DNA of 64,000 nt from contig NZ_CH724131.1 of assembly GCF_000152725.1 (NCBI RefSeq), forward strand, positions 2,565,412 through 2,629,411, in the 5' to 3' direction. The notes beneath the pieces were generated by a model. The model had not been told where the DNA came from. It was given only the letters and a program-made list of their open reading frames with translations, and made no database searches. The DNA comes from Pseudooceanicola batsensis HTCC2597. Its GTDB lineage: Bacteria; Pseudomonadota; Alphaproteobacteria; Rhodobacterales; Rhodobacteraceae. The translations under genes and the position numbers were made by a program. This document shows positions 1 through 64,000 of the stretch, piece by piece (positions within the stretch are counted from its first letter, which is position 1; every line of letters starts with the position of its first letter).

Positions 1-1
1 C

Positions 2-310
2 GAATTGACGGCGGTGCTGACAGAGTTGCGCGAAGGCGGGGTCGTGGCAAACCTCAACGCGACCTTCGACTCTGCGCGCGATGCGGCCGATACCCTGCGC
101 GACGTCGCCCAACAGCTTCCCGCCCTGCTCGACCGCGCCAGGTCGACGATCGCCCAGGCCGGCACCACCATACAGGGATACGACGCCGAACGCGGGATCG
201 GCCGCGATCTCGCCACTGCCCTGCGCGAGGTGGAACGCGCCGCGGCCGCCGTGAACTCGCTCGCCCGTGCTCTGGAACGAAACCCCAACTCGCTGCTATT
301 TGGAAGATGA
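2..310 (+). CDS. PqiB/MlaD-type MCE protein, C-terminal fragment
   Basis: This is the 3' end of a gene that begins before the window; the frame is open from base 2 and stops at 308-310. The roughly 102 visible residues form one long amphipathic helical stretch (repeated Ala/Leu/Arg with the spacing of a coiled coil), typical of the C-terminal needle region of PqiB-like MCE proteins, which carry lipid between inner and outer membranes. The family call rests mostly on the next gene, which looks like the PqiC lipoprotein partner and starts one base after this stop. No MCE domain itself is visible, so the assignment is inferred from context. Confidence 0.6.
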   Translation, partial: ELTAVLTELREGGVVANLNATFDSARDAADTLRDVAQQLPALLDRARSTIAQAGTTIQGYDAERGIGRDLATALREVERAAAAVNSLARALERNPNSLLFGR

Positions 311-311
311 C

Positions 312-881
312 ATGATCTTGCGCCCTGCCCTTCTCCTCGTCCTCGTCGCCACGCTGTCTGCCTGTGGTGGCACCGTCGAACGCTATGCCACCGGCGCACC
401 CGTGGTCGAAGAAGAACTGCCGCGCATCTCGTCGCGATATCGCACGGTCGAGGTGCGGCAGATGTCGCTGCCCACCTACGCCGCATCGGAGGAAATCGCG
501 ACGCGCGACGAAACCGGCGCCATCGTGTCCGACAAGACGACGCTCTGGGCCGATGAGCCGGCCCGCGCCATGACGCTGGAACTGTCGCGGTATCTGGGCA
601 CGATCACCGGCGCGCAGGTCGCGGCCGAACCCTGGCCGTTCCTCGACCGCGCATCGGTCATCATCGACGTGCGGGTCGAGGAGATGGTGGCGGATGCCGA
701 CGGGGCCTTTCGTATCTCGGGCCAGTACTACGTGGCGCCGGATAGCGGAAACGGCGGGCGGTCCGGGCTCTTTTCCCTTGCCGAACCGATCCGCGGCGAA
801 GGCGCGTCAGCCATCGCCGCCGCCCGCACTGCCGTGACCAAGGACCTGGCCGAACAGATCACGCGCTCCGGGTTGCGCTGA
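312..881 (+). CDS. pqiC: PqiC/YmbA-type outer-membrane lipoprotein
   Basis: A 189-residue lipoprotein. The start ATG at 312 gives a clean signal peptide with a hydrophobic core and a lipobox, Leu-Ser-Ala-Cys, putting the lipidated Cys near residue 22. The open frame extends upstream, but that part overlaps the preceding gene in another frame and would destroy the signal peptide. The body fits the PqiC/YmbA (DUF330) family: an Ile-Ser-Ser-Arg-Tyr segment and paired short beta strands. PqiC anchors the PqiAB tunnel at the outer membrane. It begins one base after the upstream MCE gene, so the two are co-transcribed. The assignment is good at family level; the substrate is unknown. Confidence 0.75.
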   Translation: MILRPALLLVLVATLSACGGTVERYATGAPVVEEELPRISSRYRTVEVRQMSLPTYAASEEIATRDETGAIVSDKTTLWADEPARAMTLELSRYLGTITGAQVAAEPWPFLDRASVIIDVRVEEMVADADGAFRISGQYYVAPDSGNGGRSGLFSLAEPIRGEGASAIAAARTAVTKDLAEQITRSGLR

Positions 882-885
882 ATCA

Positions 886-919
886 AAACGGTCTCTGCAC
901 CGCTTGGCAGATACCGTTT
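886..919. terminator. hairpin between convergent pqiC and grpE
   Basis: A 13-bp stem with one mismatch (AAACGGTCTCTGC against GCAGATACCGTTT) and an 8-base loop lies in the 61-bp gap between the converging stops of pqiC and grpE. It is flanked by A-rich sequence on one side and TTTCTTTC on the other, so it could end transcription in both directions. Confidence 0.65.
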
Positions 920-942
920 CTTTCGCTCGCGATAGCGAGACC

Positions 943-1503
943 TCAGCTTGCCGGAGTCGAGGACACGCCCACTTGTGCCGGCCGCAACAGCCGGTCGGAC
1001 AACCAGAACCCCTCGGCCGAGACCTGGATGATGTCGCCGGCCTTGGTGCCGGGCACCGGGGCCTCGAACATCGCCTCGTGGACATTCGGATCGAACCGGT
1101 CGCCCACCTCGGGCGAGATCGGCTCCATTCCGTGCTTCTTGAACGTGTTCAGAAGCTCGCGCATCGTCAACTCCACCCCTTCGATCAGGGCGGAATTCTC
1201 GTCCGTCTTCTCTCCGGCGGCTTCCAGGGCGCGTTTCATGTTGTCGTAGATCGGCAGCAGATCGCGCGCCAGTTTCGAGCCGCCGTAAAGCTCGGCTTCG
1301 CGGCGCTGCTTGTCCGCCCGCTTGCGCGAGTTCTCCGCGTCCGCCAGGGCGCGCATCCACTTGTCCTTCAGCTCGTCCCGCTCGGCCCGCAACGCATCGA
1401 CCTCGATGGTCTCGTCATCCACCTCGTCGAGTTCGTCCGCGTAGGCCTCGGCTTCGGCCTCTTCGATATCGTCGAGAAAATCGTCGTTCTCAGATCCTGC
1501 CAT
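943..1503 (-). CDS. grpE: GrpE nucleotide-exchange factor
   Basis: GrpE, 186 residues, the exchange factor that releases ADP from DnaK. The N-terminal 40 residues are highly acidic (Asp/Glu-rich tail), followed by a long charged coiled coil (roughly residues 35-85, with ALRAERDELKDKWMRALAD) and the C-terminal beta domain containing the family signature around GMEPISPEVGDRFDPNVHEA and VPGTKAGDIIQVSAEGF. The length matches alphaproteobacterial GrpE. It lies 9 bases downstream of hrcA in the same direction, so the two form a heat-shock operon. No CIRCE operator was seen upstream of hrcA. Confidence 0.97.
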   Translation of the reverse strand: MAGSENDDFLDDIEEAEAEAYADELDEVDDETIEVDALRAERDELKDKWMRALADAENSRKRADKQRREAELYGGSKLARDLLPIYDNMKRALEAAGEKTDENSALIEGVELTMRELLNTFKKHGMEPISPEVGDRFDPNVHEAMFEAPVPGTKAGDIIQVSAEGFWLSDRLLRPAQVGVSSTPAS

Positions 1504-1512
1504 CTCTCACCT

Positions 1513-2577
1513 CTAACTCCGGTCCGCGATCATCCGGCCGACAAGCTGGGCGGTATAGTCCACGATGGGAACGATCCGCCCATAGTTCAGCCGGGTGGGT
1601 CCGATGACCCCGACCGCGCCGATGATCTTTCGATCCGCGTTCATATAAGGACTGACCACCAAAGAGGAACCCGAAAGTGAAAAAAGTTTGTTCTCGGAGC
1701 CGATGAAAATCCGTACGCCATCGCCCTCTTCGGCGAGGTCGAGAAATTCGACGATGTCGCGCTTGCGTTCGAGGTCGTCGAAGAGAATCCGGATGCGTTC
1801 CAGGTCCTCTTCCGCCCCGGCCTCTTCGAGAAGATTCGCCCGGCCGCGCACGATCAGTCTTTCGTGACGGGCCCCGCCGTCGTCCCATTCGGCCCAGCCC
1901 GAATCGATCAGCTCACGGGCGAGGGCATCGATCTCCTGCCGGCGCAGCTTGATCTCCTCGCCGATCACGCGGCTCAGATCGCTCAGCGTCCGGCCTTCGG
2001 CCAGCGCGTTCACGAAATTCGCCGCCTCGCGCATCGAACTCGGCGTCTGTCCGGGAGGAGGCGTGAAGATCCGGTTCTCGACATGCCCGTCGGCAAAGAC
2101 CAGCACGACGAGCGCCCTGTCATGACCGAGGCTGACGAATTCGATGTGCTTGATCGGCGCTTCGTGCTTGGGCGCCAGCACCAGCGATGCGCCCTGGGTT
2201 GCGCCTGACAGCGCCGATCCGATCCGGTCGAGCATACCGCCCACATCGCCGCCGCCGTTACCCACGGTCGCGTCGATCTTTTCTCGGTCAGCCACGTCGA
2301 GATCGCTCACCTCGAGCAGCCCGTCCACGAACATCCGCAGCCCCTGCTGCGTCGGAACCCGCCCCGCGCTGATATGCGGCGAATCGAGCAGGCCCAGGTA
2401 CTCCAGGTCTTGCATGACGTTCCGGATCGTCGCCGCGCTCACTTTCTCGTTCATCAGCCGCGTCAAGGTGCGCGAGCCCACGGGCTCACCGTTCGTCAGA
2501 TACCCCTCGACCACGCGGCGAAAGACTTCGCGCGACCGGTCGTTCAGTTCTTCAATAATATTGCTCGTGTCGTTCAT
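1513..2577 (-). CDS. hrcA: HrcA heat-inducible transcription repressor
   Basis: HrcA, 354 residues, the repressor that binds CIRCE operators of groE and related heat-shock genes. The N-terminal winged helix covers about residues 5-80, with the family block [20 protein letters not shown] and the recognition segment ending at [18 protein letters not shown]-like regulatory domain follows, ending in [20 protein letters not shown]. It starts at ATG 2577 and is the first gene of the hrcA-grpE pair, transcribed away from rph. Its own upstream region (2578-2667) contains no recognisable CIRCE inverted repeat, so autoregulation is not evident. Confidence 0.96.
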
Positions 2578-2667
2578 CGTGTCGTCGAACCCTGCCGCAT
2601 CCAGAGTAGTCCGGGCTTGCCTTCCGCGCCACGGCGGGACTATCCCACGCAGAGAAAGGGGACTTCC

Positions 2668-3381
2668 ATGCGACCATCAGGACGAGATTTAAGCGAAATG
2701 CGCGCGGTTTCAATCGAAACCGGGGTCACGAAACACGCCGAAGGCTCTTGCCTGATCAAGGTCGGTGACACCCACGTGATCTGCACCGCCACGATCGAGG
2801 ACCGCGTCCCGCCCTTCATCAAGGGCTCGGGTCTCGGGTGGGTGACGGCCGAATATGGCATGCTTCCCCGGTCGACCACCTCGCGGATGCGTCGTGAAGC
2901 TTCAGCCGGCAAACAGGGCGGCCGCACCGTCGAGATCCAGCGCCTGATCGGCCGGTCCCTGCGGGCCGGGGTCGACCGGGTCGCGCTGGGTGAACGGCAG
3001 ATCAGCATCGACTGCGACGTGATCCAGGCCGATGGCGGCACGCGATGCGCCTCGATCACCGGCGGCTGGGTCGCGCTGCGGCTTGCCGTGAACAAGCTCA
3101 TGAAAGCGGGCGATGTCGTCACCGATCCGCTGGTCGACCCGGTCGCCGCCGTCTCCTGCGGCATCTACGCCGGCCAGCCGGTGCTCGACCTCGATTATCC
3201 CGAGGACAGCGAAGCCGGCGTCGACGGGAATTTCGTCATGACAGGCTCGGGCCGCCTGATCGAAGTGCAGATGAGCGCCGAGGGCGCGACCTATTCCCGC
3301 GACCAGATGAACCAGCTTGTCGACCTGGCGGAAAAAGGCGTGTCCGAGCTGGCCGAAAAGCAAAAGGCTGCCTGTGCGTAG
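2668..3381 (+). CDS. rph: Ribonuclease PH
   Basis: RNase PH, 237 residues, a phosphate-dependent 3'-to-5' exoribonuclease that trims tRNA 3' ends as a ring hexamer. The N-terminus [12 protein letters not shown], the phosphate-binding segment [16 protein letters not shown] and the block [13 protein letters not shown] are typical. ATG 2668 was chosen because it follows AGAAAGGGGA at good spacing; the frame is open further upstream, but that sequence has no family similarity. It is transcribed divergently from hrcA, and its stop overlaps the start of rdgB by 8 bases, so the two are translationally coupled. Confidence 0.97.
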
Positions 3382-3982
3382 GTTCGACGGCAAGGAACTG
3401 GTGATCGCCAGTCACAACAAAGGCAAGCTCCGCGAGATCGCGGAGCTTCTGACGCCGTTCGGCATCAACGTGAGTTCCGCCGCGGATCATGGTCTGGACG
3501 AACCCGCAGAGACGGAAGAGACCTTTGTCGGCAACGCCCGGATCAAGGCGCATTATGCCGCGCAGGCCACGGGGCTTCCCGCCCTGTCCGACGATAGCGG
3601 GATCACGGTCGACGCGCTCGGGGGACAGCCCGGGGTTCATACCGCCGACTGGGCCGAGACACCGGACGGACGCGATTTTCCCATGGCGATGACACGGGTC
3701 TGGACCCTGCTCGAGGAACGCGACGCCCCCCTGCCCCGCACGGCCAGCTTTAACGCAACGCTCGTTCTGGCATGGCCCGACGGGCACGACGAGGTCTTCG
3801 AAGGCAAGGTCGACGGTCAGGTCGTCTGGCCGATGCGCGGCGAGGAAGGCTTCGGGTTCGACCCTGTGTTCCTGCCCGACGGAGAAACCGAGACCTTCGG
3901 CGAAATGGACCCGGCGCGGAAAAAGGACATGTCTCATCGCGCGGATGCGTTCCGCAAGCTCGTGAAGGGTTGCTTTGCCTGA
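3374..3982 (+). CDS. rdgB: RdgB XTP/dITP pyrophosphatase
   Basis: RdgB/HAM1 pyrophosphatase, 202 residues. It removes ITP, dITP and XTP from the nucleotide pool. The N-terminal substrate loop [11 protein letters not shown], the metal-binding [11 protein letters not shown] block and the C-terminal GFGFDPVF and [11 protein letters not shown] motifs are all present. It starts at GTG 3374 inside the end of rph; no ATG gives the conserved N-terminus. Its stop overlaps the TTG start of hemW by 8 bases. The coupling rph-rdgB-hemW is common in alphaproteobacteria. Confidence 0.96.
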
Positions 3983-5129
3983 AGACTGGGAAGCCGGCGG
4001 GTTCGGCATCTACATTCACTGGCCTTTCTGCGAGGCCAAGTGCCCCTATTGCGATTTCAACTCGCATGTCTCGCGCAGCATCGACCAGGACCGCTGGCTC
4101 TCGGCCTACCTCTCCGAACTCGACCGCCAAGCGGCCGAGGTGCCCGGCCGCGTGGTGAGCTCGGTCTTCTTCGGCGGCGGAACCCCCAGCCTGATGGACC
4201 CGCACGTGGTCGGTGCCGTTCTCGATCGCATCGCCCGGCTCTGGCCACAGGCCAACGACCCCGAAATCACCCTGGAGGCCAACCCCGGTTCCGTAGAATC
4301 CTCCCGATTCAGAGCCTACCACTCTGCCGGAGTGTCACGTGTGTCGATGGGGTTTCAGGCGATGAACGACGGCGACCTTCGCCGCCTCGGCCGCCTCCAC
4401 ACCGTCGCCGAGGCGCTGAGGGCCTTCGACATCGCGCGCAGTTGTTTCGAACGGGTGAGCTTTGACCTGATCTATGCCCGGCAGGACCAGACCCCCGAAG
4501 ATTGGCAGAAAGAGCTGGAACAGGCTCTTGAACTGGCCGTCGATCACCTCTCGCTCTACCAGTTGACGATCGAGGAAGGCACGGCCTTCGGGGACCGCTA
4601 CCGCATCGGAAAGCTTAGGGGGCTGCCGGACGAAGATGCCGCGGCGACCATGTACGAGATCACCCAGGCGGTTACCGCTGCGGCCGGCTTCGAACCCTAC
4701 GAGGTCAGCAATCATGCCCGTCCCGGAGCGGAATCCCGGCATAACAGTCTCTACTGGCGCTACGGCGACTATGTCGGGATCGGGCCCGGAGCGCACGGCC
4801 GTCTGACCCTCGGCGGCAAAAGAAACGCCACCGAAGCGATCCGGATGCCCGATGGCTGGTTGAAGGCGGCCGAACAAGGCAATGGCGACAAGCGGCGAAC
4901 GCCTCTGTCACCCTCGGACCAGGCTACGGAATTCCTCCTGATGGGACTACGGTTGACCGAAGGCGTCGACATGATGCGCTACACGCGCCTCGCCGGGCGC
5001 CCCCTGTCGCAATCTTCGGTTCTGGACCTATCTGAAATGGGCATGATCGAAACCGACGGCCAAAGGCTCCGTGTCTCGCCTCAGGGTCGTCTCGTGCTGA
5101 ACGCCGTGATTGCCCGTCTGTTGGAGTGA
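3975..5129 (+). CDS. hemW: HemW radical-SAM heme chaperone
   Basis: HemW, 384 residues, a radical-SAM protein formerly annotated as oxygen-independent coproporphyrinogen oxidase but now regarded as a heme chaperone. It shows IHWPFCEAKCPYCDFNSH near residues 15-32: the CX3CX2C cluster motif followed by CDFN, characteristic of HemW. GGGTPSLM and LEANPGS follow at the expected spacing, and the C-terminal HemN-type domain has the RHNSLYWRYGDYVGIGPGAH signature. The start is a TTG at 3975, 8 bases inside rdgB. The HemN-specific N-terminal extension is absent, which favours HemW over a true oxidase. Confidence 0.93.
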   Translation: MPEDWEAGGFGIYIHWPFCEAKCPYCDFNSHVSRSIDQDRWLSAYLSELDRQAAEVPGRVVSSVFFGGGTPSLMDPHVVGAVLDRIARLWPQANDPEITLEANPGSVESSRFRAYHSAGVSRVSMGFQAMNDGDLRRLGRLHTVAEALRAFDIARSCFERVSFDLIYARQDQTPEDWQKELEQALELAVDHLSLYQLTIEEGTAFGDRYRIGKLRGLPDEDAAATMYEITQAVTAAAGFEPYEVSNHARPGAESRHNSLYWRYGDYVGIGPGAHGRLTLGGKRNATEAIRMPDGWLKAAEQGNGDKRRTPLSPSDQATEFLLMGLRLTEGVDMMRYTRLAGRPLSQSSVLDLSEMGMIETDGQRLRVSPQGRLVLNAVIARLLE

Positions 5130-5132
5130 CCG

Positions 5133-5492
5133 ATGCGATACCTCTGGGCCACGCTTGGCTGTCTCAGTCTGCTTTGCGGGTTCATCGGTGTGGTTCTGCC
5201 CCTTATCCCGACCGTGCCTTTCCTGCTTCTCGCGGCCTTCTTCTTCGCGCGATCTTCTGAGCGAATGCACAGTTGGCTTTTGTCGCATCCCACCTTCGGC
5301 CCCGCGATCACCGACTGGCAGACCCACGGCGCCGTCTCGCTTCACGCAAAGAAAATGGCGACGCTCGCCTGCGCCGCCGTTCTCCTGATCTCGGTCGTCC
5401 TGGGTCTTTGCTGGCAGTTGATCGCCATTCAGGCCGCGACCCTCTCCTGCGTCATGGTCTTTCTCTGGACCCGCCCTACCGGGCCGCGCTGA
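5133..5492 (+). CDS. YbaN/DUF454 inner-membrane protein
   Basis: A 119-residue membrane protein of the YbaN (DUF454) family. The family signature GVVLPLIPTVPFLLLAAFFF occupies about residues 23-42 within the first hydrophobic hairpin, followed by ARSSERMHSWLLSHP and two C-terminal hydrophobic segments (roughly 78-110). It begins 3 bases after the hemW stop, so it is the last gene of the rph-rdgB-hemW run. Its last 17 bases overlap the 3' end of parB on the opposite strand. The molecular function of the family is not established. Confidence 0.88.
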   Translation: MRYLWATLGCLSLLCGFIGVVLPLIPTVPFLLLAAFFFARSSERMHSWLLSHPTFGPAITDWQTHGAVSLHAKKMATLACAAVLLISVVLGLCWQLIAIQAATLSCVMVFLWTRPTGPR

Positions 5493-6369
5493 GAACGCTG
5501 CACAACCTGTCCAGCTCGTCGAGGTTTCCGTACTTGATCGTAACCGAGCCGCCGTCTGATCCGTCCTGATGGTTGACCGCCACCTTCATGCCGAGAGCGG
5601 CCGAAAGATCCCCCTCCAGCGCCCGGGTGTCCGCGTCCTTCTCGGGCGCGCTCTTCTTGCCCGACGGCTTCGATTCGGTCTTGCCCTGCGTGGCGAGTTT
5701 TTCGGTTTCCCGCACCGACAGCCCGCCAGCCACAACGCGGGCAGCAAGGGCCGAAGGGCTCTCGGAGGTGATCAGCGCTCGCGCATGCCCGGCCGAAAGC
5801 TTGCCCGACGTGAGCAACTCCTGCACGTCTTCCGGAAGGTTCAGCAGGCGCAGGAGGTTGGCGATATAGCTGCGGCTCTTGCCCAGGGCCTCGGCCAGTT
5901 TCTCCTGCGTATGCCCGAACCTGTCCATCAGTTGACGATAGCCCGCCGCTTCCTCCACCGGGTTCAGGTCGGCCCGCTGGATGTTTTCAATGATGGCGAC
6001 CTCGAGCACCTCGGTGTCGTCATACTCGCGCAGCAACACCGGTATCTCGTGCAGCTTGGCCATCTGCGCGGCCCGCCAGCGCCGTTCACCGGCCACGATC
6101 TCGTAATTCTCGCCCTTCTGCCGGACGATCAACGGCTGGATCACGCCCTTTTCACGGATGGAACTGGCCAGCTCATCAAGCTGGTCCTGGGTAAAGCTGC
6201 GCCGCGGCTGGTCCGGGTTCGGCGTGACCTGCTCGATCGGAACCATCATGTCCGGCCGGCGCGGCGCACTTTCCACCTCGGCCGTAGCGGTCGGTTGATC
6301 GGCGTTCACATCCGCCATCAGCGCGGACAGCCCGCGCCCCAAGCCCCTGTTCTTCTGAATTTTGCTCAT
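5476..6369 (-). CDS. parB: ParB chromosome-partitioning CTPase
   Basis: ParB, 297 residues. It binds parS, loads as a CTP-dependent clamp and works with ParA to segregate the origin. The N-terminus has the alphaproteobacterial motif GLGRGLSALM; the CTP-binding domain has the GERRWRAA block and IIENIQRADLNPVEEA; a helix-turn-helix lies around EALGKSRSYIANLLRLL; and a dimerisation domain ends at NLDELDRLCSVL. Eleven bases separate it from parA upstream. Two perfect parS sites lie 1.4 and 3.3 kb away in rsmG and at the start of mnmG. Confidence 0.97.
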   Translation of the reverse strand: MSKIQKNRGLGRGLSALMADVNADQPTATAEVESAPRRPDMMVPIEQVTPNPDQPRRSFTQDQLDELASSIREKGVIQPLIVRQKGENYEIVAGERRWRAAQMAKLHEIPVLLREYDDTEVLEVAIIENIQRADLNPVEEAAGYRQLMDRFGHTQEKLAEALGKSRSYIANLLRLLNLPEDVQELLTSGKLSAGHARALITSESPSALAARVVAGGLSVRETEKLATQGKTESKPSGKKSAPEKDADTRALEGDLSAALGMKVAVNHQDGSDGGSVTIKYGNLDELDRLCSVLSAAR

Positions 6370-6380
6370 GACCGCTCCTC

Positions 6381-7190
6381 TCAGGCCTCAGCCGGTTCGT
6401 TGTTGTTCAGAAATTCCTGCGCCAGCGCCCGATAAGCCATCGCCCCTTTCGATCCTCCATCGAATTCGAGTACGGGCATGGCGTAGGACGGGGCCTCGCT
6501 CACCCTGACATTGCGGGGAATGCGCGTCTTGTAGACGATCTCGCCCAGGTTTTCCCGGGCGTCGGCCTCGACCTGCTGAGAGAGGTTGTTTCTGGCATCG
6601 TACATCGTCAGAACGACGCCCTCCATGCGCAGCCCGGGGTTCGCCGATTGGCGCACGTCCCGGATTGTCAGCATCAATTGCGACAAACCTTCAAGGGCAA
6701 AAAACTCGCTCTGCAGCGGCACAAGCACGGAATGAGCCGCCACCATGGCATTCACCGTCAAAAGGTTGAGCGACGGAGGACAGTCAATCAGAATGTAATC
6801 GAAATTGTACTTCTCCATGGCCGGCTGTCGCAATGCGTCGTGAAGAAGATAACTCCGCTTCTCGTTCGCGATCAGTTCGATATCGGCCGAGCTTAGATCG
6901 ACGGTCGACGGCACGATGCTGAGTCCGTCGACATCCGTCGCCAGGATGACATCCTCGAGCCGGGCATCGTCGAGAAGAAGTTCGTAGGTCGTATTCTCCC
7001 GCGCTTCGATTTCGATGCCGAGGCCGGTCGAGGCGTTCCCCTGCGGATCGAGGTCGATAATCAGGATGCTGCAACCATATTCGGCCAGCGCCGCCCCCAT
7101 GTTGATTGTCGTCGTCGTCTTGCCAACTCCGCCCTTCTGATTGGCAACCGCGACGATCTTCGGTCCTGATACCGTCATCAGTTCAGACAT
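6381..7190 (-). CDS. parA: ParA chromosome-partitioning ATPase
   Basis: ParA, 269 residues, a Walker-type ATPase that binds DNA non-specifically and pulls ParB-parS complexes. The deviant Walker A, NQKGGVGKTTTTINMGAAL, is near residues 17-35 (signature Lys in KGG), with Walker A' IIDLDPQGNAST and Walker B YILIDCPPSLNLLTVNA. It starts at ATG 7190, overlapping the 3' end of rsmG by 8 bases. With parB it forms the origin-proximal parAB operon seen across alphaproteobacteria. Confidence 0.97.
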   Translation of the reverse strand: MSELMTVSGPKIVAVANQKGGVGKTTTTINMGAALAEYGCSILIIDLDPQGNASTGLGIEIEARENTTYELLLDDARLEDVILATDVDGLSIVPSTVDLSSADIELIANEKRSYLLHDALRQPAMEKYNFDYILIDCPPSLNLLTVNAMVAAHSVLVPLQSEFFALEGLSQLMLTIRDVRQSANPGLRMEGVVLTMYDARNNLSQQVEADARENLGEIVYKTRIPRNVRVSEAPSYAMPVLEFDGGSKGAMAYRALAQEFLNNNEPAEA

Positions 7191-7788
7191 GCTCGATTTC
7201 CTCGATTCTCAAGATCACTGCCTCTGCGTCGGTTTTACTTTGCAACGCCTCGTGTTGGAAGCGCCATCGGGTTCGCGCCACCGCCAATTCATCTCTCCAA
7301 CTGCGCCCCTTCGGAAAGATTGCGACATGATCTTCGGACCCGTGCCGCTGGCTGAATTGCAGCAAATCCGTTAGCGGAGCCAGGGCCCTGGCGCTGATGA
7401 CGCTCGCCTGCGACGGCGGCTCATCCTCAATCCGCCTGGCTTTGATGGATACGGAAACACCTGCCTCTCGCGCCACTGTACGCAGGAAAGCGCATTTCCT
7501 CTGGTCGGATTCGATCAGCTTGACCTGCAAAGCCGGCGCCCTCTCCAGCGCAAGGATAGCGATTACCAGACCTGGAAACCCGCCGCCGCTCCCCATATCC
7601 ACCCAAAGGCCGCTCGCCTGCCGCGATGCTTCGAAGACCTGCACGGAATCAGCGACGTGCCGATTCCATGCGTCGTCCAGCGTGCTTTTGGAAACCAGAT
7701 TGATGCGCGGGTTCCATTGTCTCAGCAACCGCACAAAGATCTCGAGCCGCTCAAGTGTTTCACGTGAAACATCCGGACGCGCACTCAA
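7183..7788 (-). CDS. rsmG: RsmG 16S rRNA m7G527 methyltransferase
   Basis: RsmG (GidB), 201 residues, which methylates G527 of 16S rRNA using SAM. The SAM-binding loop [16 protein letters not shown] is near residues 63-78, preceded by [10 protein letters not shown]. The start is a TTG at 7788 that forms a TTGA overlap with the mnmG stop; no ATG is available at the family start. Codons 7-12 (Val-Ser-Arg-Glu-Thr) are written by a perfect parS site, so this coding region also serves as centromere DNA. The order mnmG-rsmG-parA-parB is conserved around bacterial origins. Confidence 0.96.
7756..7771. promoter_or_regulatory. parS centromere site 1
   Basis: TGTTTCACGTGAAACA, a perfect 16-bp palindrome identical to the consensus bacterial parS. 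It lies inside the 5' coding part of rsmG, about 1.4 kb from parB. Confidence 0.95.
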
Positions 7789-9662
7789 GCCGACTTCTTC
7801 CGTTCATCGCGCCGCAACCGCGCCAGCAGCAACGTCAACGCAGCAGGAGTCATACCTTCCACCTTGGCCGCCTGAGCCAGGTTCGCGGGACGAGCCGCCG
7901 ACAGTTTTGAGCGGAGCTCGGACGAAAGCCCATCAAGATCGCCATATCCAAAATCCTCCGGGATCGCGTGCGCTTCGTCCCGGCGGATGGCTTCGACATC
8001 CTTCTCCTGCCGAAGGATATAGCTGGCGTAGAGGGCATCCTTGGCTAATTGGTCCTGAATGCCCTGGTCTACCGAACAAAGACGCGGATCCAGAGCCTCC
8101 AACTGGTCGAAGCTGACGTCTTGCAAAGACAATAGCTGATACGCTGAGCGCCGGTTGCCGTCCTGGCTCAACTTGATTCCAACGGAAAGCGCTTCTTTTG
8201 GAGAATACGACGTGGACTCCATGAGCGCCCTGCCCGCTTCCAAACGCTCCATCTTGTCGCTGAAACGCCTCGACCTCTCGTCGCCAATGCACCCAACTTC
8301 CAATCCCTTGGGTGTCAGGCGTTGATCAGCGTTGTCGGCGCGAAGCGAAAGCCGAAACTCGGCCCGTGAGGTGAACATCCGGTACGGCTCCGTCACACCC
8401 CGAGTCGTGAGGTCGTCGATCATGACGCCGATGTAACTATCGGACCGGCTGAATTGCACCGCATCAGACCCGAGGCTCGATGCCGCCGCGTTCAGACCGG
8501 CGACGAGACCTTGGGCCGCGGCTTCTTCGTATCCGGTGGTTCCGTTGATCTGACCTGCGAGGAAAAGACCCGGCACGGATTTCAGCTGCAGCCGAAGATC
8601 CAGGACACGCGGATCGACGTAATCATATTCAATTGCATATCCCGGCTGGACGATCTCGGTCTGCTCGAGGCCACGAATAGAGTGGACATAGTCCTCCTGA
8701 ACGTCCTGGGGCAAAGAAGTGGAGATGCCGTTGGGATAAACGGTCGGATCGTCCGCCCCCTCCGGTTCAAGAAAAATCTGGTGAGAGGTCTTTTCCGCGA
8801 ATCGGACGACCTTGTCCTCGATCGAGGGGCAATACCGAGGGCCCACCCCGTCGATGTGCCCGCCATACATCGCGGACCGGTTAAGGTTCGCCCGAATGAT
8901 CTCGTGCGTCTCTTCGTTCGTGTGGGTGATCCCGCAGGAAACCTGCGGCGCCATGACCTTGGAGGACAGAAACGAGAACAGCACCGGGGTATCGTCGCCC
9001 GGTTGCTCCTCAAGAACGTCCCAATTGATGGTACGCCCATCGAGCCGTGGCGGCGTTCCGGTCTTCAGCCGGCCGAGGGGCAAGCCGAAATCGTCGATCC
9101 GCTCGGCCAGTCTGACCGAAGGACGATCGCCCATCCGCCCCCCCGGCCTGGAAACATCGCCGATATGGATGACGCCACGCAGGAAAGTGCCCGTTGTCAA
9201 AACGGTCGCGCCGGCTGTGAGTGTGTCGGCTCCATTCAGGGCAACGCCGGATACCTGTCCTCCGTTCATGACAAAGTCGGTAACCTCGTCCTCGAGGATC
9301 GTCAGATTGGGGGTACCCTCCAGCTCGGCCAGCATTGCCGTGCGATATATCTTGCGATCGGATTGTGCGCGGGGCCCCTGCACCGCAGGCCCCTTGCGGC
9401 GGTTCAGCAGCCGGAATTGAATACCAGCCCGATCGGCAATACGGCCCATGACGCCATCCATGGCGTCGATCTCGCGCACCAGGTGACCTTTGCCCAACCC
9501 TCCAATCGCAGGGTTGCACGACATCACGCCGATCCCGTCCTTGCGGAGGGTGACCAGTGCGGTCCGTGCGCCCATCCTCGCCGAGGCCGCCGCTGCTTCG
9601 CATCCCGCGTGCCCCCCGCCAATTACGATAACGTCGAAGTCAGAATGTTTCACGTGAAACAC
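7785..9662 (-). CDS. mnmG: MnmG tRNA U34 carboxymethylaminomethyl-modification enzyme
   Basis: MnmG (GidA), 625 residues, the FAD-dependent half of the MnmE-MnmG complex that modifies the wobble uridine of several tRNAs. The FAD-binding loop is [16 protein letters not shown] near residues 10-25. The conserved blocks [31 protein letters not shown] and [21 protein letters not shown] are all present. The start was set at GTG 9662: it gives Val-Phe-His-Val-Lys-His just before the FAD motif, whereas the longer open frame runs into mnmE coding sequence. The first codons are part of parS site 2. The gene lies 4 bases from the mnmE stop and overlaps rsmG. Confidence 0.96.
9646..9661. promoter_or_regulatory. 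parS centromere site 2
   Basis: A second perfect TGTTTCACGTGAAACA. It overlaps the GTG start codon of mnmG and spells the first residues of the protein. It is 1,890 bp from site 1. Confidence 0.95.
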
Positions 9663-9666
9663 ACCC

Positions 9667-10947
9667 CTACTTTCCGATGCAAAAGCTCGCGAAGATATCG
9701 TCGAGCAACATTTCAACATCAACACGCCCGACCAAGGATTCCAGGGCGCGAATGGCGCTGCGAATTTCTTCCGCGGCAACCTCCATGTCCCCACGCTCTG
9801 TCAGAACCTGGTTCGCAGCGTCAAGAAAATCCATAGCACGTTCAAGCGCGATTCGGTGCCGTTCTCGTGTGGCAACGCTCGAACGGCCGAGCATGTCAGA
9901 CAGCTTGCCCGAGATTTCCGCCACCAAATCGGTAAGCCCATATCCCGTCTCCGCGGAAACCCGGCCGGCGGCTTCACCCACGACATCCGCCTTGGAAACG
10001 CGAACAATATCCTTCGGCCCCGGTGGGAAAGCCGGCGCCTCGCCAAGGAAAACCAGAAAAACCCTCAGATCCGCCACAGCCGCTCTTTCCCGCGCGCGTT
10101 CGACACCTATGGTTTCCACTACATCATCAGTGTCGCGAAGACCGGCCGTATCGAGAACCGTGACCGGCAGCCCCGCAAGATCCATGCGCACCTCGATCAC
10201 ATCCCGCGTGGTTCCCGCAACTTCGGATGTAATTGCTGCCTCACGCCCAGCCAGAGCGTTGAGCAGCGACGATTTACCCACGTTCGGAGCGCCGACGATC
10301 GCCACTTCGAAACCTTGGCGCACGCGCTCCGCGATCCCCACACCAGCGGCTTCACGTGAAAGGCCGTTTCGGACGTCGTGCAGCAGCGAGAGGACCTCCG
10401 GCGTGACGTCGGTCGGAACCTCCTCGTCGGCAAAATCGATCGTCGCCTCGATCAATGCCGCGGCCCGGATCAGGTCCCGCCGCCAGGCCTCGGCCTTTTC
10501 ACCCAGTTCTCCGGCCAGCACCCGCTGCGCCTGTTTCCGCTGTGCCTCGGTTTCCGCATCGATCAGGTCCGCCAAGCCTTCGACTTGGGCCAGATCGAGA
10601 CACCCGTTTTCCAAGGCCCGCCGCGTGAATTCGCCGGGTTCGGCGCTGCGCAGTTCCTCCATATCGGAGAGCACCTTCAGCACGGCCTCCACCACCGCGG
10701 TCGAGCCGTGCAACTGAAGCTCCGCAACCTTCTCACCGGTAAAGCTGGCCCCTTCTTCGAAGATCAGCACGAGTCCCTCGTCGAGAACTCCCTCCGGCCC
10801 GGCAATGGTACGCAAGGCAACCCTGCGCGGTGCCGGCAACGGTCCGGACAGCTCGGAGACCGCCTGCCAGGCTCTGGGGCCCGACAAACGCACGATGGCG
10901 ACGCCCGCCTTTCCGGGCGCCGTGGCCTGAGCAAATATCGTGTCCAT
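9667..10947 (-). CDS. mnmE: MnmE tRNA-modification GTPase
   Basis: MnmE (TrmE), 426 residues, the GTPase partner of MnmG. It has an N-terminal formyl-tetrahydrofolate-binding domain (starting [22 protein letters not shown]), a helical domain, and an inserted G domain with the P-loop [20 protein letters not shown] near residues 217-236, TTRD and DTAGLR. The protein ends FCIGK, the universal CxGK tail whose Cys is required for modification. The 4-base gap to mnmG suggests coupled translation. A degenerate parS-like palindrome is embedded at 10,348-10,363. Confidence 0.97.
10348..10363. promoter_or_regulatory. degenerate parS-like palindrome
   Basis: GGCTTCACGTGAAAGG keeps the inner TTCACGTGAA core of parS but differs at four outer positions. 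It lies inside mnmE, about 0.7 kb from parS site 2. It may be a weak ParB site or chance codon use (Ser-Arg-Glu). Confidence 0.3.
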
Positions 10948-10971
10948 GGCCGCCCCTCCCGAGGCGTCGGA

Positions 10972-12243
10972 TCAGCCGTTCATCGAGTCGAAGAACTCGC
11001 CGTTCGTCTTGGTCTGTTTCAGCTTGGAGATCAGGAATTCGATGGCATCCGTCGTGCCCATCGGGTTCAGGATACGCCGCAGGACAAAGGTCTTCTGCAG
11101 ATCGACCTTGTCGACCAGAAGGTCCTCTTTCCGGGTGCCCGACTTGAGGATGTCCATCGCCGGGAAGACACGCTTGTCCGCAACCTTGCGGTCCAGGACA
11201 ATCTCGGAGTTGCCGGTGCCCTTGAACTCTTCGAAGATCACTTCGTCCATCCGGCTGCCCGTGTCGATCAGAGCCGTCGCGATGATCGTCAGCGACCCGC
11301 CCTCTTCGATATTCCGCGCCGCGCCGAAGAACCGCTTGGGTCGCTGCAGTGCGTTCGCATCAACACCACCCGTCAGCACCTTGCCCGAGGACGGCACAAC
11401 CGTGTTGAATGCCCTACCAAGTCTTGTGATCGAGTCGAGAAGGATAACGACATCTCGCTTGTGCTCGACCAGACGCTTGGCCTTCTCGATCACCATCTCC
11501 GAGACCGCCACGTGCCGCGTCGCCGGTTCGTCGAATGTCGAGGAAATCACCTCGCCCTTCACCGACCGCTGCATGTCGGTCACTTCCTCGGGTCGTTCGT
11601 CGATCAGCAGGACGATCAGGTAGCATTCCGGATGATTGGTCTCAATCGAATGGGCGATGTTCTGCAGCAGGACCGTCTTGCCGGTCCGCGGCGGTGCCAC
11701 GATCAGCGACCGCTGCCCCTTGCCGATCGGGGCCACCAGGTCGATGATCCGGGCCGAGCGGTCCTTGATGGTCGGATCCTCGATCTCCATCTTCAGACGC
11801 TCGTCGGGATAGAGCGGCGTCAGGTTGTCGAAGGACACCTTGTGCCGCGCCTTCTCGGGCTCTTCGAAGTTGATCTTGGTGACCGAGGTCAGGGCAAAGT
11901 ACCGCTCGTTGTCGTCGGGCTGCTTCATCAGCCCCTCGACCGTATCCCCCGTCCGCAGCGAATACTGGCGGATCATGTCGGGCGAGACATAGATGTCGTC
12001 CGGGCCCGGCAGATAGTTCGCCTCGGGCGACCGGAGAAAGCCGAACCCGTCCTGAAGCACCTCGAGCACGCCGTCGCCGCCGATCTCCCAGTCCTCGTCC
12101 GCCCGCTCGCGCAGGATCTGGAACATCATTTCGCCCTTGCGCATGGTCGAGGCATTCTCGATCTCGAGCTCCTCGGCCATGGACAGCAGGTCCTTGGGGC
12201 TCTTCGCCTTGAGGTCGGAAAGGTTCAGTCGGTTCGTTGTCAT
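10972..12243 (-). CDS. rho: Transcription termination factor Rho
   Basis: Rho, 423 residues, the hexameric RNA-dependent ATPase that terminates transcription. It has an N-terminal RNA-binding domain starting [20 protein letters not shown], a cold-shock-like fold with [23 protein letters not shown] (positions about 55-80), a Walker A in the stretch [17 protein letters not shown], and Walker [20 protein letters not shown] 12,243 was chosen: it follows GGAG with 6-base spacing and matches the usual N-terminus, and the open frame only extends 5 codons further. It lies 24 bases upstream of mnmE on the same strand. Confidence 0.97.
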
Positions 12244-12361
12244 GGAATGCTCCGGCAACCGGCCCGTCGGGCACGCGGTTTGGACAGAATGGGGAATCGC
12301 CCCGCCCGGACGGGCGGCTTGATGCGCGGATCTAGGGATCTGCGACGATCAAGTCAACGGG

Positions 12362-12808
12362 TCAGAACTTGATGACGACGGAAAGCACGATGACGATCAG
12401 CAACAGCGTCGGCACCTCGTTCATCATGCGGTACTGGCGCCCCGTGACGGTGTCGGTGCCTTTCACCAGCGCCTTGCGTCGCAGGCCCAGCCACATGTGA
12501 AACCACGTCATGGCGATGACGGCCGCGCCCTTGGTCCATGGCCAGACCATCGTCCAATCCACGATCCCAGGTGTGAAGACGAGGGTGAGGCCAAAGAGCC
12601 ATGTCGCTATCATTGCCGGGGCCATGATGACCCGCAGCAACTTTTTCTCCATCATGCGGAACGTTTCTTCCATCTGCGCGTTAACCGACTGTTCGACGTG
12701 ATGTACGTAGAGCCTCGGCAGGTAGAAGAGCCCTGCCATCCAGGCGATCACGGCAATGATGTGAATCGCCTTGGTCCAGGGATAGAGCGTGGCGAGCAAG
12801 TCCGTCAT
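12362..12808 (-). CDS. hemJ: HemJ-type protoporphyrinogen IX oxidase
   Basis: HemJ, 148 residues, an integral membrane enzyme that oxidises protoporphyrinogen IX to protoporphyrin in heme and bacteriochlorophyll synthesis. It has about four transmembrane helices. Conserved histidines lie in TKAIHIIAVIAWMAGLFYLPRLY (His 16) and VHHVEQ, and the C-terminal half has TWFHMWLGL with a further His. It starts at ATG 12,808 on the edge of the putative origin. A 118-bp gap separates it from rho; that gap contains a GC-rich hairpin but no T-run. Confidence 0.92.
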   Translation of the reverse strand: MTDLLATLYPWTKAIHIIAVIAWMAGLFYLPRLYVHHVEQSVNAQMEETFRMMEKKLLRVIMAPAMIATWLFGLTLVFTPGIVDWTMVWPWTKGAAVIAMTWFHMWLGLRRKALVKGTDTVTGRQYRMMNEVPTLLLIVIVLSVVIKF

Positions 12809-13216
12809 GCGTTCTCCCTATTCTTAAAAAGAATATAAGAAAAGATTGATGAATATTGTAGGAGCGGCGAAATCTGTGGATTACGCGGTTCGCCACAAAC
12901 TTGCCAACATTCCGCCACATCCTGTGGATGACCATGTGCGGGAAATCCGGATCGAAGTGCCGAACTTCTGATTAATTTATTATAATCAATGGGTTGAGGT
13001 CAGTCTGAACCGCTTCTGTGTTCGGGATAGTTTCCTGAGCATCTCCGGGATCACCGTCTTCTTCCACGTCACAGAAGTTGTTCCAGCCCCCAGCGGAGCA
13101 ACTCGGGGCATGGCACGGGATAGCGGGGATGGAACCGCGCATCTTGCCTCCGGCCTGTGAATTCTTCAGTAATCCTCCAGAGCTCACCCAACCACTTGCC
13201 CCGGTTCTTATCCACA
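12809..13216. other. probable chromosomal replication origin (oriC)
   Basis: This 408-bp gap between divergent hemJ and maf has no convincing gene and is the AT-richest stretch of the first 45 kb. It holds a perfect DnaA box, TTATCCACA, at 13,208-13,216 overlapping the maf start codon. Two one-mismatch boxes lie at 12,875-12,883 (TGTGGATTA) and 12,923-12,931 (TGTGGATGA). Two AT-rich stretches are candidate unwinding elements: 12,821-12,856 (TTCTTAAAAAGAATATAAGA) and 12,970-12,992 (GATTAATTTATTATAATCAA). The flanking order (parAB, mnmEG, rho, hemJ on one side; maf, aroE, coaE, dnaQ on the other) matches the oriC neighbourhood of Caulobacter and relatives. Neither dnaA nor hemE is in the window. 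Confidence 0.75.
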
Positions 13217-13812
13217 TGTCGGACGTCATCCTTGCCTCGAAATCGTCGATACGGGCGCAGCTGCTGCGGAATGCCGGCGTTCCGGTGCGCGTGACCTCGG
13301 CGGCGGTCGACGAGGACATGATCAAGCGCAGCCTGCAGGCCGAAGGTCACCGGCCCCGCGATGTGGCGGATGCCCTGGCTGAAGCCAAGGCGCATCGGGT
13401 GGGCCAGAAGGACCCCGGGTCTTTCACCATCGGGTGCGACCAGGTTCTCGATCTCGACGGCGCGCTTCTGTCAAAGGCGGAAACGCCCGAAGAGGCGGCC
13501 GAACATCTGGAAAGGCTCTCGGACCGGACCCATAGGCTTTACTCCGCCGCGGTTATCTTTCACGAGGCGCGCCCGATCTGGCGCCACATCGGCGAGGCCC
13601 GACTGACCATGCGCCGCCTCTCGGCCGGATATATCGCTTCGTATCTCGACCGGAACTGGCCCGAGGTCGGCAGCAGTGTCGGGGTCTACCAGATCGAGGC
13701 GGAAGGAAGCCGGTTGTTTTCGCGCATCGACGGAGACTATTTTTCGATACTCGGCCTGCCGCTCCTGCCGCTGCTGACTTTCTTGACCGACCGGGGAGTG
13801 ATCGAGACATGA
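13216..13812 (+). CDS. maf: Maf-family nucleoside triphosphate pyrophosphatase
   Basis: Maf pyrophosphatase, 198 residues, which hydrolyses non-canonical or excess nucleoside triphosphates. The N-terminal ILASKSSIRAQLLRNAGV and the central GCDQVLDLDG (catalytic acidic residue after the Cys) are present, but the motif reads GCDQVL rather than the dTTP-specific SADT, so it belongs to a divergent subgroup common in alphaproteobacteria. ATG 13,216 overlaps the last base of a DnaA box; longer in-frame starts reach into the origin and lack similarity. The stop overlaps aroE by 4 bases. Confidence 0.9.
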   Translation: MSDVILASKSSIRAQLLRNAGVPVRVTSAAVDEDMIKRSLQAEGHRPRDVADALAEAKAHRVGQKDPGSFTIGCDQVLDLDGALLSKAETPEEAAEHLERLSDRTHRLYSAAVIFHEARPIWRHIGEARLTMRRLSAGYIASYLDRNWPEVGSSVGVYQIEAEGSRLFSRIDGDYFSILGLPLLPLLTFLTDRGVIET

Positions 13813-14654
13813 GCGACAGTGCATCCCTGCCCCGAATTCCGCTGGCCGGTGTCATCGGTCACCCCGTCGCACACTCCAAATCGCCGGAACTTTTCCGGCA
13901 CTGGCTCGAAACCTATGGCATCGCCGGCCAGTACGTGCCGTTGCACGTCCATCCCGACACTCTCGCCGAGGCGCTGGCCACCCTGCCGAAACTGGGGTTC
14001 GTCGGCGCGAACGTGACCATCCCCCACAAACTGCGGGCCATGGAACTGGCAGACATCGTGACGGACCGCGCCACCCTGATCGGGGCGGCCAACACGCTTA
14101 TCTTTCGTGATGACGGCAAGATTCACGCCGACAATACAGACGGGTACGGCTTCATCGAGAACCTCAGACGCAATGCCCCCGATTGGGATCCCGCGGCGGC
14201 AAGCGCGGTCGTCCTGGGGGCCGGAGGCGCGGCGCGTGCCGTGATCGCGGCGCTTCTCGAAGCGGGGACGCCCCATATCCTTTTGTCGAACCGGACCCGG
14301 ACGAAGGCCGAGGCCCTGGCCCGGGACTTCGGCAAGAAGATCGAGGTGGTGGAGTGGGTTCAGGCCCCCGCTGTCCTGGGTGACGGCGCGCTGGTGGTGA
14401 ATACCACCTCTCTCGGCATGGCGGGCAAGCCTCCGCTGCGCATCAATCTCGAGAACCTGCACGCCGATCAGCTTGTCACCGATCTCGTCTACAATCCGCT
14501 GCGCACCGATCTTCTGGCGGCCGCAGCATCCAAGGGATGCCGGACCGTCGATGGGCTGGGCATGTTGCTCTACCAGGCTGTTCCGGGCTTCGAACGCTGG
14601 TTCGGCCGCCGGCCCGACGTGACGGATGCCACACGGGACGCGGTCCTTTCATGA
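13809..14654 (+). CDS. aroE: Shikimate dehydrogenase
   Basis: AroE, 281 residues, the NADPH-dependent reductase of 3-dehydroshikimate in the chorismate pathway. The substrate site is GVIGHPVAHSKSPELFRHWLE (about residues 14-34) with NVTIPHK and its catalytic Lys, then DNTDGYGF. The nucleotide-binding loop is VLGAGGAARAVIAALL, followed by SNRTRTKAEALA. NTTSLGM and GLGMLLYQA complete the set. The ATG is inside the maf stop (ATGA), and coaE in turn starts inside the aroE stop, so maf-aroE-coaE-dnaQ is one coupled operon. Confidence 0.97.
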   Translation: MSDSASLPRIPLAGVIGHPVAHSKSPELFRHWLETYGIAGQYVPLHVHPDTLAEALATLPKLGFVGANVTIPHKLRAMELADIVTDRATLIGAANTLIFRDDGKIHADNTDGYGFIENLRRNAPDWDPAAASAVVLGAGGAARAVIAALLEAGTPHILLSNRTRTKAEALARDFGKKIEVVEWVQAPAVLGDGALVVNTTSLGMAGKPPLRINLENLHADQLVTDLVYNPLRTDLLAAAASKGCRTVDGLGMLLYQAVPGFERWFGRRPDVTDATRDAVLS

Positions 14655-15244
14655 CATATCTCATCGGATTGACCGGCTCGATCGGCATGGGCAAGTCCAC
14701 CACGGCGAAGATGTTCGCCGAAGAGGGATGCGCCGTCTGGGATGCGGACGCGGCCGTCCACCGGCTCTATGCCGCGGGCGGCGCCGCCGTCGAACCGATG
14801 CGTGCCGCCTTCCCCGATGCCATCATCGACGGGGTGGTCTCGCGGGACGCGCTCAAGCTTGCCATCTCCGCCGATCCCCGTGCCCTCGCCCGGATCGAGG
14901 CGATCGTCCATCCGCTGGTCGCCGAGGATCGCCGCGACTTTATTGCCGCGACGGATGCCGACATCGTCGTTCTCGACATTCCCCTGCTGTTCGAAGGCAG
15001 CGGTCACAAGGCCGTGGATACGACGGTATGCGTCTCTGTTCCGCCGGATATCCAGCGCGAAAGGGTCCTTGCACGCGGCAGCATGAGCGAGGACCAGTTC
15101 GAGATGATCCGCGCCAAACAGATGCCGGACGCCGAGAAGCGGGCTATGGCGGATCATGTCGTCATCGCCGATACTCTCGACCACGCCCGCGAACAGGTGC
15201 GGGCGATCGTTTCGGACATCAGGAAGAACCTGCCCCATGCGTGA
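14651..15244 (+). CDS. coaE: Dephospho-CoA kinase
   Basis: CoaE, 197 residues, the last step of coenzyme A synthesis. It has the P-loop GLTGSIGMGKSTTAKMF near residues 6-22, DADAAVHRLY, and the lid segment LLFEGSGH. The start at 14,651 forms an ATGA overlap with aroE; the open frame extends upstream inside aroE but carries no CoaE similarity. The stop overlaps dnaQ by 8 bases. Confidence 0.97.
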   Translation: MTYLIGLTGSIGMGKSTTAKMFAEEGCAVWDADAAVHRLYAAGGAAVEPMRAAFPDAIIDGVVSRDALKLAISADPRALARIEAIVHPLVAEDRRDFIAATDADIVVLDIPLLFEGSGHKAVDTTVCVSVPPDIQRERVLARGSMSEDQFEMIRAKQMPDAEKRAMADHVVIADTLDHAREQVRAIVSDIRKNLPHA

Positions 15245-15929
15245 GATCGTTCTCGACACGGAAACGACGGGATTCGACCCCGAACAGGGCGACCGGATCG
15301 TCGAGATCGGGGCCGTCGAACTGTGGAATCACGTGCCCACCGGCGAGACGTACCACGTCTACATCAACCCTGAACGGTCCATGCCGCAGGAGGCGTTTGA
15401 GGTTCACGGCCTCGGCGACGACTTCCTGCGCGACAAGCCCGTGTTCCGTGACGTGGCGCGGGGCTTCGTCGAATTCGTCAAGGATGCCAAGTTGGTGATC
15501 CATAACGCCAGCTTCGACATGAAGTTCATCAACGCCGAACTCGGCTGGCTGAACATCCCGGCCATCCCCTGGGATCAGGCCATCGACACGCTGGCGATCG
15601 CGCGGCAGCGCTTTCCCGGCTCGCCGGCTTCTCTCGATGCGCTGTGTCGCCGGTTCGGCATCGACAATTCCGCCCGCACGCTGCACGGCGCACTTCTCGA
15701 CTCCGAGATCCTCGCCGAGGTTTATCTGGAACTGATCGGGGGGAGGCAGCCGGATTTCGCGCTCTCGGCCTCAACCGGCACGCAGACCGGGACGGATACG
15801 GCGGACTGGCGGCCCAAGCCCCGCCCGACGCCCCTGCCGCCGCGGATCACGGCAGAGGAAGCCGCCGCCCATGCCGAATTCGTCGAAAGGCTGGGCGACG
15901 GCGCTCTCTGGAAAAGCTATCAGGCCTGA
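15237..15929 (+). CDS. dnaQ: DNA polymerase III epsilon subunit (proofreading exonuclease)
   Basis: DnaQ, 230 residues, the 3'-to-5' proofreading exonuclease of the replicative polymerase. ExoI is IVLDTETTGFDPEQGDRIVE at the N-terminus (catalytic Asp and Glu). ExoII is HNASFDMKFINAEL, and ExoIII carries His in TLHGALLDSEILAEVYLEL. A Pro/Thr-rich linker (about residues 185-205) leads to a C-terminal helix that would bind the alpha subunit. ATG 15,237 overlaps coaE and gives the canonical N-terminus. The stop overlaps the converging secB by 10 bases. Confidence 0.97.
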   Translation: MREIVLDTETTGFDPEQGDRIVEIGAVELWNHVPTGETYHVYINPERSMPQEAFEVHGLGDDFLRDKPVFRDVARGFVEFVKDAKLVIHNASFDMKFINAELGWLNIPAIPWDQAIDTLAIARQRFPGSPASLDALCRRFGIDNSARTLHGALLDSEILAEVYLELIGGRQPDFALSASTGTQTGTDTADWRPKPRPTPLPPRITAEEAAAHAEFVERLGDGALWKSYQA

Positions 15930-16405
15930 GCCGGCTGGGCCGTCTGCCGGCGCTGCAATTCCGTCCGGTACAGGTTGACGAAATCGATGTTGTCCAGGTT
16001 CAGCGGCGGGAAGCCACCGTCGCGGGTCACGTCCGACACGATCCGGCGCACGAAGGGGAAGATCATCCGCGGGCATTCGATCAATAGGAACGGATGCATC
16101 TGGTCTTCCGGCACGCCCTCGATATGGAACAGTCCGGCGTATTCGACCTCGAGGATGAAGAGCGCGTCCTCGGTCCCCTGGGCGACCGAGCGCACCGTCA
16201 GTTTCATGACGACTTCGTACTGGTTCTCGGCGTCGCGCTTCTTGGCATCCAGCGCCACCTGGACCTTGACGTCCGGCTGCACCTGACCCGTCGAGGGCTT
16301 TTGCGCGAGGATGTTCTCGAACGACATGTCGCGGATATACTGCGACAGGATGTTCATCTTGATCTGCGGTGCTGCCTCGGCTGCACCGTTTTCCGATTCG
16401 GCCAT
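15920..16405 (-). CDS. secB: SecB protein-export chaperone
   Basis: SecB, 161 residues, a tetrameric cytosolic chaperone that hands unfolded preproteins to SecA. The family core starts at ILSQYIRDMSFEN, continues with YEVVMKLTV and EVEYAGLF, and ends with the ECPRMIFPFVRRIVSDVTRDGGFPPL signature. ATG 16,405 was chosen over an upstream ATG at 16,438 because it is preceded by GGGAGA at good spacing and gives the usual short N-terminus. Confidence 0.97.
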   Translation of the reverse strand: MAESENGAAEAAPQIKMNILSQYIRDMSFENILAQKPSTGQVQPDVKVQVALDAKKRDAENQYEVVMKLTVRSVAQGTEDALFILEVEYAGLFHIEGVPEDQMHPFLLIECPRMIFPFVRRIVSDVTRDGGFPPLNLDNIDFVNLYRTELQRRQTAQPAQA

Positions 16406-16465
16406 CAAATTTCTCCCAAAGGGTCCGTCAATCGCCAAGTCCTGTAACAGGATGCGCCCCGTGCC

Positions 16466-16954
16466 TCAATGCCGCGTCCATCCCGAGGGGGTGTGCGTCG
16501 GCCGTTTCGGCGGCTCGACCTCGTGATAGGTCCCGTCGATCACCTCGTCCTCCCCCCGGTGCGGGCGCCGGTAGTCCTGACGCGGACCCTCCTGCGAAAA
16601 GGACTGCACCTTCACGTTCCGGCGCAGCCAGAGATAGGCGGCGTGCCGGATCGGCGGAGTCAGCAGCGCAAAGCCGACGGCATCTGTGAAGAACCCCGGT
16701 GTCAGCAGCAGCGCCCCGGCCAAGAGGATCATCGCGGCATCCGCCAGCGGTTCGGTCGGGTCGCGAAGTTCGGAAAAGCTGCGGCGCAGGTTGTTGATCG
16801 CCAGGCGGCCCTGCGCCCGTACCAGCCATGTGCCCAGAAGGGCGGTCGCCAGCACGATCAGAAGCGTCCAGCCAAGGCCGATGAAGCCGCCGACCTGAAT
16901 GAACAGCGCGATTTCGATCATCGGCACGGCGATGAATGCCAATAGCAGCCACAT
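16466..16954 (-). CDS. fxsA: FxsA cytoplasmic membrane protein
   Basis: FxsA family, 162 residues, an inner-membrane protein (in E. coli it counters F exclusion of phage T7). It has three to four hydrophobic segments within residues 1-110, the family motif IEIALFIQVGGFIGLGWTLL, a cytoplasmic loop with LVRAQGRLAINNLRRSF, and LAGALLLTPGFFTDAVGFALL. The C-terminal tail is charged and variable. ATG 16,954 begins directly before the first membrane helix and follows GAGAGG. The gene is transcribed towards secB and away from timA. Confidence 0.92.
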   Translation of the reverse strand: MWLLLAFIAVPMIEIALFIQVGGFIGLGWTLLIVLATALLGTWLVRAQGRLAINNLRRSFSELRDPTEPLADAAMILLAGALLLTPGFFTDAVGFALLTPPIRHAAYLWLRRNVKVQSFSQEGPRQDYRRPHRGEDEVIDGTYHEVEPPKRPTHTPSGWTRH

Positions 16955-17063
16955 AGCGTTCGTCCTCTCGTTCCGGTGCGGTAGACTTACCGCCACCCGT
17001 CACCTACATAAGGACCGACCGGGCTTTTTCCATGCCCGATTGAACAGAGCCCAAGGGGATTTG

Positions 17064-17726
17064 ATGAACTCGCCTATCATTCAGCTTCTGGTCCTTGCCG
17101 GAATCGCGGTCTTCCTGATCCTGCGTCTGCGCAGCGTCCTGGGCACGCGCGAAGGGTTCGAGAAGACGCCGGTGACCCGCTCGGGGCCCTCGAATTCGGA
17201 AGCGCGCGGTAACTTCGAGGTGATCGAGGGCGGCCCCGATCCGGACATCGTCGATCATGTGCCCGAAGACAGCCCCGCCGCCGGCGCACTGGCCCGGATG
17301 AAGCAGCTCGAGCCGTCTTTTTCCGTGGGGGAATTCCTCGGCGGTGCGCGCGGCGCCTATGAGATGATCCTGATGGGGTTCGAACGCGGCGAAATGGCCG
17401 AGATCAAGCCGTTCCTGTCGGAAGAGGTCTACGAAAGCTTCGCCCATGTCGTGAACGAACGCGACGCCAAGGGTCTGACCATCGAGGCGGACTTCGTCGG
17501 CGTGAAGGAACTGCAGCTTGTCGACGCGGAACTGGACGACACCTCCCGCGAAGGCGAACTGACCGTGCGCTTCGTCGGCCAGCTGACCTTCGCCGTCCGC
17601 GACCGCGCCGGCGAGGTGATCGAGGGCGATCCCAAGTCGATCAAGACGCAGCGCGACGTCTGGACCTTTGCCCGCAAGATGGGAAGCGACGACCCCAACT
17701 GGCAGCTTGTCGCCACGGGCGAATGA
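17064..17726 (+). CDS. timA: TimA, Tim44-domain membrane-anchored protein
   Basis: A Tim44/TimA family protein of 220 residues. It has a single N-terminal membrane anchor (about residues 3-22), a low-complexity linker, and a Tim44-like domain from about residue 80 (FLGGARGAYEMILMGFERGE, then KPFLSEEVYESFAHVVNERD and a C-terminal DVWTFARKMGSDDPNWQL). In mitochondria Tim44 tethers Hsp70 to the import channel; alphaproteobacterial TimA is its presumed relative, with an unsettled role. ATG 17,064 follows AAGGGGAT. The stop overlaps mltA by 4 bases. Confidence 0.9.
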   Translation: MNSPIIQLLVLAGIAVFLILRLRSVLGTREGFEKTPVTRSGPSNSEARGNFEVIEGGPDPDIVDHVPEDSPAAGALARMKQLEPSFSVGEFLGGARGAYEMILMGFERGEMAEIKPFLSEEVYESFAHVVNERDAKGLTIEADFVGVKELQLVDAELDDTSREGELTVRFVGQLTFAVRDRAGEVIEGDPKSIKTQRDVWTFARKMGSDDPNWQLVATGE

Positions 17727-18757
17727 CGCTGGCGCGGCTGGCTGCCCTGCTGGCCGCATTGACCCTGCCGGGTGCAGGGGCGGCGACCGAAACCGGCCTG
17801 AGGATTCTCGACTACGCGGATCTCGAGGGGTGGGACGAGGACGATCATCAGGCCGCGCTCGAGACGTTCCGGAACACCTGTGGCGATCTGAAAGCCCCGG
17901 ACTGGCGCGCGATATGCAGCGTGGCGGCACAGGCGGCCAATGCGCGGACCTTCTTCGAGCTGTTCTTCACGCCGGTCCGGATCGACGACGGGTCCGACAC
18001 GTTGTTCACCGGCTATTTCGAGCCTGAACTCGACGGGTCGCGCGCCCCGACCGGCCGTTTCCGGTATCCGCTCTATCGCATGCCGCCCGAGGCCCGAGAC
18101 GGACCCTGGCTGTCGCGGCGCGAGATCGAGACAGGCCGGGCCCTCTCCGGCCGCGGTCTCGAGATCGCCTGGGTCGACGATCCGGTCGAGCTCTTCTTCC
18201 TCCAGATCCAGGGGTCGGGCCGCATCCGCCTGACCGACGGCTCGGTCATCCGTGTCGGCTATGGCGGCAAGAATGGCCATGAATACCGCTCGGTCGGACA
18301 GGAATTGGTCCGGCGCGGCGTCTACACCCGGCATCAGGTTTCCGCCCAGGTGATCAAGAACTGGGTCCGCCGCAATCCGGTCGATGGCCCGGAACTGCTG
18401 CGGCACAACCCCTCCTACGTCTTCTTCCGCGAAGTTGGCCATGTCGCGCCCGAGGACGGGCCGGTCGGCGCGATGAACCGTTCGGTCACGCCGGGCCGCA
18501 GCATTGCCGTCGATCCTGCCTATACGCCGCTGGGGGCACCCGTCTGGATCGAGACCGAGGGCAAGACGCCGATACGCCGTCTCATGGTGGCGCAGGACAC
18601 CGGATCGGCGATCAAGGGTGCGCAGCGCGCCGACATCTTCGTCGGTACCGGGGATGCGGCCGGTCGCACGGCGGGTCGGATGAAGGACGGCGGCCGCATG
18701 ATCGTGCTGCTGCCGATCCAGCGCGCCTATGCCATGCTTCCCGAGGAGAACCTATGA
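17723..18757 (+). CDS. mltA: MltA membrane-bound lytic murein transglycosylase A
   Basis: MltA, 344 residues, which cleaves peptidoglycan glycan strands to anhydromuropeptides. An N-terminal signal peptide (about residues 1-20, ending GAGA) lacks an obvious lipobox Cys, so it may be a soluble periplasmic form rather than a lipoprotein. The MltA domain includes LFTGYFEPELDGS, FFLQIQGSGRIRLTDG and, in the 3D (double-psi barrel) domain, AQDTGSAIKGAQRADIFVGTG with catalytic Asp residues. It overlaps timA and smr by 4 bases each. Confidence 0.95.
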   Translation: MTLARLAALLAALTLPGAGAATETGLRILDYADLEGWDEDDHQAALETFRNTCGDLKAPDWRAICSVAAQAANARTFFELFFTPVRIDDGSDTLFTGYFEPELDGSRAPTGRFRYPLYRMPPEARDGPWLSRREIETGRALSGRGLEIAWVDDPVELFFLQIQGSGRIRLTDGSVIRVGYGGKNGHEYRSVGQELVRRGVYTRHQVSAQVIKNWVRRNPVDGPELLRHNPSYVFFREVGHVAPEDGPVGAMNRSVTPGRSIAVDPAYTPLGAPVWIETEGKTPIRRLMVAQDTGSAIKGAQRADIFVGTGDAAGRTAGRMKDGGRMIVLLPIQRAYAMLPEENL

Positions 18758-19344
18758 GCCGCCGCCTGCGCCCCGAGGAACTGGACCTATGGCGGAAGGT
18801 GGCGCAGTCGACGGACAAGCTGAACCGCCCCCGTCCCAAGGCCGAGACCCGTCCGACGCCCAAGATCGCCAGACCCGGTCCGAAACCCGAGCCGGACCCG
18901 ATCCCGGAGTTCCGCATCGGACAGGCGGGGCAGGGGACCCGTCCGGGGCACGAGCTCATGTCCTCGGTTGCCGACCGGCTCGATGCCACGCCGGTCCGCA
19001 TGGATCGCAAGACGCACACCCGGCTGAAACGCGGCAAGGTGAAACCCGAAGCTCGCATCGACCTGCACGGCATGACCATGGATCGCGCGCATCCCGCGCT
19101 GACCGGTTTTATCATGCGGTCGGCTTCGGAAGGCCGGCGGCTGGTCCTGGTGATCACCGGCAAGGGTAAGGACCGCGACGGCGACGGACCCATCCCGGTC
19201 CGGCGCGGCGTCCTGCGCCACAACGTGCCGCACTGGCTGTGCGTGCCGCCGCTGAACCGGCTGGTCCTTCAGGTCGTGCCGGCACACGTCCGCCACGGAG
19301 GCGGCGGAGCCTACTACGTCTACCTCCGCCGCCTGCGTTCGTAG
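18754..19344 (+). CDS. Smr-domain protein
   Basis: A 196-residue Smr/MutS2-domain protein. The first 90 residues are a basic, proline-rich tail. The Smr domain begins at RIDLHGMTMDRAHPALTGFI (the LDLHG-like motif) and contains LVLVITGKGKDRDG and RGVLRHNVPHWL; all are standard. Smr domains are nucleases or nucleic-acid binders. Many alphaproteobacteria have this gene directly after mltA, as here. The stop lies 1 base from the converging hslU stop. Confidence 0.93.
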   Translation: MSRRLRPEELDLWRKVAQSTDKLNRPRPKAETRPTPKIARPGPKPEPDPIPEFRIGQAGQGTRPGHELMSSVADRLDATPVRMDRKTHTRLKRGKVKPEARIDLHGMTMDRAHPALTGFIMRSASEGRRLVLVITGKGKDRDGDGPIPVRRGVLRHNVPHWLCVPPLNRLVLQVVPAHVRHGGGGAYYVYLRRLRS

Positions 19345-19345
19345 G

Positions 19346-20653
19346 TCAGAGGACGTAGCGGCTCAGATCGGCCGAGGCGGCCAGCTTGCCGACATTCTCG
19401 TTCACGAAATCCGCATCGACCGAAATCGTCTCGCCCGTCCGGTCCGGCGCATGGAAGGACAGCTCTTCGAAGACCCGTTCCATGATCGTGTAGAGCCGGC
19501 GCGCGCCGATATTCTCGACCGACTGGTTCACATCGGCCGCCGTTTTGGCAAGCGCCGCGATCCCGTCTTCGGTGAAGGTGACGCTGACGCCCTCGGTCTC
19601 CATCAGCGCGGTGTACTGACGTGTCAGGGCATTGTCCGTCTCGGTCAGGATCGCGACGAAATCGGCTTCTGTCAGCGATTGCAGCTCGACCCGGATCGGC
19701 AGGCGGCCCTGCAGTTCCGGCAACAGGTCCGAGGGCTTGGCCACGTGGAACGCGCCCGAGGCGATGAACAGGATGTGATCCGTCCTGACCGCCCCGTACT
19801 TGGTCGAAACCGTGGTGCCCTCGATCAGCGGCAGCAGATCGCGCTGGACCCCTTCGCGGCTGACCTCTGCGCCGCGGGCGTCCGAGCGCGCACAGACCTT
19901 GTCGATCTCGTCCAGGAACACGATCCCGTTCTCCTCGACCGCCGTCAGGGCCGCCCGGTTGACCGTCTCGTCATCCAGCAGCTTGTCCGCCTCTTCGCCC
20001 AGCAGCACCTCGTAGCTGTCGGCGACTCGCATCTTGCGTCGCACCGTCTTGCCGCCGAAGGCCTTGCCGAAAATGTCGCCCAGGTTCATCATCCCCATCT
20101 GCTGGCCGGGCTGACCGGGCATGTCCAGCATGGCCATCGGGTTCGAATTGTCGGCGAGGTCCAGTTCGATCTCGGTATCGTCCAGTTCACCGTTGCGCAG
20201 CTTCTTGCGGAACATCTCGCGCGTGCCTTCACGGGCGTCGGACCCGGCAAGCGCCTCGATCACGCGATCCTCGGCCATCTTGTGCGCCGTGGCCTTCACA
20301 TCTTCGCGCATATGCTCGCGCGTCATGGCGATGGCACTGTCCATCAGGTCGCGCACGATCTGTTCGACGTCCCGGCCGACATAGCCGACCTCGGTGAACT
20401 TGGTCGCCTCGACCTTGATGAACGGCGCGCGGGCCAGCTTGGCCAAGCGGCGGCTGATCTCGGTCTTGCCGACACCGGTCGGGCCGATCATCAGGATGTT
20501 CTTGGGAAACACCTCGTCGCGCAGGTCGTCCTCCAGCTGCCGGCGGCGCCAGCGCGACCGCAGCGCGACGGCGACCGCGCGCTTGGCGTCCTTCTGGCCG
20601 ATGATGAACCGGTCGAGTTCCGAGACGATTTCGCGGGGGGTCAGGTCAGTCAT
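19346..20653 (-). CDS. hslU: HslU ATPase of the HslVU protease
   Basis: HslU (ClpY), 435 residues, the AAA+ unfoldase of the HslVU protease. Walker [18 protein letters not shown] is near residues 55-71. The pore motif GYVGRD, Walker [11 protein letters not shown] and sensor regions follow, and the protein ends DLSRYVL, the C-terminal tail that docks into HslV. The I domain (about residues 110-245) is present. It lies 9 bases after hslV. The two are normally heat-induced together; I see no clear heat-shock promoter. Confidence 0.97.
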
Positions 20654-20662
20654 GCTCTTTCC

Positions 20663-21220
20663 TCAGCCGCCGATACGTTCGACGGTCAGATTTCCGTTGG
20701 TATAGACACAGATCTCGGCGGCGATCCCGAGCGATTTGCGGGCGATTTCCTCGGCCGCGGCATCGGTGTCGATCAGCGCCCGCGCGGCGGCGAGCGCATA
20801 GTTCCCGCCCGAACCGATGGCGGCGACACCGTATTCCGGTTCGAGCACATCGCCCGCGCCGGTGACGATCAGCAGTTCCTTGCCGTCGGTCACGATCAGC
20901 ATCGCCTCGAGCTTTTGCAGGTACTTGTCGGTCCGCCAGTCCTTGGCCAGCTCGACGCAGGCGCGCTGCAACTGCCCCGGCGTCGCCTCGAGCTTGCTCT
21001 CGAGCCGTTCCAGCAAAGCGAAGGCATCCGCCGTCGATCCCGCGAACCCGCAGACCACGTCATATCCGCCGGGCGACAGCCGCCGCACCTTGCGCGCGGT
21101 GCCCTTCATCACGGTCTGGCCCATGCTGACCTGTCCGTCGCCCGCCACGACGACCTCGTCGCCCTTGCGGACACCGATGATGGTGGTGCCGTGCCAGCCG
21201 GGGAAATCCTTGTCTGCCAT
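20663..21220 (-). CDS. hslV: HslV peptidase of the HslVU protease
   Basis: HslV (ClpQ), 185 residues, the proteasome-like threonine peptidase. The catalytic Thr follows a short propeptide: [20 protein letters not shown], with cleavage expected before the Thr-Thr pair. [20 protein letters not shown] and [14 protein letters not shown] are typical. It is the first gene of hslVU, and upstream (21,221-21,319) lies the only promoter space for it and the divergent gene at 21,320. Confidence 0.97.
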
Positions 21221-21319
21221 TCAGATACTCCTTGCGTTGGCGCTCTATATGCGATTGCCGCACGGTCGCGACAACCCCGGCCGCTTGCCGGACCCCGCGG
21301 CACCGGCTAGCGTCGCGCC

Positions 21320-22216
21320 ATGCCGCGCCGCGCCACCCTGTATCTCGAGCCCTCCCTGCGGAAGAGCGCCGAGGAGGGCGCGCACAATTTCATCGCGCGG
21401 CTGACCGGGGTCCTGCGGGCGCAGGGATTTTCCGTGTGCCATCGCCCGGAGGAGGAGGCGGGAACCGACCCCGAAACCTTCGCGCTGACCCACATGAAGC
21501 CGCCGCCGCCCGGCGGTCTGACCTTCCGGCGGGTCTATCATTATCCCTTCTGGGCCATCGAAAGCACGGCGGAACGCTGGAACTGGACGGTGGCGAAATC
21601 GCCGTATTCGCCCGAAACAGTCCCTGTGTCCGACTCCGCCCGCTTCTATCGCCGCTGGCAGGACCGTCTGTTTCCCGACAGCGCGGAAACGGCCGCGCGC
21701 GACGGGTTCGTCTACGTTCCTTTGCAGGGCAGGCTACTGCAGCGACGCAGCTTCCAGTCCTGCGCGCCGATCAAAATGCTGGAGCAGGTTCTGGACCGCG
21801 ACCGACAGCGCCGCGTGGTCGCGACCCTGCATCCCGGCGAAACCTATTCGACCGATGAGAGCGAGGCCCTGACACGGCTCGCCGCCCGGCACGACCGGTT
21901 GGAGCTGCGGACCGGCGGAATGGAGCCGTTGCTGCGCACCTGCGATTACGTGGTCACGATGAACTCGTCCGCCGCCTTCGACGGCTACCTGTTCGGCAAG
22001 CCCTGCATCCTCTTCGGCAGGATCGACTTTCATCACATCGCGCTGAAGGCCACTCCGCGGGACCCGGCCGCCTTTGACAGGGTGGCGGACCACCGGCCTG
22101 ATTATGCCCGCTATCTCTGGTGGTTCTGGCAGAAGATGTCGATCAACGCCGGGCGACCCGAGGCCGAAGCCCGCATACGCGACGCGCTGGTCCGTGGCGG
22201 CTGGCCTCTGAAATGA
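21320..22216 (+). CDS. capsule-polysaccharide-like protein of unknown function
   Basis: A 298-residue soluble protein that I cannot place firmly. There is no signal peptide or membrane segment. The C-terminal half has VATLHPGETYSTDESEALTR, then LLRTCDYVVTMNSSAAFDGY and FGKPCILFGR. This His-Pro motif followed by a V(T/V)xNSSxxFxG motif is reminiscent of the Kdo-transferase-like capsule polysaccharide synthesis fold (KpsC/KpsS), which would make it a glycosyltransferase-like protein. The gene stands alone, divergent from hslV and convergent with trxA. The family relation is inference from motifs only. Confidence 0.5.
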   Translation: MPRRATLYLEPSLRKSAEEGAHNFIARLTGVLRAQGFSVCHRPEEEAGTDPETFALTHMKPPPPGGLTFRRVYHYPFWAIESTAERWNWTVAKSPYSPETVPVSDSARFYRRWQDRLFPDSAETAARDGFVYVPLQGRLLQRRSFQSCAPIKMLEQVLDRDRQRRVVATLHPGETYSTDESEALTRLAARHDRLELRTGGMEPLLRTCDYVVTMNSSAAFDGYLFGKPCILFGRIDFHHIALKATPRDPAAFDRVADHRPDYARYLWWFWQKMSINAGRPEAEARIRDALVRGGWPLK

Positions 22217-22239
22217 AAAGGGCACCCCGAAGGGTGCCC
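22211..22239 (-). terminator. intrinsic terminator of trxA
   Basis: On the minus strand GGGCACCC-TTCG-GGGTGCCC, a perfect 8-bp stem with a UUCG-type tetraloop, is followed by CTTTTC, 27 bases after the trxA stop. It overlaps the last bases of the converging gene at 21,320-22,216. Confidence 0.85.
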
Positions 22240-22265
22240 TGAAAGCGGTCGGAACCGGTAACCGA

Positions 22266-22586
22266 TCAGATCGACTCTTCGATCCAGGCCTTGAGCGACG
22301 CCTTGGGGGCCGCGCCGGCGCGGTTCGAGATCACTTCGCCGTCCTTGAAGATGAACAGGGCAGGGATCCCGCGAACGCCCAGCTGCATCGGAGTGTTCGG
22401 GTTCGAATCGACGTCCACCTTGGCGATTTTCAGTTTCTCGCCAAACTCTTCCGAGAGTTCCTCGAGGGCCGGGCCGATCTGTTTGCAGGGGCCGCACCAT
22501 TCGGCCCAGAAATCCACCACGACGGGGACTTCGGAATTTTTAACTTCGCTATCAAAGGTATCGTCGGTGACGGCAACGGTCGTCAT
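22266..22586 (-). CDS. trxA: Thioredoxin 1
   Basis: Thioredoxin, 106 residues, the general protein disulfide reductase of the cytoplasm. The active site is [17 protein letters not shown] (Cys-Gly-Pro-Cys at about residues 31-34), with the cis-Pro in [16 protein letters not shown] 22,586 follows AGGAGACACCC; the open frame upstream is not thioredoxin. It is downstream of addA on the same strand with a 62-bp gap and its own terminator. Confidence 0.97.
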
Positions 22587-22648
22587 GGGTGTCTCCTGGA
22601 CTGGGGCTGGGCTTCGGACCCAGAACGTAGGGAGGTGCCGGGCGAAGT

Positions 22649-25600
22649 TCAAGAAGTTGTGGTGTCGTGCAACGCCGCGATCACAAGATCCTGAGGCAGC
22701 ACCATCAGGTCCGCCGTCCGTGTCCACAGCAGCGCCGTTTCGATCTTGCGGCCGGGATAGATGCGGGCAAGCGCGGCGGCATAGGCCCCCATCTGCCGCA
22801 GCAGCGCATCGGGCACCTGCTCGGGCCGGTCGGGCACCACGGCATTGGTCTTGTAATCCACGGCCAGCACCGTCTCGTTCCCGACGATCAGCCGGTCGAT
22901 CGTGCCGTGGATCCTGCGCCCGTCCAGCGCGTCCAGATCGGCCGTGACCGACACCTCCACGAGCGCCTCGGGGCCGAAGAGATGCCGCAGGTTCGGGCGA
23001 AAGAGGATGCGCTGCGCCTCGCCGGTGAGCAGGGCCAGTTCCTCACCTTCCGCCGCATCGGGCCCATGCCCGAGGACAAAGGCGGCGCGATCGGCCAGCT
23101 CGGTCTCGGGAACGCCGGGCAGGTGCTCCAGCAGGCGGTGGATCTGGCGACCCCGCCGTTTCGCCGCTTCCTCGTCCAGCCCTTCTTCGCCCGGCAGGGC
23201 CTTGGCCCCTCCAAGCTCCGAGGGGCTGAGCGTCCGTGGCGCGGCCGCGGCCCGGGGCGCAGGGCGCGTCGCCCAGTCGGGCAGGGCGGGTCGCCTGTCC
23301 TGCCGGGCTGGTGGGTCGATCGGCGTCAGCCCCTGCCAGTCGCCGCTCTCCAGCCGTAGTCCCTCGCCATCCGGGCGGATCAGCGGGGCGGCGCCGAGCG
23401 CCGTCATCCCGTCGCGAATCCGCTCGTACCAGGTGTCCCCGGACTTACCGAGTTCGCCGGCCGCGGCGACGATCAGCCACTTCTCGGCCCGGGTCATCGC
23501 GACATACAGCAGGCGGTCGGTCTCTTCCCGTTGCTTGCGCAGCTTGGCCTCGCGCAGCCCGGCAAGCAGCGGCGGCGCCTCTCGCGCGGGCATGTTCCAC
23601 CAGACCAGATCGTCGTCCGAAAGCACCTCGCCGCGCAATTCCTCGCGCCGGGCCTGGGTTTCGGGCATGAAGACGACCGGCGCCTCGAGCCCCTTGGACC
23701 CGTGCACCGTCATCACCCGGATCCGCGACCCGGCGCTCTCCATCTGGCGCTTCACCTCGGGGTCGTCGCCCTGGAGCCAGACAAGGAACCCCGTCAGGCT
23801 TGGCACATCCGTCCGTTCATAGGCCAGCGCCTGATCGAGAAGCGCGTCGATCCCGTCCTGCGCCTCGGTGCCGAGCCGCGCCATCAGCCGCCGCCGTCCG
23901 TCATGTCGGATCAGCACCCGCTCCAGCAGTTCGTAGGGCCGCAGGAAATCCGCATGATCCCGCAGGTCGCGCAGGATCCTCCGGGTTTCCGCGTGATCCT
24001 CGCGCGCGTCCAGCGCGGGCCACAGCCGCTTGGTCTCGCGCCGATGCGCAAGATCGAAGAGCATCTGTTCGTCCCAGCCGAACAGCGGAGACTTGAGCAC
24101 CGCCGCGAGGCCAAGGTCGTCATCCGGCGTCGCGAGGAAAGACAGCAGCGCGGTCAGATCCTTGACCGCGATCTCGGCCCCGATCCGCAGCCGGTCCGCC
24201 CCCGCGATGTCCAGGTCCTCGCCCTTGCAGGCCCGGATGATCTCGTGGAAAAGCCGCCGCCGGCGCCGCACGAGGATCAGGATGTCGCCGGCGTGGATCG
24301 GCCGCGCCGTGCCGTCGCCAAGGGGCAGGGGCGTCCGGTCGTCGATCATCCCCCGGATGGTCCGCGCGATGCGGCGCGCCAGGACGACGTTGTGGTCCTG
24401 TTCACCGGGCAGATCGACCGGATCGTCCCATTCACCCTCTTCGGTGTTCTCGACCTTTTCCACCAGCGGCCAGAGATCGACCCGCCCGGGCAGTGTCTCG
24501 TGAAAAGCGATGTGGGTTTCGTCGGGCGAGAACCCGGCCTCGACCCGCCCCTCGAAGACCTTGTCCACCAGCGCAAGAAGGGCGGGGGCCGACCGGAAGG
24601 AATGCGCCAGGGCCATCCGCTGCAGCGGCGTGCCGAGGGCCGTCAGACGGTCGTCGAATTCCTCGCGCATGCGGTCGAATTCCGAGGGGTCCGCCCCCTG
24701 AAAGGAATAGATCGACTGTTTCTTGTCGCCGACGACGAAGATCGTCCGCGTCTTGTCGTCCTGCGCTCCCGCCCCGCTGGTGAATTCCCGGGCGAGGGCC
24801 TGTATCACCTGCCATTGCACGGGCGAGGTATCCTGCGCCTCGTCGACGAGGATATGGTCGATCCCCCCGTCCAGCCGGAACAGGACCCAGGCCGACACGT
24901 CCTGATTGGTCAGCAGATCGCGCGCCCGCAGGATGAGATCGTCGAAATCCATCGCCCCGCGCAGCATCTTGGCCCGCGCATAGTCCGGCAGGAACAGCCG
25001 GGCAAAATCGTGCAGCGCCACGGTCCGGTCCAGAAGCTCCAGCGCCAGCCGACGGGACCGCGCCGTCTCGACCCGCGCCATCAGCGGCTCGATCCGGTCC
25101 ATCAATTCGGGATGGGCCGATTGCGTCGCCTTGGTCGGAACCTTGCCTATCTTGGCCGAAAACGGCTCTTTCTTCAGCAGGAAGCAGTCTTCCAGTACAG
25201 CCAGAGCCCTGAGATCCGGCGCCGTGACGCCGGCCAGCTTCTCCGCCAGCTTGACGTCGTTCGCCGACCCCCCTCTGGCCGCGGCGCAGAGCGCGGCGAT
25301 ATCGCCCATCTCGCTACCCAGGAAGACATCGCCCAGCAGGTCGCCGACCTCGTATCCGGCGGGAAGTCCCAGAGCGCGCTCCAGCGCGTCGCGGCCGGGT
25401 TGACGCGACAGCAGGTCCGCGTGGCCGGCGACGGTCGCGGCCAGACCTTCCATCGAGGCGCCGGAATAGAACAGGGCGACCCGTTCCAGAACCCCCGCAT
25501 CCGGCCTGCGCGCCAGCCGGTCGATCACCTCGGCCCGCAGCAGGGTGGCGTCGCGTTCCTCCATCTCGGTGAACTGCGGGCTCACCCCGGCCTCGAGGGG

Positions 25601-26002
25601 AAACCGCCGCAGCAGGGCCGCGCAGAAGGAATGGATGGTCTGGATCTTCAGGCCGCCCGGCGTCTCGATGGCCCGTGCAAAGAGGGTCCGCGCCAGGTTC
25701 AGCCGCCCGGCCGTCACCCTGTCCTCGATGCCCAGCGTCTCCAGTTCGGTCCGCAGCTGGTCGTCGGGCAGCATCGCCCAGTGTCCCAGCCGCTTGAAAA
25801 GCCGGTTCTGCATCTCGGTCGCGGCGGCCTTGGTATACGTCAGGCAGAGGATGTGCTGCGGCAGCACCCCGTCCAGCAGAAGCCGCGCGACGCGGTCGGT
25901 CAGCACCCGTGTCTTGCCCGATCCCGCATTGGCCGCCAGCCATGTGGACCGGTCGGGGCGGGCGGCATCCACCTGCCGCTGCGAAGCGGTGTCGCGGCTC
26001 AT
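22649..26002 (-). CDS. addA: AddA helicase-nuclease subunit
   Basis: AddA, 1,117 residues, the UvrD-like helicase and nuclease subunit of AddAB, which resects double-strand breaks for RecA. Walker [21 protein letters not shown] is near residues 18-37. Other helicase motifs are [14 protein letters not shown] (Ia), [15 protein letters not shown] (II), [18 protein letters not shown] (III), [16 protein letters not shown] (V) and [13 protein letters not shown] (VI). The C-terminal RecB-type nuclease has VLAVDYKTN near residue 1,065. ATG 26,002 overlaps the addB stop by 4 bases, so subunit synthesis is coupled. Confidence 0.97.
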
Positions 26003-28929
26003 GTCACGGACCTCCGTTCGGCGGCCGTCGAGACGTCCCATTCGCCGAACCGGGCAAGGTGATCGTAATCGCCCGGCATGTCGGCCTTGAACATCGCCCG
26101 CCGCGCGGTGAATGGCTGGCCGGCATCGAGATACCGCTCGATCAGCGTGGTGAACCGCGCCCAGACCTGATCGGCGGGCAGGTCCTCCAGCGGGGCATCG
26201 ACCTCGTCGGTGTTCGATCCCAGCCCGACGAAGGCCGCGCGCAGGACATGCCTTGGCCGGATCCCCTCGAAACCCCCGCGCTCGGCCATCGCCGCCTCGA
26301 GCAGGAGCTGAAGGTCAAAGCTCATCTGTTGCCGGGCCGAAGACATCTGCCCCGTCTTGTAATCGTAGATCAGCGCGTTTCCGGCCGGGTCCAGGTCGAT
26401 CCGGTCGGCCTTGGCGGTCAGGTCGAACCCCGGGCCGGGCAGGGTGGCGCGGCCCGGCACCTCGAACCGTGCCGGCCGGCCCTGCGCCAGCCGCCCCGCC
26501 TCGCCGGTGACGACGGCCTCGGCGATCCGCGTCATCCGCGCCAGCCAGAGCAGCCGGGCCTCGGCCCAGGGGACGTTGTCGGCCAGAACCCTCCGGGTCA
26601 GGGCAAGCAGCTCATCGGCGCTCAGCCGCTCCGGGTCGGCGGTGGCCGCGCGCACGAAATGCTCCATCACTTCGTGCAGCACCGTGCCGCGCTGCAGGGC
26701 GTCGGGTTCCTTCATCAGCGGATCGAGCGGCCGCAGGCGCAGAACCTCGCGCGCATAGATGGCATAGGGGTCGCGGATCAGGGTCTTGATCTGCGTGACC
26801 GAAAGCCGCCGCGGCCGGGCCTCGACAGGCGGGGCTGGGGCGGGCCTGGGGGCGGGATCGACCGGGTCCACCTGCTCGAGCTGCGACGCCATCCCAAGCC
26901 AATGGGCCCCGCGCGCCCGCGCCCCCTCCAGCGCCGAGCGGCCCCCGGGCCCCAGACCGTTCAACAGGTTGGTCAGCCGGTTCAGCCAGCGGGAGGCGAC
27001 GGTCTCGGCCTCCGGTCCGCGCAGCGCCCGCGTCAACCAGACCTCGGGCGCGCCGATGGCCTGCTGGAAATCGTGCGCCGACAGTCCGATCCGCCGCTCC
27101 GGCAGCAAAAGCCCCACCTCGGCGCGCATCGCGCGGTTCAGCCAGGGATCGGGGGCGGGCACTTCGGGCCAGGTTCCTTCGTTCAGGCCGCCCAGGATCA
27201 CCAGATCGGCCCCCTGCACCCGCGCATCGCGGGTTCCCCAGATCAGGATGTGGGGATGCGGTGTCTTGCTGTCGCGTTCCTCGGCTCCGCGCAGGATCGA
27301 TGTCAGCAGGTTGGTGAAGTCCTCGGCCCCGATCTCGCCGGCCGCATCCGCCGCGCCGGCCAGTTCGTCAAGCTTGGCGCGCACGTCCTGCCCCGCGTTG
27401 CCGGCCCAGAGCGTACCCGCCCCGCCTGCGCCGCAACCCCGAGACAGGGCTTCGGCCCGGGCAACGAGCGCGGCGATCCGGTCCGACAGCCGCGGCAAGG
27501 CATCCTGCGCCGGGCCGAAGGCCTGGTCCGCGACCCATTCGGCCCAGGCGTCGGCGATCTCGCTGTCCTGCTTGGCGGCGAACCGCCGGATCGTGTCGCC
27601 ATCGGGAAAGGGTGGCCCGTTGCGGCGCAATTCAGTCTCTAATCCGCGGGTCAGTCTCAGGTGCGGCCCCCGGTCCGACCCCGTGTGACACAGCGGATGC
27701 TTGAGCAGCGCCAGCAGGCCCGCGGCCCCGTGTGTCGCATGCGAGAGCTCCGCCACCTGCCGCAGGAACCGACCCGGCGGCGTCAGGTGCAACGGTTCGC
27801 CCGCGCTGTCGTCGGGAAGGATGTCCCACCGTCCCAGCGCCGCTGTCACTTGCCGCGACAGAAGGCGGTCCGGGGTGATCAGCGCCGAATTCTGCCCATC
27901 CTCGGCGGCCTTCCGCAGCCTCAGCGCGATCGCCTGTGCCTCGTCCCGGCCCGAGGGCGCCTCGATCAGGGTGACAGTCTCCATCGCGCGGTCGAGCCCG
28001 GTCAGCGTCGGCCCCTCGGCCAGCCACTGGTCGGTGACGGGGGCCGGCCGCAGCGCGAGGGACACGAGCCGGTTGCGATCGTCGTTCTGTTCTGACTCCC
28101 GCCAGAGCCGCACGTCCCCGGGCCGCCGGTCGAGCGACCGCATCAGCCGGCGATACCGGAACTGGGGATGGTCCTCGCCGGTCAGGCTGTCGTCCAGGTT
28201 GTTGTCCCAGACGGCGGGGGGAAGGTCGAAATCGAACCCCGGCAGCACCACCGCCCCCTGCGGCAGTCGCGCGACGGCCTGCATCAGCACGTTGGTCGCC
28301 CCCCGCGATCCGGTCGATCCCGCCACGATCACCGGGTCCTGCGGCGGGGCCGCACGCCAGAGGTCCGTCAGATGGTCCGCCACGAGCCGCATGCGTGCGG
28401 CCGGGTCGGGCAGGGCCCCTTCGTCTTCCACCTGTTCGACGATCGTCAGGAATTTGAGCGCCCGCGCCCAGTGATCCGAATGGGCCGAAACGTCGAGCGC
28501 GCGGATGGCCTCGAAGCTCACCGCCTCGCCCCGCATCTCTTCGAAGACCCCGGCGAGACTGTCGGCCAGATCGTAGAGCGCGGCGCGCGGCGCGAGGTCC
28601 GGCTCCCGGTCGATCAACGCGCGCACCAGCGGAACCAGCTCGAGCCGGCGCCGCAGCGGCGAGACGGGCGGCGCGATATGCGCCAGTTCCATGTTGTCCC
28701 CCAGGTCGGTGACCAGCCGGATCCGTGGCAGCAGCCGGGCCGGTCCCGCATCGAACAGCGTCCTTATCCGCCGCGCCATGCGTCGGGTGTTGACGATCAG
28801 CGTGACGCGGCCCAGCGCCTCGGGGGGCAGGCCGTCCGTCCGTTCCAGCAGACCCTCGACGAGATGGCGGGGAAAATCCGCGCCGGGCGGCAGTCCGAAG
28901 AGCCGCGGCTTATCGCTCGGCTCAAACAT
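25999..28929 (-). CDS. addB: AddB helicase-nuclease subunit (alphaproteobacterial type)
   Basis: AddB, 976 residues, the second subunit of the AddAB double-strand-break repair complex. The N-terminus (FGLPPGADFPRHLVEGLLER) and the block VIVAGSTGSRGATNVLMQAV fit the alphaproteobacterial AddB family, whose helicase motifs are degenerate: no canonical GxGKT Walker A is seen. The C-terminal RecB-like nuclease carries ALIYDYKTGQMSSARQQMSF with the Asp and Lys of the catalytic site. It overlaps murU by 8 bases upstream and addA by 4 downstream. Confidence 0.96.
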   Translation of the reverse strand: MFEPSDKPRLFGLPPGADFPRHLVEGLLERTDGLPPEALGRVTLIVNTRRMARRIRTLFDAGPARLLPRIRLVTDLGDNMELAHIAPPVSPLRRRLELVPLVRALIDREPDLAPRAALYDLADSLAGVFEEMRGEAVSFEAIRALDVSAHSDHWARALKFLTIVEQVEDEGALPDPAARMRLVADHLTDLWRAAPPQDPVIVAGSTGSRGATNVLMQAVARLPQGAVVLPGFDFDLPPAVWDNNLDDSLTGEDHPQFRYRRLMRSLDRRPGDVRLWRESEQNDDRNRLVSLALRPAPVTDQWLAEGPTLTGLDRAMETVTLIEAPSGRDEAQAIALRLRKAAEDGQNSALITPDRLLSRQVTAALGRWDILPDDSAGEPLHLTPPGRFLRQVAELSHATHGAAGLLALLKHPLCHTGSDRGPHLRLTRGLETELRRNGPPFPDGDTIRRFAAKQDSEIADAWAEWVADQAFGPAQDALPRLSDRIAALVARAEALSRGCGAGGAGTLWAGNAGQDVRAKLDELAGAADAAGEIGAEDFTNLLTSILRGAEERDSKTPHPHILIWGTRDARVQGADLVILGGLNEGTWPEVPAPDPWLNRAMRAEVGLLLPERRIGLSAHDFQQAIGAPEVWLTRALRGPEAETVASRWLNRLTNLLNGLGPGGRSALEGARARGAHWLGMASQLEQVDPVDPAPRPAPAPPVEARPRRLSVTQIKTLIRDPYAIYAREVLRLRPLDPLMKEPDALQRGTVLHEVMEHFVRAATADPERLSADELLALTRRVLADNVPWAEARLLWLARMTRIAEAVVTGEAGRLAQGRPARFEVPGRATLPGPGFDLTAKADRIDLDPAGNALIYDYKTGQMSSARQQMSFDLQLLLEAAMAERGGFEGIRPRHVLRAAFVGLGSNTDEVDAPLEDLPADQVWARFTTLIERYLDAGQPFTARRAMFKADMPGDYDHLARFGEWDVSTAAERRSVT

Positions 28930-29596
28930 GGCGGCGCAGCATCTCCTCGGCCAGCGCGATCCCTTCCGGCCGGCCCACGTCGCACCATTCGCCGGGATAA
29001 CTCAGGACATGCAGCCCCCCGCGCGCGAGCATGTCGTCCCAGAGCAGGTTGAGCGAAAACGCGCTTTCACGGATATCCGCCAGCCCCCCGGTCCGGATGA
29101 TCTGCGCGCCGGTGTAGATCATCCCGGGCCCCCGCCGCACCGGCGGACCCGCGACGAAATCGCCCCCGCCGGCATGGCCGATGGCCCGCTCCGGCGGTAC
29201 GCAGAGAAGAAGCGCCTCCATCTCGTCGGTCCAGGCCTCGCGCAGCAGGCGCAGCGGGTTGGGTCCGGCCCAGACGGCATCCGAGTTCATGGCCCAGACC
29301 GGCCCCGCGCCCAGCAGTCCCAGCGCATTGCGCAATCCCCCTCCGGTCTCGAGGATCTCCGGCTCTTCCCGCAGCGTCCGGACGCCGGTTCCGGCCAGAT
29401 GCGCCTCGAGCTGGTCTGCCCGGTAGTGCAGGTTCGCCACCACCGGACCCGGGACCACGTCGCGCGCATGGGCGAGGGCATGGTCGATCAGCGGCCGCCC
29501 CGCCACCTCGATCAGGGGCTTGGGCCGGTCGGCGGTCAGCGCGCCCATCCGCGTGCCGAACCCCGCGGCGAAGAGCATCATCGACCGGGGGGTCAT
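28922..29596 (-). CDS. murU: MurU-type MurNAc-1-phosphate uridylyltransferase
   Basis: A 224-residue nucleotidyltransferase with the sugar-nucleotide signature MMLFAAGFGTRMGALTADRP followed by KPLIEVAGRPLIDHAL, and the metal-binding Asp in VWAMNSDAVW. Its length and its position directly after an AmgK-like kinase match MurU, which makes UDP-MurNAc from MurNAc-1-phosphate in the recycling route that bypasses de novo, fosfomycin-sensitive UDP-MurNAc synthesis. ATG 29,596 overlaps the kinase stop (ATGA). The long frame upstream is a shadow of the kinase gene. The specific substrate is inferred from pairing. Confidence 0.88.
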   Translation of the reverse strand: MTPRSMMLFAAGFGTRMGALTADRPKPLIEVAGRPLIDHALAHARDVVPGPVVANLHYRADQLEAHLAGTGVRTLREEPEILETGGGLRNALGLLGAGPVWAMNSDAVWAGPNPLRLLREAWTDEMEALLLCVPPERAIGHAGGGDFVAGPPVRRGPGMIYTGAQIIRTGGLADIRESAFSLNLLWDDMLARGGLHVLSYPGEWCDVGRPEGIALAEEMLRRHV

Positions 29597-30594
29597 CGCC
29601 GCAGCCTGTCCAGGATGGCAGCCTTTGGCGCCGGCAGGTCGGCGCGAACACGTGCGGCCACGGGGGCCAGGGCCGGATGGGCGAGGCTGCGCATCATGTG
29701 CGCCCAGACCCGGGGGATCAGATCGACATAGTGCTTCTTGCCGTCGCGCCGCGACAGCCGGGCGAAGACCCCGAGGATTCGCAGGTTCCGCTGCGCGCCG
29801 ACCACGTGATAGCGGGTCTCGAAGGCGTCCCGGTCCAGACCCTGCGCCGCGACGTAGCGCGCGATCATCGCAGAGGCGAGGTCCTCGGGCACGTCGCGGC
29901 GCGCATCCATCAGCAGCGACACGAGGTCGTAGGCCGGATCGCCCAGCATCGCGTCCTGGAAATCCAGCAGCCCGACCCGCGCTACCCCGGCACGCTCCGG
30001 CAGCCAGAGCAGGTTTTCCGCGTGATAGTCCCGCAGAACGGTCACGGAGCATTCGGCATGATCCGACAGGACGGGCGAAAAGGCCTCGATGAAGGCCGCC
30101 CGCGCGGGGACGTCCGGCCCGGTGCTTTCGCCCAGGTACCAGTCGTAGACCAGCGCGGCGAGCGGCGCCATCTCGCCGGCGTCGAACCGGGCGAGGCCGG
30201 GCATCGGCGCGGCGCGATGCAGCGCGATGAGCACATCGACGGCAGCCGCATAGATCGCCTCTTCGCAGGAGGGGTCGCGCTCGACCACACGGGCGAAGAT
30301 GTCGTCGCCCAGATCCTCGATCAGCAGGAACCCGTTACCGGCATCCTCGGCCAGGATGCGCGGCGGTGTCAGGCCGATCCCCTGAAGGTATCGCGCCACG
30401 GCGACAAAGGGCCGGACGTCCTCGTCGCGATCGGGCGGCGCGTCCATCAGGACCGCGCTGTCGCCGCCTAGGAACAGCCGGTCGTACCGCCGGTTCGAGG
30501 CGTCGCCGGCCAGCGGCCGGATCTCGGCCCCGGCCCAGCTTGTGCCCGCTAGGAACGTCCGGGCCAGGTCTTCTCGCGTCGTCATCTCAGGCAT
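29593..30594 (-). CDS. amgK: AmgK-type MurNAc/GlcNAc anomeric kinase
   Basis: A 333-residue aminoglycoside-phosphotransferase-fold kinase. It shows GDASNRRYDRLFLGGDSAVLMDAPPD at the N-lobe, the catalytic loop TVLRDYHAENLLWLP (His-Asp variant with Asp and Asn; residues 206-220) and metal-binding VGLLDFQDAMLGDPAYDLVSLL. These are the usual marks of AmgK, which phosphorylates the anomeric carbon of MurNAc. The neighbouring murU supports the role. It overlaps tsaE by 8 bases and murU by 4. Confidence 0.88.
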   Translation of the reverse strand: MPEMTTREDLARTFLAGTSWAGAEIRPLAGDASNRRYDRLFLGGDSAVLMDAPPDRDEDVRPFVAVARYLQGIGLTPPRILAEDAGNGFLLIEDLGDDIFARVVERDPSCEEAIYAAAVDVLIALHRAAPMPGLARFDAGEMAPLAALVYDWYLGESTGPDVPARAAFIEAFSPVLSDHAECSVTVLRDYHAENLLWLPERAGVARVGLLDFQDAMLGDPAYDLVSLLMDARRDVPEDLASAMIARYVAAQGLDRDAFETRYHVVGAQRNLRILGVFARLSRRDGKKHYVDLIPRVWAHMMRSLAHPALAPVAARVRADLPAPKAAILDRLRR

Positions 30595-31057
30595 CGGTCT
30601 CCGCGGGTAGTCGCGCGGCCCAGGCTTCGGGCCCCTCGGCCTTGATGCGGCGCATGCCGTCCTCCGCCACCTCGAAGGTCAGGCAGAGCGCGCCCGCAGG
30701 GGCGAGATCGCCCAGCCGGTCGGGCCATTCGATCAGGCAGACCGCGGTTTCGAACGCCTCTTCAAGTCCCAGTTCGACGACTTCGGTGGCTGACGACAGG
30801 CGATAGAGGTCCGCGTGCCAGATCTCGCCCGCGCCCGTCTGGTAGGTCTGCACCAGCGTATACGTCGGCGAGGGTACATCCTCGGGGACGTCGAGGAGAG
30901 ACTGGATCAGGCAGCGGGCGAAATGGGTTTTGCCCGCACCGACCGCCCCGTCGAGCAGGATGGTGTCGCCGGGCCGCAACCCTGCCCCGACGAGGCATGC
31001 CAGATCGCCCGTCTCTTCGGGCGAACGGGTCAGGTAGATGCGGTGCGGTCCGGTCAT
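30587..31057 (-). CDS. tsaE: TsaE, tRNA t6A37 synthesis ATPase
   Basis: TsaE, 156 residues, the P-loop ATPase that works with TsaB, TsaC and TsaD to make N6-threonylcarbamoyladenosine in tRNA. Walker A is LLDGAVGAGKTHFARCLIQS at about residues 34-53, followed by PSPTYTLVQTYQ and the Trp-His-Asp-Leu-Tyr-Arg block (IWHADLYRL), with VCLIEWPDRLG. It is the first gene of a run tsaE-amgK-murU-addB-addA joined by 4-8 base overlaps. Its partner tsaD is 10 kb away in this window. Confidence 0.96.
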   Translation of the reverse strand: MTGPHRIYLTRSPEETGDLACLVGAGLRPGDTILLDGAVGAGKTHFARCLIQSLLDVPEDVPSPTYTLVQTYQTGAGEIWHADLYRLSSATEVVELGLEEAFETAVCLIEWPDRLGDLAPAGALCLTFEVAEDGMRRIKAEGPEAWAARLPAETDA

Positions 31058-31100
31058 GGCCCGACATTACAGCCGTGCCGCGCACCCGCAAGCCGAAGCA

Positions 31101-32627
31101 TCAGCCGGTGTTGTGGATTTCGACCAGATGCGGCGCGTGGACGACCCGGAAGGCGGCCAGTGTCGCGCCCCCCTGGAGCGGTTTGAACCGGCAGTCGAGC
31201 CCGCGCCCGTCCTGCATCCGGACCCGCGCATCCCATTCGGTCCTCTCTTCGAAACCGACGGCAAAGTCGCGGAAGTCGCCCCAGACGGGGTCCGGATCGC
31301 AATGTTCCTGCCAGGTGCGCGAGACCTCGCTGACCCTCAGGTCCAGCGGCCTGTCCTCGCCGGGAATGTTCCAGAGCTCGCGATAGGCGGTGTTGGTATA
31401 GCTCAGCACCCCCTGGGGCGAGAACACGGCCAGCGCGTCGTCGAGCGAATCCATCGCCGCCTGCGACAGGTCTATCTGTTCGCGGAACCGGCGCGTCAGG
31501 GTCACTTCGGCGCTGATATCCTCGAACAGGAAAGCCACGGCACCGTTGGGATGCGGCCGGCCGGTCACGCGGTAGGTGCTGCCATGGGGGAGGGTCCAGG
31601 TCTCCTCGTAGCTGCCGTTCTCGGCCGCGGCGATCACGTCGATGATCTTGTCGCGCCAGGTGGTGTAGTCCCGCGGCTCGGGCATGATCATCTCGTTCCT
31701 GAGCCGGTCGAAGAACGACAGGTGATCGGGGCGGCCCGAGAGGAAATCGGGGCTGAGCGCGGTCAGGTCGATCAGGGCGGGATTGAACAGCGCGAGGCGC
31801 CGGTGCCGGTCGAAGATCGCCAACCCGATCGACAGCTGGGCGAAAGTCTTGGTCAGTGTCTGGACAAAGGCGCGCTGGGCCGTTTCCGCCCGGACCACGG
31901 CGGTGACGTCGATGCCGTGATGCAGTCGCATCCCCATCGCCTCTTCCGTACCGATGTCGAACCAGCGATCGGGCGCGTCGGGTCCGGGCTGGAACCTGAT
32001 CCGATGTTGCGCCTTGTCGGGAAAGCTGACGGTGTCGTCGTCGGGGCAGATCACCGGCCTGCGGTCCGCACGGGCGCCGCCTGCGTTGGTCTCCAGCTGG
32101 TGATAAGCGGCGTTGCCCCAGGCCAGCTTGCCGTCGCCGTCGATGATCCACGTCGGGTGCGGAATCCGGGCGAGGATCCATCTGGCGGCGCGCCGGGTCT
32201 GGTCGCGGTACTTTTCGACATGCGCGCCCATCGGGTGCTCCGCCCGCGGATCCGACAGCCGGATGACGGTATCCGATCCGCTGCAGGTGACGCAGAGCCG
32301 GGCCTCGTCCCCGGCATCGCGCGGTTCGAAGCAGGAGGTGCCGTCGCCCTTCGGGGCGGGAAAATCGTCCGGCAGCGCCCGGAACCGGAAGGAGAAATAG
32401 TGCCGCAACCCCGCCGGATCGCCATCCCATGCGTCCATCTCGAGCCGGTCGCGCAGAACGGTGTCGCATTCGGCGATGCGGGACCCTTCGATACGAACGA
32501 TATTGGCCCTCCCCGACCGGGACGGGTTCGTGCGTTTCGCAAGATGAAGCGCCATGAGAACTGCCGTGGCGGCCGTTCCCGCACTGGCGGCGCAAACGAT
32601 CATGATGTCCCCAAGCCCGACGTGCAT
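31101..32627 (-). CDS. membrane-anchored multi-PAS protein without kinase domain
   Basis: A 508-residue protein with one N-terminal membrane segment (about residues 9-27) and three PAS-like repeats. They begin near residue 146 (TWIIDGDGKLAWGNAAYHQL), near residue 260 (LSIGLAIFDRHRRLALFNPA, then a PAS core with YEETWTLPHGSTYRV), and near residue 400 (DALAVFSPQGVLSYTNTAYR). It ends right after the last PAS fold, with no histidine-kinase, GGDEF or effector domain. It sits beside regB in the same orientation, 87 bp downstream of the regB stop. A sensory role is probable; its output is unknown. Confidence 0.75.
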   Translation of the reverse strand: MHVGLGDIMIVCAASAGTAATAVLMALHLAKRTNPSRSGRANIVRIEGSRIAECDTVLRDRLEMDAWDGDPAGLRHYFSFRFRALPDDFPAPKGDGTSCFEPRDAGDEARLCVTCSGSDTVIRLSDPRAEHPMGAHVEKYRDQTRRAARWILARIPHPTWIIDGDGKLAWGNAAYHQLETNAGGARADRRPVICPDDDTVSFPDKAQHRIRFQPGPDAPDRWFDIGTEEAMGMRLHHGIDVTAVVRAETAQRAFVQTLTKTFAQLSIGLAIFDRHRRLALFNPALIDLTALSPDFLSGRPDHLSFFDRLRNEMIMPEPRDYTTWRDKIIDVIAAAENGSYEETWTLPHGSTYRVTGRPHPNGAVAFLFEDISAEVTLTRRFREQIDLSQAAMDSLDDALAVFSPQGVLSYTNTAYRELWNIPGEDRPLDLRVSEVSRTWQEHCDPDPVWGDFRDFAVGFEERTEWDARVRMQDGRGLDCRFKPLQGGATLAAFRVVHAPHLVEIHNTG

Positions 32628-32714
32628 GTGTCCCCCAATGCTCTTGGAACACTAGGGAATCCGAAAATGGTAAAAGATAGATTAACAATTCCCGAAAAGT
32701 GACGCCGATCAGGG

Positions 32715-34112
32715 TCAGGTGGGGATGGCGGGATTCTCGCCCATGGGCACCGGGCTGTCTCCCCTGCGGGCATCGATCTTGCTCCGCGGCCAGACGACCT
32801 CTACCACCGCGCCGGTGCGTTCCGGTTCGTCGCCCGTCCGGGCATACCACTCCGCACCGTTGGCAAAGCTCAGTTCCGCGCCGGTCCGCTCCAGCAGTGT
32901 CTTGGCGATGAACAGGCCCAGCCCCATGCCCTCATAGCCGGGGCGGCGCGCTGCATCCGGATCCGACCGTCGCCGCCGCACGAAGGGGTCGCCGATCCGC
33001 CCGATGACCTGCGGCGCGTACCCCCTCCCGTCGTCCATGATCCGGATCGAGATGCGCTCGGCGGACCAGCGCCCCTCGATCCAGACGCGGTCGGTGGCGA
33101 AATCGACGGCGTTCTGGATCAGGTTGCGCAATCCGTGGATCAGTTCAGGGCGGCGCAGGATGCCCGGCGGCACCGGGTCCGTGCCATCCTCGCTGCGAAA
33201 GTCGAAATCGATCGCCTTGCCCCGCGCACGGTGCGGTTCCGCCGCCTCCTCGACGACCGTAGAAAGGGGGGCCTGCCGCATGTGCAGGTCGTCCTTCCCC
33301 GCGCGCCCCATCGACCGCAGGATGTCGCGGCACCGGTCGGCCTGGTCCCGGATCAGGCGCGCATCCTCGGCCAGGTCCGGCCGGTCCCGCAGATCGTCGG
33401 CCAATTCGGACGAGGTCAGCTTGATCGTCGCCAGCGGCGTCCCCAGCTCGTGCGCCGCCGCCGCGACCACCCCGCCCAGATCGGTCAGCTTCTGTTCCCG
33501 CGCCAGCGCCAGCTGGGTCGCCTGCAGCGCGTCCGACATCGAATGCAGCTCGGTCGCGATCCAGCGCGAGTAGATCCCCAGGAAGATCACCGCGATCACG
33601 ATGGCCAGCCACTGGCCGAACAGGAAGACGTCTGCGATCTGCAGCACGAATCCCTGCGCGGTCCGCAGGGGCAGGTGCAGATCCGACAGGATGGTGACGA
33701 TGGTGATCGCCACGGACCCGATGAACAGGGTCGACCGGCCCGAAAGCGCCATGGCCGACACCGTGACCGGCCCCACCACGAGGATCGAGAACGGGTTGTG
33801 CAGCCCCCCGGTCAGATACAGCAGCAGACCCAGCTGCAGCAGGTCGAACAGCACCATCAGCAGGTTCTGGGTCTCGGACAGGCGCTTGTTCTCGGGAAAG
33901 ATGAACGTGGCGACGAGGTTGCCGATGACCGAGGTTCCCACCACCAGGAAACACAACCCGTATGCCAGGCTCAGCCCGTAGATTTCGCGCGCCACGATCA
34001 GCGCCGCCAGCTGTCCGGTGATCGCCCCCCAGCGCAGCAGGATGATGGTGCGCAGCCGGACCCAGTTGCCCCGGTCCCGGCCTTTCAGGACGTCGAATTC
34101 CGGCTCGGCCAT
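32715..34112 (-). CDS. regB: RegB/PrrB redox-sensing histidine kinase
   Basis: RegB, 465 residues, the membrane kinase controlling photosynthesis, respiration and carbon fixation according to redox state. Six membrane helices occupy about residues 25-175 and contain the quinone-sensing heptapeptide region GGLHNPFS. The H-box is AAAAHELGTPLATIKLTSSEL. The redox-active Cys is conserved in RDQADRCRDILRSMG. N, G1 and G2 boxes are RNLIQNAVDFA, DDGRGYAP and GMGLGLFIAKTLLE. ATG 34,112 was preferred over an upstream start that would add an unrelated 33-residue tail. It is divergent from senC and regA. Confidence 0.96.
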   Translation of the reverse strand: MAEPEFDVLKGRDRGNWVRLRTIILLRWGAITGQLAALIVAREIYGLSLAYGLCFLVVGTSVIGNLVATFIFPENKRLSETQNLLMVLFDLLQLGLLLYLTGGLHNPFSILVVGPVTVSAMALSGRSTLFIGSVAITIVTILSDLHLPLRTAQGFVLQIADVFLFGQWLAIVIAVIFLGIYSRWIATELHSMSDALQATQLALAREQKLTDLGGVVAAAAHELGTPLATIKLTSSELADDLRDRPDLAEDARLIRDQADRCRDILRSMGRAGKDDLHMRQAPLSTVVEEAAEPHRARGKAIDFDFRSEDGTDPVPPGILRRPELIHGLRNLIQNAVDFATDRVWIEGRWSAERISIRIMDDGRGYAPQVIGRIGDPFVRRRRSDPDAARRPGYEGMGLGLFIAKTLLERTGAELSFANGAEWYARTGDEPERTGAVVEVVWPRSKIDARRGDSPVPMGENPAIPT

Positions 34113-34200
34113 GGTGCTGCGCGCTCTTTTGTCCCGATTGCATCCCCGGATGCCATTGTTAAATGTCCCTGCAGAAACTGCAAACCCGACCGGAGCCGAC

Positions 34201-34827
34201 ATGACCCGCATCTACGCCATCGCCGCCGCCGCCGTCATCGGGCTGCTCTCGATCGGGATCTGGGTGTTCACCACCAGCGCCTCGGGCGACAGGTTCGCCC
34301 AATGCCGGGCCAGCGCGGTCGCCGGCGGCGCGGGCCAGATCGGCGGTCCCTTCACCCTGGTGGACGAAACCGGCGCGACGGTGACCCAGGAGGACGTGAT
34401 CGATCAGCCCGCCCTGATCTACTTCGGCTACACCTACTGCCCCGACATCTGTCCCTACGACGCCGCCCGGAATGCCGAGGCGGTCTCGATACTGGACGAT
34501 CGCGGCTACTCGGTGAAGCCCGTCTTCATCACCATCGACCCCGAGCGGGACACGCCCGAGCAGCTGGCCGATTTCACCGACTACCTGCACCCCCGCATGG
34601 TCGGCCTGACCGGCACGCCCGAACAGATCGCCGCCGCCAGCAAGGCCTACCGGACCTACTACCGGAAGCAGCCGACCGAAGTGGGGGACGAGGACTACTA
34701 CCTCGTTGATCACTCGACATTCTCCTATCTCACCCTGCCCGACGAGGGGTTCGTGGAATACTTCCGGCGCGACATCGAGGCCGAAGACATGGCCGACACG
34801 ATCGCCTGCTTTCTGGATGCCAGATAG
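34201..34827 (+). CDS. senC: SenC/Sco1-type copper chaperone
   Basis: SenC (Sco1 family), 208 residues, needed to assemble the CuA centre of cytochrome oxidases. It has an N-terminal membrane anchor (about residues 5-23), a periplasmic thioredoxin fold with the copper-binding CxxxC motif in YFGYTYCPDICPYDAARN (residues 76-93), and the downstream copper-ligand His in DYYLVDHSTFSYL. The 88-bp gap to regB is a shared divergent promoter region. The regB / senC-regA arrangement is characteristic of Rhodobacter relatives. Confidence 0.95.
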   Translation: MTRIYAIAAAAVIGLLSIGIWVFTTSASGDRFAQCRASAVAGGAGQIGGPFTLVDETGATVTQEDVIDQPALIYFGYTYCPDICPYDAARNAEAVSILDDRGYSVKPVFITIDPERDTPEQLADFTDYLHPRMVGLTGTPEQIAAASKAYRTYYRKQPTEVGDEDYYLVDHSTFSYLTLPDEGFVEYFRRDIEAEDMADTIACFLDAR

Positions 34828-34912
34828 CGTTCCGTGAATATTTGACGCTGATCCGTCACCGGGATAGAACCGTACAACCGCCAGACGGCCATCCGAACAG
34901 GAGATCTTGCGC

Positions 34913-35461
34913 ATGAGCGAGGAACTCGATCTGGGAGAGGACAGGTCCCTCCTGCTGGTCGATGACGACGAGCCCTTTCTCAAGCGCCTCGCCAAGGCGA
35001 TGGAGAAGCGCGGCTTCGAAGTCGAGACGGCCGACAGCGTGGCCGCCGGCACGGCCATCGCCACGGCCCGGCCCCCCGCCTACGCGGTCTGCGACCTGCG
35101 CCTGAGCGACGGCAACGGTCTGGACGTGGTCGAGGTGCTGCGCGAGAGACGCCCCGACAGCCGCATCGTCGTCCTGACCGGCTACGGGGCCATCGCCACC
35201 GCCGTGGCCGCGGTCAAGATCGGCGCGACCGACTATCTTTCGAAACCCGCCGATGCGACGGACATCACCAACGCGCTGCTGGCCAAGGGCGAAGGATTGC
35301 CGCCGCCCCCGGAAAATCCGATGAGCGCCGACCGCGTGCGCTGGGAACATATCCAGCGGGTCTACGAACTCTGCGACCGCAACGTCTCGGAAACCGCTCG
35401 ACGGCTCAACATGCACCGGCGCACCTTGCAGCGAATCCTGGCCAAAAGGTCGCCGCGCTAG
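34913..35461 (+). CDS. regA: RegA/PrrA response regulator
   Basis: RegA, 182 residues, the global redox response regulator phosphorylated by RegB. The receiver domain starts DRSLLLVDDDEPFLKRLAKA (acidic pocket), with the phospho-acceptor Asp in AVCDLRLSDGNGLDVVE and the conserved Lys in DYLSKPAD. A proline linker (LPPPPENP) leads to a Fis-type helix-turn-helix ending NVSETARRLNMHRRTLQRIL, nearly invariant in the family. ATG 34,913 was chosen; an in-frame TTG two codons earlier is possible. The stop overlaps the converging acetyltransferase gene by 4 bases. Confidence 0.97.
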   Translation: MSEELDLGEDRSLLLVDDDEPFLKRLAKAMEKRGFEVETADSVAAGTAIATARPPAYAVCDLRLSDGNGLDVVEVLRERRPDSRIVVLTGYGAIATAVAAVKIGATDYLSKPADATDITNALLAKGEGLPPPPENPMSADRVRWEHIQRVYELCDRNVSETARRLNMHRRTLQRILAKRSPR

Positions 35462-35940
35462 AGCTCGTACCGCTTGAGGATCTTGTCCACGACCTGCCCG
35501 TTGCCCATCCGGTATCCCTCGATCCGGCCGTAGTCCTCGAATCCGCGCGACTGGTAATAGGCCAGCCCGCCCGCATTGTCGGCGCGGATGTTGGCCCGGA
35601 TCCAGTCGTATCCGGCCGCTGCCGCCGCCTGCCGCGTCGCGTCGAACAGCGCCGATCCGATGCCCAGCCCTGTCTGGCCGACCCGCGCGAATGTCGCGAT
35701 CTCGGCCACCCGCCCCGACTCGCCGGTCAGCGGCTCGATCCACTGAAAACCCAGAACGGTGCCGCTGTCATTCTCGGCCAGATGCCAGACGGACAGCTCC
35801 GACCGCCCCATCCTGTCGCGCAGGTCCTTTCCCGTCACCGGCTCGGTCATCGCGGTCGTGCCGCCCGCCGCGATCACCTCGTTCAGCAGGTCGGCCATCG
35901 CCCCGGCGTCCAGCGGGCCGGCGCGCCTCACATGGATCAT
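35458..35940 (-). CDS. GNAT-family N-acetyltransferase
   Basis: A 160-residue GNAT acetyltransferase of the phosphinothricin/amino-acid type. It begins IHVRRAGPLDAGAMADLLNE. The acetyl-CoA-binding motif A is around VGQTGLGIGSALFDATRQAA (a Q/GxxGxG/A pattern), and motif B includes NAGGLAYYQSRGFEDYG. The substrate cannot be told. ATG 35,940 overlaps the HD-domain gene's stop by 4 bases. Confidence 0.88.
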   Translation of the reverse strand: MIHVRRAGPLDAGAMADLLNEVIAAGGTTAMTEPVTGKDLRDRMGRSELSVWHLAENDSGTVLGFQWIEPLTGESGRVAEIATFARVGQTGLGIGSALFDATRQAAAAAGYDWIRANIRADNAGGLAYYQSRGFEDYGRIEGYRMGNGQVVDKILKRYEL

Positions 35941-36533
35941 GCGATGGCCCTCAGCAATTCGTCGTGCCGCCGGGTGAAATCGCGGCGCACCTCGACCGGC
36001 GGGCGCAGGTCGATCTTCAACCCCTCGACCAGCGCCGCGTCGGGGCGCCCGAAGAACTTGTCCGCCTCGCCGATCGAGAACCCTGCGATCTGCGTCGCCT
36101 CCATCCAGGCCGATACCCGGTCGGCCTTCTTGATCTTTCGCTTGAGCCTGGGCTGCGTCACCGCCGGCAGTCCGAAGCGGATATGCACCGCCGCCGTCAG
36201 CCGGTCGTCCAACGCGCCGTAGCCCGGTCCGACCGCCGCCTTCACGGGCGAGATCATGTCCCCGATCACGTATTCCGGCGCATCGTGCAGCAGGGCGGTC
36301 AGCTTGTCCGCCGCGCTCGCCGCCGGCTCCATCCGCGAGAACAGCGCCTCGACCAGCAGGGAATGTTCCGCCACCGAATAGGCATAGTCCCCCACCGTCT
36401 GGCCGTTCCAGCGGGCGACGAAGGCCAGCCCGTGGGCGATGTCCTCGATCTCGATATCCACCGGCGTCGGGTCCAGCAGGTCGAGCCGCCGTCCCGACAG
36501 CATCCGTTGCCATGCGCGTGCTTGTTTCGGCAT
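35937..36533 (-). CDS. HD-domain YfbR-like phosphohydrolase
   Basis: A 198-residue HD-domain protein resembling YfbR-type 5'-deoxynucleotidases. Metal-binding residues are seen as His in YSVAEHSLLVEALF, the His-Asp pair in LTALLHDAPEYVIGDMISPVK, and a downstream Asp in IKKADRVSAWMEA. ATG 36,533 follows GGAGGGGTTCG; the open frame upstream is not family-like. It is coupled to the acetyltransferase downstream. The exact nucleotide substrate is inferred only by family. Confidence 0.82.
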   Translation of the reverse strand: MPKQARAWQRMLSGRRLDLLDPTPVDIEIEDIAHGLAFVARWNGQTVGDYAYSVAEHSLLVEALFSRMEPAASAADKLTALLHDAPEYVIGDMISPVKAAVGPGYGALDDRLTAAVHIRFGLPAVTQPRLKRKIKKADRVSAWMEATQIAGFSIGEADKFFGRPDAALVEGLKIDLRPPVEVRRDFTRRHDELLRAIA

Positions 36534-36685
36534 CGAACCCCTCCGTTTGCCGCAGGAATAAAGAGGATCCGGCGGGAAGTCACCGGGTCCGGTCATTCCT
36601 TCGCTCGAGGCCGGGGTCAATGCCCGAATGCACCGCACGATGGTGTCGTGAATTGTTAATCCACGTTACCTAGAAGTTTCGGAAA

Positions 36686-36726
36686 GGCCCTCAGCTTGCC
36701 CTGACGCCGGGCGGGTGGTAGGGGCC
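36686..36726 (+). promoter_or_regulatory. possible structured leader of ahcY
   Basis: In the 224-bp gap before ahcY a nested inverted repeat can fold: outer GGCCCT (36,686-36,691) with AGGGGCC (36,720-36,726), and an inner 8-bp stem with G-U pairs, GCTTGCCC (36,694-36,701) with GGGCGGGT (36,709-36,716). It does not match the SAH or SAM riboswitch consensus I know. The rest of the gap shows nothing clear. Confidence 0.25.
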
Positions 36727-36757
36727 GGACAACACGGATTTGCAGCGGAGCGCCGGC

Positions 36758-38146
36758 ATGGCAAAGGATTACATCGTCAAGGACATTTCTCTGGCCGGCT
36801 ACGGCCGCAAGGAACTCGACATCGCCGAGACCGAGATGCCGGGCCTCATGGCCTGCCGCGAGGAATTCGGTGACAGCAAGCCGCTCAAGGGCGCGCGGAT
36901 CGTCGGCTCGCTCCACATGACGATCCAGACCGCCGTCCTGATCGAGACCCTCGTCGCGCTGGGTGCCGACGTCCGCTGGGCGTCCTGCAACATCTTCTCG
37001 ACCCAGGACCACGCCGCCGCCGCGATTGCCGAGGCCGGTGTGCCTGTCTTCGCGATCAAGGGCCAGACGCTGGAAGAACACTGGGACTACCTCGACAAGT
37101 CCTTCATGTTCGAGGACGGCCCGAACATGATCCTGGACGATGGCGGTGACGCGACGCTCTATGTTCTGCTCGGCGCACGGGCCGAAGCGGGCGAGGATGT
37201 CATCCCCGTCCCCTCCTCGGAAGAGGAAGAGGTGATCAAGAACCAGATCGCCAAGCGGATGAAGGAATCCCCGGGCTGGTTCACCAAGGTGCGGGACCAG
37301 ATCAGGGGCGTTTCCGAGGAAACCACCACCGGCGTCAACCGCCTCTATCAGCTGGTTCGCGACGGACGGCTGCCCTTCCCGGCGATCAACGTGAACGACA
37401 GCGTCACCAAGTCGAAGTTCGACAACAAGTACGGCTGCAAGGAATCCCTCGTCGACGGCATCCGCCGCGCCACCGACACGATGATGGCCGGCAAGGTGGC
37501 CGTGGTCTGCGGCTACGGCGATGTGGGCAAGGGCTCGGCCGCCTCGCTCGCCGGGGCCGGCGCTCGGGTGATCGTGACCGAGGTCGACCCGATCTGCGCC
37601 CTGCAGGCCGCGATGGACGGCTTTCAGGTCACGACGCTGGAGGAGGTGGTCGGCATGGCCGACATCTTCGTCACCACCACAGGCAACAAGGACGTCATCC
37701 GCATCGAGCATATGCGCGAGATGAAGGACATGGCGATCGTCGGCAACATCGGCCACTTCGACAACGAGATCCAGGTGGCCAACCTGAAGAACCACAAGTG
37801 GACCAACATCAAGGAACAGGTGGACATGATCGAGATGCCTTCGGGCAACCGCATCATCCTGCTGTCCGAAGGTCGTCTGCTGAACCTCGGCAACGCCACC
37901 GGGCACCCCTCGTTCGTGATGTCCGCCTCGTTCACCAATCAGGTGCTGGCCCAGATCGAACTCTGGACCAGGGGCGACGACTACGAGAACAAGGTCTACA
38001 TCCTGCCCAAGCACCTCGATGAAAAGGTCGCGCGCCTGCATCTGGACCGGATCGGCGTGAAACTGTCGACCCTCGCGCCCGAGCAGGCCGACTATATCGG
38101 CGTCAAGCCCGAGGGCCCGTTCAAGCCGGAACACTACCGGTACTGA
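36758..38146 (+). CDS. ahcY: S-adenosylhomocysteine hydrolase
   Basis: AhcY, 462 residues. It splits S-adenosylhomocysteine into adenosine and homocysteine, removing the methyltransferase inhibitor. Key blocks are [58 protein letters not shown] and the NAD loop [20 protein letters not shown]. The protein ends in the usual FKPEHYRY. The proteobacterial insertion (about residues 145-185, [20 protein letters not shown]) is present. ATG 36,758 follows GCGGAG. In Rhodobacter, ahcY also lies close to the reg cluster. Confidence 0.97.
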
Positions 38147-38168
38147 CGCCCCTGCAGGCGGCATGAAG

Positions 38169-38197
38169 AACCCCCGACCGGCGTCGGGGGTTTTTTT
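38169..38197 (+). terminator. intrinsic terminator of ahcY
   Basis: A perfect 10-bp stem, AACCCCCGAC with GTCGGGGGTT, a CGGC loop and a run of seven T lie 22 bases after the ahcY stop. Confidence 0.95.
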
Positions 38198-38292
38198 ACT
38201 TTACCCGTAAACTTGGCGCGCATTAGGCTCATGCGCACGAGGCCAGGGCGAAAGCAATCGGCTGACTGGCGAAGGTCTAGAGAGGGACACAC

Positions 38293-38634
38293 ATGGGCAA
38301 ACGTGACGAGTTGATCGCGAAATATGCGGAAGACCTGAAGGACAAGTGCGGGATGACCCCGGACATGGACCTGCTGACCAAGGTGACCATCGGCTGCGGG
38401 CCGTCGATCTACGACGACGACGCCTCGACCGTCGCGGCCAGCCAGCCAGGCGAGCTGGAGACCGTCAAGGAAAACTTCCTGATGAAAAAGCTCGGGCTGG
38501 CGGACAGTCCCGATCTGATGGCGGGGATCAACAGCGTGATCGAGACCTATGGCATGTCGAACCGCAACAAGTATCGGGCCGTGATCTACTACATGCTCGT
38601 CAAGCACTTCGGCAAGGAATCGGTCTATTCCTGA
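38293..38634 (+). CDS. DUF2853 family protein
   Basis: A 113-residue small acidic protein of the DUF2853 family: KRDELIAKYAEDLKDKCGMT at the N-terminus, TIGCGPSIYDDDASTVAASQ in the middle and KYRAVIYYMLVKHFGKESVY at the end. No catalytic motif or membrane segment is seen. It has its own upstream gap after the ahcY terminator and a terminator downstream, so it is probably a single-gene unit. Function unknown. Confidence 0.85.
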   Translation: MGKRDELIAKYAEDLKDKCGMTPDMDLLTKVTIGCGPSIYDDDASTVAASQPGELETVKENFLMKKLGLADSPDLMAGINSVIETYGMSNRNKYRAVIYYMLVKHFGKESVYS

Positions 38635-38663
38635 ACGGCGGGTGTCGCCTGCAACGGGACAGG

Positions 38664-38691
38664 GGGTCCGGTCGAAAGGCCGGGCCCTTTT
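38664..38691 (+). terminator. intrinsic terminator after the DUF2853 gene
   Basis: GGGTCCGGTC pairs with GGCCGGGCCC (10 bp with two G-U pairs), with a GAAA loop and four T, 29 bases after the stop. Confidence 0.85.
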
Positions 38692-38700
38692 ACGTTCGGA

Positions 38701-39097
38701 TCAGAACAGCCCGAGCACGAGGCCGATGATGCCCGGACCCAGGACCGCATAGCCCCCGTCCAGCAGGGTCAGAGCGGGCTTCCGGTTGGCATAGGCATAG
38801 TTCATCGCGATCCAGGGCGTGATGAAGAAGGCGCCCACGCCGAGACCCGAAACCAGCCCCTCCAGCGCACCGTCGATTCCGGCCATGACGAAGATGTGCC
38901 GCATCATGCCGGGCCACCAGGATCATCGCGATGCCCGAGATGACGAAGGGCAGGACCGATCCGCCGCCGATCGGCTTGCCGGTCTCGTCGACATCGAAAC
39001 CCACGGCCGCGATCCAGGGCCGGGACAGGGTCATGTACCAGACCGCGCCCATGGCGAATCCGGCCAGGGCCGCCACCAGTACCGCAACTATGCCCAT
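38701..39097 (-). pseudogene. DUF1761 membrane protein, frameshifted
   Basis: A small membrane protein of the DUF1761 family whose frame is broken. The first part (from ATG 39,097) reads MGIVAVLVAALAGFAMGAVW then SGIAMILVA. The rest continues in another frame as MMRHIFVMAGIDGALEGLV through ITPWIAMNYAYANRKP, the family's C-terminal hallmark, ending at 38,701. Dropping one C from the GGCCCGG run around 38,910 would rejoin the two parts into a 131-residue protein (Val-Ala-Gly-Met-Met-Arg-His). This is either a real frameshift or a sequencing error. Function of the family is unknown. Confidence 0.8.
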
Positions 39098-39159
39098 CGG
39101 GTCCTCCGTCCTGCGCGCCCAAAGCAGTCTAGGACACGGAACCCGGTCTTGCCCAGAGG

Positions 39160-39573
39160 TTACAGACCGGCCATCCTGCAGATGACCCGCCACTCGGCCT
39201 CTTCGACCGGCTGGACCGACAGGCGCGAATTCTTCACCAGCACCATCCCGGCCAGCTCCGGCGTCGCCTTGATCTGGTCGAGCGTGACGGGCGTCGGAAC
39301 GGGCTCGACCGCGCGGATATCCACGCACTCCCATCTCTCGTCATCGGTGGTGCTGTCGGGATGCGCTTCGGCGCAGACCTCGACGATGCCGACGATCTCG
39401 CGCGTCTTCTGCGAGTGGTAGAAGAACCCGCGGTCGCCCAGCTTCATCTCGCGCATGAAGTTCCGCGCCTGGTAGTTGCGGACGCCGTCCCATTCCTCGC
39501 CCGCCGCGCCCTTAGCGACCTGATCCCCCCAGGACCAGGTGTCCGGTTCGGATTTGAACAGCCAGTAGCGCAT
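39160..39573 (-). CDS. EVE-domain protein
   Basis: A 137-residue EVE (PUA-like) domain protein: YWLFKSEPDTWSWGDQVAKG at the start, WDGVRNYQARNFMREMKLGD, FFYHSQKTREIVGIVEV, and a C-terminal LVKNSRLSVQPVEEAEW. EVE domains bind modified bases in DNA or RNA. The gene starts at ATG 39,573, overlapping the YciI stop by 1 base (TGATG), and so belongs to the tsaD-gpsA-yciI-EVE run. Confidence 0.92.
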   Translation of the reverse strand: MRYWLFKSEPDTWSWGDQVAKGAAGEEWDGVRNYQARNFMREMKLGDRGFFYHSQKTREIVGIVEVCAEAHPDSTTDDERWECVDIRAVEPVPTPVTLDQIKATPELAGMVLVKNSRLSVQPVEEAEWRVICRMAGL

Positions 39574-39845
39574 CAGCCGATCACCCGTTTCCAGGGTTTC
39601 AGGGTGACACTCTCGAAGAGACCGGCGCGGGCATAGGGATCGCCCTCGGCCCAGGCGCTCGCGGCGGCCGCGTCCTCGACATCGAGAATGACGAGGGACC
39701 CGCACATCTCGCCCGCATCGTCCAGGATCGGGCCGGCCTGCGCGACCACCCCGGTCTCCTCGACATAGGCGAGATGCGCCGCGCGGTTTTGATTCCGCAC
39801 GTCCAGCGCGCCGGGTTTGTCATGCGCCATCAGGGCAAACAGCAT
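39573..39845 (-). CDS. YciI-family protein
   Basis: A 90-residue YciI-like ferredoxin-fold protein. MLFALMAHDKPGALDVRNQN and RAAHLAYVEETGVVAQAGPI carry the conserved His, and the C-terminal half has EGDPYARAGLFESVTLKPWK, where the Asp-Pro is typical. The catalytic role of the family is uncertain. It lies 1 base downstream of gpsA and overlaps the EVE gene. Confidence 0.9.
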   Translation of the reverse strand: MLFALMAHDKPGALDVRNQNRAAHLAYVEETGVVAQAGPILDDAGEMCGSLVILDVEDAAAASAWAEGDPYARAGLFESVTLKPWKRVIG

Positions 39846-39846
39846 C

Positions 39847-40803
39847 CTATTCCTCCTTCAGCGGCCGCGACAGGAGGTCGGTCATCGCCTCCTTCACCGT
39901 CCGCGACCCGTCGATCAGCCCAACGACAGCATCCGTGATGGGCATGTCAAGCCGCATGGCCCGCGCCCGGGCCTGCAACGCGCGGGCCGTCGCCGCGCCT
40001 TCGACCGTGACCGAGGGATCGAAGGGTGCGCCTTCGCCGATCGACAGGCCGTAGCGATAGTTGCGCGACAGCCGCGAGGTGCAGGTCAGGGTCAGATCGC
40101 CGAACCCCGACAGCCCGGCCAGAGTTTCCGCCCGCGCCCCGATGGCCAGGGCCATGCGCAGCATCTCGGCATAGCCCCGGGTCATCAGCGCGGCGCGGGC
40201 GCTTTCGCCCAGCCCGGCCCCGATGGCGGCGCCACAGGCGATGGCCATGACGTTCTTGACCGCGCCGCCGATCTCGGCCCCCGGCACATCCACCGTGCGA
40301 TAGAGCCTGATATTGGCGGTGGTCAGGGTTGTCTGCAGGTCGCGCCCCGTATCGTCATCGTCGCAGGCGAGCGTCAGCGCCGTGGGCAGGCCCTTGGCGA
40401 TATCCTGCGCGAAGGACGGGCCGGTCAGGATCGCGGCGCGGGCGCCGGGGCGCACATCGCCGATCACCTGGACCGGGCTGAGCCGCGAGGTCAGTTCGAT
40501 CCCCTTGCAGCAGGCGACCAGCGGGCGGGCGCCGAAATCGGGCAGATCCTGCAACGCCGCGCGAAGCTTCTGCATAGGAACCGCCAGCAGGACCGGCCCC
40601 TCGGGCAGGGACTCTACGTCCCCGGTGACCTTCAGCGCGTCGGGAAAGCCGAGGTCCGGCAGTCTCGCCGCGTTTTCGCGGGTTGCCGACATGGCGGCGA
40701 CCTGCGCCGCGTCGCGGGCCCAGAGCGTGACCTCGGACCCGTCCCGCGCCAGCGAGATGGCCAGCGCCGTACCGAATGCCCCTGCGCCGATAACGGATGT
40801 CAT
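39847..40803 (-). CDS. gpsA: NAD(P)-dependent glycerol-3-phosphate dehydrogenase
   Basis: GpsA, 318 residues, which reduces dihydroxyacetone phosphate to sn-glycerol 3-phosphate for phospholipids. It starts [20 protein letters not shown], the GxGxxG nucleotide loop. [20 protein letters not shown], the catalytic Lys in [19 protein letters not shown], and [20 protein letters not shown] follow. ATG 40,803 sits inside the tsaD stop (ATGA); the tsaD-gpsA pair is conserved in alphaproteobacteria. Confidence 0.97.
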
Positions 40804-41891
40804 GCTTTCGGTCCCTTCTTTCCGCTGCCCAGCATCCCCGCCCGCCCGGCATCCAGCGGCCAGCGCGGACGTGCCGCCAGGTCCATCGCATCCTGTCGCC
40901 CGGCCGCGAACCGTTCGAGACCGGCATAGGCGATCATCGCGCCGTTGTCGGTGCAAAGCGACAGGGGCGGCGCCGTGAACCGCACGCCAAGGGTGTCGCA
41001 AACAGTCTCGAGACCGGCACGAACGGCCCTGTTCGCCGCGACGCCGCCCGCCACCGACAACACCGGGTCACCCGGCGCGTCGTCAAGGTAGAGCGCCAGC
41101 GCCCGGCGGGTCTTTTCCGCCAGCACGTCGACCGCCGCCGCCTGGAACCCGGCACAGAGATCCGCGCGGTCCCGGGCCGTCAGGCGGTTGCCCTCCATCA
41201 CCGTGTCCCGCATTCGCAGCACCGCGGTCTTCAGCCCCGAGAAGGACATGTCGCAGCCCTCGCGGTCCAGCAGGGGCCGCGGGAACCGGAACCGCGCGGG
41301 ATCGCCGCGCGCGGCCTCGGCCTCGACCGATGGTCCGCCGGGCTGGGGCAGGGCCAGCAGCCGCGCCGTCTTGTCGAATGCCTCGCCGGGGGCATCGTCT
41401 ATCGTGCCGCCCAGCCGGTCGAACCGGTCGCAGCCGCGTACCAGGATGAACTGGCAGTGTCCGCCCGAGACCAGCAGCGTGAGATAGGGATAGCCGATCC
41501 CGTCGGTCAGCCGCGAGGTCAGGGCATGGCCCGCAAGGTGGTTCACCCCCACGAGCGGAAGCCCGGCGCCCGCCGCGATGCCCTTGGCGCACATCACGCC
41601 CGACATCACGCCGCCGATCAGCCCGGGGCCGGCGGTCACCGCGATGGCGTCGATCTCGGTGAGCCGGACGCCGGCCTTGGCCAGGGCGTGTTCGGCCACC
41701 ACGTCGATCCGCTCGGCATGGGCGCGCGCGGCGATTTCCGGCACCACGCCGCCGAACGCCTCGTGCAGGGAATTCTGTCCCTCGACCACCGACGACAGGA
41801 TGGTCGCCGCGCCCGGCACCCCGCGCACCACTGCCGCCCCGGTATCGTCGCAGGAGCTTTCCAGCCCGAGGATCGTGAAGCTGCGCGTCAT
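40800..41891 (-). CDS. tsaD: TsaD, tRNA t6A37 threonylcarbamoyltransferase
   Basis: TsaD (Gcp/YgjD), 363 residues, which transfers threonylcarbamoyl to A37 of ANN-decoding tRNAs. It has [15 protein letters not shown] at the N-terminus, the iron-binding [13 protein letters not shown] and [12 protein letters not shown] histidines, VSGGHCQF, and [16 protein letters not shown]. The tail ends at a basic stretch. It is first in the minus-strand run tsaD-gpsA-yciI-EVE and is divergent from hemD across 72 bp. Confidence 0.97.
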
Positions 41892-41963
41892 CTGCCCGCC
41901 GATTGCATGAAGGATCGTCCGGAGGTAACACCGCGGGACCCCCGAAACAATGGCGAGGCCCGG

Positions 41964-42665
41964 ATGCGCCCGACCATCCTGATGACCCGCCCGGACCCCG
42001 ACGGGGCGGAAACGGCCCGGGACCTGGCACGGCTGACCGGGCTGACGGTCGCGCGAAGCCCGCTTCTCGCCATCCGCCCGGCGGCGCGTCTGCCCGACAC
42101 CGGCGGCGCCGGTCGGCTGATCTTTACCTCACGCAATGCCGTGCGAGCCTATCGCGACCTCGGAGGAGAGCCGAAACCCGCGATCTGCGTGGGCGAGGCG
42201 ACCGCCGCCGAAGCCCGCCGCATCGGCTGCCGCGCGCACGCCATGGGCGGCGATGCCGAGGCGATGGTCGGCGCGATCCTTGCCGACCCGCCCGCGGACC
42301 CCATGATCCACCTGCGCGGCGCCCATGCCCGCGGCGACGTCGCGTCGCGCCTCGCCGCCGCCGGTCTCTCGGTGACCGAGGCCGTGATCTACTCTCAGGA
42401 CCTTCTCGATCTCACCTCCCGGGCGCGGGCGCTGCTGGACGGATCCGCACCGGTGATCGTGCCTCTCTATTCCCCGCGGACGGCCGCGCGCTTCGCCGCA
42501 CTGGCAAACCCCCGTGCACCGCTCTATCTCGTATCTCTCAGCGCCGCGGTGAATGAGGCGGCGCAGCGTTTGGATACGGCTGTCCGAAGCGTCGCGGACA
42601 GGCCCGATGCGGAGGCCTTGACCCGGGCGACAATTGCGGCAGTGCAGCGGGTTGAGGCGATGTGA
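41964..42665 (+). CDS. hemD: Uroporphyrinogen-III synthase
   Basis: HemD, 233 residues, which closes hydroxymethylbilane to uroporphyrinogen III in heme synthesis. Sequence conservation in this family is low; the support is the N-terminal [51 protein letters not shown], and the second-domain [12 protein letters not shown] pattern, plus its place before mic60 and hemY. ATG 41,964 follows GCGAGG; an in-frame ATG at 41,907 is a weaker alternative. Confidence 0.9.
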
Positions 42666-42725
42666 CGTGCGGATTAAGGTGCCCGTGCTGCATTTGCAAA
42701 GCAGGGATTCGAAAGGACTATTTGC

Positions 42726-44000
42726 GTGGCTGACAAATCAGACCCCCGGAAAGCCCCGGATGAAGATCCGAAGCCGGAGACCGAGGAAACCCTGCCTTCC
42801 CCGGACCAGCCGGACGATGCCACGGAGGATTCGGTCCCCGATAGTAAACCTGACGATCGCGCCGAGAGCGGCGAGCTGACGGAGTCCGACCTGGCGGACC
42901 CGCAGGATACGCTTGCGGCCGTAGCGGCCGAGGCCGATCCTGTTTCCGAACCCGAACCCGAACCCGAACCCGAACCCGAACCCGAACCCGAACCCGAACC
43001 CGAACCCGCAGCGGCAGCCACCGCAGAGCCGACCATCAGAGAGGTCGTGGTCGAGCAGCGCGGAGGCTTCTTGCCGCTGCTCCTGGGCGGTATCCTGGCC
43101 GCGGCGATCGGATATATCGCCGCGCTCGCGATGGGGGGCGGTCTGCCGATCGCGGGCTTCGATCGGAGCGGCGAACTGCACGAGCGTCTCGACGCGCAGG
43201 AACAGGCGCTCTCCGATCTCGAGGCGGCGATGCCCGCCCCGGCCGATCTGGGGCCGGTCGAGTCCGCGCTGGACGACAGCAACGCGACCGTTTCCGGCCT
43301 GTCCGAACGGCTCGACAACCTCGCGTCGCAGGTATCCGGGATCGAGGCCCGCATTGCCGAGCTGGAAAAACGGCCCATCAGCGAAGGCGTCTCCGAGACG
43401 GCGATCCAGGCCTACGAGGACGAACTTGCCCGGCTTCAGGACTCCATGCGCCAGCAGCGCGAAGAGGTCGAGGCGCTGGTGGCCGAGGCCCAGCAGATGG
43501 AGGTCGAGGCCGCCGCCCGCAGCGCGGAAAGCCGCGCCCGCGCCGCCCTGACGCGCATACTCTCGGCCATCGACAGCGGCGAAGCCTATGCCGATCCCCT
43601 TGAGGAGCTGCGCGCCACCGGCATGGAGATCCCGGAGGGACTCGAGGCTGGCGCCGACGGCGTTCCCACCCTTGCAGAGCTGCGCGAGGCCTTCCCGCCG
43701 GCCGCACGCGATGCGCTCGCCACGACGCGGGGCGACGGCAATGCCTCGGTCGGCGACTTCTTCAGGACGCAACTCGGCATCCGGTCGCTCGAGCCGCAGG
43801 AGGGGGACACCCCCGACGCCATCCTCTCGCGGGCCGAAGCGGCGGCGACCGGGGGCGATCTTACGGCCGCACTGGACGAGATCGCCGCGCTACCCGAAGA
43901 GGCGCAGGCCGCACTTTCCGACTGGACCGAGATGGCGCGCGCCCGGCTGGCCGCGCTCGGGGCCGCGAATGGTCTGATGACCGAACTGAATTCGAACTGA
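42726..44000 (+). CDS. Mitofilin/Mic60-like inner-membrane protein
   Basis: A 424-residue bacterial Mic60 (mitofilin) homologue. The N-terminal 110 residues are acidic, disordered and contain a Glu-Pro repeat. One membrane helix follows (about residues 118-137, GFLPLLLGGILAAAIGYIAA), then a long coiled coil (about residues 150-265), and a C-terminal mitofilin-like domain ending with ALSDWTEMARARLAALGAAN. Bacterial Mic60 shapes intracytoplasmic membranes. It starts with GTG at 42,726. In alphaproteobacteria mic60 lies between hemD and hemY, exactly as here. Confidence 0.88.
   Translation: MADKSDPRKAPDEDPKPETEETLPSPDQPDDATEDSVPDSKPDDRAESGELTESDLADPQDTLAAVAAEADPVSEPEPEPEPEPEPEPEPEPEPAAAATAEPTIREVVVEQRGGFLPLLLGGILAAAIGYIAALAMGGGLPIAGFDRSGELHERLDAQEQALSDLEAAMPAPADLGPVESALDDSNATVSGLSERLDNLASQVSGIEARIAELEKRPISEGVSETAIQAYEDELARLQDSMRQQREEVEALVAEAQQMEVEAAARSAESRARAALTRILSAIDSGEAYADPLEELRATGMEIPEGLEAGADGVPTLAELREAFPPAARDALATTRGDGNASVGDFFRTQLGIRSLEPQEGDTPDAILSRAEAAATGGDLTAALDEIAALPEEAQAALSDWTEMARARLAALGAANGLMTELNSN
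42948..43007 (+). repeat. ten-copy GAACCC hexamer repeat in mic60
   Basis: Ten perfect tandem GAACCC units encode (Glu-Pro)10 in the disordered N-terminal arm of the Mic60-like protein. Copy number of such a repeat can change by slippage without breaking the frame. Confidence 0.95.
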
Positions 44001-44012
44001 GGAAGGCCGCCG

Positions 44013-45521
44013 ATGCTCTGGTCCCTAGTCAAGATTATCGTATTCGTCGCACTGGTGGCCGCCGCGACGCTCGGCGCCAGCTATCTGCTCGATATGCAGG
44101 GCGGTGTCCTGATCGCCATGGGCGGGATCGAGATCAACCTGACCCCGATCAAGGCCGTGATCGCCGCCGTCCTGCTGGTCCTGGCCGTCTGGCTGTTCCT
44201 CAAGCTCTTCGGATTGCTGATCGCGCTGCTGCGCTTCATCAACGGCGACGAAACCGCCCTGTCGCGCTATTTCGACCGCAACCGCGAGCGCAAGGGCTAC
44301 GAGGCCCTCAGCGACGGGCTGATGGCCCTGGCGTCGGGCGAAGGCCGCCGCGCCATGTCCAAGGCCTCGCGGGCCGAGCGGTTCCTCGACCGGCCCGACC
44401 TGACCACGCTGCTGACCGCCCAGGCGGCCGAGATGGTGGGCGACAAGGACAAGGCCGAGGCCGCCTACAAGAAGCTTCTCTCCGACGACCGCACCCGCTT
44501 TGTCGGCGTGCGGGGCATCATGAAGCAGAAACTGGCCGCGGGCGACACCGACACGGCCTTGGCGCTGGCCGAAAAGGCCTTTGCCATCAAGCCCGGCCAC
44601 GAAGAGGTGCAGGATACGCTGCTGCGGCTGCAGGCCCAGAGGTCCGACTGGAAGGGGGCCCGCGCCACGCTCAAGGCCAAGCTGCGCCACGGCAACCTGC
44701 CGCGCGACGTGCACCGCCGCCGCGATGCCGTCCTGGCCCTGTCCGAGGCCAAGGGCGTCTTTTCCGAAGATGGCACGATCGAATCCCGCGAGGCGGCGAT
44801 CGAGGCGAACAAACTCTCGCCCGACCTGATCCCGGCCGCGGTTATGGCTGCCAGGAGCTATATCGACCAGGGTCAGAAGCGCTATGCCGCCCGGGTGCTG
44901 AAAAAGGCATGGGAGGCCGCGCCGCATCCGGATCTCGCCGCCGCCTTCGCCGAGATCGAGCCGGACGAAACCCCGCAAGAGCGGCTGAAGCGCTTTCAGC
45001 AGCTGGTCAAGTCCGCCCCCAACCATCGGGAATCGCGCCTTCTGATGGCCGAGCTGAACATCGCGGCCGAGGATTTCCCCGAGGCGCGCCGCGCGCTCGG
45101 CGATCTGGCCTCGGAGAACCCCGACGCCCGGACGCTGACGATCATGGCGGCCATCGAACGCGGCGAGGGCGCGCCGGACGCCATCGTCAAGGGCTGGCTG
45201 GCCCGCGCCGTCTCGGCCCCGCGCGGCCCGCAATGGACCTGCGAGAACTGTCACCACATCCACGCCCACTGGCAGCCGATCTGCGACAACTGCGGCGCCT
45301 TCGACACCCTGGCCTGGAAGACGCCCCCCATGGGCGAGGCGCAGGCTCCGGTCGGCACCGCCATGCTGCCCCTGATCGTCGGCCAGATCGAGGACTGGGG
45401 CGCCGACGCGCCGGACCGTCCGGACCGCGAGGATGAGGACATGCCGTCCTCCGAACCGGAGGACGCGGAAATCCTGCCCTCGGATCCACCGTCACAAGAG
45501 CCGGAAAAGCCGAAAGAATAG
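44013..45521 (+). CDS. hemY: HemY-type TPR membrane protein
   Basis: HemY (N-terminal HemY family, not protoporphyrinogen oxidase), 502 residues. Two membrane helices lie within residues 5-75. TPR-like helical repeats cover about residues 100-390 (for example LTAQAAEMVGDKDKAEAAYK and ALAEKAFAIKPGHEEVQDTL). A C-terminal zinc-ribbon-like CxxC pair, CENCHHIHAHWQPICDNCG, is seen near residues 410-428, followed by an acidic, proline-rich tail. It is 12 bases after mic60. The role in tetrapyrrole metabolism is inferred from its constant linkage to hemD. Confidence 0.9.
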   Translation: MLWSLVKIIVFVALVAAATLGASYLLDMQGGVLIAMGGIEINLTPIKAVIAAVLLVLAVWLFLKLFGLLIALLRFINGDETALSRYFDRNRERKGYEALSDGLMALASGEGRRAMSKASRAERFLDRPDLTTLLTAQAAEMVGDKDKAEAAYKKLLSDDRTRFVGVRGIMKQKLAAGDTDTALALAEKAFAIKPGHEEVQDTLLRLQAQRSDWKGARATLKAKLRHGNLPRDVHRRRDAVLALSEAKGVFSEDGTIESREAAIEANKLSPDLIPAAVMAARSYIDQGQKRYAARVLKKAWEAAPHPDLAAAFAEIEPDETPQERLKRFQQLVKSAPNHRESRLLMAELNIAAEDFPEARRALGDLASENPDARTLTIMAAIERGEGAPDAIVKGWLARAVSAPRGPQWTCENCHHIHAHWQPICDNCGAFDTLAWKTPPMGEAQAPVGTAMLPLIVGQIEDWGADAPDRPDREDEDMPSSEPEDAEILPSDPPSQEPEKPKE

Positions 45522-45566
45522 GTCTTTCCCTGTGCGGATCGGGGTGCTATAGCCCCGCTCCACGGG

Positions 45567-45642
45567 GCCGCTGTAGCTCAGCTGGTAGAGCACGTCATTC
45601 GTAATGATGGGGTCGGGGGTTCGAGTCCCTTCAGCGGCACCA
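45567..45642 (+). tRNA. tRNA-Thr (anticodon CGT)
   Basis: A 76-base tRNA with encoded CCA. The acceptor stem pairs GCCGCTG with CAGCGGC. The D arm is GCTC...GAGC, the anticodon loop TTCGTAA has anticodon CGT (reads ACG, Thr), and the T loop is TTCGAGT. It lies 45 bp after hemY. About 210 bp downstream begins the Tn7-like element, so the gene is a candidate attachment landmark. Confidence 0.95.
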
Positions 45643-45823
45643 CTTTTCCCTCGTAAAGAAGCCGAGACACCCGGAAAAATCCGCAATACAAGGCGTTCGC
45701 GTTATGCCGGGCGTCCGATGCCGAGATCCGGAACCCGGAGGGCCTCCAAAAAGCTCTTCGAGAGGCCGACGAGGCAACCCTCGGATGAGGTGAGATAGGT
45801 CACCTGACCACGCAGCGACGCCG

Positions 45824-45876
45824 CGAAAAACTACGCGCGCGCCTACAACCAATGTAGGGGCGAGGATAATTTTTCG
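45824..45876. repeat. back-to-back Tn7-like transposon ends with 5-bp spacer
   Basis: Two outward-facing 24-base ends flank ACCAA (45,848-45,852). Read outward, both begin TGTAGG, have GCG at the same place and finish with TTTTTCG at the same distance; 19 of 24 positions agree without gaps. The right copy (45,853-45,876) is the start of the tniQ-side element; the left copy (45,824-45,847) would be the right end of another element, now reduced to at most about 205 bp between it and tRNA-Thr. A 5-bp spacer is the target duplication size of the Tn7 family. Confidence 0.75.
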
Positions 45877-45955
45877 TCAGACATTCATAAAAAGTAGTCA
45901 GTTAGCCGGAGACGCGCGATCACATTTTTTCGCGTCGCGCGCGCATATTTTTTCG
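45853..45955 (+). repeat. tRNA-proximal transposon end with repeated transposase-binding motifs
   Basis: After the terminal TGTAGGGGCG come three direct copies of an ATNNTTTTTCG-like motif: 45,866-45,876 (ATAATTTTTCG), 45,922-45,932 (ACATTTTTTCG) and 45,945-45,955 (ATATTTTTTCG), the last two followed by GC-rich GCGTCGCGC / CCGTGCGCC. The layout of terminal TGT-G-rich followed by spaced about 20-bp motifs resembles Tn7 ends, where TnsB binds. From here to the kptA start at 46,080 there is no gene. Confidence 0.7.
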
Positions 45956-46079
45956 CCGTGCGCCCGTGGCCGAAATCGGCAGAAAACATAGAGATTCGCC
46001 TGCTTTTTCATTAAGATAAGGAGATGACGCCGCCGCGCCCGCGGACCCGTCGCAGGCCAGGCCATTTGGGAAGATTGAT

Positions 46080-46619
46080 GTGTCTCGGGAGAGCCGATTT
46101 CTAAGCCTGATACTCCGACACAAGCCGGAAGAGGTTGGCTTGAAATTGGGTCCGGGAGGGTGGGTCCGGATCGATGAGCTTCTCGTCGCCATGAAGCGCG
46201 CGGGGCGGAGACTCACTCGAGATCATCTGATCGAGATCGTCGAGCAAAACGACAAGAAGCGCTTCACGATTTCCTCGGATGGCGAACGAATCAGAGCTGC
46301 GCAAGGCCATTCGCTTGACGTCGACCTTGGTTTGCCAGCCCAAGACCCACCCGATGAACTGTTCCACGGGACCGCTCGCGCCCATCTTGACGAGATCTTC
46401 TCCGCGGGCATCATACCGGGACGCAGACGGCTGGTTCACCTGAGTGTTGACATAGCCACCGCACTGACCGTTGGCGGGCGCCATGGGAAGCCGGTTGTTC
46501 TAACCGTTGCCGCGAAGGCTATGCACCAAGATGGCCACAAGTTTTACCGGGCGGACAACGGGGTCTGGCTCACTGACCATGTGCCCACAAGTTACTTGTC
46601 CTTTGCGACTATCCGATAA
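46080..46619 (+). CDS. kptA: KptA/Tpt1 RNA 2'-phosphotransferase
   Basis: KptA, 179 residues. Tpt1-family enzymes move an internal RNA 2'-phosphate to NAD+, making ADP-ribose 1'',2''-cyclic phosphate; in yeast this finishes tRNA splicing, while its bacterial purpose is unclear. The sequence has SLILRHKPEEVGLKLGPGGW with the catalytic Arg13-His14 pair, KKRFTISSDGERIRAAQGHS, LFHGTARAHLDEIFSAGI and a C-terminal GVWLTDHVPTSYL. All expected active-site residues appear present. It starts at GTG 46,080 (the ATG two bases earlier is out of frame). It lies within the transposon, in the opposite direction to the transposition genes. Confidence 0.93.
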   Translation: MSRESRFLSLILRHKPEEVGLKLGPGGWVRIDELLVAMKRAGRRLTRDHLIEIVEQNDKKRFTISSDGERIRAAQGHSLDVDLGLPAQDPPDELFHGTARAHLDEIFSAGIIPGRRRLVHLSVDIATALTVGGRHGKPVVLTVAAKAMHQDGHKFYRADNGVWLTDHVPTSYLSFATIR

Positions 46620-46660
46620 GGGGTAGTGAATGTTCTCGTCGCACAAGCGATACGCGCCGG

Positions 46661-46849
46661 TCACTCGGGTTGTCGGTCCAACACCTTCTCAAGAAGTTCC
46701 ATCGGGGCGTTCTCGATTAGTTTCTGAACACGTTCCGGATCGTGTGGACGGTCCCGACCACTCCTCCTGACAACGCGCAAGACGTAGAGGTTGCCGGCTA
46801 TTGCAACGACAACGGCGGTGCTGGAAAGTAGGATCTCGAGGCTGTTCAT
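46661..46849 (-). CDS. small single-span membrane protein
   Basis: A 62-residue predicted protein with one hydrophobic helix (residues about 5-24, EILLSSTAVVVAIAGNLYVL) followed by a charged cytoplasmic tail (RVVRRSGRDRPHDPERVQKL). ATG 46,849 is preceded by GGAGG; an upstream in-frame ATG at 46,927 is possible. It converges with kptA and lies between it and tniQ inside the transposon. No family recognised. Confidence 0.5.
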   Translation of the reverse strand: MNSLEILLSSTAVVVAIAGNLYVLRVVRRSGRDRPHDPERVQKLIENAPMELLEKVLDRQPE

Positions 46850-46972
46850 CTCTTTTGGAACCTCCTGTTGCTCCATACGGCCAAGCGGCCACGGCGCGGA
46901 TTTGCTGCGGGCAAGCAGGTCGTCCACTGATCAATGCGCCACGTGCGACCCACGATGGTGCACAACATCATG

Positions 46973-48787
46973 CTATGCCCCTCGAGCCGGGCTGACATCG
47001 AGCACTGCGCCGGCCACGGCAGCTTGTGTAACAAGGTGTCCGCGCCAAGCCTTGCCGTCTTGGAAGGCCCCTACTGTCTCGATGCCGGCCTCATTCAAGC
47101 GGCGGATCAGATAGCGCGAGGTCGTGTCCATCTGCTTGGCGAGTTCACTCAACGGCAGATACATGGACTGGAACCGAAGCAGGCTCTCGAGCCGAATCGT
47201 CCGCCCCGTGCGACCAGCATGATCGTAGGTCTCATGAGCGAGGAGGCCTTGGCTGCACCAGGCCGCGATGCACTGCTCCTTCCAGCCCGTGAGTTGCGCC
47301 ACCTGCTGGACCGTCAAACCAGGGCCACGCCGGACCTCGGTCAGAACTGTTTCGACTTCAGTCCGACAGAAGCGAAACGCTGCGAGGCGTCCCTCGGTGC
47401 TGCCCGCTTCGGGCCGAAGTCGACCATCGATGATCTGTTGGAAGACCTTGATAAGCCCGGCCCTGTCTGTCGTGAAGCGGAGGTTGAGATCGGCGAAGGA
47501 TACAGTGTCCGCTTTCGTTTCCAGCGCAGAACAAGCAATGCCGTGCACGAGAGCACGCATGGCTTCAAGATCATGAGCACCCTCGACGAGCGGCGGCGGC
47601 GCGTCATGAATGCACTGGGCCAGCCCGCCCGCTTCGCCAAGGAGATCATATTGCTTCCGGGAAATGCCCAGAAATTCCCGCGCGCTGGACTTCCCGACGA
47701 AGCGGCGTCGGTTCTCGCGGATTTCCTCAATGGTCCCGCGGGGCAACATCGTATGGCGGTGCCCAAAACCGGACGTATCCTGGCGTCCTTCTATCTGTCC
47801 TCGGCCTACGGCGTCCACCAGACGCTCAGCACGAATGCCCAGGATACGGGAGGATTCGGCAGCGCTGATCCAGTCGCGCTCGCAAGCGGCGACGGGCATA
47901 TTCCCGATATACGGCCCGTCAAACTCCTGGCGAACGACATCTCCCAATGCCTGCCGGAAATCCGCATAAGCGGCACCGTCGAAGGACATAAGGCGCTGAT
48001 ACCACCGTCCGAGCCGGGCCGGTGCTGACGAAGCACTCGGCTCGCCCTCTTGCAGGCGCCGAGCCACGTCATCTCGAAATGCCGTTGGCCAATCGCACAG
48101 AAGACGAAATGTGTCCGCGAGAAAACAGCGCGCTTCTTTGAGGGTGCGCGGCAGAGGCGCCTTGCCTTGCTTCCCGGTGACCGCATCCATGCCCCCACTG
48201 GCGAGAAAGAAAATGAACTCCCCGATATCGGAGGGCGTTCGAAACGCCAGTGCCGGGGACAAGCGGGAGCGAGTAGGGTGCATCTTCCCCGAGATCAGTG
48301 CAGAGATCCTGATCTCGTCGTCATTGGCGGCAATCCGTTCAAGACGATCCAGAGGACAACCGCAATGGCAGGAGTCGTAGCCGCCCCGGCCAGGCAGGAA
48401 AATCTCCTGACACATCGGGCACTGATCGACGAGACGAAGGCCATGTTCGACACAGCATGTGACAAAGGCATGGCGCCAAGATTGATGGTGCGGTTTCCCA
48501 GTGGCCAGACAGTCTGGGCAGACGGGTGCACTGTGATGCCGTTCAAACCGCCAGCTCCGTGAGGGTTCCGATGGTGCGACCGTCGGCGAAATTGGAGCCA
48601 GGGTCCCTGGCTCCAAATCCAACAACTCTTCCGCCTGCGAGGCTTCTTCGATCATGCGGCGCCCGTAGCGCAGCCCGAAACCCGCCTGAAAGCCTGATAC
48701 CTCCGGCCAGAACTCCATTTCAGCAAGCCGGCGCAGAAAGCCATCCAAGCTTTCCTGCGCTTCCGGGGTGCGGGTCGATCGGGTCAT
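46973..48787 (-). CDS. tniQ: TniQ/TnsD-family target-selection protein
   Basis: TniQ, 604 residues, much longer than minimal TniQ and within the TnsD-like size range. The N-terminal TniQ region includes QESLDGFLRRLAEMEFWP. The zinc fingers show CPDC at 90-93, SWRHAFVTCCVEHGLRLVDQ and CPMC at 123-126, with a further Cys cluster at DSCHCGCPL. Later segments look like helix-turn-helix units, such as GLTVQQVAQLTGWKEQCIAA and LSELAKQMDTTSRYLIRRLN. TniQ/TnsD proteins bind the attachment DNA and recruit TnsC. It overlaps tniB by 4 bases (ATGA). A long C-terminus suggests site-specific targeting; the target is not proven. Confidence 0.9.
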   Translation of the reverse strand: MTRSTRTPEAQESLDGFLRRLAEMEFWPEVSGFQAGFGLRYGRRMIEEASQAEELLDLEPGTLAPISPTVAPSEPSRSWRFERHHSAPVCPDCLATGKPHHQSWRHAFVTCCVEHGLRLVDQCPMCQEIFLPGRGGYDSCHCGCPLDRLERIAANDDEIRISALISGKMHPTRSRLSPALAFRTPSDIGEFIFFLASGGMDAVTGKQGKAPLPRTLKEARCFLADTFRLLCDWPTAFRDDVARRLQEGEPSASSAPARLGRWYQRLMSFDGAAYADFRQALGDVVRQEFDGPYIGNMPVAACERDWISAAESSRILGIRAERLVDAVGRGQIEGRQDTSGFGHRHTMLPRGTIEEIRENRRRFVGKSSAREFLGISRKQYDLLGEAGGLAQCIHDAPPPLVEGAHDLEAMRALVHGIACSALETKADTVSFADLNLRFTTDRAGLIKVFQQIIDGRLRPEAGSTEGRLAAFRFCRTEVETVLTEVRRGPGLTVQQVAQLTGWKEQCIAAWCSQGLLAHETYDHAGRTGRTIRLESLLRFQSMYLPLSELAKQMDTTSRYLIRRLNEAGIETVGAFQDGKAWRGHLVTQAAVAGAVLDVSPARGA

Positions 48788-49755
48788 GCAGAGAGAGCCC
48801 CATGCGCAAGATCGAGGCCAGCGAGGCTATCGACGGAGAACTCAAGACCGGCCTCAGCCATGGTGCAGGCGAAAGACCGCAAGATTTCCACCTCGTCCGG
48901 CTCTTCGTCGATGAAAAAGGACGATGTTGGGATACCGGATTGCTGCATGGCTCGGGCCGCAAGCGCGAAGTCAGCGAGCTCCAGGGCCCGAGGTTCTCGC
49001 GTTGCCAGCGCGCAGAGTTTCAGCACGCGCATCATGACGGGGATACGCCCCGCGGAAGCTCCGTAAAGACGGCGCACGATGTCCTCGAACTCTATCGCTA
49101 CAGGGAAGCCTGATTGCTCCAGCTTGTGCAGAGCAACGTCGACCGTGTAAGCAAAAGCGTCACGTTCCGCGTCCACCTGCCAGTCGTAGGGTTTGAGTAT
49201 GGTGGTCGCGCAGGCCCGATCACGAAGTTGCTCGTTCTCATCAATAATGCGCTGGAAACGAGGCAATCCCACCGCGATGACGCTGACGCCGGTCTCGTCG
49301 ACAATGGTCTTCAGATGGTCGGCGGCCTCTCGAGGGGCAAGGTTGGCTCCACGCTCGATCAGATGGTTCACTTCGTCTATCACGACGGCCTGGATGCCGA
49401 GCTGATCTATTGCACGGAATAGTCGATCCCGGACCGACTTCGTGTTTTCATTGGACAAGATGCGCTGACCCATCCCGGCCAAGATGGCACCATAGATGGA
49501 CTTCCCGCTCGATTGCGGGGGCAGGCTGCAATAAACCACATCGTCCATCGGGAAGAGAGATGTGGCGGGCCCTGCGTTCGAAAGCAGATGACGGGCGACC
49601 GACTTCTTCCCCACACGCGTGGGGCCGAGGAGGGGCACCAGGCACCCTCCGAACGCTTGGTTCGTGCTCAACAAGAAATCGACGGAGGACAATGCGCCAC
49701 GGAGCGAGTCGTGCAGCACAATTTCCGAAAGAAGTGAGATGGCGGTGTTGTTCAT
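48784..49755 (-). CDS. tniB: TniB/TnsC-family AAA+ regulator ATPase
   Basis: TniB, 323 residues, an AAA+ ATPase that forms filaments on DNA and links the target selector to the transposase. Walker A is LLGPTRVGKKSVARHLLSN (Gly44-Ser52) and Walker B QAVVIDEVNHLIERG (Asp127, Glu128), followed by sensor 1-type VIAVGLPRF and an arginine in DRACATTILKPYDW. It starts 3 bases after the tniA stop and ends inside tniQ, so tniA-tniB-tniQ is one operon. Expression may be reduced by the insertion in tniA upstream. Confidence 0.92.
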   Translation of the reverse strand: MNNTAISLLSEIVLHDSLRGALSSVDFLLSTNQAFGGCLVPLLGPTRVGKKSVARHLLSNAGPATSLFPMDDVVYCSLPPQSSGKSIYGAILAGMGQRILSNENTKSVRDRLFRAIDQLGIQAVVIDEVNHLIERGANLAPREAADHLKTIVDETGVSVIAVGLPRFQRIIDENEQLRDRACATTILKPYDWQVDAERDAFAYTVDVALHKLEQSGFPVAIEFEDIVRRLYGASAGRIPVMMRVLKLCALATREPRALELADFALAARAMQQSGIPTSSFFIDEEPDEVEILRSFACTMAEAGLEFSVDSLAGLDLAHGALSA

Positions 49756-51440
49756 GGTCTACTCCAAGATGTCCATTTGTGGTCGCTGTTCGCGGCGGCG
49801 AACAGCCATCCTGGGAGTAGGTTGGTTCACCGTCTTCGAAACTGAAGCCGACTTGAGAGGAGGGCTCTTAGCGCGCTCCACCACCTGAGTGATCTTACGG
49901 CGCTGGGCCTCTGCTTTGCGCGCCTTGCGCAGTGATGTGATCTTGCCCTTGCCCCGTTGCTCGGCGAGTTCCTGGGCCTTTTGTGCCAGGTCGGCTGCCG
50001 TAGCGCGGGCTGCCAGATCTTTAGCCTTCGCTTCGTCGCTGGGCTTCTTGATGCGTGCCACGTCTTTGAATGCGATGGGGAGCACATGTTCGCTTTTTGC
50101 AGGGACGATCATCGGATTGGGGACGCCATCCCGATTGTGGACGACCGCAATCGCGCGAATATCTGTCGGATCGTAGCGCACTTCGACTGTGGATTTCCGC
50201 CCGATCTCAGACAAGAGTTCGCAAAGCTCCGGGGACGAGTATTGCACGTTTCCGACATCAAGTCCGTAGTGCTGAAGCGACCGCTTCGTTTCTTTGACCA
50301 TGAAGATCTGGTGCACTTCGTTTGGCTGAAGCGGCAACTGTGCGATACCATTTACCATGCGGTTCCAGCTATCGAGCGGTGACTCAGCCACGCGTAGAGG
50401 CGAGTGAATCAACCGACGAATTTTCGTGGCGTAGACATCGTAGATCCACTTGTAGATCAGGCCCTCAAGCTCTTCGACTGTTATGCATGCTTCGAACATA
50501 CCCTTCTCGATCCGAGCACGGTGTGGCATCGTCTTTGATGTCGTGGCGCCTGGTAAGGTTTGGAGATAACGATTAAGCTCAAGGAAGAACCTTTCCACAT
50601 GCGGCTTCTTCTCCGGGCATCCAGGGATTTTCTTCGCCCATTCCATTCCTGATTGTGCGATGATCCCCGGCAGCCATTTTCCGCTGTTCTCGCTACCCTG
50701 ATCTGAGACCAGGACTCGGGGCACACCAGCTGTGTTGATGCGGTTCTCTATGCCCAGCCTCTCGAAAAACTCCTCACCGCGCGGGAGCATAATTTCCTTA
50801 ATGGTTTGGATCGTCAGTTTTTCGCTGGCCGATTCCAAGTCTATCCGAATTGCGAGGGGAAAACCGGATGCAGCATCGATCGCGGCACATATCACTGGCC
50901 GGCCGATGCAGACGCCTCGAATGTCGGACAGGAACACATCACCCACGGTAGAGTCGATCTCCACTACGTCAAAGGGCACCTCCACGCGCGCATAGAAGCG
51001 CGCCTGTAGCGTCAAACGCTTGGCCGTCTCGGTATCGTGGCGGGCCCTGATGACGTCATCCGCACGAAGCGTATTCATCACTGAGAGAAACGATCGCAGA
51101 GCACAGTCGCCGAGCTTTTCCTTGGTGCCAGTATACCGATCGCGATAGAGTTTCTCAGCCTTCGCTGCGGCTACTCGTATCGTTACTCGATCGCTTTTCA
51201 GAAGCAGCTGCTCCAGCACTTCGAAGACACAATCTTCATAGTCTGCGTCATGCCGAGGCCCGAACTGCCCTTGGTCTTGATTGTGTGGAATTAGCCTGTT
51301 GGGGCCCTCATCACCCAAGGTCTTCTTCCACATCTGTAGCGTGCGAATGTTGAACGAAGACGGGGCGTAAGAAGCGTGTCGCGCATCTTCCAGCAGTTCG
51401 CCTTTGAGGATTTCTGACCTGCCCCCTGCCGGTCCCTCAT

Positions 51441-52349
51441 TCATAACGAGAGTCTGCAGTTTGGATTTGGGTATTCCGGTTCTCCGTCTGGCGCAAGCGC
51501 GCCGGGCGCGGAGCCCTCAATTTGCTCAAGCGCCCGCCGCGCTTGCTGCGGCGTCTGGTTGCCGAGCGACGAGTGTGGCCTGACCGTGTTGTAATCGTAG
51601 CGCCACAAGGCCAGCTTGCGGCGTGCATCGTCCAGGCTGTCGAATATCTCCTCGTTCAAGAGCTCGTCGCGCAGGCTGCCGTTGAAGCTCTCGATGAAGG
51701 CGTTCTGCTGCGGCTTGCCCGGATCGATGTAGTGCCAGGGCACCCTGTTCTCGTCAGCCCATTTCAGGATGGCCCGACTGGTGAACTCCGTCCCGTTATC
51801 ACTGACAATGCAGCCCGGCTGTCCGTAGACCCGGATCAGGGCGCTGAGTTCCCGGGCCACTCGTGCGCCCGACAGACTCGTGTCCGCGATGAGGCACAGG
51901 CATTCCCGCGTGCAGTCGTCGATTACGGCGAGGATGCGGAACTTCCGCGAGGCGCCGAAACTGTCGGACACGAAGTCCAGGGACCAGCGCGCGTTGGGAC
52001 ACGCGGCAACGGGCATCGGTGCTCTGGTGCCGCGCGTCCGTTTCCGGCCGCGGCGCCGTTTTACCGACAACCCTTCCTCACGGTAAATGCGATACAGCTT
52101 CTTGTGGTTCATGATCATGCCCTTGCGTTCCAGCAATATGCCGATCCGGCGATAGCCGAACCGACGCCGCTTGCCGGCGATCTCCTGCATCTCCTTGCGG
52201 ATCTCAGCACTGTCCGGCGGGCGGTCTCGCCGGACAGTCTTGGGATCGACACCGACCAGCCTGCAGGCCCGGCGCTGCGAGATGTCGTGATCCCGCATCA
52301 CTCGGAGCGCCGCGTCTCGCCGCTTGGTCAACGTCGTCAGCTCTTTCCC
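51441..52349 (-). CDS. IS3-family transposase OrfB (DDE integrase domain)
   Basis: The catalytic part of the IS3-type transposase, about 300 residues after the frameshift point. The rve integrase core has Asp in [20 protein letters not shown], Asp in [15 protein letters not shown] and Glu in [17 protein letters not shown], with [18 protein letters not shown] at the end. It is normally made as OrfAB by a -1 slip on GGGAAAG (52,343-52,349), giving 386 residues in total. The coding region looks intact. Confidence 0.95.
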
Positions 52350-52600
52350 AGCAGGTCTTTCAAGACAACGTTGTCCAGCATCGTATCCGCCAGCAGGCGC
52401 TTGAGCTTGGCGTTCTCGTCCTCGAGGGCTTTCAGCCTGGCCGCCTCGGACACTTCCATGCCGCCATACTTGGACTTCAGCTTGTAGAAGGTCGCCGTGC
52501 TCAGCCCATGCCTGCGGCACACCTCGGCTGTCGGCATACCGGCTTCCTGCTCCTTGATCATCCCGATTATCTGCGCCTCGGTGAAACGGCTCTTTCGCAT
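52337..52600 (-). CDS. IS3-family OrfA helix-turn-helix protein
   Basis: OrfA, 87 residues: a Tnp_1-type helix-turn-helix ([20 protein letters not shown], then [20 protein letters not shown]) followed by a leucine zipper ([20 protein letters not shown]). It binds the IS ends. The slippery heptamer GGGAAAG lies 4 bases before its stop and places OrfB in the -1 frame. Confidence 0.95.
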
Positions 52601-52604
52601 TCGT

Positions 52605-52730
52605 CTGCTCCTTCAGAGTTGGCGCAGACTCTACATCATGGTGAGGGATTTCGCGGGGGGCAGGTCACTGCTCCTTCAGAGTTGGCGCAGACTCTACATC
52701 ATGGTGAGGGATTTCGCGGGGGGCAGGTCA
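52605..52730 (-). repeat. 63-bp tandem duplication of the IS right end
   Basis: Two perfect 63-bp copies (52,605-52,667 and 52,668-52,730), each from CTGCTCCTTCAGAG to the terminal GGGGGGCAGGTCA. Both copies contain a full IS tip, and only the outer one borders the TTTC duplication. Confidence 0.97.
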
Positions 52731-53017
52731 TTTCGAATGCGCGTGCGGCGCTGTTGCCGTTCGCACGGAGTTCCGCATCACGCCGGATGGCTGCCAACTT
52801 CATTTCTTGTTTGCGCCGCCCGTATTCGTCGGGGATGAAGTCGATGACGTTGCTGCTATCAGGCTTCGTGGCGAAACCCTCTGCGATGAGGTCTCGATAG
52901 AGCTGGAAATCCACCTCCACCAACTTCCCGGCCTGATCCCTGAGGGTCACCGACTTGCCGGCGCGAACTACAAAAGTCAGGCTCGCATCGCGGCGCCAGC
53001 CATGAAGAGCGGCGAGC

Positions 53018-53218
53018 TTAGCGGCAGACAAGGGGCAATTCCTTCAGGTGTGCGCTTGTGTCTCCTGTGGCGAAGATCAGCGTGTCGTGATTGATGCGAG
53101 CCGAACGCACATCGCAGGTGAGCTGCCCCGCTGCGATGGCACGCAGCAAACTTGCCTCGTTGAATCCCGCTGCCTTGAAATCACCGTAGGGCTTTCCCGC
53201 ACCACAGAATGCCGCCAT
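53018..53218 (-). CDS. small ORF between tnsA and tniA
   Basis: A 66-residue frame beginning MAAFCGAGKPYGDFKAAGFN and including NEASLLRAIAAGQL, which could be a short DNA-binding helix pair. No family recognised. Support for being real: it fills the gap between tnsA and tniA on the same strand, it overlaps tniA by 14 bases, and the tniA ribosome-binding site lies within it, as for coupled genes. An N-terminal extension with a non-ATG start is possible. It could instead be a remnant of the tniA N-terminus in another frame. Confidence 0.45.
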   Translation of the reverse strand: MAAFCGAGKPYGDFKAAGFNEASLLRAIAAGQLTCDVRSARINHDTLIFATGDTSAHLKELPLVCR

Positions 53219-53262
53219 CTCGGAGTCGCTCTTGGCGGGTGCTCGCGTGCAGAGAGCAGTGT

Positions 53263-53733
53263 TTAAGAGCCGTAATTCTGAACGTAGTTTTCCCCAAGGA
53301 GGAGATCGTCGATGATGATGAGGCGATAGCCGTAGCGCGCGAGGATCTCCGGGTAGCTGAGGATCTTGGGGTTCAGGGTGATTAGCTCGCGGTGCTTGAC
53401 CTCGACCAGCACTTTAGAGTTCCCCAGGTGCACCTCGAAATCGGGTGTGTATTTCACTGCGCGAAACCCATAGAGCCGCTCGGCTTGCTGAAGAGCGTCC
53501 ACGCTGTGATAGTTTCGTCCCGTCGCGAGATCGAAGGTCATGGGCTGTGAGCGCAGAGACCGGACCCTGGGGTCGAGCCCCATAGCGATTGCGCCGCTTG
53601 CCTCCAGTCGGCTCTCCAGCTGCATCAGATGCGCGCCTCCCGCTGAAGTATAGTGAGCTTTCTTGAGCTGCCCACGCTTCTGGACGTTCCGCGCGACCGG
53701 ATGCGATTTCCGGTCCATTTTCATGCCATACAC
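53263..53733 (-). CDS. tnsA: TnsA-like endonuclease, catalytic domain only
   Basis: A 156-residue TnsA-type nuclease, which nicks the 5' ends of the transposon to give cut-and-paste movement together with the DDE transposase. The PD-(D/E)XK site is read as Glu in LMQLESRLEASGAIA (residues 40-44), Asp98 in KYTPDFEVHLGN and Glu111-Val-Lys113 in VLVEVKHRE. The length covers only the N-terminal catalytic domain of E. coli TnsA (273 residues); the C-terminal TnsC-contacting domain is absent. It is the first transposition gene, 44 bases before the small ORF and divergent from a second nuclease gene. Confidence 0.85.
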   Translation of the reverse strand: MYGMKMDRKSHPVARNVQKRGQLKKAHYTSAGGAHLMQLESRLEASGAIAMGLDPRVRSLRSQPMTFDLATGRNYHSVDALQQAERLYGFRAVKYTPDFEVHLGNSKVLVEVKHRELITLNPKILSYPEILARYGYRLIIIDDLLLGENYVQNYGS

Positions 53734-53742
53734 CCTGATTCG

Positions 53743-53755
53743 TTAGTAATACTAA
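53743..53755. promoter_or_regulatory. palindromic operator candidate between tnsA and the divergent nuclease
   Basis: TTAGTAATACTAA is a perfect 6-1-6 palindrome in the 68-bp gap between the two divergent starts, 10 bases before the tnsA ATG. Its position would let one DNA-binding protein control both genes. Confidence 0.5.
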
Positions 53756-53801
53756 ACATCATCCTGCTGTTTCTGTGAGTCATTTTTGCTATCTTCCATC
53801 C

Positions 53802-54626
53802 ATGACATCAGATCCAAGCCTCGAGGCACTCGCAAAGATCCGGAACTGGATCGGCTTCGGAAAGGCGCTCTCCGCCTCGCTGGACGACCCGTCCCGGTTT
53901 GGTTTCGAAGATCGCAGCCAAGTGCTTGCACACGTTGCAAAGCTGCGCGGCGTCGATCCCTCAAGCCTCAGGAACCCTCTTGCAGCTGTAAATTGGATGA
54001 AACGGAATGCGCCGGAAGCGCTCGAACACGAGAATCCGGACATTCCCATGACTGGCGTCCTGACACTCTCTCAGATCTCAATTCTTTCCAGCGACTTAGC
54101 CCAGAGCCTGACGCCAAAATTTTTCTCTGGCGAGGTCTCTCGCGGAGACCTTCGCAAGGCACTTGAGCATGTGCAGGCCGCAGGGGGAGGACGGGGCGTC
54201 ACGGCCCATGAGCGGGTCAAGCGTGCCCAAGCGTTCGAAGAGCAGGTCTATCGGTTTCTTCGCAAGACCCCCGCAGCGCTCGAACTCGGCAACGATGTCG
54301 AGGTAGTGAGAAGTCCAAGGGATAGCTTGGTGCCGTCTGATTTCACCGTCTTGCGTGATGGCAAGATTGTCGCGGCAATCGAGTGCAAAGCGCACCGCAG
54401 CAAGCGCCATCGAAGGTATCTCATCGAAATACTTTCCATGGCGGCGTTGCGAGCACGCGCGCATCCTCAGGCCTTCCTTATCGTCCCCGACACTTGGGAG
54501 GACTCGATCGCGGAACTGTCCGAGCTTGTTAGAGACCTCGGGTTGCAGGCAGTAGCGATCGCAGCGTTCTCGGAGAACGCAGGGAAGTATGGCGAGTTGT
54601 CCATCCATCGTCTCAGCGGTGGTTAA
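53802..54626 (+). CDS. putative PD-(D/E)XK nuclease, unknown family
   Basis: A 274-residue soluble protein. The N-terminal half (1-130) is helical with no recognised family. The C-terminal half fits a restriction-endonuclease-like fold: Glu147 in QAFEEQVYRFL, Asp180 in LVPSDFTVLRDG and Glu194-Cys-Lys196 in IVAAIECKAHRSKRHRRYLI. These match the E...D...ExK pattern. ATG 53,802 was chosen; a GTG nine codons earlier is possible. It is divergent from tnsA and shares its 68-bp control region. It may be transposon cargo, perhaps a defence or restriction nuclease, but no partner methylase is visible. Confidence 0.6.
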   Translation: MTSDPSLEALAKIRNWIGFGKALSASLDDPSRFGFEDRSQVLAHVAKLRGVDPSSLRNPLAAVNWMKRNAPEALEHENPDIPMTGVLTLSQISILSSDLAQSLTPKFFSGEVSRGDLRKALEHVQAAGGGRGVTAHERVKRAQAFEEQVYRFLRKTPAALELGNDVEVVRSPRDSLVPSDFTVLRDGKIVAAIECKAHRSKRHRRYLIEILSMAALRARAHPQAFLIVPDTWEDSIAELSELVRDLGLQAVAIAAFSENAGKYGELSIHRLSGG

Positions 54627-54809
54627 AGGGGCCCGGGTAGATGCTGCTGGACGTCCCAAAACGCCGATCTGATCTTCGAGATTAGCATCAGCGCCGGAGG
54701 GACCTCCGATCGTCGACCTTCGGCCTTACAGGCACTAAAGTATAAAGTAATCCGCTCGGGGGGTAGCCGATCAATCCTTGGCACCCGATGCCTTCTCGGA
54801 GGGAAATTC

Positions 54810-56063
54810 TTGCGCAGTGCAATCCAGTTTATCGTTTTAATCCTCTCCCTCTTGCCGGGCGGCCTCGCAGCAATGGAATTTTCCATTGAACGTCTCGACC
54901 TCAGGCCGATACGAGAGCCTACCCTCCACATCACCGCAATCGGGGAGATCGTCGCCGGCGACACCGAGAAGTTGAGAGCGGCTCTCGAAGCGGCCGACAC
55001 CAGCGATGTCCGCGACGTGCTCTTCATGTTCGACAGCCCCGGCGGCTCTCTCATGGAAAGCCTGGAGCTCGGCGGCTTCATTGCCGACATCCCCGCGATC
55101 GTCTCTGCCGAGGTGGGCTCCTCCGATCTGCCCAACGCCGTTTGCGCAAGCGCCTGCGTCTATGCCTATCTCGCTGCCGACTATCGTTACCTCCCCGAGG
55201 GGGCGCGTATCGGCATTCATCAGTTCGGCCTATACGACAGCGATCTCGACGGTCAGCAGGGCGCGGCCCTGGGACAGGCGCTCTCGGGCATCCTCTCGGA
55301 ATATCTTCGCTCCCACCGCGTCGAACCAGAGCTGTTCGAGGCGATCTCCGTAATCGAGCATGACGACATCCTGTGGGTGCCTCGACGAGATCTCGAAGCC
55401 TGGCGCGTCGTCACGAATGGCATCTACGATGAGCGCGCCGAATACATTAACGTCAACGGCGACATCGCGCTGCGCCTGAGCCAGATCGCCAGCACCGGGG
55501 ACAGCTTTCTCACTCTCTTCTGCACCGATGCCGGAACGGCAGGCGTGGCCGATCTCCATGAGCCGGCACTCGCCGCCTACGACGCATTCGAGATCGCGAT
55601 CAACGGCACCTGGCATCCCGTCCAGACCTGGGATGTCGTCGAGCGCAGCAACATGCGCGGGCGGATTGTCTTCGAGGTTCCGCCCCGCCTCGCCGTGGCC
55701 GTCGCGACAGCGCGGAAGATCGGGGCACGCGTCGTGGCGCCGAGCGGCGACATCTTCTTCGGCTTCCAGCAGACCCTCCGCGACGAACGGCTGGCCGAAC
55801 TCGTCCGTGGATGTCCCTTCGCACAGACGCCGCAACCGGCCCGCCCGAGCATGGTCGAGCTCCCCGGCACCGACTTCCTCGGCAGCGATCTCACCACTGA
55901 CGGCATCCGCGGGATCAGCTTTGCGCGCTGCAAGCAGATCTGTCTTGAATATGCCCAATGCCGCGCGGTCTCCTATGTGCAGTCCAGCTCATGGTGCTGG
56001 CCGAAAAGCCGTGCCGCAGGGCGCCGGGCCACCTCTGGCGTGATCAGCGCCTACCAGAGGTAG
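54810..56063 (+). CDS. secreted ClpP/crotonase-fold protein with C-terminal PAN-like domain
   Basis: A 417-residue exported protein. The start is TTG 54,810, after GGAGGG; a signal peptide covers residues 1-21. A ClpP-like fold follows: VLFMFDSPGGSLMESLELGG (the SPGG loop), the probable catalytic Ser114 in VCASACVYAYLAADYRYLPE, and His137 in IGIHQFGLYDSD. The C-terminal 65 residues look like a PAN/Apple module with paired Cys (FARCKQICLEYAQCRAV, then SSWCWPKS). It would act in the periplasm. Its GC-rich codon use resembles the host more than the transposon genes do. Its substrate is unknown. Confidence 0.7.
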   Translation: MRSAIQFIVLILSLLPGGLAAMEFSIERLDLRPIREPTLHITAIGEIVAGDTEKLRAALEAADTSDVRDVLFMFDSPGGSLMESLELGGFIADIPAIVSAEVGSSDLPNAVCASACVYAYLAADYRYLPEGARIGIHQFGLYDSDLDGQQGAALGQALSGILSEYLRSHRVEPELFEAISVIEHDDILWVPRRDLEAWRVVTNGIYDERAEYINVNGDIALRLSQIASTGDSFLTLFCTDAGTAGVADLHEPALAAYDAFEIAINGTWHPVQTWDVVERSNMRGRIVFEVPPRLAVAVATARKIGARVVAPSGDIFFGFQQTLRDERLAELVRGCPFAQTPQPARPSMVELPGTDFLGSDLTTDGIRGISFARCKQICLEYAQCRAVSYVQSSSWCWPKSRAAGRRATSGVISAYQR

Positions 56064-56192
56064 GCGGCAATAAAGCCGGCCCGCCTCTGTCTTTCGCCAA
56101 TGCAATCGCACCCCTAATGTCACGAAATCGGCCTTTTCCTTTGGCAATCAGGCCTGTGGCCAATATCCATTAAACAGAGGCCAGGAGGGATC

Positions 56193-59100
56193 ATGACCGA
56201 GAACCATTTCGCCGAAGACGCCGCAGAAGACGCTGCCGCAGAAAATCGCGACAGCAAAGCGCAGGGCATCGGCGATATCGTTCGATCCCGCATTCAGCAC
56301 CTGCGGGCGCGTCTCCTCGACAGTTCGCGCCGCAATCCACTCATCCAGGTCCCGTTCCGCCAGAACTCGTCGAGTCTCATTCGCTTCGTTGACGAGTTGC
56401 CCGATGTGCTGGCCGAGCGACTGCACAACCAGCGCCCGATGCGGCTCGTGGCCCTGCCGCCAATCGACGAGCCGCTGCCCGACGAACAGACGGACGAATT
56501 CCTCGACGCGCTCGAGATCGCGCGCACGACCGACGAGAAGCACCTCGAAGACTCCGCGGCACTCGATCCGACCGATTCCGACTACGCCCAGAAAGAGCTC
56601 GACCTCGAGCGGGCGCTCAAGGACCGGGTGCGGGCCGAGCTTGGCCTGCCCGAAAGACAGACAGAGGAGAACCCGTCGCTGGCCGCGCATGCCCGCAATC
56701 ACGGCATCTCCCCCGATTACATTCTGCCCGAGCGGAGCGAGAGCCCCGACGACGGACGGCACGACGATGCCGACATCCAGACGCTGCTGCTGCCCGAGCG
56801 GCTCGACCGGGTCGGCCGCTCGCTCCATGACCGCGGCCACGCCTTCGAGCGCGAGACCGGCGTCAACGTGCTCCACGCCGTCTTCGGCATTCTGGAATGG
56901 AACGAGCCAGGGTCGTCCCGGACCCCGGCGCGCTCTCCCCTCCTGCTCCTTGAGGTCCGGATGTCCCGGAAAAAAGCGCCGGGCGGGGCCGAATATCACA
57001 TCTGCGGCGAGAACGAGCTCGGCCTGAACACGACACTCGCTCAGACGCTCAGCGCGCAGTTCGGCCTGGAGCTGCCGCCCTATGAAGAAGGCTCCGTGGA
57101 GGACTACCTCGAAGCCGTGGCTGATCTCGCACCCTCGGGCTGGCACTGGTCCGTGCGCCGCGAAGCGCTGGTCGGTGTCTTCCCCTCTTCTCGCATCGCC
57201 ATGTATCGCGACCTCGATCCCGACAACGGCCACGTGGTAGAGAGCCCACTGATTGAAACCATGCTCTCCTCCGTGGGAGGAGACGGCACCACTTATGCCG
57301 AGGTCTATGACACAGACGATCCGGAGGTGGAGCGCCAGGTTCCCCGCCTCGTTATGGACGCGGACGCCTCCCAGTTTTCCTCCCTTGTCGATGTCGCCAA
57401 CGGGACGAACGTTGCCATCGAAGGCCCTCCCGGTTCAGGCAAAAGCCAGACCATCGTCAACCTGATCGCCTCTGCCATGGCGGACGGGAAGAAGGTCCTG
57501 TTCGTGGCCGAAAAGCTGACCGCGCTCGATGTGGTGCGCAACCGCCTCGACGCCGCGGGCCTCGGCGAGTTCATCCTGCCGCTGCAAGCCGGCCGCGGCT
57601 CGCGCGACGCCGTGTTCCAGAGCCTCGAAGACAGGTTGATGATGGAGCGGCCGCCGTCCGGGTCGGCCGAGGCGCATCGGGCCCGCCACGAGGCGCTTAC
57701 CCGGCGGCGCTCGGAGATGCAGGCTTATCTCGATACCCTCGGCACCAAGCTCGACGCATGCGGTCTGACCGTGCACGAAGCCGTTGGCCGCGCGATCTCG
57801 ACGGCCTCGCACATCGACGGCCTGCCGCGCGACATTCGACGCCTGCGGATTGCCGCCCCCGAGACCCTCGACAAGGAAACACGGACCGAAATTGACGGCG
57901 ACGCCCGCATGGTCGTCGACCGGCTCGACGGCGCCGACCGCATCGCCACGCTCTGGCGGGAAGCCCGTAAGGCGCCGCTGCGCGCCGACGAGGCCGAGGA
58001 CATCGCTACGGACCTCGCCGCGCTCGCGCGCGCCATCGAAGCGTTCCGCGCCGATGCCGAGGACAGCCCGCTGCGCCCCTATCTGCCCGAAGACCCGGTG
58101 CTCGCCCGTGCGGCACAGACCGGCGCGGCGCTCGCCGCCATCGTCGGAAATCCTGAAGCCGATGCCGATCTGGTCGACCGTTTCCTCGACACGGAGATGC
58201 GCCGCGCCGCACATGATGTCTGCGAGGCCCGTGATGCGGCCCACGCCGCGGACAAAGAGCTCGCAGAGATCCTGTCCGATCCGGACGCGGATGATGTGGA
58301 TGCCACCCTCGCATCGGCCGCGGAGATGGCCAAGCGCCAGAATGGCACAATCGATCCCGCCGCCATGGCAGTGGAGATCGAGCGCCTCGACGCCCAGCGC
58401 GACACGCTTGCCCACCAGCGCGATCTTGCGGCCGCGCTGCCCGCGCGCTGGGCCAAGATTTCCGAGGACGAGGGGCTGACATTGTCGGACCTTCGGCTCG
58501 ATGCCCAACGCCTGCTCAGCGCACCACAGCCTGTGCTCGATCGCCGGCTGGCCGATGAGGCGCGCCTTGTGCCTGCGACCGCCCGGGAAGCGGCCGCCAG
58601 CCAGCGCGCTCTCGCGAGAGAGCGCGATACAATTCGCCAGCGCCTGCCGCGCGCCGGAACCCACTCACCCACCGATCTCAAAGCCGCCGCCGATGCCATC
58701 GACGCGGCCGGCCTCTTCCGGTTCCTCTCGGGGCGCTACAAGGCCGCTTGGGCACTCTACAGCGAGACGCTGGGTGGAGACACGAAAGCCGGGCGCCCGG
58801 CGGCCGCGTCTGCGCTGCGCGACTATGCCCGGTGGGCGGAGAAGCGCGACGCTTTAGCCGCCGACACGCGGCTCTCCACGCAGCTCGGCACATTCTTCAA
58901 GGGCGTGGACAGCGACCCCGAGCTCCTCGATGCGCTGGCAGTCTTCCACGAGACCGTGGGGCAGCTTTCGCAGGGCGACGACCGCCTGCGCTATGCGCTC
59001 GAGACCGGCCCTCTCCAGTCGCTCCGCGACCTCGTGGCCGAGGCCGACATGCCGCCCACGTCGCTTACAGGCCTCGTGGCTCAACTATCCTCCGCGGAAG

Positions 59101-62100
59101 AGCAACTCGATGCCGCCCGCAGCGAGCGCGAGATGGTCTCGACGCTCTGTCTGTCTTTCAGGGAGCGGTCCACGCTCGACGCCGCGTTGATCGAACGGGC
59201 ACGCGCTGCGCGTGCCCAGCGCGCCGACGCGCACCAGGCCGCGGGCCGTTCACGCGCCGCCGAGCTTCTCGCCGGGATCGAGTCCACCGACGCGATCCGC
59301 ACCGCCATCCTGCTGGCCGAGGCCATCGCCCAACTGCCGCAACCGCGCGCGGGTATCAGCCTCATGCGCCGCGGCGCCGATGCGTCCCTCATCGAGGAGG
59401 CAGACCGGGTATTCGCGCGCCACGCGGAGCTCGCCAAGGAGGCGGCCGCGGTCGCGGGCGAAATCTCCCTCCCCTGTGCCGATGGCGATGATCCGGAAAC
59501 GGCCCTGCACGCATTGGCCGGCCGCCTGCCGGATCTCCACGATGCCGCCCGCCGCGCAGAAGGACTCGTCGACCAGGCGCGCCTCCTGCGCGCGCTCGCC
59601 GCGCTTGAGGCGCGGGGTCTCCGGCCGCTGACAGACTGGGTGCAGAGCGAGGACAATCACTCCCATCGCGCGCACCTGCCCGAGGTTGTCGAGGCGATCT
59701 ACGCACGCAGTCTGACTGACCATGTGCAGGCGCGTTTCGGCCGCACGCTCGATACCTACGACGGCGCCGACCTCGATCGCCTGCGCCGCGATATCGCTCG
59801 GATCGATCACGAACTTACTGATCTATCACGCCTCGCGATCCGCGAGGAACTCATAGAGAACAGCCACCCGCCCACCGGCAATGGCATCGGCAAGGTCGGC
59901 ACCTATACCGATATGAGCCTCATCCGGCACGAGCTGAACAAGCAGCGCAACCGGGTCGGCGTGCGGGATCTCACTGCCCGCGCGGGTGCCGCGCTAATCG
60001 ACCTCAAGCCCTGCTGGATGATGTCGCCGCTTGCCGTGGCGCAATACCTGCACGGCCAGTTCGCCTTCGATCTCGTGGTGATCGACGAGGCCTCGCAAAT
60101 GACGCCGGAGAATGCTCTGGGAGCGATCATGCGCGCCCGCCAGGTCGTCATTGTCGGCGACACCAAGCAGCTGCCCCCCACCAACTTCTTCTCCAAAGTG
60201 CTCGACGATGCCGACGAGGACGAGGATGTCCGCACCGACAGCGAAAGCATCCTCGACATGGCGAACACGACCTTCACGCCGGTGCGCCAGCTGCGCTGGC
60301 ACTACCGCTCGCGCCACCCCAACCTCATCGCGATCTCGAACAAGATGGTCTATGACGGCCAGCTCACAATCTTCCCGGCCGCCCGCGATGGCGACCCTGA
60401 GCTCGGCGTGGAGCTTGTCAAGGTCGAGGGTGAGTATCGCAAAGGCCGCAACATCCCCGAAGCCCGCGCCATCGTGGCCGGGGCAATCCAGCACATGCGC
60501 GACCACCCGGAGCGCTCGCTCGGCCTCGCGACGATGAACAAGGACCAGACCGAGCTCATCGTCACCGAGTTCGAGCGCGAGCGCGCCCGCAACCCGCATG
60601 TCGAGGCCTATATTGAGCGCTGGGCGGAAAAGGACGACGGACTCGAGGAGTTCTTCGTCAAGAACCTCGAGACGATCCAGGGCGACGAGCGCGACGTGAT
60701 CATGATCTCGACGCTCTATGGACCCGACCCGGAGACCGGCAAGACTTACCAACGCTTCGGCCCCGTCAACTCGGTGCACGGCCATCGCCGCCTCAATGTG
60801 CTCTTCTCGCGCGCCAAGGAGAAGATCGTCACCTACTCCTCGATGGTGCCCACCGACATCCAGGCCGATGGCAAGGCCTACGGCGTGCAGATGCTGCGCG
60901 CCTGGCTCGAGTTCTCGCGAACCGGCCAGCTCGGCGACATCCAAGTCGAGCGTGGCGAGACCGACAGCCCGTTCGAGGATTTCGTGATCTCCCAGATCGA
61001 GGCGGCGGGCTACGAGGCCGTGCCGCAGGTCGGTGCCTCGGGCTTCAAGATCGACATCGGCGTGCGCCACCCGGACTGGCCCTACGGCTTCATTCTTGCG
61101 GTGGAATGCGACGGCGCGCCCTATCACAGCGCGCGCTCGAGCCGCGATCGCGATCGGCTGCGCCAGCAGGTCCTCGAGGGCCTCGGCTGGCATTTCCACC
61201 GGATCTGGTCGACCGACTGGTTCCGTGATCCGCGCGGGCAGATCGAAAAGCTGCGCGCCGCGCTCGACGCCGCGCTGGCGCGCGCGAAGACCGAGGAGGC
61301 GGAGCGCCAGCAAGCCCGTGCCGAGGCAGTCGAGCGGGCCCGGAAGGCGGCCGAAGAGGCCGCGGCGCGCGCCGCAGAGGCAGAAGCCGCCGCAAAAGCG
61401 GAAGCGGCAGAAGAGGCCGAGGCCAAGAAGGCCGCAAAGGCAGCCGCGAAAACGGATTCGGCTGACGCACGCCAAGGCCGGCTCTTCGAAGAGGCTGGGC
61501 CGACCTACGCCTCCCCGGATACGGCCGCGGTCGAGAAGGGCCCGAAGCCTTCCCTATCGGAGCAGGCCCTGGCCCGCATCGAGCAGTGGCGCGAGGACCA
61601 AGCCTATGACTGCTTCAACCGCACGGCGACGACGCGCAAGCGCGGCTTCTATTGGCTGGGCTTCCTCGAGGGTGTCGCGGCCTCGGACGGCATTGAGGAA
61701 GGCGAGTCCGACGCGCTGGTCGCCGAGGCGCGCGAGATCGACGCCTTCTTCGGTGATGCCGGAGAGAACCGGGTCACGGACATGCTGGCGGAAGCACTCG
61801 AGGACGCCGAAGGCGACCTCATGACCGCGATCTCGATCCAGTGTGACGCGCTCCGCGAAAGCCTCGATGACCCCGAGCTCGCCGCCGAAAAGGACGTGAT
61901 CAACACCTTCCTTGGGTTCTGCGCCGGCATCATCTGCGACGGCCGGATCACCTCCACGGAAGCCCGCAAGATCCATGCGCGTTTCCATTCCGACCCGACG
62001 CTCGCGGAGGCGCCAATCTTCGCGCATCTGCGCTGGGCGGTGGACAAGGCCCTCGCCGATGCCGTGCTCGACGAGGAGGAGGCCGAGGAGATCCGCGAGT

Positions 62101-62480
62101 GGATTGCCGAGCTGGTCACCGACGGGCACGCAGATACGGGTGTCGCCAATATCGGCGGCGTGCTGGCGCCGACTGACCCGATCACCGATGCCTGCGCGAT
62201 CGACCTCAAGGGGAAGGTCTTCGTGCTGACGGGCAAGATGAGCATGGGCCCCCGCTCTCTCATCGGTGACGAGATCGCGCGCCGCGGCGGCACGCTCAAG
62301 AACACGGTGACCGACGAGACCGACTACGTGGTCGTCTCCAACACCGCATCGCGCCACTGGAAAACGACCCATTACGGGACCAAGATCGAGGCTGCGCTCA
62401 AGAAGATCGAGGCGGGACACGCGATGCGCTTCGTAGCCGAGCATGCGCTCGCAAGCGCACTCGTGAGACTCGATGCATAA
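56193..62480 (+). CDS. giant SF1 helicase with DUF4011-like, Vsr-like nuclease, TerB-like and BRCT domains
   Basis: A 2,095-residue multidomain protein starting at ATG 56,193 after AGGAGG. Residues about 20-330 resemble DUF4011 (LRARLLDSSRRNPLIQVPF). The SF1 (UvrD/Dna2-like) helicase has Walker A GPPGSGKSQTIVNL (411-424), a long helical insertion (about 470-1,240), Walker B VVIDEASQM (1295-1303), GDTKQLPP (1322-1329), GDERDVIMIS (from 1497) and LFSRAKEK (1537-1544). A Vsr/MTES-type nuclease follows: FEDFV with Glu1595, Asp1621, Glu1638-Cys-Asp1640. Then come an Ala/Glu coiled coil (1697-1755), a TerB-like helical region (about 1,800-1,975) and a BRCT domain (2,006-2,095, VFVLTGKMSMG). Related helicase-nucleases occur in defence islands; the role here is inferred. 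Confidence 0.85.
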   Translation: MTENHFAEDAAEDAAAENRDSKAQGIGDIVRSRIQHLRARLLDSSRRNPLIQVPFRQNSSSLIRFVDELPDVLAERLHNQRPMRLVALPPIDEPLPDEQTDEFLDALEIARTTDEKHLEDSAALDPTDSDYAQKELDLERALKDRVRAELGLPERQTEENPSLAAHARNHGISPDYILPERSESPDDGRHDDADIQTLLLPERLDRVGRSLHDRGHAFERETGVNVLHAVFGILEWNEPGSSRTPARSPLLLLEVRMSRKKAPGGAEYHICGENELGLNTTLAQTLSAQFGLELPPYEEGSVEDYLEAVADLAPSGWHWSVRREALVGVFPSSRIAMYRDLDPDNGHVVESPLIETMLSSVGGDGTTYAEVYDTDDPEVERQVPRLVMDADASQFSSLVDVANGTNVAIEGPPGSGKSQTIVNLIASAMADGKKVLFVAEKLTALDVVRNRLDAAGLGEFILPLQAGRGSRDAVFQSLEDRLMMERPPSGSAEAHRARHEALTRRRSEMQAYLDTLGTKLDACGLTVHEAVGRAISTASHIDGLPRDIRRLRIAAPETLDKETRTEIDGDARMVVDRLDGADRIATLWREARKAPLRADEAEDIATDLAALARAIEAFRADAEDSPLRPYLPEDPVLARAAQTGAALAAIVGNPEADADLVDRFLDTEMRRAAHDVCEARDAAHAADKELAEILSDPDADDVDATLASAAEMAKRQNGTIDPAAMAVEIERLDAQRDTLAHQRDLAAALPARWAKISEDEGLTLSDLRLDAQRLLSAPQPVLDRRLADEARLVPATAREAAASQRALARERDTIRQRLPRAGTHSPTDLKAAADAIDAAGLFRFLSGRYKAAWALYSETLGGDTKAGRPAAASALRDYARWAEKRDALAADTRLSTQLGTFFKGVDSDPELLDALAVFHETVGQLSQGDDRLRYALETGPLQSLRDLVAEADMPPTSLTGLVAQLSSAEEQLDAARSEREMVSTLCLSFRERSTLDAALIERARAARAQRADAHQAAGRSRAAELLAGIESTDAIRTAILLAEAIAQLPQPRAGISLMRRGADASLIEEADRVFARHAELAKEAAAVAGEISLPCADGDDPETALHALAGRLPDLHDAARRAEGLVDQARLLRALAALEARGLRPLTDWVQSEDNHSHRAHLPEVVEAIYARSLTDHVQARFGRTLDTYDGADLDRLRRDIARIDHELTDLSRLAIREELIENSHPPTGNGIGKVGTYTDMSLIRHELNKQRNRVGVRDLTARAGAALIDLKPCWMMSPLAVAQYLHGQFAFDLVVIDEASQMTPENALGAIMRARQVVIVGDTKQLPPTNFFSKVLDDADEDEDVRTDSESILDMANTTFTPVRQLRWHYRSRHPNLIAISNKMVYDGQLTIFPAARDGDPELGVELVKVEGEYRKGRNIPEARAIVAGAIQHMRDHPERSLGLATMNKDQTELIVTEFERERARNPHVEAYIERWAEKDDGLEEFFVKNLETIQGDERDVIMISTLYGPDPETGKTYQRFGPVNSVHGHRRLNVLFSRAKEKIVTYSSMVPTDIQADGKAYGVQMLRAWLEFSRTGQLGDIQVERGETDSPFEDFVISQIEAAGYEAVPQVGASGFKIDIGVRHPDWPYGFILAVECDGAPYHSARSSRDRDRLRQQVLEGLGWHFHRIWSTDWFRDPRGQIEKLRAALDAALARAKTEEAERQQARAEAVERARKAAEEAAARAAEAEAAAKAEAAEEAEAKKAAKAAAKTDSADARQGRLFEEAGPTYASPDTAAVEKGPKPSLSEQALARIEQWREDQAYDCFNRTATTRKRGFYWLGFLEGVAASDGIEEGESDALVAEAREIDAFFGDAGENRVTDMLAEALEDAEGDLMTAISIQCDALRESLDDPELAAEKDVINTFLGFCAGIICDGRITSTEARKIHARFHSDPTLAEAPIFAHLRWAVDKALADAVLDEEEAEEIREWIAELVTDGHADTGVANIGGVLAPTDPITDACAIDLKGKVFVLTGKMSMGPRSLIGDEIARRGGTLKNTVTDETDYVVVSNTASRHWKTTHYGTKIEAALKKIEAGHAMRFVAEHALASALVRLDA

Positions 62481-62835
62481 TTTTACTGTCCGACTGGGAT
62501 TGCAGTGAGCATTTCGTCCGCGGTCAAAGCGCGTATTTATAACGAAACAATATTTGGGATCGATCTCGGCAGCACATCCATCGTGTCCGCAGGTGCTGCG
62601 GTTCAACTTCAGGAGACCTGTCATCTGACCCAGCCGCGATGTGCCCCGGCCGAATTTGCGAACACCATCAACGCGATTAAGCGCGCTCTTGCACCCGGCC
62701 ACGACCCGACGCTCGACAGGCAAGACTGCATAGCGTCGGATGGCTCAGCATCCGCGAAAGTATCTTCCGGCTTGCATGGAGCCGCGCGGGCGACCCGTCA
62801 TCGCAAGACACCATCCCAAAATTGTCTCACGCAAT
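62481..62835. other. intergenic stretch with no supported gene
   Basis: This 355-bp gap lies between convergent genes. A GTG-started frame at 62,505 runs into the following gene on the other strand and has no family features. The stretch contains AT-rich patches (for example CGTATTTATAACGAAACAAT) but no clear hairpin, repeat or transposon end. Confidence 0.5.
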
Positions 62836-63999
62836 TCACGCCGGTGCGACGTCCCGGCCGGGCAGCTCGATCGTCCGCACACCGCTGATCCGGGCGCGCG
62901 CCATCTCCACCAGGTGGGCGTGATGTGTGAACAGGATGGCCTGTCCGCGACTGCCCAGCTCTGCCGTCAGATCGAGGGCGGCGGCGGCGCGCTGGTCGTC
63001 AAAGCTCTCGAGGATGTCGTCCGTGACGAATGGCAGCGGCCCGGCGTCGCGCACGAAGGCCGCGTGGCCCGCGATGCGCAGCGCGAGATAGAGTTGCGCG
63101 CGCGTTCCGGTCGACATCCCGTCTGCCGGCACCGAACGTCCCTCGGAGATTCCGACAAGCCTTTCATCCTGCCCCTGCACCCATGTGTCGAGCCGGGACC
63201 AGACGCCGCCAGTTAACCTGCGGAACGCAGCCTCGGTATCAGCCAGCATCGGCCCCCGGCGGCTTTCACCGAGACGCCGCAAAGCGGTCCGCGCAGCTGC
63301 CGCGCCGATCGCGCGCACTATCGCCTCTCGCGCGCCTCCGGTCAGGTCTTCCAGGATCGCGGCCCGCTCCTGATCGGCCGCCGCCCCGCCGCCGGCCTTC
63401 AGGGCGGAGGCAAGCTCCTGCTGCGCGGCGCCGGCTTCTCGGTCCGCGGCAGCACTCGCATCTTCGATACGCGTCAGGTCGTCAGCGAGTCCGGCGCGTC
63501 GAGCAGGATCGAGGATCGCCTCTTCTTCGGCGAGCCGCACCGCATCGAGGTCCTGTCCGGCCTCCGCGATCTCCGCCTCCACTCGTTGCCGCTCGCGACG
63601 TAGGTTGTCCCGCTCCTCGAGCCGGGTGACAAGCTGGTCGGGCGGCACGCTGTCTGGCACCTCCTGACCGGCCAGCAATTCCGAAATACGCCTTGCCGCC
63701 AGTTCCTGCGCCGTGCGTGCTAATTCTACCGCAGTGGCAGCGTCGTCACGCCGCTTGGTCGCGGCGGCGATCTCCGCCGCAATGCGCTCCGCCTGGGTCC
63801 GGCGCTGGCGTGCCGCCCGCACCAGAGCCTCCGCGGTGGCGGCAGGTCCGACAACCTTGCGAATGCGCGGTGCGACCGCCTCGAAGGTTTCCAGCGCCTG
63901 CTCCATGCGTTCGATCCGGTGATCCAGTTCCCGCACCTGATCCAAGGTCCCGGCAAGCTCGGCGGCCACCGGCAGGGCCTCGCGTAGGGCGGCCGGCGT
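62836..63999 (-). CDS. YhaN/SMC-like AAA ATPase, C-terminal part
   Basis: The last about 387 residues of a gene that begins beyond the window. A long Ala/Glu/Arg coiled coil (to about residue 220 of the visible part) is followed by an ABC-type head: signature-like MSTGTRAQLYLALRIAGHAA, Walker B LPFVTDDILESFDD and the His switch in QAILFTHHAHLVEMA. This is the SbcC/RecN/YhaN pattern; the N-terminal Walker A is outside the window. YhaN-type ATPases usually pair with a calcineurin-like (SbcD/YhaO) nuclease gene, which would lie upstream, off the edge. Confidence 0.8.
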   Translation of the reverse strand, partial: TPAALREALPVAAELAGTLDQVRELDHRIERMEQALETFEAVAPRIRKVVGPAATAEALVRAARQRRTQAERIAAEIAAATKRRDDAATAVELARTAQELAARRISELLAGQEVPDSVPPDQLVTRLEERDNLRRERQRVEAEIAEAGQDLDAVRLAEEEAILDPARRAGLADDLTRIEDASAAADREAGAAQQELASALKAGGGAAADQERAAILEDLTGGAREAIVRAIGAAAARTALRRLGESRRGPMLADTEAAFRRLTGGVWSRLDTWVQGQDERLVGISEGRSVPADGMSTGTRAQLYLALRIAGHAAFVRDAGPLPFVTDDILESFDDQRAAAALDLTAELGSRGQAILFTHHAHLVEMARARISGVRTIELPGRDVAPA

Positions 64000-64000
64000 C

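What the first reader, a model, noticed from the sequence alone, without database searches (positions are those of the whole stretch)
45824..45876. Two Tn7-like ends abut with exactly 5 bp between them
Outward-facing 24-base ends agree at 19 positions without gaps and are separated by ACCAA. Five bases is the Tn7-family target duplication. The tRNA-side end cannot belong to the tniQ element and has at most about 205 bp of DNA behind it before tRNA-Thr, so it is probably the remnant of an earlier, related element at the same site. This points to repeated use of one attachment site and to tandem insertion, against the target immunity expected of close relatives.
Basis: partly seen in the sequence, partly recalled or inferred. 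Interest (0 to 1): 0.8.

Follow-up and report, generated by a model that had tools for sequence, protein, structure and literature searches.

The report
Stacked Tn7-like elements behind gyrB
A Tn7-like mobile element carrying anti-phage-type genes landed right after the gyrase gene gyrB, exactly where an older related element had landed before, so the ends of the two now almost touch; similar stacking in a few other bacteria offers natural material for asking how such elements sense an occupied site.

Summary
The 24-5-24 structure is real: the left end of a Tn7-like element, 5 bp, then the end of an older one. But the attachment site is gyrB, not tRNA-Thr. The far end lies outside the window, carries the same ACCAA and abuts the gyrB stop codon; the element is 28,620 bp. 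In the family, 30 of 394 genomes match gyrB-stop/4-6 bp/TGTAGG (4 control matches), 28 at true gyrB. Of ten alphaproteobacterial TniQ relatives, nine genomes show an end behind gyrB; in the tenth the contig stops at the matching duplication. The tRNA-side end matches gyrB-adjacent right ends of other genera at 28-29 of 29 bases, this element's own ends at 19-20. So two lineages used one site in succession, the newer inserting between gyrB and the older. Three more such seams were found: Tropicimonas, Roseibium album and genome G010, the last with unmatched flanking bases. In all four the two elements' right ends differ, so evasion of target immunity is not shown. Why the remnant adjoins tRNA-Thr is unresolved.

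The parts
45567..45642 (+). tRNA-Thr (CGT); neighbour of the junction, not the attachment site
   Evidence: ARAGORN; none of 20 relatives carries a recognisable end or tns match behind it
45643..45818 (.). 176 bp of unresolved origin between tRNA-Thr and the certain part of the remnant end; single copy in the genome
   Evidence: own-genome search with 45643-45847 finds only itself below E 0.2
45819..45847 (-). terminal 29 bp of the right end of an older gyrB-type element (one TnsB-like site); the remnant may extend further towards the tRNA
   Evidence: 29/29 identical to the gyrB-adjacent right end of G092, 28/29 to Tropicimonas and G399
45848..45852 (.). ACCAA, 5-bp target duplication of the newer element; second copy at window-equivalent 74473-74477 beside the gyrB stop codon
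45853..64000 (.). newer Tn7-like element, 28,620 bp in all; it leaves the window and ends at window-equivalent 74472
   Evidence: both ends and both ACCAA copies
45853..45955 (+). left end of the newer element, TnsB-like sites at 45861, 45917 and 45940
46080..46619 (+). kptA-like RNA 2'-phosphotransferase (cargo)
   Evidence: Pfam PF01885, E 4e-47; also between tniQ and the left end in Mesobaculum
46973..48787 (-). tniQ (TnsD-like target selector, 604 aa)
   Evidence: Pfam TniQ E 9.5e-9; no NCBIfam match; five best fold matches are TniQ
48784..49755 (-). tnsC (TniB/AAA ATPase, 323 aa)
   Evidence: Pfam TniB E 3.6e-19; no NCBIfam match
49759..51414 (-). 3' part of tnsB, interrupted by an IS
   Evidence: Pfam Mu-transpos_C; relative L184 has an unbroken 650-aa frame there
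51415..52730 (-). IS3-family insertion sequence inside tnsB, with a 63-bp duplication at one end
   Evidence: NCBIfam transpos_IS3 E 1.3e-70; inverted repeats; repeat D2
52731..53031 (-). 5' part of tnsB (approximate start)
   Evidence: open frame; assignment inferred from position
53263..53733 (-). tnsA, 156-aa frame; the relative's frame is 238 aa, so this copy looks shortened by a frame change
   Evidence: Pfam Tn7_TnsA-like_N E 4.6e-4, below its cut-off; 99% to L184
56193..62480 (+). Hhe/PDC-S37-like DUF4011 helicase-nuclease, a candidate anti-phage protein (cargo)
   Evidence: PADLOC matches; NCBIfam Hhe_antiphage 1046 bits, below its cut-off of 2000

Best explanation
The site is the seam between two Tn7-like insertions made in succession at one attachment site, the 3' end of gyrB. 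An older element inserted with its right end 5 bp behind the gyrB stop codon. A second element of another lineage, still present as 28.6 kb (R end - defence-type cargo - tnsA-B-C-tniQ - kptA - L end), was then directed by its TniQ to the same place. It inserted between gyrB and the old right end, duplicating the same 5 bp (TTGGT/ACCAA), so its left end now faces the older right end across exactly 5 bp. At some time the body of the older element was lost or moved away, and a rearrangement put its remaining right end beside tRNA-Thr. Shown: both ends of the newer element, both target duplications, gyrB adjacency, and identity of the remnant to gyrB right ends elsewhere. Inferred: TniQ recognises gyrB coding sequence, the order of the two insertions, and the rearrangement. 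The present copy looks immobile (tnsB interrupted, tnsA shortened).
For: Far end followed by ACCAA and then the gyrB stop. 28 of 30 family pattern hits are at true gyrB ends; of the 28, 22 have 5 bp and 6 have 6 bp between stop and TGTAGG (rows; one search counts 22 and 8 with the two dropped rows in). Right and left ends with matching 5-bp duplications at gyrB in G005, G023, G088, Roseovarius, Mesobaculum and Tropicimonas, and across split contigs in Roseibium and a Rhodobacterales MAG; 4 of 5 bases match in G008. Of ten alphaproteobacterial TniQ relatives nine are in genomes with an end behind gyrB and the tenth's gyrB contig stops at a duplication matching its left end; in seven of the ten TniQ and gyrB share a contig. 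The remnant is 29/29 and 28/29 identical to gyrB right ends of other genera. Four end-to-end seams in about 789 kb of mostly gyrB-downstream DNA, all with TnsB-like repeats on reading.
Against: No genome was found with the older element alone, so the intermediate states were not seen in one species. gyrB and tRNA-Thr are about 21 to 421 kb apart in the 15 genus relatives where both are on one contig, so a further rearrangement must be assumed. Most gyrB ends cannot be tied to this TniQ: 6 of 36 genomes chosen for gyrB ends (the window's own among them, and two that proved not to be gyrB) match it, one of these only as a fragment and two weakly and away from gyrB; tns genes were recognised in 3 of 27 gyrB-downstream stretches, 18 of which were 15 kb or longer. 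Several of the 28 gyrB hits show no clear TnsB-like repeats. G010's flanking bases do not match (GGGGT at the R end, TGGGGG at the seam).
Confidence: 0.92

Rival explanations
1. tRNA-Thr is the attachment site, and both elements targeted it.
For: The junction lies 205 bp from tRNA-Thr, and tRNA genes are attachment sites of some Tn7-like elements (PMC11406308 and PMC10293859, passages seen).
Against: None of 20 relatives has a recognisable end within 1 kb behind tRNA-Thr or tns matches in the stretch fetched, whereas gyrB carries ends in 7 of 20 genus relatives (leaving out one palindrome in G006) and up to 28 of 394 family genomes.
Confidence: 0.02
2. The tRNA-side end is a displaced copy of the present element's own right or left end, left by an abortive or one-ended event.
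For: It has the same TGTAGG-N11-TTTTTCG layout.
Against: It matches the element's own ends at 19-20 of 29 bases but ends of other genera at 28-29.
Confidence: 0.02
3. The inverted repeat is a transcription terminator or another chance palindrome of the intergenic region.
For: gyrB 3' regions can hold perfect palindromes (G006), and the bare 12-base core is not commoner than its control.
Against: Exact 28.6-kb element with matching duplications and cross-genus identity of the remnant.
Confidence: 0.02
4. The stacked insertions really defeat target immunity between close relatives.
For: Four seams with ends 4 to 6 bp apart; the older end in G010 still shows several TnsB-like repeats on reading.
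Against: In the four the two elements' right ends differ (18-23 of 29), and no stacked pair with near-identical ends was found.
Confidence: 0.15

Closest known systems
Tn7 (tnsABC+tnsD, attTn7 behind glmS)
   Same: tnsA-B-C plus a TniQ/TnsD selector, 5-bp duplication, TGT...ACA ends with several TnsB sites, one-way insertion behind an essential gene (Tn7 facts: PMC2918618 abstract and passages; PMC6360697 passages); the tnsA side faces the target gene (recalled for Tn7).
   Different: The target gene is gyrB; insertion is 5-6 bp after the stop rather than about 20-25 bp; most cargo lies between the gyrB-side end and tnsA; no tnsE was noticed among the ORFs scanned, which were not all.
parE-targeting type I-F3 CAST (two TniQ proteins)
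   Same: A TniQ directs insertion beside parE, a paralogue of gyrB (PMC11406308 passage; the paralogy is recalled).
   Different: That system has CRISPR-Cas and a second TniQ; here one tniQ was found and no Cas protein was noticed among the ORFs scanned (not an exhaustive search).
Tn7-like transposons with defence cargo (Benler et al. 2021, PMC8649781)
   Same: Defence-type cargo and an IS3-family insertion, both described there as common (passages).
   Different: 'gyr' and 'gyrase' do not occur in its main text; stacked elements are not mentioned in the passages seen. Supplements were not looked at.
Tandem Tn7-like elements at attTn7 (recalled from reviews by Parks and Peters; not read, one not held)
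   Same: Several elements stacked at one attachment site.
   Different: Not checked here; base-level seams could not be compared.

Membership tests
Tn7-like transposon (TniQ clade) | tnsA, tnsB, tnsC and tniQ side by side in one direction | tested here: met
   in the window copy tnsA is short and tnsB is interrupted
Tn7-like transposon (TniQ clade) | 5-bp target duplication | tested here: met
   ACCAA at both ends; exact pairs in eight other insertions, two of them across split contigs; 4 of 5 in G008, no match in G010
Tn7-like transposon (TniQ clade) | TGT...ACA ends with several TnsB-binding sites | tested here: met
   sequence repeats at both ends; binding itself not testable here
Tn7-like transposon (TniQ clade) | site- and orientation-specific insertion behind a conserved gene | tested here: met
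   gyrB, 5-6 bp after the stop
Tn7-like transposon (TniQ clade) | transposition activity directed by TniQ/TnsD | not testable with these tools
   needs a bench assay
Target immunity of Tn7 | insertion near a cognate end is inhibited | tested here: inconclusive
   four stacked pairs, with differing right ends; no functional data
tRNA-targeting Tn7-like element | ends lie behind the tRNA gene in relatives | tested here: not met
   none of 20 at tRNA-Thr; other tRNA genes not tested
Tn5053/Tn402 family | no tnsA (recalled) | tested here: not met
   a TnsA homologue is present (weak Pfam score, but 99% to a 238-aa relative)
CRISPR-associated transposon | Cas effector genes inside the element | tested here: inconclusive
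   none among the ORFs scanned, but not every ORF of the 28.6 kb was scanned

The most novel reading that the evidence does not exclude
The gyrB 3' end is a shared attachment site, widespread in this window's family and present also in Roseibium, for several Tn7-like lineages with different end sequences. Occupancy is sensed only by cognate TnsB, so lineages stack on one another in order of arrival while copies of one lineage exclude each other, leaving a layered record of successive defence islands.
Probability: 0.45. Interest if true: 0.65.

Novelty: new variant of a known kind. Interest (0 to 1): 0.5.

Why it matters
It places a Tn7-like attachment site at gyrB, with exact duplications in several genera. 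It also supplies four natural seams where one element's end lies 4-6 bp from another's. Such seams let one ask whether Tn7-type target immunity depends on a match between TnsB and the resident end, by comparing cognate and non-cognate resident ends. For annotation, islands found behind gyrB could be ordered in time by their position.

Tried and rejected
The bare core CCTACA-N5-TGTAGG as evidence: 3 places against 32 for the control in the genus. A simple inversion between tRNA-Thr and gyrB, using G008: gene order is too shuffled to decide. The rest of the older element: the 205-bp stretch is unique in the genome; in Roseibium no far left end of the older element was found in the 53 kb scanned with a narrow motif. 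The G006 gyrB palindrome was first taken for an end and dropped, because it reads as one perfect palindrome. Two family pattern hits (G369, G145) showed no gyrB match and were dropped. Left-end candidates in G360 and G003, and an extra one in G005, were dropped for lack of TnsB-like repeats on reading; the G088 left end was kept on its exact duplication, its repeats being weaker. In one search a mistyped pattern gave no rows; it was corrected. The first family search for seams used too short a gap and missed the window itself, so it was discarded (5 of 394 genomes matched, none kept). Its repeat matched 6 of 394 genomes, while the reversed control matched more; of the six, the window genome and G402 (Tropicimonas) are real by inspection and the other four show no TnsB-like repeats; it could not see 6-bp seams such as G010's. 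The scan allowed one mismatch in the 12 core bases, so more decayed seams would be missed. The first tRNA motif test covered only TTT-type ends and was widened. The TniQ model is of middling quality (mean pLDDT 74.6, pTM 0.40) and its best fold matches have low TM-scores (0.25-0.38).

Full report
Observation. The two 24-base arms, 45824-45847 and 45853-45876, pair at 19 of 24 positions around ACCAA. Within a 276-kb stretch of the host genome no other 24-5-24 site reaches 19, and none did in 20 simulations.

Where the element ends. A pattern built on the end finds three sites in the whole genome: the two arms and one 28.6 kb further on. That third end is followed by ACCAA and then, directly, by the stop codon of gyrB on the opposite strand. 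The element is 28,620 bp with ACCAA on both sides. From gyrB the order is right end, cargo, tnsA, tnsB, tnsC, tniQ, kptA, left end. tnsB is interrupted by an IS3-family insertion (51415-52730) and tnsA is shorter than in a 96%-TniQ relative, whose frames are 238 aa and 650 aa. This copy is probably immobile. Cargo includes an Hhe/PDC-S37-like protein and, outside the window, HerA-like and UvrD/GajB-type proteins.

The attachment site. In the genus, 7 of 20 relatives with a readable gyrB end have a Tn7-like end 5-6 bp behind gyrB, six with TGTAGG and one with TGCGGG (by reading; a palindrome in G006 was not counted). In the family, 30 of 394 genomes match gyrB-stop/4-6 bp/TGTAGG, against 4 matches for the reversed pattern; 28 of the 30 are gyrB by protein match, 22 with 5 bp and 6 with 6 bp. 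Several of the 28 (G110, G182, G257, G264, G295, G332) show no clear TnsB-like repeats on reading, so 28 is an upper figure for true ends; chance alone would give about 0.3 (from assumed base composition). A pattern-based search of GTDB contigs with three TniQ sequences returned 11 loci, two of which are G008 and G005 again. In nine of the ten alphaproteobacterial ones gyrB is followed by 5-6 bp and TGTAGG; in the tenth, a MAG, the gyrB contig stops at CACGG, which also follows that element's left end. Contig lengths put TniQ and gyrB on one contig in seven of the ten. The eleventh, Undibacterium (23% identity), also has gyrB on a contig of the same length, about 22 kb from TniQ, but its ends were not resolved. 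tRNA-Thr shows nothing of the kind in 20 relatives: no recognisable end within 1 kb and no tns match in the fetched stretch (an IS3-family match in one).

What the tRNA-side end is. Its terminal 29 bases are identical to the gyrB right end of G092, and 28 of 29 match Tropicimonas and G399. All 25 rows with 24 or more matches in the fetched DNA (several loci overlap) lie either directly behind gyrB or at a seam. It matches this element's own right and left ends at 20 and 19 of 29. It is therefore the right end of an older gyrB element from another lineage. Similarity to G092 stops after about 29 bases; how far the remnant reaches towards the tRNA is not known.

Stacking elsewhere. A scan of about 789 kb, mostly gyrB-downstream and partly scanned twice, for diverging ends 3-8 bp apart found four seams, one listed twice through overlapping loci: the window; Tropicimonas sp. 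IMCC34011, with GGCGA at gyrB and at the seam and tnsA, B, C and tniQ matches between (G402 is taken to be this strain from equal contig length and sequence); Roseibium album, with CCTTT at gyrB and at the seam but on two contigs, and the newer insertion shifted by one base; and G010, where the flanks do not match and no tns gene was recognised in 40 kb, so its left end may belong to a third element. Eleven insertions have a located left end (window, G005, G008, G010, G023, G088, Roseovarius, Mesobaculum, a MAG, Roseibium, Tropicimonas); four of the eleven are stacked. Nine of the eleven have exact 5-bp pairs, one has 4 of 5 (G008), one does not match (G010). The sample was chosen for gyrB ends and for TniQ similarity, so 4 of 11 is not a population frequency. 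The older partner was not seen whole in any of the four.

Mechanism. The best account is Tn7-like targeting of a gene end by TniQ. A selector bound to gyrB coding sequence would place every new insertion at the same base, between gyrB and whatever is already there; this explains both the 5-bp spacing and the order. Tn7's TnsD binds the last 36 bp of glmS and insertion follows about 20-25 bp further on (PMC2918618, abstract and passages). By analogy the site here would lie inside gyrB (inference). The TniQ model has TniQ structures as its five best matches, at low TM-scores (also by sequence), and a C-terminal half of helix-turn-helix-like units (the reading of the units is mine; Pfam gives one HTH_17). 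Against a single selector: only 6 of 36 genomes chosen for gyrB ends match this TniQ, the window's own among them, and tns genes were recognised in 3 of 27 gyrB-downstream stretches. Most gyrB ends thus belong to more distant or decayed elements.

Target immunity. A review states that Tn7 inhibits a second insertion near a resident copy (PMC11406308, passages). The four seams do not contradict this: older and newer right ends share only 20, 23, 23 and 18 of 29 bases, and in each case the older end's best match is a gyrB end of another genome (in Roseibium by a single base). The mean for 703 pairs of gyrB ends is 18.0 (SD 4.1). Cognate-only immunity fits but is untested, and with four cases the pattern could be chance.

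Literature. Five searches combining Tn7 or Tn7-like terms with gyrB or gyrase subunit B showed no description of gyrB as an attachment site in the titles and abstract openings listed; three of the lists were capped (25 of 1,345, 10 of 21 and 10 of 22 papers). Word searches inside PMC10293859 and PMC8649781 found no 'gyrase', and PMC12452197 uses gyrB only for phylogeny. Searches on tandem elements and immunity gave nothing I could use beyond the review. Only listings, abstracts and passages were seen; a main review on Tn7 elements is not held. A gyrB site may be reported in supplements or in papers not held.

Open. Why the remnant lies beside tRNA-Thr. In 15 genus relatives with both on one contig, gyrB and tRNA-Thr are about 21 to 421 kb apart, so a rearrangement or deletion with one break inside the older element is likely but was not traced.

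Noticed in passing
L175 (G023), about 6.3 kb behind gyrB: A 6.3-kb stretch with both Tn7-like ends and an exact CGGGG duplication but no tns gene recognised; it carries glutathione S-transferase, hydrolase and HxlR-type genes. Possibly a cargo-only element moved in trans, or a decayed one.
   Followed up: partly
L161/L167 (G342): Decaying element at gyrB: a TnsA frame followed almost at once by a C-terminal TniQ fragment 55% identical to the window's; no tnsB or tnsC match in the stretch.
   Followed up: partly
window 46080-46619 and L187 12100-12624: kptA-like gene between tniQ and the left end in both the window element and Mesobaculum (62% identity), suggesting a conserved passenger.
   Followed up: no
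L061 (G006), behind gyrB: Perfect palindrome of 46 bp directly behind gyrB, likely a terminator, easily mistaken for two abutting ends.
   Followed up: partly
L016 (G004) and L024 (G003): A 38-nt identical piece of tRNA-Thr lies upstream of the complete tRNA gene, as an integrase-type element might leave.
   Followed up: no
L194/L203 (Undibacterium curvum): A distant TniQ (23%) lies about 22 kb behind gyrB on a contig of the same length, with repeated TGCAATC-type motifs after the gyrB stop; gyrB targeting may reach betaproteobacteria.
   Followed up: partly
L184 11865-12026: A second fragment resembling the TniQ C-terminus follows the intact tniQ in the Maritimibacter MAG, perhaps the trace of another older element.
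   Followed up: no
window 52605-52730: 63-bp perfect tandem duplication including one end of the IS3-family element.
   Followed up: no
L117, L118, L223: Bare CCTACA-N5-TGTAGG palindromes elsewhere; the sequence beside L223 reads like the start of a MerR-type regulator, so such cores may be MerR-type operators rather than transposon ends (reading from recall).
   Followed up: no
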